Positions 1 through 35,076 of a DNA stretch of 35,076 nt are shown one piece after another. Source of the stretch: Pseudomonadota bacterium. GTDB lineage: Bacteria; Pseudomonadota; Alphaproteobacteria; GCA-2731375. Location: positions 1 to 35,076 of the forward strand of contig JAQBYC010000043.1 in the NCBI GenBank assembly GCA_027623205.1, read 5' to 3'. Position numbers and translations under genes: made by a program. Each line of letters starts with the position of its first letter. Within the stretch, counting starts at the first letter, position 1. Below the pieces are notes generated by a model. The model did not search any database. It was given only the letters and a program-made list of their open reading frames with translations, and was not told where the DNA came from.

Positions 1-161
1 GGCTTGGCAGAGAGCCTGGCCTAAACGAAAAGAAACCCTCAAATTCTACAGAGTCGTGTAGTGTGACTCGGAACCATTGAAAATTGCGCTTGGCGGTTGC
101 GGCACCCTGGATGTAGAACTGTCAATGAAGCTGAACGGCGTCAATTCGGCTTTCCTAACGA

Positions 162-241
162 CCCGCTCTATCGCTTACCCGCTCTATCGCTTACCCGCTC
201 TATCGCTTACCCGCTCTATCGCTTACCCGCTCTATCGCTTA
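162..241. repeat. Five perfect tandem copies of a 16-bp unit
   Basis: The unit CCCGCTCTATCGCTTA occurs five times in a row without a mismatch (162-177, 178-193, 194-209, 210-225, 226-241). On the minus strand each unit reads TAAGCGATAGAGCGGG and carries TAA and TAG. The rightmost copy overlaps the end of folB and supplies its last two codons and its stop. Perfect identity suggests recent expansion by slippage. Confidence 0.97.
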
Positions 242-600
242 AAGGCGTAATCGATTTCATAACCGACTGCGGCGCAATCGGCGTAGACATCGGGCTTTTG
301 CACCGATAGGCGCACGCGGATTATGGCCGCATCATCTTCAAAAATCGTCAGCAGCTCCCGCGCCAGGCCTTCCAGCAGATTGTAGTGCCGGGCCTGGGCC
401 AACTCTATGATCCGGGTTCTGATGGAATCGTAGTTCAAAACCTTGGACAGGTCTTCCTGGGGATCGGGCAGGTCATGGCGCAGTTCAATTTCCAGATCGA
501 TCGTTAGCCGCTGTGGCCCCTCCCGCTCGTGGGGCAGGACGCCGATGGAAACGGGAAAGGAAAGCTGGCTGAATCTGATACGATGACCGGTAAGGGGCAT
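232..600 (-). CDS. folB: Dihydroneopterin aldolase
   Basis: The 122-residue protein has the length and sequence of FolB, which cleaves 7,8-dihydroneopterin to 6-hydroxymethyl-7,8-dihydropterin and glycolaldehyde in cytosolic folate synthesis. Family landmarks are the N-terminal strand GVLPHEREGPQRLTIDLEI, a central LNYDSIRTRIIELA, the helix NLLEGLARELL carrying the conserved glutamate, and a C-terminal VRLSVQKPDV strand. It is last in a leftward run and starts 3 bp after the stop of a pteridine-reductase-like SDR, so the two are probably co-translated. The 3' end has been taken over by a tandem repeat: the final KR and the TAG lie in the last repeat copy, so the C-terminus may be shorter or longer than the ancestral one. 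Confidence 0.9.
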   Translation of the reverse strand: MPLTGHRIRFSQLSFPVSIGVLPHEREGPQRLTIDLEIELRHDLPDPQEDLSKVLNYDSIRTRIIELAQARHYNLLEGLARELLTIFEDDAAIIRVRLSVQKPDVYADCAAVGYEIDYAFKR

Positions 601-603
601 GGC

Positions 604-1407
604 TTATTCTTCCGTCAGGAAGGCAACGTCGCGGGGCAGACCCAGCAAGGACTGGCCGCCATCAATGGTAATGACTTCGCCGGTCAGGGCAGGGGCGGCC
701 AGAATGAAGCGCAGGGCCGCCACCAATTGTTCCAGAGTGCAGCCCCGGCCCAGGGGGTTCAGGGCATGGGCCGTTCGGAACCCTTGCTCCGACTGATTGG
801 TGCTGGGCAAGGTGATGCCTGGGGCGATGCCGCAGACCCTGACCCGTGGCGCCAGTTCCATGGCCAGGACCTTGGTTGCGCCCAACAGGCCGTATTTTGC
901 GATGGTATAGGAAAAAAAATCCGGATTAAGCGCGCGCATCTTGTTGTCCAGCAGATTAATCACCACGCCCGCGGGCCCAGCATCGGGATCTTGGTCAGCA
1001 ACGCTTCGGGCGCCAAGGATCCGGGCGAAGTCGCGGGCCAGAAAAATGGGCGCCCGCAGGTTGACCGCCTGATGGTCGTCCCAGCTTTCCAGAGTCATGG
1101 TCAGGGCTGCGTCGTTTTCGAACAACGAGGCGTTGTTGATCAAGCAGGCCAGCGGCGGGGCGCCCCGGGCGGCCGCGGCCATCAACCCGGCCACCGCTGC
1201 CGCATCCCGCAGATCCGCCTGCACCAGATGGCCCTGACCGCCGTCGGCCCGGATTTGCGCCAGCAGCGCCTCCGCCTCGCCGCCGGAGCGATGATAGTGG
1301 ATGGCAACGTGCCACCCGTCGGCGGCCAGGGCTTGCGCCATGGCAGCGCCGACGCGTAACGCCGCACCGGTGATCAGGGCGGATCTTTGCCTATCTGACG
1401 TAGTCAT
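604..1407 (-). CDS. SDR oxidoreductase, probable pteridine (dihydrofolate/dihydropterin) reductase
   Basis: A 267-residue short-chain dehydrogenase. The NADPH-binding motif TGAALRVG is at residues 13-20, NNAS at 91-94, and the catalytic YTIAK has Tyr167 and Lys171. The usual catalytic serine is absent; in its place is NLLD (Asp154). This Asp/Tyr/Lys set and the TGAAxRxG turn are features of the PTR1 pteridine-reductase group. Its position 3 bp upstream of folB fits a role reducing dihydrofolate or dihydromonapterin, as FolM does. The alternative is a generic SDR. The Asp and the folate neighbour make pterin reduction the better call, but the substrate is inferred. Confidence 0.7.
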   Translation of the reverse strand: MTTSDRQRSALITGAALRVGAAMAQALAADGWHVAIHYHRSGGEAEALLAQIRADGGQGHLVQADLRDAAAVAGLMAAAARGAPPLACLINNASLFENDAALTMTLESWDDHQAVNLRAPIFLARDFARILGARSVADQDPDAGPAGVVINLLDNKMRALNPDFFSYTIAKYGLLGATKVLAMELAPRVRVCGIAPGITLPSTNQSEQGFRTAHALNPLGRGCTLEQLVAALRFILAAPALTGEVITIDGGQSLLGLPRDVAFLTEE

Positions 1408-1438
1408 CTTCTGGTCTTGCCCACTCCCGGCCTCGGGG

Positions 1439-2626
1439 TCAAGGCAACAATTCAGCCAGCAGGGCGTTCAGCACCTGGCGGCCGCCTTCGCTGGCGGCCA
1501 AATGGTCCTCGCGCCAGGTCAGCAGGCCTGCATCCAGCAAACGCTCCAGGCCGGGACCGGCCAGCCAATCCGCCAGGGGCACGCCGACCTCCGCCATAAA
1601 TTCCAGGCCATTGACGCCCTGGGTCAGACGCATGCCCATCATCAACATCTCCGTTGCCCGTTCCTGCACCGAGAGAACCGTTTCCGTCGTCCGCCGCTCG
1701 CCGGCCAGCCAGCGCTCCGGCGAGGTGCGTTGGCTGGTGGCCAGGCGTTGCCCATCGATCAGCAACCGGCCATGGGCGCCCGGCCCCAGACCTAGATATT
1801 CGCCATAGCGCCAGTAGGCCAGATTGTGGCGGCTTTCCTGGCCCGACGCGGCATGGTTGGAGATTTCATAGGCCGGCAGACCCGCCGCCACGCAACTGTC
1901 CTGGGTCGCTTCGTACAGATCGGCGGCCAGATCGCCATCCGCCGCCTGAACCGTGCCGTCAAAGGCAGTGCCTTTTTCGATGGTCAATTGATACAGCGAC
2001 AAATGGCTTGGCTCCAAAGCCAAGGCCTGTGCCAGTTCCGTTTGCCACTTTGCGACATCCTGGCCGGGCCGGGCATAGATCAGGTCGAAATTGCAGCGCG
2101 CATAGGTTTCGCGCGCGAGTTCCAGGGCGGCCCTGGCCTGTTTGGCATCATGATTGCGGCCCAGGCGGCGTAAATCTTCATCGTTGAGAGCCTGCACGCC
2201 CAGGGACAAGCGGTTGACCCCGGCGGCGGCATAGGCGCGAAAACGGCCAGCCTCTACCGACGTGGGGTTGGCTTCCAGGGTGATTTCCACGCCCCCGGCC
2301 CCCTTATCGTCTAAGGCGCCCGCCATCGACCAATGGCCGGCGATACGGTCCAGCAGGGCCGAGACTGTTTCTGGCGGCATCAAAGACGGCGTGCCGCCGC
2401 CGAAAAAGATGCTGGTGACGGTGCGCCCCGGCAACCGTGCGGCAGCCTGGTCCACCTCGTCCAATAGGGCACGGCGCCAGGCCGTCTGATCAACCTGATC
2501 GCGCACATGGCTGTTGAAATCGCAATAGGGGCATTTGGCCAAACAAAAGGGCCAGTGCAGATAGATCGCAAAATCCAGCGCGGTGGCCCGGCTTCCGCCT
2601 CTCTTATGGCCCCTCGAAGCAGCCAT
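1439..2626 (-). CDS. hemW: Radical SAM heme chaperone HemW (coproporphyrinogen oxidase-like)
   Basis: A 395-residue radical SAM protein. The CxxxCxxC cluster motif is Cys28, Cys32, Cys35 in [11 protein letters not shown], followed by [10 protein letters not shown] and [10 protein letters not shown]. HemW proteins share the HemN core but act in heme delivery to respiratory enzymes. The compact start [19 protein letters not shown], without the longer HemN N-terminus, is of the HemW type. The start overlaps the 3' end of rdgB by 23 bp, which suggests translational coupling. The order rph-rdgB-hemW is common in alphaproteobacteria. The ATG at 2626 is the only canonical start before the cluster motif. 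Confidence 0.92.
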
Positions 2627-3206
2627 CGATCAACTTCTGAAAGGCCACGGCGCGGTGGGAAATTTGTTGCTTTTCCGCATAGGGCATTTCGCCAAAAGTT
2701 TGCCTGTAGCCATCGGGCAGGAACATCGGGTCATAGCCGAAGCCGTCGTTGCCCCGCGGCGGCCAGATCAGATTGCCATGGATCCGCCCTTCAAAACAAT
2801 CCACATGCCCGTCGGGCCAGGCTAGAGCCAGCGCGGAGACGAAATAGGCTCTTCGATTGCCGGTTTGCCCCAGCTTTTCCTGCACCTGGGCCATGGCCAT
2901 CTGGAAATCCCGATCCGGTCCGGCCCAGCGGGCGGAATAAAGTCCGGGTGCGCCACCGAGGGCCTCCACCGCCAGGCCGCTGTCATCCGCCAGGGCCGGC
3001 AACCCGGACGCCTGGGCCGCCACGTTCGCCTTCAGTACTGCGTTGGCGACAAAGGTATCACCGGTTTCTTCCGGCTCCGGCAAATCCAATTGGGCGGCTG
3101 AAACGATATCAATGGCAAAGGGCGCCAATAGATCGGCGATCTCCCGCACCTTGCCCTCGTTGTGCGAGGCCACCACGAGGCGCGAGGCGGTGAAGCGGCG
3201 AACCAT
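2604..3206 (-). CDS. rdgB: dITP/XTP pyrophosphatase (RdgB/HAM1)
   Basis: The protein removes non-canonical purine nucleoside triphosphates (dITP, XTP) from the nucleotide pool. Family signatures are the N-terminal [13 protein letters not shown], the metal and base-binding segment [18 protein letters not shown], and [11 protein letters not shown] near the C-terminus. The open frame continues 17 codons further upstream, but that part overlaps the end of rph. The ATG at 3206 leaves a 4-bp gap after rph and gives [19 protein letters not shown], which matches family N-termini, so a 200-residue product is called. Confidence 0.93.
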
Positions 3207-3210
3207 GGTT

Positions 3211-3930
3211 TTACACCGCGGCAATCGCCTGTTTTTGCAATCCGACCAGATTGCCAATGCCCTGTTCGGCCAAAATCAGCAGATTGTCGAACTGGGCCCT
3301 GGTAAAGGGATCTTCTTCGGCCGTGCCCTGGATTTCAACGATGCCGCCATTGCCGGTGAGGACGAAGTTGGCGTCCGCCTGGGCGTTGGAATCCTCGGCA
3401 TAGTCCAGGTCCAGTACCGCCGTGTCCTTGTACAGGCCGCAGCTGACGGCGGCGACATGGTCGTTCAACGGCATCGTTTCGATTAACCCCTGTTTCAACA
3501 TCCCGGCTAGTGCAATATGCAACGCGACCCAGGCCCCGGTGATGGCGGCCGTGCGGGTGCCGCCATCCGCCTGCAACACGTCACAGTCCAGGCGAATTTG
3601 CCGCTCGCCCATGGCTTTCAGGTTGGTGACCGCGCGCAGGGACCGGCCGATCAGACGCTGAATTTCCTGGGTCCGGCCCGATTGCTTGCCCCGCGCGGCC
3701 TCCCGGTCGGTGCGGGTATGGGTAGAGCGCGGCAACATGCCATATTCAGCCGTTACCCAGCCTTGGCCGCTGTTGCGCAAAAAGGGCGGCACCCGGTCAT
3801 CCAAAGAGGCGGCGCAGAGCACATGGGTATCGCCAAAACGGACCAGGCATGAACCCTCGGCATACTTGGCAAAGCCTGGCTCCAGGGTGACTTCGCGTAA
3901 TTGATCGGCGGCGCGGCCCGATGGACGCAT
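3211..3930 (-). CDS. rph: Ribonuclease PH
   Basis: A 239-residue phosphorolytic 3'-5' exoribonuclease that trims tRNA 3' ends. The sequence runs through the whole RNase PH family pattern: [20 protein letters not shown] at the start, [20 protein letters not shown], the arginine-rich stretch [33 protein letters not shown] and [20 protein letters not shown] with the catalytic aspartates. It is the first gene of a leftward run and is divergent from hrcA, a pairing often seen in alphaproteobacteria. Length and both ends agree with the family. Confidence 0.96.
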
Positions 3931-3995
3931 GGCATGGTCTCCTAAAATATCCGGGGCAAAACCTAGCGCCTTATCTAGCTGGCCAGGGCGTCGCC

Positions 3996-4023
3996 GTCCA
4001 GGGCCGCGTGTCCAGGGCCGCGT
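3996..4023. repeat. Two adjacent copies of a 14-bp unit between rph and hrcA
   Basis: GTCCAGGGCCGCGT is present at 3996-4009 and again at 4010-4023. It lies in the 124-bp divergent gap between rph and hrcA. No CIRCE inverted repeat is visible in this gap. The duplication may be simple slippage. Confidence 0.85.
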
Positions 4024-4054
4024 TGACGCGCGAGGGCCCCGACCCTACATTCCC

Positions 4055-5122
4055 ATGACAGTGACCATCCGACCACCTCATTTGCCGGAAATCGGCGCCC
4101 TGGACAAACGTAACCGCGAAATTTTTCGCGAGGTGGTGGAATCTTTTCTGGAAACCGGCAGCCCGGTTGGCTCCCGCACGCTTTCCCGCCGCCTGAACAA
4201 CAGTCTTTCGCCCGCCTCCATCCGCAACATCATGGCGGATCTGGAGGACGCGGGACTGCTGCATGCCCCCCATACCTCGTCCGGGCGCCTGCCCACCGAC
4301 CGGGGCCTGCGCCTGTTCATCGATGGCTTGTTGGAAATTGGTGATCTGGGCGAGCAGGAACGGGCCGAGATCGAGGCCCGTTGCGCCGGTGCCGGCCGCA
4401 GTTTCGAGGACATGCTGATCAATGCCTCGGAAATGCTTTCAGGTCTGTCGGGCTGGGCCGGGCTGGTCATGGCGCCCAAGTTGGAAGCCCCCTTGAAGCA
4501 TCTGGAATTCATCTCACTGGGCGACGGCCGGGCCCTGGTGGTGATCGTGGGCGAGTCCGGCGCAGTGGAAAACCGCATTATTGAAGTGCCCGCCGGTCTG
4601 CCGCCCTCGGCCCTGGTCGAGGCATCGAATTATTTGAACGCCCGCCTGCGCGGCGCCACCCTGGCCGAGGCCCGGCGTGATATTCTGGCCGAAATTGAAG
4701 AGCATCGGGCCGAACTGGACGAGGTGACGGCGCGGGTGGTGGAAAGCGGCCTGGCGATTTGGGGCGGTGGCGAACAAAAGCCCACATTGATCGTGCGCGG
4801 CCGGGCCAATCTGTTGGAAGATATCTCGGCGGCGGAGGATCTGGAACGGGTACGGCACTTATTCGCTGATCTGGATAGCAAACAGGCCTTGATCGAGGTG
4901 CTTGAGTTGGCTAACGACGGCCCCGGCGTGCGGGTCTTTGTCGGCTCGGAAAGCCAATTGTTCAGTTTGACCGGCTCTTCCATGATTGTGGCGCCCTATT
5001 CCAACAGCAATCAGAAAATAATCGGTGCGATCGGCGTGGTCGGGCCCATGTACCTGAATTATGCCCGAATCGTCCCCATGGTGGATTACACGGCGCGGGT
5101 GATCGGCAGACTGATCGGTTGA
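4055..5122 (+). CDS. hrcA: Heat-inducible transcription repressor HrcA
   Basis: A 355-residue HrcA. The N-terminal winged helix reads LDKRNREIFREVVESFLETG and is followed by SPVGSRTLSRRLNN, the recognition element SPASIRNIMADLEDAGLL and SGRLPTDRGLRLFIDGLL. The long GAF-like middle and the C-terminal IGAIGVVGPMYLNYARIVP close the protein. HrcA binds the CIRCE operator of groESL and sometimes dnaK operons, aided by GroEL. An upstream in-frame start at 3929 would add 42 unrelated residues and overlap the rph start, so the ATG at 4055 is used. No CIRCE site is visible in this window, so its targets lie elsewhere. Confidence 0.95.
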   Translation: MTVTIRPPHLPEIGALDKRNREIFREVVESFLETGSPVGSRTLSRRLNNSLSPASIRNIMADLEDAGLLHAPHTSSGRLPTDRGLRLFIDGLLEIGDLGEQERAEIEARCAGAGRSFEDMLINASEMLSGLSGWAGLVMAPKLEAPLKHLEFISLGDGRALVVIVGESGAVENRIIEVPAGLPPSALVEASNYLNARLRGATLAEARRDILAEIEEHRAELDEVTARVVESGLAIWGGGEQKPTLIVRGRANLLEDISAAEDLERVRHLFADLDSKQALIEVLELANDGPGVRVFVGSESQLFSLTGSSMIVAPYSNSNQKIIGAIGVVGPMYLNYARIVPMVDYTARVIGRLIG

Positions 5123-5138
5123 CCCCGGCGGCGAATGG

Positions 5139-5168
5139 GTTCAAAACGCGGCCCGGAACCCCTATATT
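5139..5168 (+). promoter_or_regulatory. Possible heat-shock (sigma-32) promoter of grpE
   Basis: CCCCTATATT at 5159-5168 resembles the -10 element of alphaproteobacterial sigma-32 promoters. It lies about 45 bp before the grpE start. The matching -35 is weak: GTTCAAA at 5139-5145 is only a partial match and the spacing is not ideal. The call rests mainly on the -10 and on the gene being a heat-shock cochaperone. Confidence 0.35.
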
Positions 5169-5211
5169 AATGCGTAACATCCCATAATCAGTGCCTGTAA
5201 CCGAGGACAAG

Positions 5212-5874
5212 ATGGACGAAGCCGAAAATATCGAGAATCCGGAAGAGGTTGGCCAGGAAGCCGCAGCCGCCAACGATGACGGCGGTTCTGAGGGTCAAGA
5301 CGGTTGCGTAGACCCGGCGGACGAGCCGGATGCGTTGGAGTTGGCCTATGGCGAAGCCGCCGACTTGAAGGACAAGCTGTTGCGCGCCATGGCCGAGACC
5401 GAGAATCTGCGCCGCCGCAACGAGCGGGAAAAGACCGAGTTGCGGAAATACGCCATCGCCGATTTCGCCCGCGACATGCTGGCGGTTTCCGACAATCTGC
5501 AGCGCGCCCTATCGTCGGTCGGCGAGGAAGCCCGAAAGAGCAGCCCCGAAATGGACCAATTGCTGGAAGGGGTGGAGTTGACCCAGCGGGAATTGCAGGG
5601 CCATTTCGACAAACACGGCATCAAGGAAATCAATCCCCTGGGCGAAAAGCTGGACCCCAACCTGCATCAGGCCGTGGTGCAGATTGAACATCTGGAGGCA
5701 CCCCATGGCACGGTCATTCAGGTCATGCAGCCCGGCTATGTGATCAATGACCGCCTGCTTCGTGCGGCCATGGTCGGCGTCGCCAAAGGCCCGCCCGCGG
5801 CCAAGCCGGCCGACGAGGCGACTGCCGAACCCAACGCGCCCAACAGTGGCCACAATGTGGATACCCAAGCCTAG
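5212..5874 (+). CDS. grpE: Nucleotide exchange factor GrpE
   Basis: A 220-residue GrpE, the cochaperone that releases ADP from DnaK. An acidic disordered N-terminus is followed by a long coiled coil containing KDKLLRAMAETENLRRRNERE, then DNLQRALSS. The C-terminal beta domain holds HGIKEINPLGEKLDPNLHQA and VMQPGYVINDRLLRAAMVGV, which are conserved in the family. A GTG at 5191 is in frame, but GAGGA at 5203-5207 lies 4 nt before the ATG at 5212, which therefore is preferred. hrcA lies 89 bp upstream; dnaK and dnaJ are not in this stretch. The stop codon TAG is the first triplet of a hairpin-forming intergenic element. Confidence 0.95.
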   Translation: MDEAENIENPEEVGQEAAAANDDGGSEGQDGCVDPADEPDALELAYGEAADLKDKLLRAMAETENLRRRNEREKTELRKYAIADFARDMLAVSDNLQRALSSVGEEARKSSPEMDQLLEGVELTQRELQGHFDKHGIKEINPLGEKLDPNLHQAVVQIEHLEAPHGTVIQVMQPGYVINDRLLRAAMVGVAKGPPAAKPADEATAEPNAPNSGHNVDTQA

Positions 5875-5977
5875 AGGAATTTTCAATCAATTGGATTCGC
5901 TTCTTTGCGATCCAAGTGATTGGTTCAATTGCTCTATTCTTAAGAGTCCGGGCATGTTTAGAAGAAACAAGCTCTAG
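5872..5977 (+). repeat. Two-hairpin intergenic element, copy A (after grpE)
   Basis: This 106-bp stretch forms two imperfect hairpins. The first is bounded by TAGAGGAATT (5872-5881) and AATTGCTCTA (5927-5936) with inner arms TTGGAT and ATCCAA. The second, 5943-5977, ends in GCTCTAG and has the arms TGTTT and AAACA. The right half matches copy B at 28134-28238 closely (GATTGGTTCAATTGCTCTAT, then AGAGTCCGGGCA against GGAGTCCGGGCA). The grpE stop lies in the first arm. No T-run follows, so it is not a classical terminator, though it may protect or end the mRNA. Confidence 0.85.
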
Positions 5978-6005
5978 AATCCGGTTAACCTGGAATGGCG
6001 GCTGA

Positions 6006-7250
6006 ATGACTGTTTCACCATCCGTCATATCCAATCGACAGGCCCGGCGGATATTCATGGCGCGGCAGGGATTGTGCCTGCCGCCGCACAAGCCGCAAAG
6101 CAAAGATGACCTGCAGGCGCTGATCCATCAATTGGGCTTCGTGCAAATGGACAGTATCCGCACGGTGGAACGGGCCCATCACATGGTCCTGTTCGCACGC
6201 AATCAAAACTACCGGCAAGAACACCTGCGCCAGTTGGTGGAGCAGGACCGCCGCCTGTTCGAACACTGGACCCATGACGCCGCCCTGATCCCGACTGAAT
6301 TCTACCACCATTGGCGGCACCGGTTCACTCTTGCCGAAGTGCATTTGAGAGAGCGCTGGCGCAGGAACAGGCCAACGGAGACGGACGGCGGACGCAATAT
6401 CAGCTTCGAAGACATGATGGACAAGGTGCGGCGCCATGTCACGGAATGCGGCCCAACCCTGGCGCGCGAGCTGCGGACGGAAAGTGGCGCCGGGCAAAAA
6501 AAAGAAAATGGCTGGTGGCAATGGCATCCCTCAAAAACCGCGTTGGAGTTTTTGTGGCGCACGGGGGAGCTGTCTGTCTGCCGGCGGGATGGCTTCCAAA
6601 AGGTCTATGACCTGTCCGCCCGCGTCATTCCGAGTGATGCGCGGTGCGGTAGAGGACAGCCGAAAGACGAATTTATCGATTGGGCCTGCAGCAATGCCCT
6701 CGACCGCCTGGGCTTTGCCACATCAGGTGAATTGGCGGCCTATTGGGGTTCGATCAACGCCGCCCAGGCGAGGACGTGGTGCAGCCTGAACCTTGGCGAT
6801 GACTTAATCGAGGTGTTGGTGGAAAGTGCCGACGGCAGCTCGGCGAAAACGGCCTTTGCCCGCCCCGACCTGCTGGCGGAAATTGCCAACCCGGCCACGC
6901 CTCCCGATCGCCTGCGTGTGCTCAGTCCCTTTGATCCCCTGATCAGGGACCGCAAGCGTTTGCAAAGATTGTTCAATTTCGACTATCGCATCGAAATCTT
7001 CGTGCCGGAGGCCCAGCGCCGGTATGGCTATTATGTCTTTCCGCTATTGGAAAAAGACCGGATGATCGGCCGCATCGATATGAAGGCGCGGCGAGATTCC
7101 GGGGCGCTGCATATCATGGGTCTGTGGCATGAACCCACGGTCAGGAATACCCTGGCGCGGCAGAGGAGTCTGGCGGCGGAACTCAACCGTCACGCCAAAT
7201 TCATCGGCATGAAGCATGTTGTTTACGAACCTGGCTATTTGAAGACATAG
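6006..7250 (+). CDS. AlkX/YcaQ-family winged-helix DNA glycosylase
   Basis: A 414-residue member of the YcaQ/AlkZ (HTH_42) family, whose members excise alkylated bases and unhook interstrand crosslinks using tandem winged helices. The family pattern is seen in LGFVQMDSIRTVERAHHMVLFAR and in FEHWTHDAALIP. The catalytic site is the Q-x-D form (Gln47-Met-Asp49), as in E. coli YcaQ (AlkX), rather than the Q-x-Q of AlkZ. The C-terminal part with LSPFDPLIRDRKRLQRLFNF and MKARRDSGALHIMGLWHEP is also typical. It stands alone between the post-grpE element and comM, with no biosynthetic cluster nearby, which fits a general repair role. Confidence 0.85.
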   Translation: MTVSPSVISNRQARRIFMARQGLCLPPHKPQSKDDLQALIHQLGFVQMDSIRTVERAHHMVLFARNQNYRQEHLRQLVEQDRRLFEHWTHDAALIPTEFYHHWRHRFTLAEVHLRERWRRNRPTETDGGRNISFEDMMDKVRRHVTECGPTLARELRTESGAGQKKENGWWQWHPSKTALEFLWRTGELSVCRRDGFQKVYDLSARVIPSDARCGRGQPKDEFIDWACSNALDRLGFATSGELAAYWGSINAAQARTWCSLNLGDDLIEVLVESADGSSAKTAFARPDLLAEIANPATPPDRLRVLSPFDPLIRDRKRLQRLFNFDYRIEIFVPEAQRRYGYYVFPLLEKDRMIGRIDMKARRDSGALHIMGLWHEPTVRNTLARQRSLAAELNRHAKFIGMKHVVYEPGYLKT

Positions 7251-7533
7251 CCGGGTTGCGAATTTGCCCGCAATTGCCCGCTTTGCCCTGCAAAAGCGGC
7301 CATACGGGATGCAGCCGGGGCGGTACAATTGATGACGTATCCCCATCCGTTATGGCGGCAATTTCCAGAACCGTCTGGACAACGACGATCCGGACCGTCT
7401 TCCTGAGTAAACTCGTTTGTTTTTGCTTTGTTCTTTTTGCTCGACGGCGCCGGGGCGTTCTGTCATAGTTTTCTGCAACCTGGATTGGCCGGCTGATGAA
7501 GGACCGGACAAGGGTTGAGCGGGGGTGTGGGGC

Positions 7534-9066
7534 ATGGTGGCCCATGTGGGTACGGTGGCGTTTCTGGGCATCGAGGCCCTAGGGGTGGATGTCCAGGTGC
7601 AACTGGCCTCTGGCCTGCCGGCCTTCACCGTCGTTGGCCTGCCGGACAAGGCGGTGGCGGAAAGCCGCGAGCGGGTGCGCGCGGCCCTGGGCGCCATTGG
7701 CTTGGCCCTGCCGCCGAAACGCATCACCGTCAATCTGGCCCCGGCCGATCTGCCCAAGGAAGGCAGCCATTATGACCTACCCATCGCGCTTGGCCTGTTG
7801 CTGGCCATGGATGTGCTGCCGGGGGAGGAATTGGCGGAATATAACGCGGTTGGTGAACTCTCGCTTGATGGCGCGCTGACCCGGGTGGCGGGCGTGCTGC
7901 CGGCGGCGGTGGCGGCGCAAGCCCTGGGCCGGGGCCTGATCTGCCCCCTGGAACAGGGCGGCGAGGCGGCTTGGGCCGGCGATCTGCGGGTTCTGGCGCC
8001 GGGAAATCTGCTGGCACTGATCAATCATTTCAAGGGTAGCCAGGTGCTGCCGCAACCGGCGCCCGAATTGGCCGATGAAACCGATGCGCAGTTGGATCTG
8101 GCCGACATCAAGGGCCAGGAAAGCGCCAAACGGGCATTGGAAGTGGCCGCCGCCGGCGGCCACAACCTGTTGCTGATTGGCCCGCCCGGCGCCGGCAAGT
8201 CCATGCTGGCGGAACGCCTGCCGGGCATCCTGCCGCCTCTGGATGCGCGGGAGGCGTTGGAAGTTTCCATGATCGCCTCCATCGCCGGGCAGTTGGGCGA
8301 TGGCCGCCTGCGCCGGCGCCGCCCGTTCCGCAATCCGCATCATTCATCCTCCATGGCGGCGATGATCGGCGGCGGCAGCCGGGCCCGGCCGGGGGAGGTC
8401 AGCCTGGCCCATGGCGGGGTGCTGTTTCTGGACGAACTGCCCGAATGCAGCCGCCAGGTACTGGAAAGCCTGCGCCAACCTCTTGAATCCGGCCGCGCCG
8501 TGGTCGCCCGCGCCAACGCCCATGTGACCTATCCGGCCCGCTTTCAATTCATCTCGGCCATGAACCCCTGCCGCTGCGGCCATTTGGCCGACCCGGACCT
8601 GGCCTGCAGCCGGGCCCCCCGATGCGCCGAGGATTATCAGTGCAAGTTATCCGGCCCCCTGCTGGACCGCATCGATATGCATATTCAGGTGCCGACCGTG
8701 TCGGCCGCCGATCTGGACCTGCCGCCCGCCGCTGAAGGCTCGCGGGAGGTGGCGGCGCGCATAGCCCGCGCCCACGCCCGGCAACGCGACCGTTATGCCG
8801 GCCGGGCTGGTGCGCGGCCAGCCGAAACGATTGTCCGCCTGAACGCCCATGCCGACGGCAAGCTGCTGGAGGCCGTGGCCACCCCCGACCAGGACGGCCG
8901 CGATCTGTTGCGCCAGGCCACCGAACGCATGCGTCTTTCGGCCCGTGGCCATCACCGGGTCCTGCGCGTGGCCCGCACCCTGGCCGATCTGGAGAGCAGC
9001 GAACTGGTACACCGTGTCCACGTGGCCGAAGCCTTAAGCTACCGGCGCCTGGGCAGCGCGAACTGA
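7534..9066 (+). CDS. comM: ComM/YifB family AAA+ ATPase (Mg-chelatase-like)
   Basis: A 510-residue protein with the full ComM layout. An N-terminal Lon-S5-like fold carries LASGLPAFTVVGLPDKAVAE. The Walker A GPPGAGKS is at about residues 216-223, LFLDELPECSRQVLESLRQP holds the Walker B/sensor region, and a cysteine cluster sits in NPCRCGHLADPDLACS. The C-terminal Mg-chelatase helical domain ends in RTLADLESSELVHRVHVAEA. ComM is a hexameric helicase that drives branch migration during natural transformation. A GTG nine bases upstream is possible, but ATG 7534 gives the standard MVAHVGTVAFLGIE. The 3' end has a decayed duplicate at 9901-10033. The 283 bp before the gene hold nothing recognised. 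Confidence 0.94.
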   Translation: MVAHVGTVAFLGIEALGVDVQVQLASGLPAFTVVGLPDKAVAESRERVRAALGAIGLALPPKRITVNLAPADLPKEGSHYDLPIALGLLLAMDVLPGEELAEYNAVGELSLDGALTRVAGVLPAAVAAQALGRGLICPLEQGGEAAWAGDLRVLAPGNLLALINHFKGSQVLPQPAPELADETDAQLDLADIKGQESAKRALEVAAAGGHNLLLIGPPGAGKSMLAERLPGILPPLDAREALEVSMIASIAGQLGDGRLRRRRPFRNPHHSSSMAAMIGGGSRARPGEVSLAHGGVLFLDELPECSRQVLESLRQPLESGRAVVARANAHVTYPARFQFISAMNPCRCGHLADPDLACSRAPRCAEDYQCKLSGPLLDRIDMHIQVPTVSAADLDLPPAAEGSREVAARIARAHARQRDRYAGRAGARPAETIVRLNAHADGKLLEAVATPDQDGRDLLRQATERMRLSARGHHRVLRVARTLADLESSELVHRVHVAEALSYRRLGSAN

Positions 9067-9284
9067 ACGCCGTCCCGATGCAACCCGAACCGCTGCCAAT
9101 GCCCGACGACACCCGGAAGTCACCCAGGAAGCCACTATGGAGCTGCGATGAACTGATCCTGGTGCTTCACTCCACCCCTGCCATCGAGACTCCCCGCCGC
9201 CAAGGGTGGTCCCGAAGTGGCTGGGATAATCGAAGTTCTGGTCCGGATGGGCACCAACCGGCTTATTTGGGCTGCAACAGGTTT

Positions 9285-9299
9285 CCGCATTTTATGCGG
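9285..9299 (+). other. Small hairpin before the AT-rich gene
   Basis: CCGCAT, TTT, ATGCGG forms a 6-bp stem with a 3-nt loop, 42 bp before the start of the AT-rich membrane gene. It marks roughly where the base composition shifts from GC-rich to AT-rich. The interval 9067-9284 after comM otherwise shows no recognisable gene. The role of the hairpin is unknown. Confidence 0.5.
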
Positions 9300-9340
9300 T
9301 TCCATCTCATCATGATTGTGCATGAATATTGAGGCCGAAG

Positions 9341-9625
9341 ATGTATTTATGGAAAACAAGGATTCTGGCTGAGAACATAAAGAACGGTAGCCTAGAACAA
9401 AAAGATTTTAAGAAGTACCTGATTGCTGTAGCGACTCTAACATTATTTTGTTTTTACATGGCTATTTTAAAATCGCCTGGAAATATATACATGATAATGT
9501 TTGAAATTACTGGATCTATTCTAATTACTATATTTGGTATAAATATAACTTTCAGAACAAACGGCGGTAATGAAGGTGTAGAATACTTAAACAGATATAT
9601 TTCATTGTCTTTACCATTAAATTAA
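9341..9625 (+). CDS. Small AT-rich membrane protein, first part of a probably interrupted gene
   Basis: A 94-residue unrecognised protein. The start ATG at 9341 has GAGG at 9331-9334 six bases ahead; a TTG at 9329 would add four residues. Two hydrophobic helices are seen, YLIAVATLTLFCFYMAIL and IYMIMFEITGSILITIFGI. After a polar stretch the frame ends at TAA 9623-9625. The same frame resumes with AAA ATG and continues for 53 more codons with two further hydrophobic segments, so the original gene probably encoded one four-helix protein of about 150 residues. Codon use is strongly AT-rich, unlike every neighbour, which points to horizontal transfer. No function can be assigned. Confidence 0.6.
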   Translation: MYLWKTRILAENIKNGSLEQKDFKKYLIAVATLTLFCFYMAILKSPGNIYMIMFEITGSILITIFGINITFRTNGGNEGVEYLNRYISLSLPLN

Positions 9626-9628
9626 AAA

Positions 9629-9790
9629 ATGTTTGTGGCAGCGTTGGTTTTAGGCGTAATTTTGCAAATAATTCGTGTACTAAATGTATCCGATTTAATG
9701 ATTGAATGGTTCTATTCAACTTCAGTTTTATTTCTTTCGATCGTTTTCTTTTGGAGACTCAATGTCCATATTCGATACATCAATGCATAG
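9629..9790 (+). CDS. Small AT-rich membrane ORF, second part of the interrupted gene
   Basis: The 53-codon frame starts at ATG 9629, three bases after the stop of the preceding ORF and in the same frame. It encodes two hydrophobic segments, VAALVLGVILQII and SVLFLSIVFFW, with a short basic tail ending in VHIRYINA. No clear ribosome binding site precedes it, so independent translation would need coupling or readthrough. Base composition matches the first part. It is either the C-terminal half of a gene broken by a point mutation to TAA, or a separate coupled mini-protein; the first is more likely. Confidence 0.45.
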   Translation: MFVAALVLGVILQIIRVLNVSDLMIEWFYSTSVLFLSIVFFWRLNVHIRYINA

Positions 9791-9900
9791 GAATTCCATT
9801 ATTTTGCGCTGCCGCCGACATCCAAACCGCTGGCAGCCCGGCATGGGGCCATTGGCAAGTGACCACCGGGCACGTCACGGATGCGGTCGCCCTTGGAGCC

Positions 9901-10033
9901 AGCGCACGCATCTTTCGGCCCCTGACTAGCACCGGGCTCCCCTTGTCGCCCGCACCCTGGCGGATCAGGAGAGCAGCAAGGCGGTACACCGCGACACGCT
10001 CTCAGCGACCGGCGGCTGCGCCAACTGAACGCC
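9901..10033 (+). pseudogene. Decayed duplicate of the comM 3' end
   Basis: This stretch aligns with 8935-9071 of comM. Shared blocks include TCTTTCGGCCC, GCCCGCACCCTGGC, GAGAGCAGC, GGTACACCG and AACTGAACGCC. Read in frame it gives RTLADQESSKAVHR against RTLADLESSELVHR in the intact gene, followed by a matching ..AN stop. Internal stops and small indels show that it is not functional. The AT-rich foreign patch lies between the two copies, as expected if an element entered at the comM 3' end. The remaining 10034-10207 up to the kinase shows no recognisable feature. Confidence 0.85.
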
Positions 10034-10207
10034 TGGCGCCGCTGGGTGTGCGGGAGCCGTTGGGGGTTTTCCTGTTTGCCTTCTGCGCCGGGCCAAGGCG
10101 CATCGGGGCCGCGTTGAGATCGTCCATCCGGCCATGCCTGGCCGCTTCGTCCGCGCTACCCTCCCTGCCCGGGCGACGTTGCCGTCGCGGCCGCAAAATG
10201 CCATGTT

Positions 10208-12496
10208 ATGCGAATGAAACTGCTGCGAATTCTGGCTCAGAATAGATATTTCGGCCCGCTGTTGGCGGCTCTAGGCATGGCCATCGTCGTATTGGTGTTC
10301 AATATCGACACCCTGATGGGCGAGCCGGGTAACAATCTCGGGCCCAGGTCCCTGACGGTGATCGCCATGACCATCGCGGTGGTGTTGGCCTTGCTGTTCG
10401 TTGACACCCGCCGCAAATTCGCCCGTCTGAACAATCAATCCGAGCGGGTTTCGGAAATGGCCGACCGCCTGACCATGGCGATCGAGAAATTGAATGACGC
10501 CAATGCTGATTTGCTGCAGTCGGAGGAGCGTTATCGCGGGCTGGTGGAAACCCAGGACGCCTTTATTGTCCGGCGTACGGCCGATGGGCGGCTGACCTTC
10601 GTCAACCGCGCGTTCTGTGAACAATTCGGCATGGAGCCGGCGGAATTGGAGGGCAGCGATTTCACCCCCGATGTGCACCCCGAAGACCACGGCATCGCAG
10701 AAAGTCTGGCGTCTGGATTGGCAATGCCTCCCTACCGCATCCAATATGATCAGCGGGTCCTGACCCGCGACGGTTGGCGCTGGGTCGCCTGGATCGACTA
10801 CGCCATCCGCGACGAACGTGGCGAAATTCGCGAAATCCAGTCCATTGGCCGGGATGTCACCGCCCGTAAGCTCGCGGAAGAGCAGTTAAGGGGCGCCCGC
10901 GACGACGCCCAAGCGGCCAATCGCGCGAAATCCAGCTTTCTGGCCACGGTCAGCCATGAGATCCGCACGCCGATGAATGGCATCCTGGGCATGACGCGTC
11001 TGTTGCTGGAAACCGATCTGACGGAACAGCAACATGGCTACGCCGGTGCGGTCCGGCAATCGGGTGAGGCGTTGCTGGCCATCATCAACGACATTCTGGA
11101 CTATTCAAAGATTGAGGCCGGTAAACTTACCTTACAGGAGCAGCCCTTCAACTTGATCACCACGGTGGAACAGGCCTGCGAGCTGTTGGCCGCCCGCGCG
11201 GTGGAGCGCGACATCGCCATTGGCACCACCTTCACGCCGGAGGTTCCGGAATATCTGTACGGTGATGCCGGCCGCTTGCGCCAGATCGTCCTGAACCTGG
11301 GCGGCAACGCCGTCAAGTTTACGGATCGGGGCGGCGTGATAATCGCCGTTTCCGTGACCCACGCAAATACGGCGGGGGTCGTTTTGCTGTTCGAGGTCAC
11401 GGATACGGGCATCGGCATTCCGGACGCCGTGCAGGGCAAGCTGTTCGAAGAATTCAGCCAGGTCGATTCCGGCAGCACGCGCCGCCATGGCGGCACCGGC
11501 CTGGGCCTGGCGATTTCACAACGCATCGTACAGCGCATGAAGGGACAGATCGGGGTGGATAGCACCTTGGGCAAGGGCAGCACGTTCTGGTTCATGGTTG
11601 ATATGGCCCTTGACCCCGCGGCACCCGAGCCAAGCGTCGGCCCGGACGCGTTGGCAGGGCAGAAAATTGCGCTGTGCGACGGCAATGCCAGCTCGCGCGA
11701 GATTATTCGCCGCAGCCTGACCGCGTTGGGGGCCGAGGTCAGCGATGGCGAGAGCCCCGAACAAATCCGGCAATTGCTGGCCCAGGCCGAGATTGCCGGC
11801 ACAATCTTTGATGCCGCCCTGATCGATGGCGCGTTGCCGGAAAAAACCATCATCGAGTTGGGTGAGAATTTTCGGCAAAGCGCGGCGGGCGGGGATTGCC
11901 GTCTGGTGATGTTGTTGCGGGTCGACCAGCATTCGCGCCTGGAACCCTATCGTGAAAATGGCTTTGAGTTTTTTCTGGTGCGGCCGATCCGCCGGCGGAC
12001 CTTGGTGCAGGTCCTGACCGGTGTGCACAACGACGAGGGCGGCTGGGTCGATTCCCGTCTGCCGCAAGCCCTCGACGAACCTGGGGTCGATGCAACCGCC
12101 GTCCCGATCCGTGTGCTGCTGGCCGAGGACAATCGTATCAACCAGATGCTGGCCGAGGCGTTGCTCGAAAGACTGGGCCTGGACACGGAATGTGTCGCCA
12201 ATGGCTACCAGGCGGTCGAAGCCGTGAAAAACGGCAACTTCGCCCTGATTCTGATGGACGTCAACATGCCTTTGATGGATGGCTTGCAGGCGACCCGGGA
12301 GATCCGTGCCCTGGAGGGGCAAAAGGCGGTTATTCCGATCATTGCCATGACTGCCTCGGCCATGGATGAGGACAGGCAGCGCTGCGCGGTCGCTGGCATG
12401 AATGACTACATCGCCAAGCCGGTGGAGGCGGAGGAATTGCAGCGCCTGATCGCCCGGTGGACCGATATTCCCACATTGAAGTCGGCAGCGTCCTGA
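10208..12496 (+). CDS. Membrane-bound hybrid sensor histidine kinase (2TM-PAS-HisKA-HATPase-REC-REC)
   Basis: A 762-residue hybrid kinase. Two N-terminal membrane helices (about 14-33 and 48-66) flank a very short extracytoplasmic loop. A coiled coil leads into a PAS/PAC domain at about 107-222. HisKA carries the phospho-accepting His250 in ATVSHEIRTPMNG. HATPase_c shows the N box NLGGNAVKF, G1 DTGIGIPD and G2 GGTGLGLAIS. A first receiver (about 485-606) is degenerate: Asp491 and Asp540 remain but the conserved lysine is Arg592. The second receiver (634-750) is complete, with the phospho-acceptor Asp684 in LILMDVNMP and Lys737. No response regulator or HPt gene is adjacent, so the phosphorelay partner is unknown. 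A second ATG lies at 10214. Confidence 0.93.
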   Translation: MRMKLLRILAQNRYFGPLLAALGMAIVVLVFNIDTLMGEPGNNLGPRSLTVIAMTIAVVLALLFVDTRRKFARLNNQSERVSEMADRLTMAIEKLNDANADLLQSEERYRGLVETQDAFIVRRTADGRLTFVNRAFCEQFGMEPAELEGSDFTPDVHPEDHGIAESLASGLAMPPYRIQYDQRVLTRDGWRWVAWIDYAIRDERGEIREIQSIGRDVTARKLAEEQLRGARDDAQAANRAKSSFLATVSHEIRTPMNGILGMTRLLLETDLTEQQHGYAGAVRQSGEALLAIINDILDYSKIEAGKLTLQEQPFNLITTVEQACELLAARAVERDIAIGTTFTPEVPEYLYGDAGRLRQIVLNLGGNAVKFTDRGGVIIAVSVTHANTAGVVLLFEVTDTGIGIPDAVQGKLFEEFSQVDSGSTRRHGGTGLGLAISQRIVQRMKGQIGVDSTLGKGSTFWFMVDMALDPAAPEPSVGPDALAGQKIALCDGNASSREIIRRSLTALGAEVSDGESPEQIRQLLAQAEIAGTIFDAALIDGALPEKTIIELGENFRQSAAGGDCRLVMLLRVDQHSRLEPYRENGFEFFLVRPIRRRTLVQVLTGVHNDEGGWVDSRLPQALDEPGVDATAVPIRVLLAEDNRINQMLAEALLERLGLDTECVANGYQAVEAVKNGNFALILMDVNMPLMDGLQATREIRALEGQKAVIPIIAMTASAMDEDRQRCAVAGMNDYIAKPVEAEELQRLIARWTDIPTLKSAAS

Positions 12497-12518
12497 CCAT
12501 GGAGCGTGAATGTCCGCC

Positions 12519-12671
12519 ATGAAGATAGGTCTCGCAAAAGAAGGCAGGTCAGGTGAGGTCCGCGCCATCCTGTTGCCTGAAAACGCCTCCGGTGTTTTGC
12601 CCCGTTCCAATGCGGCCCGGGCGCGTTGCCGGGATTATGTCACGGCGGCGGACGTTCTGGCCCGACCGTGA
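12519..12671 (+). pseudogene. Possible truncated N-terminus of a PntA/alanine dehydrogenase-type protein
   Basis: A 50-codon frame begins MKIGLAKEGRSGEVRAILLP. This resembles the N-terminal strand of NAD(P) transhydrogenase alpha subunits and alanine dehydrogenases, which start MKIG.PKE...GE.RVA..P. After about 25 residues the resemblance stops, and the frame ends before the AmpG-type gene. It is too short to work alone. It is either a deletion remnant or a chance match; the call is tentative. Confidence 0.3.
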
Positions 12672-12691
12672 AAACCAACGGCGGCAACGCA

Positions 12692-14008
12692 ATGGCGGGG
12701 GATCGGCCGGGCTGGCTTGCCACCTTGCAGGTCTATACGGACCGCCGGGTTGTCGCCATTCTGTTTTTGGGCTTCTCGTCGGGCATGCCCCTGCTGTTGA
12801 CCTTCTCCACCCTGTCGATCTGGCTGGCCGAGGAAGGTATCTCGAAAACCGCCATTGGCCTGTTTGCGCTGGTCGGCATGCCCTACTCCCTGAAGTTCAT
12901 CTGGGCGCCGTTGATCGACCGCCTGCGTCTGCCGCTGTTGACCCGTTGGCTGGGCCGGCGGCGCGGCTGGGCCATTCTGACACAGCTTGCCCTGATGATC
13001 GGGATCATTGGCCTGGGCAGCAACGATCCCGCCAACGGTGCCTGGGCGATGGCGGCCTGGGCCCTGTTCGTCACCTTCGCGTCGGCCAGCCAGGATGTGG
13101 TGATTGATGCCTACCGGGTGGAAATCCTGGAAGAAAGGCAATACGGCGCCGGTGCGGCGATGATCGTGGCGGGCTACCGCCTCGGTATGCTGGCCTCCGG
13201 TGCGGGCGCCCTGTATCTGGCCGAGGCAGCAAGCTGGTTCTGGGTCTATGCGGCCATGGCTGGGCTGATGGCGGTGGGCATTCTGACCATCTTGTTGAAC
13301 CCGGAGCCGGACGGCGGTACCGACGGCGCCGCGGCCGGGAGCCGCGTCGATCCGGTGCGGTGGTTGTACGAAGCGGTGGCGGAACCGTTTGCCGAATTCC
13401 TGCGCCGCGGCGGCTGGCGAACGGCTTTGTTAATCCTGCTGTTCGTGGTGTTCTACAAATTCGGCGATAGTCTGGCTGGCATCATGGCTAATCCGTTTTA
13501 CGTGGAGATCGGTTTTTCCAAGACCGAGATTGCCTCTGTCTCCAAGCTGTTCGGCCTTGGCGCCACCCTGGTTGGCGGTTTCCTCGGCGGCCTGTTGGTG
13601 GCCCGCCGGGGCATTATGCAAAGCCTGTTGTGGTGCGGCCTGTTGCAGATGTTTTCCAACCTGATGTTCGCCGTTCAGGCCATCGTCGGCCACGACATAT
13701 CCATGCTGGCGGTGACCATTGCGGTCGAGAACGTGGCCGGCGGCATGGGCACCGCAGCCTTCGTCGCCTATCTCTCCTCGCTGTGCAACGTGGCCTACAC
13801 GGCGACCCAGTATGCCTTGTTTTCGTCGTTGATGGCCCTGGCCCGCACCGCGCTATCGGCGCCGGGGGGCCTGCTGGCGGAAAACACCAGTTGGGTAAGC
13901 TTTTTCCTGGTCACCACGGTCGCGGCGCTGCCGGGGCTGGCCCTGTTGTGGTGGTTGATCCGGCGGGGCATTGTGCCCAAATCCGACATGGGTCCGCGCA
14001 CGCCATGA
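12692..14008 (+). CDS. ampG: AmpG-family muropeptide permease (MFS)
   Basis: A 438-residue major facilitator protein. The N-terminal FLGFSSGMPLLLTFSTLSIWLAEEG and IGLFALVGMPYSLKFIWAPLIDR follow the AmpG pattern closely. AmpG imports GlcNAc-anhydroMurNAc peptides released during wall turnover, feeding recycling and beta-lactamase signalling. Multiple hydrophobic helices run to the end. An upstream in-frame ATG at 12626 would add 22 non-family residues, so ATG 12692 is chosen. The stop overlaps the start of the macro-domain gene (ATGA), so they are translated together. Other members of the AmpG/Acr1-like clade could have different substrates. Confidence 0.85.
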   Translation: MAGDRPGWLATLQVYTDRRVVAILFLGFSSGMPLLLTFSTLSIWLAEEGISKTAIGLFALVGMPYSLKFIWAPLIDRLRLPLLTRWLGRRRGWAILTQLALMIGIIGLGSNDPANGAWAMAAWALFVTFASASQDVVIDAYRVEILEERQYGAGAAMIVAGYRLGMLASGAGALYLAEAASWFWVYAAMAGLMAVGILTILLNPEPDGGTDGAAAGSRVDPVRWLYEAVAEPFAEFLRRGGWRTALLILLFVVFYKFGDSLAGIMANPFYVEIGFSKTEIASVSKLFGLGATLVGGFLGGLLVARRGIMQSLLWCGLLQMFSNLMFAVQAIVGHDISMLAVTIAVENVAGGMGTAAFVAYLSSLCNVAYTATQYALFSSLMALARTALSAPGGLLAENTSWVSFFLVTTVAALPGLALLWWLIRRGIVPKSDMGPRTP

Positions 14009-14523
14009 CCGTATCCATGGAGATCGTCGAGGCCGACATCACGACCCTGGATGTGGATGCCATCGTCAATGCGGCGAATGAGCAGTTGCTGCCGGGCGGC
14101 GGCGTGTGCGGCGCCATTCATGCCGCCGCCGGCCCGGATCTGGCGCAGGAATGCCGCCGGCTGGGCGGCTGTCCAACCGGCGAGGCCCGTATCACCGCCG
14201 GCTATAATCTGACCGCGCGACATGTGATCCACGCCGTGGGTCCCGTTTGGCACGGCGGCGGGCGGAATGAAGCCGCCCTTTTGGCCAGCGCCTATCAAGC
14301 CTGCTATCAAATGGCGGACGCCGCGGGCCTGAGCTCAATTGCCTTTCCCGCCATTTCCACCGGCATATTCGGCTATCCTCTGGGAGCCGCGACAGGAATT
14401 GCACTGGGCGCCGCGCAAATCTATCAGGCCGCGCCCGGCAGCCTGCGGCACATTGTTTTTTGTTGTTTCGGCGCGGTCGCGATCAAGACTTACCGTGATA
14501 TTCACCATCAGCTGTTTTTTTGA
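14005..14523 (+). CDS. Macro-domain protein (ADP-ribose/O-acetyl-ADP-ribose hydrolase type)
   Basis: A 172-residue single macro domain. The ligand-binding signatures are DAIVNAANEQLLPGGGVCGA near the N-terminus, CPTGEARITAGYNL, HAVGPVW, and the phosphate loop ISTGIFGYPL. The layout is that of YmdB-type enzymes that hydrolyse O-acetyl-ADP-ribose or remove ADP-ribose from proteins. The ATG at 14005 overlaps the stop of the AmpG-type permease by four bases, giving translational coupling. A longer open frame runs upstream inside the permease gene and is not coding. Confidence 0.92.
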   Translation: MTVSMEIVEADITTLDVDAIVNAANEQLLPGGGVCGAIHAAAGPDLAQECRRLGGCPTGEARITAGYNLTARHVIHAVGPVWHGGGRNEAALLASAYQACYQMADAAGLSSIAFPAISTGIFGYPLGAATGIALGAAQIYQAAPGSLRHIVFCCFGAVAIKTYRDIHHQLFF

Positions 14524-14612
14524 TGCATCTTGAGATTGGCGCAAACAATCAGAATGGGCGATAAGCAACCCATCATGGTGCCCATGGTATTATTTCGGAG
14601 GTGGCTTGGCTG

Positions 14613-14885
14613 ATGAATCAGGCGTCATTGCTGCGCAAGGCGGCATTGAGTTTCGCCAACCGCCCGGCGGTCACATTCGGCCTGAACGATCCGCTCAGCC
14701 ATGGCGAACTGGCGGCCCGCCTGGCCATTGCGCCGCGCGGACTGCCGTGCCTGGATCATATCGCCCGCGTCAAGCGGCCCAGGGCCAGCCGCTTCATTGC
14801 CGCCCTGCCCAGGAACAACCATGGCAAGGTGCCGAAAACCGAACTGCGGGGCCTATTGGCGAGGGAAGAGGAGACCACGGCATGA
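14613..14885 (+). pseudogene. Acyl-CoA ligase reduced to its two ends by an internal in-frame deletion
   Basis: A 90-codon frame. Residues 1-40 (MNQASLLRKAALSFANRPAV, then GELAARLA) match the N-terminus of class I adenylate-forming acyl-CoA synthetases. From about residue 46, LDHIARVKRPRASRFIAALP and NNHGKVPKTELRGLL match the last 40 or so residues, including the catalytic lysine region (GKVPKTEL). The roughly 400 residues between, with the AMP-binding P-loop and A5-A8 motifs, are missing. GGAGG at 14597-14601 precedes the ATG. Its stop overlaps the start of the next SDR (ATGA), so it may persist as a leader that carries ribosomes to the SDR. The full-length ancestor probably activated the substrate of this cluster. 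Confidence 0.8.
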
Positions 14886-15691
14886 CCGCTCGATTGCAGG
14901 ACAAAGTGGCGCTTGTCTGCGGCGCCGGCTCGATTGGCCCCGGCTGGGGCAACGGCAAGGCAACGGCGGTTTCATTCGCCCGCGAAGGCGCCAAGGTCTT
15001 CGCCGTGGACTTGAACCCGGAAGCGGCGGCGGAAACCACCGCCATAATCCAAGGCGAAGGTTTCGAAGCCACGGCCCATGCCGCCGATGTCTCGGACGAG
15101 AACTCCGTCGCTGCGATGGTCGCGGCCTGCAGGGCCGTCTATGGCCGGATTGATATTCTGCACAATAATGTCGGCATCGCCTCGCTGGGCGGGCCGCTCG
15201 AGACCACCTTGGCGCAGTGGGAGCGGGTGATGCGGGTCAACGTCACCTCGATGTTTCTGACCTGCCAGGCGGTGCTGCCGCTGTTCCTGGAACAGGGCGG
15301 CGGCGCCATCGTCAACGTCTCGTCCCTGTCCGCGGTGAAGGCCGCCCGGCCCGAACTGGCATACGCCACATCAAAAGGGGCGGTGAACGCCCTGACCATC
15401 AACATCGCCATGGAGTTCGCCGGCCGCAATATCCGCTGCAACGCCCTGGTGCCCGGCCTGATCAACACGCCCATGGTAGCGGACGCCATGCAGGCTCATT
15501 ATGGGAGCGGCGGGATGGATGCCATGATCGCCGCCCGCGATGCGCTTTCGCCCACCGGCCGCATGGGCGAAGCCTGGGACGTGGCCAACGCGGCCGTGTT
15601 TCTGGCCTCTGACGAGGCGCGCTATATCAATGGTATGCTGCTGCACATTGATGGCGGCCTGCAGCATCGTTTCACGGCTGGCACCGGTTAA
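14882..15691 (+). CDS. SDR family NAD(P)-dependent oxidoreductase
   Basis: A 269-residue short-chain dehydrogenase. The nucleotide-binding turn GAGSIGPGWGNGKA (14-27) is longer than the usual TGxxxGIG because of an insertion of several residues. The remaining motifs are standard: DV at 69-70, NNVG at 95-98, catalytic Ser near 148 in NVSSLSA, Tyr161 and Lys165 in YATSK, and the C-terminal IDGG. Members of this group oxidise hydroxyacyl-CoA, alcohol or sugar substrates. The start overlaps the stop of the acyl-CoA ligase remnant by four bases, and the enoyl-CoA hydratase-type gene follows 24 bp later, so a CoA-linked beta-oxidation-like step is inferred. Confidence 0.88.
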   Translation: MTARLQDKVALVCGAGSIGPGWGNGKATAVSFAREGAKVFAVDLNPEAAAETTAIIQGEGFEATAHAADVSDENSVAAMVAACRAVYGRIDILHNNVGIASLGGPLETTLAQWERVMRVNVTSMFLTCQAVLPLFLEQGGGAIVNVSSLSAVKAARPELAYATSKGAVNALTINIAMEFAGRNIRCNALVPGLINTPMVADAMQAHYGSGGMDAMIAARDALSPTGRMGEAWDVANAAVFLASDEARYINGMLLHIDGGLQHRFTAGTG

Positions 15692-15715
15692 GGCGACTTA
15701 TGAGAGGTATGGACT

Positions 15716-16483
15716 ATGAGTGAGAACCCCATTGGCTACGAACTTTCGGACGGCATCGCGACCATCACCATTGATCGGCCCGACGCCATGAACGCCATCA
15801 ATACGGCGGTGCGCGAGGGCTTGTGGGCTGCCTTCCGCCGCTTCGTGGACGAGGACGAGGCCCTGGTGGCGATCCTGACGGCAACGGGCGAGAAGGTCTT
15901 CTGCGCCGGCGCGGACCTGAAGGAAATGTCCGACATGGCCCTGAAAGTGCCGCCCCCCGATTTCCTGCCCTACTTGAACAAGAATATCCACACCAACAAA
16001 CCGGTGATCGCCGCCGTCAACGGCCTGGCCTACGCCGGCGGTTTCTATCTGGCGCAAATGTGCGATCTATGTATCGCCGCCGAGACCGCCAAGTTTGCCA
16101 TTACCGAGCCGAAATGGAGCCGCGGCGCGCCTTGGGCCGCGCCCCTGCCGTGGCTGATCCCGCCCCGCGTGGCCATGGAATTGCTGCTTACGGCCAAGCC
16201 GATCTCAGCCGAGCGGGCCTATCAGGTGGGCCTGATCAATCAGGTCGTACCGCTGGCCGGTCTGGCCGCGGCGGCCCGGGATATGGCCGCCACCATTGCC
16301 CAGAACGCGCCCCTGTCGGTGCGGGCCGGCAAGCAGATGGTTTATGCCGTGGCCGAGGTCGGCTGGAGCGAAGCGTTAAAGGCCGGCGATGCCGCCTACG
16401 AAAAGGTATACTTGAGCGATGATGCCCAGGAAGGCCCCCTGGCCTTCAAGGAGAAACGCGCCCCGGTGTGGAAAGCGCGCTAG
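15716..16483 (+). CDS. Enoyl-CoA hydratase/isomerase (crotonase) family protein, atypical active site
   Basis: A 255-residue crotonase-fold protein. CoA-binding and oxyanion elements are visible: DRPDAMNAIN, VFCAGADLKEM and VNGLAYAGGFYLAQMCDLCI. In classical hydratases two glutamates do catalysis. Here the first (E of GGxEL) is replaced by Tyr111, while the second is kept as Glu131 in AITEPKW. The usual PGxGGTQRL loop is changed to SRGAPWAAPLPWL. Loss of one glutamate suggests an isomerase, hydrolase or carboxylyase-type reaction rather than simple hydration. It follows the SDR by 24 bp, and its stop codon opens a strong terminator hairpin. Confidence 0.88.
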   Translation: MSENPIGYELSDGIATITIDRPDAMNAINTAVREGLWAAFRRFVDEDEALVAILTATGEKVFCAGADLKEMSDMALKVPPPDFLPYLNKNIHTNKPVIAAVNGLAYAGGFYLAQMCDLCIAAETAKFAITEPKWSRGAPWAAPLPWLIPPRVAMELLLTAKPISAERAYQVGLINQVVPLAGLAAAARDMAATIAQNAPLSVRAGKQMVYAVAEVGWSEALKAGDAAYEKVYLSDDAQEGPLAFKEKRAPVWKAR

Positions 16484-16522
16484 TCCCGTTTCGATATTGA
16501 TCGAAACAGGACTAGCTTTTTT
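16481..16522 (+). terminator. Rho-independent terminator after the crotonase-family gene
   Basis: Stem arms TAGTCC-C-GTTTCGAT (16481-16495) and ATCGAAAC-A-GGACTA (16500-16514) enclose the loop ATTG and are followed by GC and six T residues (16517-16522). There is one C-A mismatch in a 15-bp stem. The gene's TAG stop codon forms the base of the 5' arm. Confidence 0.93.
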
Positions 16523-16646
16523 GGTTCCCGCCAGTGCGCCAAGGCGCACAGCTCCACAGGGGCGGCGTATAAACGCCGGGCCGCCGTCGCGGCCTTGACT
16601 GACCATTTCAGTGTCGAAAATGGTCCATGAGAGAGAGGAAAAGGGC

Positions 16647-17546
16647 ATGCTGTTAGGTGCGAATATTCCGATGTGGGACATTGGCGGCGACCCTGATGTG
16701 GTGCGCGATTACGCCCAGGCGGCGGAGGGCATGGGGTATGACTACATTGGCGCGGCCGATCATGTCATCGGTGTGAATGCCGCCAGCCGGCCTGATTGGG
16801 GCGAACGCAATACCTCGGCCGATCTGTTCCACGATCCCTTTGTGCTGTTCGGCTATCTAAGTGCCTGCACCAAAAAGATCGGCTTTTCCACCCAGGTCCT
16901 GATCCTGGCCCAGCGCCAGGCGGCCCTGGTGGCGAAACAGGCGGCCTGTGTCGACGTGCTGAGTGGCGGGCGCTTTCGCCTGGGCGTTGGGGTGGGCTGG
17001 AACCCGGAGGAGTTCGTTGCCTTGAACGAGGATTTTTCCAACCGGGGCCGGCGCTCCGAAGAACAGGTGCGGTTCATGCAGGCGCTGTGGGCCGAACCGC
17101 ATGTCAGTTTTGACGGCAAATGGCACAAGATCAATGATGCCGGCATCAATCCCCGGCCGGCTGGCGGCAGCATCCCCGTTTGGTTTGGCGGCCACGAGGA
17201 TGTGACCTTGCAGCGTACGGCCAAGTGGGGCGAGGGCTGGATCATGCTGGCTCACCCGCCGGGCGATAGCGCCCTGGCGGAATTCGCGAAACTGCGCGAT
17301 TACACCAAGGCGGCAGGCCGTGATCCCCAGCAGATGGGGATAGAGGTCTGGGTCTCGGTTGGGGCCGGCGGGCCGGAGGACTGGCGCCGGGAGTTTCAAT
17401 TCTGGCAGGCGGCGGGCGTCTCGCATATCACGGTCAACAATTCCTATGGCCGCGGCGATCACCACACGCGCATTTCGGGCCATTCCCTGGCGGATCATAG
17501 GAACGGGATCGAAAGCTACCGTGCCGCCGTCGCGGATCTGTTGTAG
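16647..17546 (+). CDS. LLM-class (luciferase-like) flavin/F420-dependent oxidoreductase
   Basis: A 299-residue TIM-barrel protein of the bacterial luciferase-like family. MLLGANIPMWDIGG and the helix EGMGYDYIGAADHVIG open the barrel, STQVLILAQRQAALVAKQAA and SGGRFRLGVGVGWNPEEF form the central cofactor-binding strands, and IPVWFGGHEDVTLQRTAKWG is typical near the C-terminus. Such enzymes use F420 or reduced FMN; which one cannot be told from this sequence. An in-frame GTG at 16611 is possible, but ATG 16647 has a purine-rich AGAGAGGAAAAGGG ahead and gives the usual family start. It is separated from the crotonase gene by a terminator and lies 6 bp before the flavoprotein gene. Confidence 0.88.
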   Translation: MLLGANIPMWDIGGDPDVVRDYAQAAEGMGYDYIGAADHVIGVNAASRPDWGERNTSADLFHDPFVLFGYLSACTKKIGFSTQVLILAQRQAALVAKQAACVDVLSGGRFRLGVGVGWNPEEFVALNEDFSNRGRRSEEQVRFMQALWAEPHVSFDGKWHKINDAGINPRPAGGSIPVWFGGHEDVTLQRTAKWGEGWIMLAHPPGDSALAEFAKLRDYTKAAGRDPQQMGIEVWVSVGAGGPEDWRREFQFWQAAGVSHITVNNSYGRGDHHTRISGHSLADHRNGIESYRAAVADLL

Positions 17547-17552
17547 GGGTTC

Positions 17553-19253
17553 ATGGCACAATATCTCGAGACCGATGTCCTGATCATCGGGGCGGGGGGC
17601 GCCGGGATGTATGCCGCCATCGCGGCGGCGGAAGCAGGCGTGCGGGTGCTGTTGCTGGATAAAAGCCTGATCGGGCGCTCCGGCGCTACCGTCATGGCGC
17701 AGATGACCGTGGCCGCCGCCATTGGCGAGGAAGAGCCCGATGATTGGCGTTTTCATCTGAAAGATACCATTGCCGCCGGCCGGGGCCTGGTCAATGAACC
17801 CCTGGCACGGATTCTCTGCGAAACCGGGCCGGAGCGGATCTGGCAGATGGAGGCATGGGGCGTCGGCTGGGCCCGCAAGGGCAACCACATCGCCCAGGCC
17901 CACGCACCGGGCCATGACCGCAAGCGCTGTGTCTATGTGGATTTCCTCAACACCGGGCCGGCGTCGTCGCGCATCCTGCGCAATCAGGTTCGCCGCCGCG
18001 ACACGATCCGCCGCATTTCCGATCTGATCGTTACCGATCTGGTGCTCCAGGATGGCCGGGCAGGGGGCGCCGTGGCTCTGCATCTCGAATCCGGCCAGCC
18101 GGTGACCATCGCCGCCAGGGCCACGGTGATCGCGACCGGCGGCCTGACCAGCATGTACGACCGCAATTCGGCCTCGGCCAATATGGGCGGCGACGGTTTC
18201 GCCCTGGGCCTGCGGGCGGGGGCCGAACTGATCGATATGGAGTTCGTGCAATTCTTCCCCATTGGGCATCTGGCGCCGCGCCTGATTGGCATGGACCCGA
18301 TCATGTGGGACCCCTTCCGCTACAAGCTGGGCGGACGGCTGCTGAACGGGAATAGGCAGGAATTCACCCATAATTACGGCGCGCCGGAGGACGGCAGGTA
18401 TGTCGTCACCAGGGATGCGGCGACCTATGCCATCGTCAGGGAAGTGGCGGCGGGGCGCGGCTCGCCCCACGGCGGGGCCTGGCTGTCCTTCGAACATATC
18501 GCCGATGAAGATCTGCGCGCCGCCTTTGGCCCGGTGATCGACCGCCTGGCCGATGCGGGCATCGACCTGACCAAAAGGGCGATCGAGGTCTATCCGATCG
18601 CCCATTACCACATGGGTGGCTTGCGGGTGGATGATCGCCTGGCCACCACTGTGGCGAACCTGTTCGCGGCGGGGGAGGCCGTGGGCGGCGCCAACGGGGC
18701 CAACCGCCTGTCGGGCAACGCCATCACCGAGGCCTTCGTGTTTGGCGAATTGGCTGGCCGCTCGGCCGCCGCCATTGCGGACAGCGGCGCCACACCCGAT
18801 ATCCGCGAGGCTGCGGGGCCTTATCTGGCTGAAATCGAGGGCGCCCGGGGCCGCACGGGCCCGGGGCCAAGCCCGACCGCCGCCATTGCCACCCTGCGGA
18901 CCTTACTGCAACAGGATGTGGGGCCGTTCCGCACGGCGGCGGGCCTGACACGCGCCATGGATGGCATCGCGGAATTGGCCGCCCTGCTGCCTGAAATGCC
19001 CACCGGCGCATCGGCCGCGTTCAACCAGCAATTGGCGGACTGGTTCGGTTTGCGCAACATGTTGCTGGTGGCGAAATCGATCGCCACCGCCGCGCTGGCC
19101 CGCACGGAAAGCCGCGGCGCCCACCAGCGGGAAGATTTTCCCGGCCTGGACGAGGCCTGGACCCACAATCAGGTCATCCGCCTGGCGGGGGACGAAATCC
19201 AATTGTCCCGCGGCGACGTGCGCCGCCTTGCCCCAAAGGCGCTGGCCCTATGA
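17553..19253 (+). CDS. Fumarate reductase/succinate dehydrogenase-type flavoprotein
   Basis: A 566-residue FAD protein. The dinucleotide fold IIGAGGAGMYAAIAAAEAG (11-29) is followed by RSGATVMAQ, where true SdhA/FrdA have the covalent-FAD histidine (SHT); here it is absent, so FAD is probably non-covalent. The catalytic core is kept: MEFVQFFPIGHLAPR, VTRDAATYAIVREV, HYHMGGLRVD (substrate His) and GANRLSGNAITEAFVFGELAG (substrate Arg). A C-terminal helical domain follows. The start of the 2Fe-2S gene overlaps the stop by four bases (ATGA), so the two proteins are probably subunits of one enzyme. No membrane anchor or second Fe-S domain is encoded nearby. The substrate is unknown; a carboxylate or its CoA derivative is inferred from the neighbours. 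Confidence 0.88.
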   Translation: MAQYLETDVLIIGAGGAGMYAAIAAAEAGVRVLLLDKSLIGRSGATVMAQMTVAAAIGEEEPDDWRFHLKDTIAAGRGLVNEPLARILCETGPERIWQMEAWGVGWARKGNHIAQAHAPGHDRKRCVYVDFLNTGPASSRILRNQVRRRDTIRRISDLIVTDLVLQDGRAGGAVALHLESGQPVTIAARATVIATGGLTSMYDRNSASANMGGDGFALGLRAGAELIDMEFVQFFPIGHLAPRLIGMDPIMWDPFRYKLGGRLLNGNRQEFTHNYGAPEDGRYVVTRDAATYAIVREVAAGRGSPHGGAWLSFEHIADEDLRAAFGPVIDRLADAGIDLTKRAIEVYPIAHYHMGGLRVDDRLATTVANLFAAGEAVGGANGANRLSGNAITEAFVFGELAGRSAAAIADSGATPDIREAAGPYLAEIEGARGRTGPGPSPTAAIATLRTLLQQDVGPFRTAAGLTRAMDGIAELAALLPEMPTGASAAFNQQLADWFGLRNMLLVAKSIATAALARTESRGAHQREDFPGLDEAWTHNQVIRLAGDEIQLSRGDVRRLAPKALAL

Positions 19254-19594
19254 GCGAACAACGATCGACAAATCTGAAAATTCGCCGTGGTGGGCCAGAG
19301 GGACCGGCACAATACGAGCATTTCAATTTCGCCTTCGAGGATGGGCAATCGGTATTGGACGCCTTGCGCTGGATCCGGGGCAACCGGGATGCCTCCCTGG
19401 CGGTGCGCTATTCCTGCATCAACGCCAACGCCTGCAAGGAATGCGTCATGCGCATTGACGGCCGCACGGGCTATGCCTGCACCACGCCGCTGCGCCCCGG
19501 CGAGATGCTGCTCGAACCCCTGCCCAACAAACGCCTGATCCGCGACCTGGTGACCGACACCCTGCCCCCCGACGAGCGGCTAATTGTACCCTAG
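19250..19594 (+). CDS. One-domain 2Fe-2S protein resembling the N-terminal half of SdhB/FrdB
   Basis: A 114-residue protein matching only the plant-ferredoxin-like domain of succinate dehydrogenase iron-sulfur subunits (GQSVLDALRWIR, then RYSCINANACKECVMRIDG and YACTTPL). Cluster ligands would be Cys56, Cys62, Cys65 and Cys77. The first spacing is C-x5-C rather than the C-x4-C of SdhB (CREGIC). The C-terminal [4Fe-4S]/[3Fe-4S] domain of SdhB is absent. It overlaps the flavoprotein gene by four bases and probably passes electrons between that FAD and an external carrier. It is the last gene of the LLM-flavoprotein run. Confidence 0.85.
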   Translation: MSEQRSTNLKIRRGGPEGPAQYEHFNFAFEDGQSVLDALRWIRGNRDASLAVRYSCINANACKECVMRIDGRTGYACTTPLRPGEMLLEPLPNKRLIRDLVTDTLPPDERLIVP

Positions 19595-19638
19595 GCGCGG
19601 GGGCACCGGGATGAGTGGAAAAAGGTTCTAGCGCCACT

Positions 19639-20082
19639 ATGGCTACGCCGGGAGCGACAGCAGGAAAAACGGTGTCACGGGAGCTTGTGGAGCGAATTTA
19701 TCAGGTGGCGCGGCAGATCCCGGTTGGCCGGGTGGCGACCTATGGCCAGGTCGCCCTGGTCGCCGGGGCCAATTCGGCGCGGCGGGTGGGGCGCGCCATG
19801 GCAATGCTGCCGGCGGGCTCCGATGTGCCCTGGCACCGAATAATCAACAGCCAGGGCAGGATCAGTGTCCGGCGCCATGGCGGACCCGATCCGGAGCAGA
19901 AGCGACGCCTTCGGATCGAGGGCGTGCGGCTCGACCGCCAAGGCCGGGTCGACCTGCCGGCGGTCGCGTGGCCCGGGCCGTCTCTGCAATGGCTCGAGGT
20001 CAACGGCTACGACATCGAAGACCTGATCCTGCGCAGTCAGCGCAAGGGCAGGCACGGGGCCTGGGTGAACTGGAACCTTTGA
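19639..20082 (+). CDS. Alkyltransferase-like protein (ATL), MGMT fold with Trp in place of Cys
   Basis: A 147-residue protein with the DNA-binding domain of O6-alkylguanine-DNA alkyltransferases: ERIYQVARQIPVGRVATYGQ, AGANSARRVGRAM and VPWHRIINSQGRIS. The reactive PCHR cysteine is replaced by tryptophan (PWHR, 64-67), the mark of ATL proteins, which bind O6-alkylguanine without repairing it and recruit nucleotide excision repair. The base-flipping Tyr35 and the finger arginine are present. About 35 extra residues at the C-terminus (WLEVNGYDIEDLILRSQRKG and beyond) exceed the usual ATL length. A GTG at 19615 is in frame; ATG 19639 is preferred by family start. Confidence 0.85.
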   Translation: MATPGATAGKTVSRELVERIYQVARQIPVGRVATYGQVALVAGANSARRVGRAMAMLPAGSDVPWHRIINSQGRISVRRHGGPDPEQKRRLRIEGVRLDRQGRVDLPAVAWPGPSLQWLEVNGYDIEDLILRSQRKGRHGAWVNWNL

Positions 20083-20138
20083 ATCGAGATTTCCGTCCCG
20101 CACCAGGAGAATGTCGGAAGTTTGGTTTTTCGGCCCGC

Positions 20139-20454
20139 GTGTCCCGCCGCGCCCGGACAGTTTTTCCCGGCATGCCGCATCACACCACCCAGCGGGGCAA
20201 TCACCGCGAGGACGTGTTCTGTAACGATGAGGACCGACAAGCCCACCTGGCGTCGGCAATTCGATGCTATGGGGGATTGGTCCGCCTGGCTCGCGAAGGG
20301 TAATGAGCCGGACAAGTTTGATGTCTTGCGGCGCAACGCGGACAAAGGCCTGCCCTGTGGCTCGGAGAGCTTTATCCGGAAGCTGGAGAAACTGACGGGG
20401 CAGGCGTTAGGGTACCGACCACGGGGACGGCCGAAGAAGACCGATGACTTTTAA
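20139..20454 (+). pseudogene. Remnant of a REP-associated tyrosine transposase (RAYT, Y1/HUH family)
   Basis: Two blocks in different frames match the RAYT family. The first (about 20139-20250) reads VFPGMPHHTTQRGNHREDVF then DEDRQAHL, the usual N-terminus with the HUH-type strand. The second (about 20270-20454) reads WSAWLAKGNE, GLPCGSESFIRKLEKLTGQA and YRPRGRPKK, the usual C-terminus. The middle with the nucleophilic tyrosine is deleted, and the frame shifts between the blocks. The gene is therefore dead. It lies between the ATL gene and the tRNA-like gene. Confidence 0.8.
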
Positions 20455-20733
20455 GGGTAGCGTCCCCTTTGTTTCAGTTTCAAAATGGACATACAATGTA
20501 ACGAAAGTGTCGGTTTTGCAGAACCATCTGTCGCGCCCCGCCAAGAGCCCGTAAGACGGCATTACGGTGCCCGATGGCCTTGGCGTGGCAGGTAATCTGA
20601 AGGGAGCGGCGCTTGTAGTACAGGCAATACGTGGTTTGTTTTGCCCAAAACGTCCCGCCCATGTCCCGCTATACGCAATGTAAATCGAATATTTGCATCT
20701 CCGCAATTTCGCATAACTAATTGAAATTAAACG
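20455..20733. other. Gene-free stretch between transposase remnant and tRNA-like gene
   Basis: The first bases, GGGTAGCGTCCCC (20455-20467), follow the transposase stop immediately and look like an end motif of the kind found beside such transposases. The remaining 265 bp hold no recognisable gene on either strand; open frames of up to 99 codons on the minus strand have no family resemblance. The last 50 bp are AT-richer, which could hold downstream signals of the tRNA-like gene. Confidence 0.4.
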
Positions 20734-20810
20734 TGGTGCGCCCGGCAGGACTCGAACCTGCGACCCCTTGATTAGGGATCAATTGCTCTATCGGGCCGAG
20801 CTGCGGACGC
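20734..20810 (-). tRNA. tRNA-Arg(CCU)-like gene, possibly a pseudogene
   Basis: A complete 77-nt cloverleaf with encoded CCA can be drawn on the minus strand. Acceptor GCGTCCG pairs with CGGGCGC (one T-G), the D stem is GCTC/GAGC, the T arm GCAGG-TTCGAGT-CCTGC is perfect, and the discriminator is A. The anticodon arm is ATTGA-TCCCTAA-TCAAG with a mismatch at its outer pair, giving anticodon CCT. Three nearly invariant bases differ: position 14 is G instead of A, 18 appears to be C instead of G, and 33 is C instead of T. The 3' half looks normal and the 5' half altered, so it may be a decayed copy. Confidence 0.65.
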
Positions 20811-20857
20811 AGCGGTCCGCGACCCGGTCACCGAAACCCTGCCACCCGGACGAACGG

Positions 20858-22255
20858 CTAGCTGAACCATAGGCGCGGGCGCAAAAGAGTGACGGCCAAG
20901 CAGAGCAACAGGCCCACGCCGGCATAGATAAAGGTCGATTGAAAGGCCGAGAGGAACGCTTCGAACGCCGCCTGTCCGCCGGCCAGGGCGCCCCGGTTCA
21001 GGCTGGCGTAGGTCAGGGACAGGCAGGTCGCGCCCAGCACCACACCGATGGTCCGGCTGACCTGGGCCAGGCTGCCGGCGACGCCGCGGTCCCGGACATC
21101 CAGACGCCCGGTGACCACGACCAGAATGCAGACCTGAAACAATCCCAGGCCAACGCCCTGCACGAACAGCGGCAGGCTCATGCGCCAGATATCGGCGCGG
21201 CCATCCCAGGTGCCCATGGCAATGGTGGCCACGGCAACCATCACGGCGCCCAACAGGGCCACGCGGCTGGCCCAGGGCCGCCAACTCAACAACCAGCCGC
21301 CCAGGGGTCCGGCCACGGCCTGCCCCAGGGGCGAGGCCGCCAGGATGAGGCCGCTGACCGCCAGGGAATAATCCGTCGCCCGCACCAGGAAATAGGGCAC
21401 CAGAAGCAAGGGGGCGAAACCCACCAGCATAACCAGGCCGTTGAAGACGCTCAGGACGGTGAAATCCAACTGGCGAAAAACCGCCAGGGGAATGATGGGT
21501 TCCCGCGCCCGGATTTCGCGCCGGACAAAAACCGCCAATGCCAGGCCGCCCAATGCCGCGATGGCCAAACCGCGCAGGGTCTCCGCCTGCAGCTGGTTCA
21601 GGGCCAGCAATAAACCACCCAGGCCAAAGGCCAAGAGCAGTGCGCCCAGAAAATCGAACCCCCCAGCGCGTCTTTGCGCCTGGGGGGGCCGCAGCCAGGG
21701 CAGGGCGGCCAGGGCGGCGAGGGTGATGGGCAGGCGGAACCAGAACACCGCCTCCCAACCCCAGAGCTGCACCATCAGGCCGCCCAGGGAGGGGCCGGCG
21801 GCGGCGCCAATGCCGAACATCATGGTATAGGCGCCCAAGGCCCGGCCGCGCCGGTTCTCGGGAAACAGCGCCGTCGCCAGGGCCGGGCCGCAACTCAGCA
21901 CCAGCGCGGCGCCAATGCCCTGAATAACCCGCGCCAGCAACAGCCAGTGAAAGGCCGGGGCCGTGGCGCACAAGACAAAGGCCAAGGCCGAGACCGCGAG
22001 GCCATATAGAAAAATGCGCTTGTAGCCAAACAGATCGCCCAGCTTGCCGAACGCCAGCATCAGGGAGGTGTAGATCAGGACATAACAGACCACGACCCAC
22101 TGGATGGCCGGGATCGGAATGGCAAAATCGGTGGTGATATCGGGAAACGAGATGTTGACCGAGGTATCGAGGGGCACGATCATCGTGCCCAGGCCAACGA
22201 TCAAAAGGCCGGCCCGGGCGCGGCCTTTGCCGGGCAGCGCCTCCATGCGGCTCAA
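20858..22255 (-). CDS. MFS drug-efflux-type transporter, DHA2 (EmrB/QacA) family
   Basis: A 465-residue protein with about 14 hydrophobic helices, the DHA2 number. The first helix carries GTMIVPLDTSVNISFPDI, and motif A appears as GKLGDLFGYKRIFLYG in the 2-3 loop. ARVIQGIGAALV (motif B region) and GPSLGGLMVQLWGWEAVFW (motif C) follow. Members are proton-driven exporters of drugs or metabolites; the substrate cannot be read from the sequence. The start could be the ATG at 22255 or the one three codons in. No regulator gene is adjacent. Its 3' end lies about 50 bp from the tRNA-like gene, on the same strand. Confidence 0.88.
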   Translation of the reverse strand: MSRMEALPGKGRARAGLLIVGLGTMIVPLDTSVNISFPDITTDFAIPIPAIQWVVVCYVLIYTSLMLAFGKLGDLFGYKRIFLYGLAVSALAFVLCATAPAFHWLLLARVIQGIGAALVLSCGPALATALFPENRRGRALGAYTMMFGIGAAAGPSLGGLMVQLWGWEAVFWFRLPITLAALAALPWLRPPQAQRRAGGFDFLGALLLAFGLGGLLLALNQLQAETLRGLAIAALGGLALAVFVRREIRAREPIIPLAVFRQLDFTVLSVFNGLVMLVGFAPLLLVPYFLVRATDYSLAVSGLILAASPLGQAVAGPLGGWLLSWRPWASRVALLGAVMVAVATIAMGTWDGRADIWRMSLPLFVQGVGLGLFQVCILVVVTGRLDVRDRGVAGSLAQVSRTIGVVLGATCLSLTYASLNRGALAGGQAAFEAFLSAFQSTFIYAGVGLLLCLAVTLLRPRLWFS

Positions 22256-22370
22256 AACACCGCTGTCACGCCGGAGCTTCCGGGCTCGGCAAATATGTCG
22301 CGCATGGAACCTCTGGCTCCCCTATGCACACTGCTATTGAATTGGCGCACCTACACGGCGGGATGCCGCA

Positions 22371-23339
22371 CTACTTCAGCACTTCCGTGTTGATGACATT
22401 GGCGGGATCCAGATGGCCGTCGAAACAATCGACCACATTCTGCGCCGCCACCTGGCCCATGCGGAAAACAGATTCCTTGGTTACCCCGGCCGAATGCGGA
22501 CTGACCAGAATATTGTCCAATGCGAACAAGGGATTGTCCGCCGTGGCCGGCTCAACGACAAAAGGATCGATCCCGGCGGCAGCGATGCTTTGAGACTTCA
22601 GGGCCTCGTAAAGCGCGGCCTCGTCCACGATGCCGCCGCGGGCGGTGTTGACCACGTAGGCGGTTTTTTTCATCGCCGCCAGTTCCGCGGCTCCGACCAT
22701 GCCATTGGTCTCGTCATTCTTCATGCAGTTGACCGACAGGAAATCGACCTCGCCCAGGACGCCGCGCCAATCGGCCACGGGGGTCGCCCCGGCGGTGCGG
22801 ATGCCGTCCTGAACGACATAGGGGTCATGGACCAGCACCGTCATCTCCATCGCCACGCAACGGTTGACCAGGCGCCGCCCGATCTTGCCAAAGCCAAGGA
22901 TCAACACCGTGCGGCCGGCGAGATCGAAGGCCGGTTGCTCGAAGCGTATGGCCCAATTGCCTTTGCGGGTTTCCCGGTCATAAGCCAAAGCCTGCTTGGC
23001 CAGGGCCAGCATGAAGAACAGGGCATGTTCGGCCACGGTCACCGAATTGGCGATGCCCGCAATGGCCAACGGGATGCCGGCCTTGGTCAACGCCGGCACA
23101 TTGACGGCGTCATAACCAACCCCGAAACGGGAGGCTATTTTCAAACGGCCCGCCGCTTCGATCAGACGTGGTGTCAGGGGGGCTATGCCCAAAATCACCG
23201 CGTCATAATTCCCGATATGCTGAAAAATATTGTCTTCGCTCAATTCGGTGAAGTGTTCGATTTCAATATCGTCCCGTCCGTCAAACACGGATTTCAGGCC
23301 ATCCGTTATGGGCAACTGGATCATGACGCGCTTTTTCAT
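22371..23339 (-). CDS. D-isomer-specific 2-hydroxyacid dehydrogenase
   Basis: A 322-residue NAD-dependent dehydrogenase of the phosphoglycerate dehydrogenase-like group. The Rossmann turn is GFGKIGRR. The catalytic set is complete: Arg in VNTARGGIVDE, Glu in GIDPFVVEPA and His in VSPHSAGVTKES. The N-terminal substrate domain contains ASRFGVGYDAVNV. It lacks the C-terminal ACT or regulatory extensions of SerA, so it more likely reduces or oxidises a small 2-oxo/2-hydroxy acid. It is divergent from the alpha/beta hydrolase gene at 23468, with about 130 bp between starts that could hold both promoters. Confidence 0.92.
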   Translation of the reverse strand: MKKRVMIQLPITDGLKSVFDGRDDIEIEHFTELSEDNIFQHIGNYDAVILGIAPLTPRLIEAAGRLKIASRFGVGYDAVNVPALTKAGIPLAIAGIANSVTVAEHALFFMLALAKQALAYDRETRKGNWAIRFEQPAFDLAGRTVLILGFGKIGRRLVNRCVAMEMTVLVHDPYVVQDGIRTAGATPVADWRGVLGEVDFLSVNCMKNDETNGMVGAAELAAMKKTAYVVNTARGGIVDEAALYEALKSQSIAAAGIDPFVVEPATADNPLFALDNILVSPHSAGVTKESVFRMGQVAAQNVVDCFDGHLDPANVINTEVLK

Positions 23340-23467
23340 TGGATTTCTCTCTCGTTTTTCAAACTGGCCGGTGTTGGCCCCTATCTAACCCGATTTGAGG
23401 CAATTGCCCAAGGGCCCGATTGCCACTAGGTTTGGATCGGCCGCGATGGGGAAAAATTGCAGGAGCC

Positions 23468-24355
23468 ATGATGGTGCTGAAGAACATATCCGCCGGTGTC
23501 CTGGATGTCGCCTATGAAGAGGCCGGGGCGCCGAATGGCAAGCCAGTGATCCTGCTGCACGGGTTTCCTTACGATATCCGGGCCTATGACGAGGTGACGC
23601 CGCGCCTTGTGGCGGCGGGTTGCCGGGTCGTCACGCCTTATTTGCGCGGCTATGGCCCGACCAGGTTTCTGGCGGCGGAGACCCTGCGTTCCGGCCAGCA
23701 GGCGGTGCTGGGCCATGATCTGCTGACCCTGATGGATGCCCTGGAGATACCGGAGGCTGTTCTGGGCGGCTATGACTGGGGCGGGCGGGCCGCTTGTATC
23801 GTTGCCGCCCTATGGCCAGGGCGGGTGAGGGGACTGGTCAGCTGCAACGGCTACAATATCCAGAATGTTGCCGGCGCCGCCCGGCCAGCGGCGCCCGATA
23901 TGGAACACCGCCTGTGGTACCAGTATTATTTTCACGGCGCCCGCGGGCAGGCCGGCCTGGCGGCCAACCGCCACGCATTCTGCAAACTGCTTTGGCGGCT
24001 CTGGTCGCCCAATTGGCAGTTTGACGATGCGACCTATGATGCGACGGCGGCGTCATTCGAAAACCCGGATTTTGTCGACGTGGTGATCCATTCCTACCGC
24101 CACCGCTATGGCCTGGCGACAGGGGACCCGGGCGTGGAGGATATCGAGGCGCGTCTGGCCGGACGGCCTCTGATTGCGGCGCCCGCGGTGGCCCTGGACG
24201 GCGGCGGCGATGGCGTCATGGCGCCAACAGGATGCGCCGGACACGAGCGCTTCTTCAGCGGGCCGTACCGACGCCAGGTCGTTCCCCTGGTCGGCCATAA
24301 CCTGCCGCAAGAGGCGCCCGGCGACTTTGCCGAGGCCGTGCTGTCCCTGATCTAG
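23468..24355 (+). CDS. Alpha/beta hydrolase, epoxide hydrolase/dehalogenase-like
   Basis: A 295-residue alpha/beta hydrolase. The oxyanion motif HGFP follows the second core strand (VILLHGFPYDIRAYDEV). The nucleophile elbow is GGYDWGG, with Asp103 rather than Ser, as in epoxide hydrolases and haloalkane dehalogenases (GHDWGG). A late VGHNLPQEAP supplies the base histidine. The DWGG Asp and a middle cap domain favour hydrolysis of an epoxide or halide over an ester. CAGGAG lies a few bases before the tandem ATGs at 23468 and 23471. An in-frame start at 23420 is not supported by the family. The stop codon lies in the arm of a palindrome shared with the convergent gene. Confidence 0.85.
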   Translation: MMVLKNISAGVLDVAYEEAGAPNGKPVILLHGFPYDIRAYDEVTPRLVAAGCRVVTPYLRGYGPTRFLAAETLRSGQQAVLGHDLLTLMDALEIPEAVLGGYDWGGRAACIVAALWPGRVRGLVSCNGYNIQNVAGAARPAAPDMEHRLWYQYYFHGARGQAGLAANRHAFCKLLWRLWSPNWQFDDATYDATAASFENPDFVDVVIHSYRHRYGLATGDPGVEDIEARLAGRPLIAAPAVALDGGGDGVMAPTGCAGHERFFSGPYRRQVVPLVGHNLPQEAPGDFAEAVLSLI

Positions 24356-24385
24356 AGTCTTTCCGTTATAAACGGAAAGACTCTA
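24353..24385. terminator. Perfect palindrome joining two convergent stop codons
   Basis: TAGAGTCTTTCCGTT, ATA, AACGGAAAGACTCTA forms a 15-bp stem with no mismatch and a 3-nt loop. Its outermost triplets are the TAG stops of the alpha/beta hydrolase gene (+) and the TPR gene (-). A bidirectional terminator is the simplest reading, although no T-run follows on either side. Confidence 0.85.
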
Positions 24386-25738
24386 AGCCGCGGCGGCGGC
24401 AAAATCGCGATACAGCGTGCGCTGTTCCACCCGGTCGAAACCGAGGCGGCGAATATCATCGAAATAAAGCGGGATCAGCTCCCGACGCCCGGCGCGGTGG
24501 GCCGCGTCCAGCAAAATCTGGAAGAACAGGTCGCGCTGGGCGTGGCTGCCGCCGATCAGATGCAGGTCGTGCCGCACCGGCGAGAGCAACCCGACGGCCC
24601 GTTCAAACTCGCCCCTGCGGTAGGCCAGTATGGCTTCGCAGAGGGGAATGCCGGCGGCCCGGTAGGCGGTCGCCAGGCTGCCATTCCCGGTGGCTGCAAA
24701 GGCGCGCATGCTGTCCAGCAACCGCGCCGCCAAATCGTACTGTCCGCTTCCCGTCAATACCAACATGTCATGGGCGGCGGAGAACGGATTGGCGTGATCA
24801 TCGATGCGGCCCGCACAAACTTCGGCCAGAATGCCCCAATGGCCGCCCAGATCCACGCCGCGCAATTCCAACCGCATCAATAGGGAGGCGACGTTCTGCA
24901 AATCGATGGTGGCGTCGGGCATGGCCTTGACCAGCGGTGACTCCGGGTTGCGTACCTGCGCGGTGACCAGGGCCAGGGCGCGGTCATAGGCGCCCTGTTC
25001 CAGCAACATCAGGCATAGATGCCACCACAGATGATGGCTGATCTGGTTGGCTTCGCCCCAGTTGCCGCTCAGACCTTCCAGCCAGGCGGCGCCGTCATCG
25101 ACCCGGCCCTGCATGGCGTGTACATGGGCCACCGCATGGGTTCCCCAGCAATCCGTCCGGTCTATTTCCACCGCATTGCGGCCGCAGCGCTCGGCATGCC
25201 GGTAATCGCCGGCCTCCTCGCTGGCAAAGGCCCGCACCGATTGAAAGCAGCCATAATCGGCCAGGTTATCACGCCAGGCAGGTGCGGCCCGTTCTGCGAT
25301 ATCACGCATCCAGGCCGCGCGGCCGTTCCAGAACAACTCGAACTGTGTCAGGCGGTGGGCCAGCAGGTCGGTGGGATGTTCGGCCAGCGTCGCCTCCATG
25401 ATGGTCGCTGCTTCCACGCCATGTCCGCTGACCGCGGCCGTCAGGCCGTCAAAATAGGCCCGCTCCCGTCCTTCGGCGGCAGCCATCAGGGGGGCGGCCT
25501 CCGCCAGCAGACTTTCTATCGGCGCCCGAAAGGCGGCGGTGCGGGCGGTCTGCAGAATCCAACCCTTGGCCAGCTTGGCCAGGGCAAAATCCGGATCGGC
25601 CGCCATGGCGGCGTCAAGATGGGTCATGGTATCGGTACGCCAGCAGACAAAGCTGTGCATGCCGGCATTGAAGGCCTCCGCCGCGTCCGTACTGGATGTC
25701 GTCAGCCGGTGACCGCGGCTATCGAGATGCTGTTTCAT
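24383..25738 (-). CDS. TPR protein of the TTC38 family
   Basis: A 451-residue soluble helical protein built of degenerate tetratricopeptide-like repeats, for example DAAMAADPDFALAKLAKGWI, then HAERCGRNAVEIDRTDCWGT and VAHVHAMQGRVDDGAAWLEG. The HHLWWHLCLMLLEQGAYDRA segment in the middle is characteristic of proteins similar to human TTC38, found widely in alphaproteobacteria with no established function. No signal peptide or membrane helix is seen. It is convergent with the hydrolase gene and lies about 65 bp downstream of the GMC oxidoreductase gene on the same strand, so these two could be one transcript. Confidence 0.8.
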   Translation of the reverse strand: MKQHLDSRGHRLTTSSTDAAEAFNAGMHSFVCWRTDTMTHLDAAMAADPDFALAKLAKGWILQTARTAAFRAPIESLLAEAAPLMAAAEGRERAYFDGLTAAVSGHGVEAATIMEATLAEHPTDLLAHRLTQFELFWNGRAAWMRDIAERAAPAWRDNLADYGCFQSVRAFASEEAGDYRHAERCGRNAVEIDRTDCWGTHAVAHVHAMQGRVDDGAAWLEGLSGNWGEANQISHHLWWHLCLMLLEQGAYDRALALVTAQVRNPESPLVKAMPDATIDLQNVASLLMRLELRGVDLGGHWGILAEVCAGRIDDHANPFSAAHDMLVLTGSGQYDLAARLLDSMRAFAATGNGSLATAYRAAGIPLCEAILAYRRGEFERAVGLLSPVRHDLHLIGGSHAQRDLFFQILLDAAHRAGRRELIPLYFDDIRRLGFDRVEQRTLYRDFAAAAA

Positions 25739-25803
25739 ATGACGTTCCTGTTATTGTCTCGCGGCCAAAACCATTGCCGCCCGCCGTGTTGTCATCGCCA
25801 GGT

Positions 25804-27405
25804 CTACCGCCCGGCTGCGTCTTCGAGGATCATGCCGGCGCCTTTTTCGGCGATCATGACCACCGGGGCGTGGGTGTTGCCCGACACCAGGGTAGGCATG
25901 ATCGAGGCATCGACGACGCGGAGGCCTTCCAGACCATGCACCCGCAGACGGCTGTCGACCACCGCCGCGGGATCCGCGCCCATACGGCAGGTGCCGATGG
26001 GATGAAAAACCGTGGCCCCCGTGGCCCGGGCAAACGACAAAAGTTCGTCGTCGCTTTGCGCGTCCGGGCCCGGGTTCATCTCGTGGTCCACATAAGGCGC
26101 CAGGGCCGGCTGGGCGACCACATCGCGGGCGATACGCATGCCGCCGATAAGGGCGGCGCGGTCAATCTCGTCCGCCAGGAAGTTGGGCCTGATGGCGGGC
26201 TCGCTGCCCGGCCGGTTGTCGCGAATGTGGATAGAACCCCGGCTTTCGGGGCGCAATTGACAGACCGCGATGGTCATGCCCGGTTTCGTATCCAGCGCGC
26301 GGTCGGCGGATGACGCGTAGCTGGCATGGGCGCCATGGAACTGCACATCCGGCGTTTCCAGTTCCGGCCGGCTTCGGACAAAGCCATGCACGATGCCTGC
26401 GGTATAGGTCAATATGCCGCGCCGGGCGATGCCGTATTTCAAGACCTCCAATCCAAGGCGCCAGCCTCGGCTTTGTTCGTTCAATGTACGGACGTTGCGG
26501 ACCCGCCAATTCATCCGGGCGGTATAGTGATCGCGCAGGTTTTCGCCAACCCCTGGCAGTTCGTGTTGGACCTCGATGCCGAGATCCTTGAGCCGTTCTG
26601 GCTGGCCAATCCCCGATAGTTCCAACAGTTGCGGCGATTGCACGGCGCCGGCGCTGACAATCACTTCCCGCCGGGCGCGGGCGTCCCGCTTTTGGCCGTC
26701 AACCGTGTATTCAACGCCGACCACCCGCTTGCCCTCCATGATCAGGCGCGCGGCAATAGCGTTGGTTTCAATCTTCAAATTAGCGCGATGCGAGGCCGGG
26801 GCCAAAAAGGCACGGGCGGCGCTGTGCCGCCGACCCCGGCGCTGGGTTACCTGATAATAGCCAAAGCCGTCCTGTTTGGCGCCGTTATAGTCTGGATTGA
26901 CGCCATAGCCGGCCGCGCCGCCCGCCTCGATCATGGCATCCAACAGCGGGTTCTTTTCCCGCATGTCGGCGACGTTCATCAGGCCATTGCCGCCGCGCAG
27001 GTCGCTGCCGCCGCGCTCGAACCGTTCCGTTTTCTTGAAATGGGGCAGGACATCGTCATAGGACCAGCCCAGATTGCCCATCTGCGCCCAGGTGTCATAG
27101 TCCCGGGCCTGGCCGCGCACATACAACATGCCGTTGATGGAGGACGAGCCACCCAGCACCTTGCCGCGCGGGATGGGGATTTTGCGGTTGTCGGTTGCGG
27201 CCTCCGGCTCTGTCTCGAAACACCAGTTCATCGCCGGGTTGTTGAGCATCTTGGAAAAGCCGACCGGTACATGTATCCAGATACTACTGTCTTTGCCACC
27301 GGCTTCCAGCAGCAGGGTGCGGGTTAGCGGGGCCTCGGTCAACCGGTTGGCCAGGACGCAGCCCGCCGAACCCGCGCCGACAATGATATAATCGAACTCC
27401 GTCAT
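25804..27405 (-). CDS. GMC-family FAD oxidoreductase (choline/alcohol dehydrogenase-like)
   Basis: A 533-residue glucose-methanol-choline oxidoreductase. The FAD fold is [19 protein letters not shown] at the N-terminus, followed by the GMC signature [20 protein letters not shown]. The second signature, [15 protein letters not shown], is present. The C-terminal HPIGTCRMG supplies the catalytic histidine, and [16 protein letters not shown] closes the FAD site. Such enzymes oxidise primary alcohols to aldehydes, in the cytoplasm when, as here, no signal peptide is present. The ATG at 27405 is preceded by GGGGAAGGAA and fits the family start; the frame continues upstream but without conservation. 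The substrate is not determined. Confidence 0.93.
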
Positions 27406-27500
27406 TTCCTTCCCCCTGTTCTGTTTGCTCGATGCAGTTGGCTTTGCCGGCATCTTAACGCTATTCTGCCGAAGATTCGAAACAGCATTAGCAATGGCGC

Positions 27501-27507
27501 AGGAGGT
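27501..27507 (+). promoter_or_regulatory. Ribosome binding site that decides the start of the cysteine hydrolase
   Basis: AGGAGGT lies four bases before GTG 27512. The alternative ATG at 27494 has no purine-rich sequence ahead of it, and the AGGAGGT would lie inside its coding part. GTG 27512 is therefore the preferred start. Confidence 0.7.
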
Positions 27508-27511
27508 AACC

Positions 27512-28132
27512 GTGGCCGTTCAGCGGAATGCATTTGAAAATCCGGCTTTGTTGATCGTCGATATGCAGAACGATTTTGTTCGCCAGGACGCGCCGCTGCA
27601 GGTGCCCGACGCCGTTGGCACCATTGCCGCCCACCAGGCCCTGATCGCCGCCTTTCGCAAACACGGCCGACCGGTGATTTTCACAAAATTCCTCTCGACC
27701 AAGACGCCCAGCCTGGGATGGCTCTGGTCACCGGAATGCGAGCCGCACACGAAATGCTGCTGGCCGGGCCATCGCCGGCACTACCCGGACCTGGACACCG
27801 CATTGGACTGCACGGCGGTGATCGATGAACTACGGCCCGATGACGGCGACCTGATTATCGAAAAATACGGCTACGGCGCTTTTCACGGCACCAATCTGAA
27901 TGACTCCCTGCGCGACATGGGGGTCGGCTCTCTGGCTGTTACGGGCACCGTCACTCAGATTTGTGTGGAGGAAACCGCGCGTCAGGCTTTCCATCACCGC
28001 TTTCCCACCACCGTGGTCGCGGACGCCGTCTCCTCGTTCGATCCGGAACTGCATGCCGCCACCCTGCGGAACTTCGCCATGAAATTCGGTTGGGTCCAGT
28101 CCAGTGCCGAGGTCATCGCCGCGCTGGGCTAG
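27512..28132 (+). CDS. Isochorismatase-like cysteine hydrolase
   Basis: A 206-residue protein of the isochorismatase-like amidohydrolase family. The catalytic triad is visible: Asp in [11 protein letters not shown], Lys in [10 protein letters not shown], and the nucleophilic Cys in [17 protein letters not shown]. Members hydrolyse amides such as N-carbamoyl compounds, nicotinamide or biuret; the substrate here is not clear. The insertion [20 protein letters not shown] between core strands includes three cysteines and a histidine and could bind a metal or shape the pocket. The gene is divergent from the GMC oxidoreductase (about 106 bp between starts), so the two may share control. Two bases after the stop begins intergenic element copy B. 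Confidence 0.88.
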
Positions 28133-28133
28133 T

Positions 28134-28238
28134 TAGAGCAATTCTCAATTAGCCGGAGTCGCGATCGCGACTTAGGTAATTGGTTCAATTGCTCTATATC
28201 TTAGGAGTCCGGGCAGGTTTCGAAGAAGCATGCTCTGG
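28134..28238 (+). repeat. Two-hairpin intergenic element, copy B (after the cysteine hydrolase gene)
   Basis: A 105-bp element. The outer arms TAGAGCAATT (28134-28143) and AATTGCTCTA (28187-28196) are perfectly complementary, and the centre is the 16-bp palindrome AGTCGCGATCGCGACT (28157-28172). A second part, 28197-28238, contains GGAGTCCGGGCAGGTTTCG and ends in GCTCTGG. It matches copy A on the same strand and copy C on the other strand. No gene lies in 28133-28338; the rest of that gap is the leader of the thiolase gene. Confidence 0.9.
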
Positions 28239-28338
28239 CGCCGATGGGGCGTTTTCCTGGCTGGCGCGGGCCGGTTCGCACGGCTATATTGCGGTGGCAA
28301 TTAGGACTGCGCATTTTGGCAAGCCAGGAGATCCCCGA

Positions 28339-29514
28339 ATGAAAGAAGCCGTCATTGTTTCCACCGCCCGCACGCCGATCGGCAAAGCCTATCGCGGCGC
28401 GTTCAACAATACCGAAGGCCCGGCGCTGGCCGGCCACGCTATTAAACATGCGGTTGCCAAGGCCGGCATTGATCCGGCGGAGGTGGATGACGTGATCCTG
28501 GGCTGCGCCCTGCAACAGGGCACCACGGGCAACAATACGGCGCGGCAGAGCCTGCTGGCCGCCGGCTTGCCTGTCGGCGTCTCGGGCATGACCCTCGATC
28601 GGCAGTGCTCGTCCGGGATGATGGCGATTGCCACCGCTGCCAAGCAGGTGATGGATGACGGCATGCCGATCTGCATTGGCGGTGGCGTTGAATCCGTCTC
28701 GTTGGTGCAAAACGACAAGATGAACTTCTATGCCAACAAATCCGCGACCAGCCATGCCAAGGATATTTACATGGCCATGCTGAACACGGCGGAAGTGGTG
28801 GCGGAGCGTTATTCCATAAGCCGCGATGACATGGACGCCTATGGCCTGCAAAGCCAGATGCGTACCGCGGCGGCGCAACAGGCCGGCAAATTCGACGATG
28901 AGATCGTGCCGATGAGCAGCGTCAAAAAGGTTGCCAACCGGGAAACCGGCGAAGTCAGCGATGAAGACGTGACCTTGGACCGCGATGAAGGCAACCGGCC
29001 TTCGACCAATTTGGAAGGGCTGGTCGGCCTGAAGCCCGTGTTCGATGGCGGTACTATCACCGCTGGCAATGCTTCGCAATTATCGGACGGCGCCTCGGCT
29101 GCCGTGGTGATGGACGGCAAGCTGGCCGAACAGCGCAACATCCAGCCCCTGGGCATTTATCGCGGCCTGGCCGTGGCCGGTTGCGAACCAGACGAAATGG
29201 GCATCGGCCCGGTCTTTGCGGTGCCGAAGCTGCTGGCGCGCAATGGTTTGACCGTGGACGATATCGGTCTGTGGGAATTGAACGAAGCCTTCGCCGTACA
29301 GGTGCTGTATTGCCGGGACCGCCTTGGTATCCCGGACGAAATTCTGAACGTCAACGGGGGGGCCGTTTCCATCGGTCACCCCTATGGCATGAGCGGCGCC
29401 CGCATGGTTGGCCACGCGTTGATTGAGGGCAAGCGCCGGGGCGCCAAATTTGTCGTCTGCACCATGTGTATCGGCGGCGGCATGGGTGCCGCCGGTCTAT
29501 TTGAAGTCGCTTAA
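28339..29514 (+). CDS. Thiolase (acetyl-CoA acetyltransferase family)
   Basis: A 391-residue thiolase. The nucleophilic Cys90 is in [34 protein letters not shown] (catalytic His) and [10 protein letters not shown] with the acid/base cysteine (CTMC) complete the site. Thiolases join two acyl-CoAs or cleave 3-ketoacyl-CoA. The loop sequences are not those of the usual PhaA biosynthetic type, so a degradative or short-chain-specific role is as likely. The ATG at 28339 is preceded by CAGGAG; the open frame extends upstream into element copy B and is not coding there. The neighbours are not CoA enzymes. Confidence 0.93.
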
Positions 29515-29589
29515 AAAATCTTGCTGGGGCGCCCGATGCCCATGGCCGTCCCGTCAACCGCCATTTTCTGATGAGTCCTGGAGGCTGCG

Positions 29590-31110
29590 CTAGGTTCTTT
29601 GCCGCTTGGGCACCCTGACCAGGATGATCAAGGGCAACACCGCGGCACTCGCCACGGCGTAGGCTTTGAAGGCATTGATATAACCGATCATGGCGGCCTG
29701 ACGGCCGATTTCGCTGCCCAAGGCAGCCAGTCCCCGGGTGCTGTCCGCGCTCCACGCGCCCAGTAACCACGGTAACGTCAAAGCCTTGTTGTAATCCGAG
29801 ATCAGCTCGGACATGCCGGCGTAATTGGTTGCGGTGGAAACGATCACCAGCGTTACCGACAAAGAGATAAAGATGGAGCTGCCTAAATTGCGCAGCAGAT
29901 GATAGATCGACGAACCCTCGGCCAGGTAGCGCGAATCCAGGGTGGCAAACGTCGCCATGGTCAACGGCACCCAGATAACCCCCACCGCTATCCCCTGCAA
30001 AATGCTGTTGATGCCTACATCGGCGATGGTCACGTTGACGTCAAAGCTGGACATGTACAGACCAGAGACGACCTGGATCAGAAAACCGAATGCTATTCCG
30101 ATTCTGGGATCCATGCGGGAAATGAATATGGCCATGAAGAAACCGACAATGGCGCCAGCCCCGCGCAAACCCAGCAGCACACCGATGATTGAATCGGGAA
30201 AACCCAGAATGCCCTGCAACATGGGTGGCAACAATACCATGGGGGTGAAATTCAACATGCCGTAGATGCCGACGATCACCAGGCCCAGGACAAAGTTGCG
30301 GTTGAGAAACAGGCGTGGGTTCAAAAACGGCCGTTCCGCCGTCAAGGTGTGCACCACGAACAGATGCAGGGCGATCAATGCCAGGACCGCCTCGATAATG
30401 ATCTCCGGACTTTCAAACCAATCCTGCCGTTGCCCCCGCGACAGCAGTAATTGCAACCCGATGACCGCCGCTGACAGGGTCAAAAAACCGGTCCAGTCCA
30501 AACCGGACCGCTGCCGCCCGCCTTTATCGGTAAGAAACAGAAACATCCCGATCAAAGCGACAATGCCGAACGGAATGAACATGTAGAAGGCGGCGGGCCA
30601 GCCATACGACTCAGCCAGAATGCCTCCCAGCATGGGCCCGATCACCGGCCCCACCACCACCGCCATGCCGAAAACCCCGGTCGCCAGACCGTGCTGATGC
30701 TTGGGAAAGGTATCCAAAATGATCGCTTGGCCCAGTGGGATCAAAGGTGCGCCAAAGGTCCCCTGGGCAATGCGAAACAGCACTAAAATAGCCAGATTGG
30801 GTGACAGGCCGCAGGCCACGGTCGCTATGGAGAACCCGGCCATGCTGCCCAGCATGACCCGTCGCCGGCCAAATTGCGCTTCGAGCCAGCCGGTCATCGG
30901 GGTTATGACCGCCGTCGCCAGAATGTTGAAAATCATCACCCAGGCAATTTCATCCTGGGTGGCGGACAGCGACCCCTGCATCTGTGGCAACAGCACCGAG
31001 ACCACCAGAATAGCCATGGCATATTGCATCGTCGCCAGGGTAACGCTGAATAAAATGGCCCAGCGGCGAAACGCTGGCACGGCATCCAGATCCTGCACGG
31101 CGATTGTCAT
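29590..31110 (-). CDS. MFS multidrug efflux transporter, DHA2/EmrB family
   Basis: A 506-residue transporter with about 14 hydrophobic helices. The first helix carries MQYAMAILVVSVLLPQMQGS followed by TQDEIAWVMIFNILATAVI, as in EmrB. GWLEAQFGRRRVMLGS is motif A, and GPVIGPMLGGILAESYGWPA is the motif C region. DHA2 proteins export hydrophobic drugs with an EmrA-type periplasmic adaptor and an outer-membrane channel. Neither partner is encoded beside it, nor is a regulator. It is convergent with the thiolase gene. Confidence 0.92.
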   Translation of the reverse strand: MTIAVQDLDAVPAFRRWAILFSVTLATMQYAMAILVVSVLLPQMQGSLSATQDEIAWVMIFNILATAVITPMTGWLEAQFGRRRVMLGSMAGFSIATVACGLSPNLAILVLFRIAQGTFGAPLIPLGQAIILDTFPKHQHGLATGVFGMAVVVGPVIGPMLGGILAESYGWPAAFYMFIPFGIVALIGMFLFLTDKGGRQRSGLDWTGFLTLSAAVIGLQLLLSRGQRQDWFESPEIIIEAVLALIALHLFVVHTLTAERPFLNPRLFLNRNFVLGLVIVGIYGMLNFTPMVLLPPMLQGILGFPDSIIGVLLGLRGAGAIVGFFMAIFISRMDPRIGIAFGFLIQVVSGLYMSSFDVNVTIADVGINSILQGIAVGVIWVPLTMATFATLDSRYLAEGSSIYHLLRNLGSSIFISLSVTLVIVSTATNYAGMSELISDYNKALTLPWLLGAWSADSTRGLAALGSEIGRQAAMIGYINAFKAYAVASAAVLPLIILVRVPKRQRT

Positions 31111-31415
31111 GACGGGACCATGATACCGTGGGCATGTGACCGCCGCGACAAGGTCGTCGCCATGATCCGCCGCACGCCGGGGCGTGAAGGTGCGATGTTT
31201 GTTACCGTCACAGTGCCGGGCCGCCGCCAGAATTTATTGCCAGATTGCTTCTCTGGCCAAAGGGTAAAAGGATCCCCGGCAGAAGCAAATGGTTTCGGCT
31301 TTGCCGGACCCTGTTCGAGCAGGCACGCAAACCTGCTGCGACCACCACAGGGCAAATCATCGACAGGAATACAAGAACTGAAGCAAATTTCGCGGCTGGA
31401 CAAATAAGCCGGCGG
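31111..31415. other. Gene-free stretch upstream of the EmrB-type gene
   Basis: No gene is supported here. An open frame of 95 codons on the plus strand (31120-31407) has no ribosome binding site, no family resemblance and poor codon use. The stretch must hold the promoter of the leftward exporter gene, but no clear -35/-10 pair or operator is recognised. Confidence 0.4.
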
Positions 31416-31520
31416 CTAGAACACATTTGATTCAAATACGCTCGGATCCATCAGAATGGAGCAATAGAACCAAACACTTTCGTCGCGTTCGCGACTTCAA
31501 TTAATTGAAAATCGCGCCAG
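31416..31520 (-). repeat. Two-hairpin intergenic element, copy C (after rpsU)
   Basis: On the minus strand this reads GATTTTCAATTAATTGAAG, then GTCGCGAACGCGAC, then TTTGGTTCTATTGCTCC, and ends in a second part with GATCCGAGCG and TGTTCTAG. It is the same arrangement as copies A and B, with more base changes (for example TTGGTTCtATTGCTC against TTGGTTCAATTGCTC). It begins 8 bp after the rpsU stop and has the orientation of that gene. Confidence 0.75.
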
Positions 31521-31528
31521 GTATTGCG

Positions 31529-31738
31529 TTAAAGCAAACCTTCCTTCTGCGCCCGTTTGCGTGCCAGTTTGCGCGAGCGCCGTACCGCCTCGGCTTTTTC
31601 ACGGGCCCGGCGCTCCGACGGCTTTTCAAAATATTTCCGCATTTTCATTTCGCGAAAGACGCCTTCACGCTGCAACTTCTTCTTCAGAGCGCGAAGCGCC
31701 TGATCGACGTTATTGTCGCGAACACTGACCTGTACCAG
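31529..31738 (-). CDS. rpsU: 30S ribosomal protein bS21, apparent CTG start
   Basis: A 69-residue protein matching bS21 throughout: [40 protein letters not shown] and [20 protein letters not shown]. bS21 is a small basic protein of the 30S platform near the mRNA exit. No ATG, GTG or TTG exists in frame upstream of the conserved region; a TGA closes the frame 12 codons before. The codon at the expected position is CTG (31736-31738), followed by GTA CAG GTC, and AAGGAGA lies six bases before it. A CTG start is therefore inferred. A base error or mutation from GTG/TTG would also explain it. Element copy C follows the stop. Confidence 0.9.
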
Positions 31739-31744
31739 TGGTCT

Positions 31745-31751
31745 TCTCCTT
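31745..31751 (-). promoter_or_regulatory. Ribosome binding site of rpsU
   Basis: AAGGAGA on the minus strand lies six bases before the CTG at 31738. This is ideal spacing and no other start codon fits, so this site fixes the unusual start. Confidence 0.75.
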
Positions 31752-32078
31752 AAAAACTCGCCAATTCCGGCGATTCACCATCGATATTCCAATGGTCCTA
31801 TACCATTCCCTTGGCGGCAAAAACAAGGCGCAAACATTCTTTCGCCAAGCGTCGCCAGCCGATTGAGGTGGTTTATAGCGCAAAGAACCGCTGATGTGAA
31901 GCGCTGATGGAATAGCGTGTTCGCCGGACCCAGATTGCCGTAAAGTCGTCCTGCAGGGTTTGCGCCAGGCTCCAGGCGACATATACTTTGGCCATCGCCA
32001 CGATCAGGTCCCAGGGGCGCCGCTACGGTTCCTGCGCGGGCCACCCCAAATAGGGCGCATACGGGAGAAGCGGGGAAA
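31752..32078. other. Divergent gene-free stretch between rpsU and the ThDP enzyme gene
   Basis: No coding frame here has family resemblance. It must contain the rpsU promoter (leftward) and the promoter of the ThDP-dependent enzyme (rightward). The part just before 32079 has GGGAGAAGCGGGGAAA, a plausible ribosome binding site. No convincing sigma-70 boxes or inverted repeats stand out. Confidence 0.4.
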
Positions 32079-33797
32079 ATGAACACGCCAACGAGAAATA
32101 ATGACGGCGGCCGGACGGGTCGATTCATCCCCACTTACGAGGCATTGGCCCATGACATCAAGGGCCTTGGCGTTGATGCGGTCTTTGGTTTGATGAGCGA
32201 CGATACCGCCATGTTTGCGGTCGAAATCGACACCATCGGCATTCAATTTCTGGGCGCCCGGCACGAAAATAGCGCGATCGCCATGGCCGAAGGGTATGCC
32301 GCGACGTCGGGCAGGCTGGGCATTGCCATCATTGGCCGGGGGCCGGCCGCGGCAAACGGTCTGCACGCCGCTGTCAGCGCGTCCCGGACAGGCGCCAAAG
32401 TCCTGATAGTTTACGGCGAGGCACCGGTCGGTGGCGGCGAACCAAACGGTATCGGACCCGATTACAAGGCCTTCGACGCCCGTGGCGTCATGGCTGCCGC
32501 CGGTCTGCAGAGCTTTTTTCCAACCTCGCCGCAAGCGGCGCGGACCGCGTTGGCGGACGCCATCGCCGTGGCGATGCGAGGCAACGTGGTGACGCTGCAT
32601 CTGCCAACCGATGTTCAACTGGCCGAGATCGAGGTGTGGGCCGATGACCAGCCCATGGCCATGCCCGCATCAAGGCCCGGCGCGGCCGCCCGTTCCCAAG
32701 GCATCGACACGGCAATCCGGGTGCTGGCGACAAGCCAACGGCCCTTGATCATTGCCGGTATGGGCGCCCATCGCGCCGACGCGGGGCCAACGCTGGAAGC
32801 TTTGGCGGAACGGTTGGGCGCTTTGCTCATCACCACGGCCCGTGGCAAGGATATGTTCCGGGGCAACCCCAACAACCTGGACATCATTGGCTCGTTCTCT
32901 CACTCCATGGCCCGACGCCATGTCGCGCAGGCGGACTGTGTGGTGGCCTTTGGCGCTGCGCTGAACTTTCTGACCATGAGCTTTGGCCATTCCCTGCCCC
33001 CGGTTCCGCTTATTCAGGTGGACCTGGTACGAAACAATATTGGGCGCTATTGCGATGCCGATGTCGGCCTCGTCGGCGATGCCAAGACCGTGGCGGAACA
33101 GCTTTTGGCGGCGTTGCCTGCACGGACAGACGCCGAGAAGCCTTTTCACGCGCCTGAAGTGCGCCGGGCGATTGCGGAATTTGACATCAGCTCGGATTTT
33201 CAGTCCGCCCATACCGCCCGCACCGTGGATCCCCGGTCATTGGCCATGGAATTGAACAAGCTTTTGCCGGCCGATCGCAACTTGGTCTATGACGCGGGCA
33301 ATTTCCTGGGCGTGGTCCCCTATTTCTCGGCCCCGGGACCCGGTCATTTCAAAATGACCAATGAATTCGCCTCCATCGGCCTCGGCTTCGGCACTGCGCT
33401 GGGTGTAGCCAAGGCGCGACCCGGGGCGACCACGGTGCTGGTAATCGGAGACGGCGGTTTCGTCATGACCATGAGCGAGCTTGATACCGTGGCGCGGGAG
33501 GATCTGCCCATGGTGGTGATTTTGATGAACGATTGCGCCTATGGCGCCGAGTTGCATTTACTTCGAATGCATCAGCGGCCCGTCGCCAAGTCGCTATTTC
33601 CCGATGTGGATTTTGCCCCGATCGCGCAAGCTTTCGGTTTCGAGGTGGCGACCATACGGACCATGGATGACCTGGCTGCCGCCGCTCCTTTGCTGAAGGA
33701 TCCGCAGGGACCGGTCTTTCTGGACTGCAAGATCAACGCTGACATCGCCGCCCCCTTCATGAGCGAATTCGCCGCCTTCGAACAGCGGGATCGCTAA
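32079..33797 (+). CDS. Thiamine diphosphate-dependent enzyme, acetolactate synthase-like family
   Basis: A 572-residue ThDP enzyme with the three-domain layout of acetolactate synthase and benzoylformate decarboxylase. The cofactor-activating Glu63 is in ARHENSAIAMAEGYA of the PYR domain. A central Rossmann-like domain carries RPLIIAGMGAHRADAG. The PP domain has the metal motif GDG...N, from GDGGFVMTMSELDTVAR to ILMNDCAYGAE. Such enzymes decarboxylate 2-oxo acids or join the product to a second carbonyl. The FAD-binding loop of true AHAS is not obvious and no regulatory ilvN is adjacent, so a decarboxylase or lyase is as likely. The antiporter gene follows 39 bp later. Confidence 0.9.
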   Translation: MNTPTRNNDGGRTGRFIPTYEALAHDIKGLGVDAVFGLMSDDTAMFAVEIDTIGIQFLGARHENSAIAMAEGYAATSGRLGIAIIGRGPAAANGLHAAVSASRTGAKVLIVYGEAPVGGGEPNGIGPDYKAFDARGVMAAAGLQSFFPTSPQAARTALADAIAVAMRGNVVTLHLPTDVQLAEIEVWADDQPMAMPASRPGAAARSQGIDTAIRVLATSQRPLIIAGMGAHRADAGPTLEALAERLGALLITTARGKDMFRGNPNNLDIIGSFSHSMARRHVAQADCVVAFGAALNFLTMSFGHSLPPVPLIQVDLVRNNIGRYCDADVGLVGDAKTVAEQLLAALPARTDAEKPFHAPEVRRAIAEFDISSDFQSAHTARTVDPRSLAMELNKLLPADRNLVYDAGNFLGVVPYFSAPGPGHFKMTNEFASIGLGFGTALGVAKARPGATTVLVIGDGGFVMTMSELDTVAREDLPMVVILMNDCAYGAELHLLRMHQRPVAKSLFPDVDFAPIAQAFGFEVATIRTMDDLAAAAPLLKDPQGPVFLDCKINADIAAPFMSEFAAFEQRDR

Positions 33798-33836
33798 AGC
33801 CGATCAATCCCTTGGTCGTCTGTCCAGCGCATTTGG

Positions 33837-34904
33837 GTGGGAACTGAACCGGTGCTGCTTTTCTCTGCGCTGCCACTGTTTTGGGTCATCGCCATTTTCA
33901 GCGCGACGGCCGCCGTCGTTTGGCTGACCGGGACACGGTTGTCCTATCTCGCCGATGCCATCAGTGATCGGACCGGCATTGGCCGGGCACTCATGGGATT
34001 GATATTTTTGGCCGCCATCACCGAGCTGCCGGAACTGGTCACATCTGTTTATGCGGCCTGGAAAGGCAACGCCGCGCTGGCGCTGAACAACATGTTTGGC
34101 GGTATCGTTATGCAAACCGCTATTCTCGCCGTTGCGGATGGATTTGTCGTTCATGCGGCTATTACCACGGCACAGCGCAAGCCAACGCCGATCCTGGCAG
34201 GGGTCTTGTTGATCCTGTTGTTGAGTGCGGTTCTAACCATCACAATGGTCGGAGAGCTTGTGATACCCGGCCATGTTGGCGGCGGCGCTTTGATCCTGGC
34301 CTTGGTCTATGTCCTTGCCATATTCCTTCTGAGAAAATTTGATGACCGGGGCGATGGGCGGCCCATTGATTTGCCGCTGAAAGCGGCCGTGATTGCACGA
34401 CCCGAAATGACGAATGCCTTCCATTCGGCGCCGCTTGGCGCTCTGGCCACTTATTCCCTTGTTGCATCCGCCTTGATCCTGATGTGCGGGACGCTGCTGG
34501 TGGAGGCGGCGGAGGCGATCGCGGTCAAGACCGCCCTGGGCCAAAGCTTCGTAGGCGTCACTTTGCTGGCTGCCGCGACGTCTTTGCCGGAATTGAGCAC
34601 GACAATTGCCGCCGTTCGCATGGGTGCCTACGGCATGGCGATTGCCAATATATTCGGCAGTAACCTGATTATGGTTTTGCTGATATTTCCGGCCGATTTG
34701 TTTTATCGTGGCGGCGCCATCCTGGACCTTGCCGACGATACCGCGCGTCTGGCGCTGGTTTTTGGTATTCTTGTTACGGCTGTTTATCTGGTGGGTTTGC
34801 TGGTTAAGAAAAAACCCCGGTGCTTGGGGATGGGGGTGGATTCCATACTGGTCCTGATCATCTACGCATTCAGTTTTTATGCTCTACTGCAGGTTGGCCG
34901 CTAG
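33837..34904 (+). CDS. Sodium/calcium exchanger family (CaCA) membrane antiporter
   Basis: A 355-residue protein with ten or so hydrophobic helices. The two inverted alpha-repeats of the Ca2+/cation antiporter superfamily are clear: AAITELPELVTSVYAAWKGN with NNMFGGIVMQT in the first half, and AAATSLPELSTTIAAVRMGA with ANIFGSNLIMV in the second. Both carry the ion-binding glutamate (LPE). A polar loop after GGALILALVYVLAIFLLRKF links the halves. The start is uncertain: GTG 33837 and GTG 33852 are both possible and neither has a strong ribosome binding site. It lies 39 bp after the ThDP enzyme gene on the same strand, with no obvious functional link. Confidence 0.85.
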   Translation: MGTEPVLLFSALPLFWVIAIFSATAAVVWLTGTRLSYLADAISDRTGIGRALMGLIFLAAITELPELVTSVYAAWKGNAALALNNMFGGIVMQTAILAVADGFVVHAAITTAQRKPTPILAGVLLILLLSAVLTITMVGELVIPGHVGGGALILALVYVLAIFLLRKFDDRGDGRPIDLPLKAAVIARPEMTNAFHSAPLGALATYSLVASALILMCGTLLVEAAEAIAVKTALGQSFVGVTLLAAATSLPELSTTIAAVRMGAYGMAIANIFGSNLIMVLLIFPADLFYRGGAILDLADDTARLALVFGILVTAVYLVGLLVKKKPRCLGMGVDSILVLIIYAFSFYALLQVGR

Positions 34905-35007
34905 TGCGTCAAATTATTGTCCTGGTATCTCGGTCGATACCTGGCCGGCTTGATGTAGGTCGTATTAGGAGGATAGATCTGATGCTAGTGTTTGGCTTAG
35001 ATCTTCG

Positions 35008-35076
35008 CTAGTCGTCTGAATCATCTAAATCGCCGGGTACAGGTTTTTCAGCTTGATGCGGGCGTTTACGGTTGTA
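35008..35076 (-). CDS. Partial C-terminus of a possible transposase or integrase
   Basis: Only the last 22 codons lie inside the window. They read YNRKRPHQAEKPVPGDLDDS and end with TAG at 35008-35010. YNRKRPH is reminiscent of the YN..RPH motif near the end of DDE transposases of the IS3/IS481 type. The acidic tail is not typical of these, so the call is weak; the sequence beyond 35076 would settle it. The gap 34905-35007 holds no supported gene. Confidence 0.35.
   Translation of the reverse strand, partial: YNRKRPHQAEKPVPGDLDDSDD

Follow-up and report, generated by a model that had tools for sequence, protein, structure and literature searches.

A genus-specific, MITE-like mobile repeat of about 100 bp that very probably uses stop codons as harmless insertion sites

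RIME1 of Rhizobium is an alphaproteobacterial intergenic element of ∼108 bp with two large palindromes, and the repeat that we describe here is likened to it by description, not by sequence. Another alphaproteobacterium, Brucella, carries Bru-RS1 and Bru-RS2, palindromic intergenic repeats of ∼103 bp, and Bru-RS1 is used as a landing site by IS711, an IS5-family, TA-duplicating element with a YTAR target (PMC2266754, PMC3163539). Here too the likeness is one of description (size, palindromy and an alphaproteobacterial host) and not of sequence; the insertion sequences that we found in the terminal TA of copies repeat the relation of IS711 to Bru-RS1 (PMC2266754, PMC3163539). Bru-RS1 differs in that the portions of these papers available to us make no mention of a stop-codon placement, and the repeat described here is absent from 188 genomes of the class outside its genus. 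Repeats supplying stop codons, as here, have a precedent in BOX of Streptococcus pneumoniae, whose short mobile repeats give 36 genes their stop codon with no evident truncation; BOX differs in being modular (boxA/B/C), and the available part of its description gives no link to a TAG or CTAG target (PMC3049150). Correia/NEMIS elements (Neisseria) and RUP (S. pneumoniae) are base-paired elements of ∼107 bp with terminal inverted repeats, TA termini and target duplication, and the ends of RUP resemble an IS630 element (PMC2229807). They differ from the repeat here in sequence and in that they have an evident parent or inverted repeats of greater length (24 and 9 bp) (PMC2229807); the two ends of our repeat have TA + GAGCA in common, with about 9 of 11 bases alike, and it has no known parent.

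In the window, by which we mean the whole stretch of 35 076 nt that was analysed (contig C101 of a 5.02-Mb genome in 228 contigs), a covariance-model scan found three copies, A, B and C, and no others (Table 1). They are 104–106 bp long and align over their full length, with a mean column identity of 77%. The initial annotation of the window had placed A and B exactly where we find them, and had C at the right place and on the right strand but one base too long; its remark that A and B have different inner stems also holds, and the difference marks subfamilies.

Table 1. Positions of the repeat copies and their hairpins in the window
Feature	Position	Strand	Description	Basis
Copy A	5872..5977	+	CM match 109.6 bits; overlaps grpE stop codon	
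Copy A hairpin 1 (long)	5872..5936	+	outer arms TAGAGGAATT / AATTGCTCTA	fold, pair counts
Copy A hairpin 2 (short)	5950..5974	+	GGGCATGTTT..AAACAAGCTC	fold, pair counts
Copy B	28134..28238	+	CM match 113.3 bits	
Copy B hairpins	hairpin 1 28134-28196; hairpin 2 28211-28235	+		
Copy C	31416..31519	-	CM match 87.6 bits	
Copy C hairpins	hairpin 1 31457-31519; hairpin 2 31419-31443	-		

The two-hairpin fold is clear against shuffled sequences for A (z = -4.1) and B (z = -5.8) and weak for C (z = -2.05), for which the predicted fold differs. The GC content of the three copies is 39–48%, compared with 61.5% for the window. Rfam covariance models at their gathering scores gave no match to the repeat, and gave a single tRNA in the window. 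The grpE gene (5191-5874, +) has the first TAG of copy A (5872-5874) as its stop codon, copy B starts 1 nt past the TAG stop of a gene for an isochorismatase-fold hydrolase (27494-28132, +; Pfam PF00857), and copy C starts 9 nt past the stop of rpsU (31529-31738, -; Pfam PF01165). The genes for GrpE, the isochorismatase-fold protein and ribosomal protein S21 are not connected through the repeat. The rpsU frame has no ATG, GTG or TTG at the expected start and opens with CTG (CTGGTACAGGTCAGTGTT), 8 nt downstream of an AGGAG-like site: either the start codon is unusual or the sequence contains an error. The window also holds a 16-bp unit, ACCCGCTCTATCGCTT, repeated six times head-to-tail (161-256; the end units are partly degenerate) just ahead of a minus-strand gene end at 232, and a pair of 89-bp direct repeats (8926-9014 and 9903-9991; 79% alike) 977 bp apart.

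The repeat is abundant in its own genome, where BLAST with copy B scored at least 40 places and a covariance model built from 32 copies gave at least 150 matches (the weakest listed with an E-value of 2e-12). A sample of 258 kb drawn regardless of copies contains 18 matches, 15 of these above 45 bits, from which ∼300 copies are projected for the genome; sibling genome G010 has 107 matches in 1.2 Mb. Searches of relatives, which the initial annotation had suggested, confine the repeat to the genus: it is present in all 11 genus genomes searched and absent from 30 other genomes of the family and class, and in a search of 190 genomes of the class only the two belonging to the genus match. A core 20-mer is found in named records of uncultured marine Rhodospirillaceae and Alphaproteobacteria MAGs; its single archaeal match, in one MAG (L104), we discounted as chance.

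The consensus (TAGAGCAATTTTCAATTAATCGGAGTCGCTATCGCGACTTAAGTAATTGGTTCAATTGCTCTATTCTTAAGAGTCCGGGCATGTTTCGAAGAAACATGCTCTAG) consists of a long hairpin (nt 1-63), a linker and a short hairpin (77-101), and is non-coding, with stops in five of the six frames. Its terminal inverted repeats, TAGAGCAATTTTC and the reverse complement of GAAACATGCTCTA, are alike at 11 of 13 bases, and TAGAGC stands at both ends when these are read outward-in. The repeat is a high-copy, genus-restricted, MITE-like mobile repeat: ordinary in kind, but its stop-codon niche is unusually clear. Of the readings first offered for the three copies, the one borne out by hundreds of copies, empty orthologous sites and a defined target is that of a mobile, non-autonomous element that prefers certain targets.

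Empty sites were found by comparison with relatives. Downstream of grpE the repeat is absent in all 10 siblings, whose stops are TAG or TAA; L156, the tenth, has its frame shifted close to the end, and the same CAGGCCTAG end is found further on. The site of copy B is empty in G010, a close relative, and in G005 a copy of another subfamily lies 5 nt past the stop of the hydrolase gene and is an independent insertion. The site of copy C has a co-linear empty counterpart in G010. At 14 sites in the G010 comparison both flanks are near enough to read: most are empty, several of them co-linear to the base. One of the 14, L122 (9949), has a partial copy that is related but lies at another position. 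Filled sites have a net gain of 101 bp over co-linear empty sites. Base-exact junctions are few because the siblings are distant (about 75–85% identity).

Among 96 own copies, the base ahead of the left TAG is C in 53, T in 28, A in eight and G in seven, and at the right end C-TA is followed by G in 81 and by A in 13. The terminal TA is kept in 70–78 of the 96, which is below the conservation of the interior. In some own copies the terminal CTAG is replaced by CTGG, CCAG, CGAG or CTCG; perhaps CTAG is lost faster where it is not a stop codon. We rejected a 4-bp duplication of CTAG (the left base varies as above, and its right counterpart is C in 89 copies) and a 3-bp duplication, which would need two G/A positions to agree that do not. 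A 2-bp duplication of TA fits the flank statistics, and is not directly visible because target and repeat ends share the same letters; in a single case (L144, 7223) the orthologue has TAA and the right flank of the copy is TAA, as TA duplication predicts. Judging from the flanks, TA would be duplicated at insertion. The two sides of the target are unequally constrained (the right G against the left C or T), which a symmetric TA-duplicating model leaves unexplained.

We consider it very probable that this is a genus-specific, non-autonomous, MITE-like repeat of ∼100 bp, for which stop codons are harmless sites and whose copies decay neutrally. Its layout is (C/T)TA|GAGCAATTTTC, hairpin 1, TTCTTAAGAGTCC, hairpin 2, ACATGCTC|TA(G/A). 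A DDE-type transposase acting in trans would insert it at YTAR (CTAG being the best target), with duplication of the central TA. For the strand that runs into the element, either end sets a G behind this TA, so that a copy inserted at the TA of a stop codon, TAG or TAA, would rebuild a TAG stop in either orientation; in the case of TAA, TAG would stand at the gene and the A would be left behind the element. Stop codons would thus be harmless landing sites, so that copies would accumulate at stops and between gene ends. Copies would decay neutrally after insertion, the hairpins would be kept in source lineages only, presumably for mobility, and the repeat ends and linker would offer landing sites to TA-duplicating insertion sequences.

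Neither the genus loci with PF13358, PF13340 or PF01797 nor the ∼2 Mb scanned contained an autonomous element with matching ends, and in ∼2 Mb no transposase gene lies between paired repeat ends. IS630- and IS5-type elements were rejected as the parent: they share the target, but the match of their ends is not beyond chance (27 comparisons, best p 0.0185). Two composite candidates in G010 (L202 and L235) turned out to be pairs of copies around host genes; in L202 (12174-14822, G010:C1) a membrane pyrophosphatase-like gene lies between copies whose 3' ends are directed away from it. IS630- and IS5-type insertion sequences use copies of the repeat as landing sites, in nested insertions that make the copies hot spots. 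For example, a copy in L191 (G000:C28) has one end of an IS630-type element exactly at its terminal TA, and so does a divergent-subfamily copy in L184 (G001:C93). In L276 (G000:C193) an IS5-type element stands at a copy's terminal TA, and in L268 (G000:C175) another insertion sequence lies within the TTAA of a copy's linker.

The mobilising enzyme could instead be a Y1 single-strand, hairpin-recognising transposase (IS200/IS605 or REP/RAYT type), which would cut behind (Y)TAG without duplicating the target, so that CTAG would belong to the right end. Two hairpins near the ends, a right-hand G more constrained than the left-hand base and Y1_Tnp genes in nine of the 11 genus genomes would all suit such an enzyme; we nevertheless think it improbable, as the Y1_Tnp loci of the genus contain neither the repeat nor similar ends and carry their own CGGTGACAGT-type repeats, CTAG/YTAR targets are common to the repeat and TA-duplicating insertion sequences, and the TAA flank at L144 (one case only) fits TA duplication. 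A REP/RAYT system was rejected for the lack of association between the repeat and Y1_Tnp genes. Inverted CGGTGACAGT-type repeats enclose Y1_Tnp (RAYT-like) genes at L281, L282, L286, L288, L294 and L295, and are a separate REP-like family.

Placement relative to genes, for which genes were called on 770 kb with a simple codon-usage caller, agrees with the MITE-like reading. Of 97 own copies, only two share more than 20 nt with a called gene. The intergenic contexts of 95 copies are tandem (56), convergent (28) and divergent (11), compared with 54.7, 11.1 and 29.2 expected by length and 52, 21.5 and 21.5 expected by CTAG sites; the target thus accounts for the greater part of the bias towards gene ends. 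The initial annotation had every copy immediately 3' of a gene and co-oriented with it, a pattern due to the small sample of three: genome-wide both orientations occur, and copies between divergent genes are among those just counted.

Gene stops lie exactly at the ends of the 97 own copies in 43 cases: in 26 genes the stop is the repeat's first TAG (5' end), and in 17 it is the reverse complement of the last CTA (3' end), a mixture of orientations (p 0.22). TAG accounts for 42 of these 43 linked stops, compared with 211 of 615 unlinked genes (p 1e-17), and for all 33 linked stops in G010 (21 and 12 at the two ends; p 3e-15). For eight linked genes an orthologue end is present in relatives, and all eight end at the codon where the orthologue ends (TAA in four, TAG in three and TGA in one; the orthologue of one of them, L144 7324-8313, has a copy-like sequence of its own at the stop). 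As these genes end where their orthologues do, the repeat lands on an existing stop and does not shorten the gene.

The coincidence with stop codons may reflect survival only: every YTAR would be open to insertion, and copies that fall within genes or promoters would be lost. We give this an even chance; it needs no preference for gene ends, and it is compatible with the MITE-like explanation, as the simplest form of the latter. The rarity of copies within called genes agrees with it, and stops hold one fifth of the tolerated YTAR sites and one third of the tolerated CTAG sites. The stop-linked share of copies, however, is 44% (43 per 97), compared with 20% for YTAR (p 1e-7) or 32% for CTAG (p 0.006), an excess that is blurred by the simplicity of the gene caller, by small genes that were missed and by copies touching two stops. 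It is conceivable, although we find it doubtful, that transposition actively prefers stop-codon contexts beyond the availability of CTAG, and that gene ends are an evolved niche with repeat ends built to restore TAG.

Copies behind genes might also be mRNA 3'-end elements (for termination, processing or protection) kept in place by selection. Such elements would be expected to have a stable fold and covarying stems, as these do, and copies are commoner between convergent genes and rarer between divergent ones than expected by length (28 and 11 observed, 11 and 29 expected). Pairing covaries between subfamilies, above shuffles and slid controls in the own species and in G010, where complete alternative sets exist for three adjacent pairs of hairpin 2. 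The stems are, however, without any depletion of private substitutions (mutations in one or two copies): there are 1.62 per column in stems and 1.58 in loops, and 12 out of 105 keep the pairing (9.8 expected by chance). Individual copies therefore decay neutrally, which is evidence against a function at RNA 3' ends; together with the covariation between subfamilies it means that the structure is kept in the copy-making lineages and not in the copies. This is what a mobile element shows when its source elements are few. The change of sequence with kept pairing that had been read from the three copies is thus real covariation, but it lies between subfamilies and hence between source elements.

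No intrinsic terminator was found at copy A on either strand, and no T run follows hairpin 1 or hairpin 2 in the consensus. Sites turn over between species, and the 3' bias comes mostly from the locations of CTAG/YTAR sites (p 0.025 is left against CTAG). We rejected an RNA 3'-end function on the mixed orientation at stops, the turnover of sites and the neutral decay, and consider it highly improbable; selection on RNA structure for 3'-end formation or protection, as proposed in the initial annotation, is not supported, on the same grounds and for the lack of a terminator-like site at copy A.

A TA target and ends beginning with G explain why such repeats resemble 3'-UTR RNA elements. Caution is needed, as conserved-looking hairpins behind genes need not be functional RNAs, and the comparison of private mutations in stems and loops is a simple test of a functional RNA reading. 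Should the repeat truly prefer stop codons as its niche, it would be a genomic parasite that limits the harm to its host.
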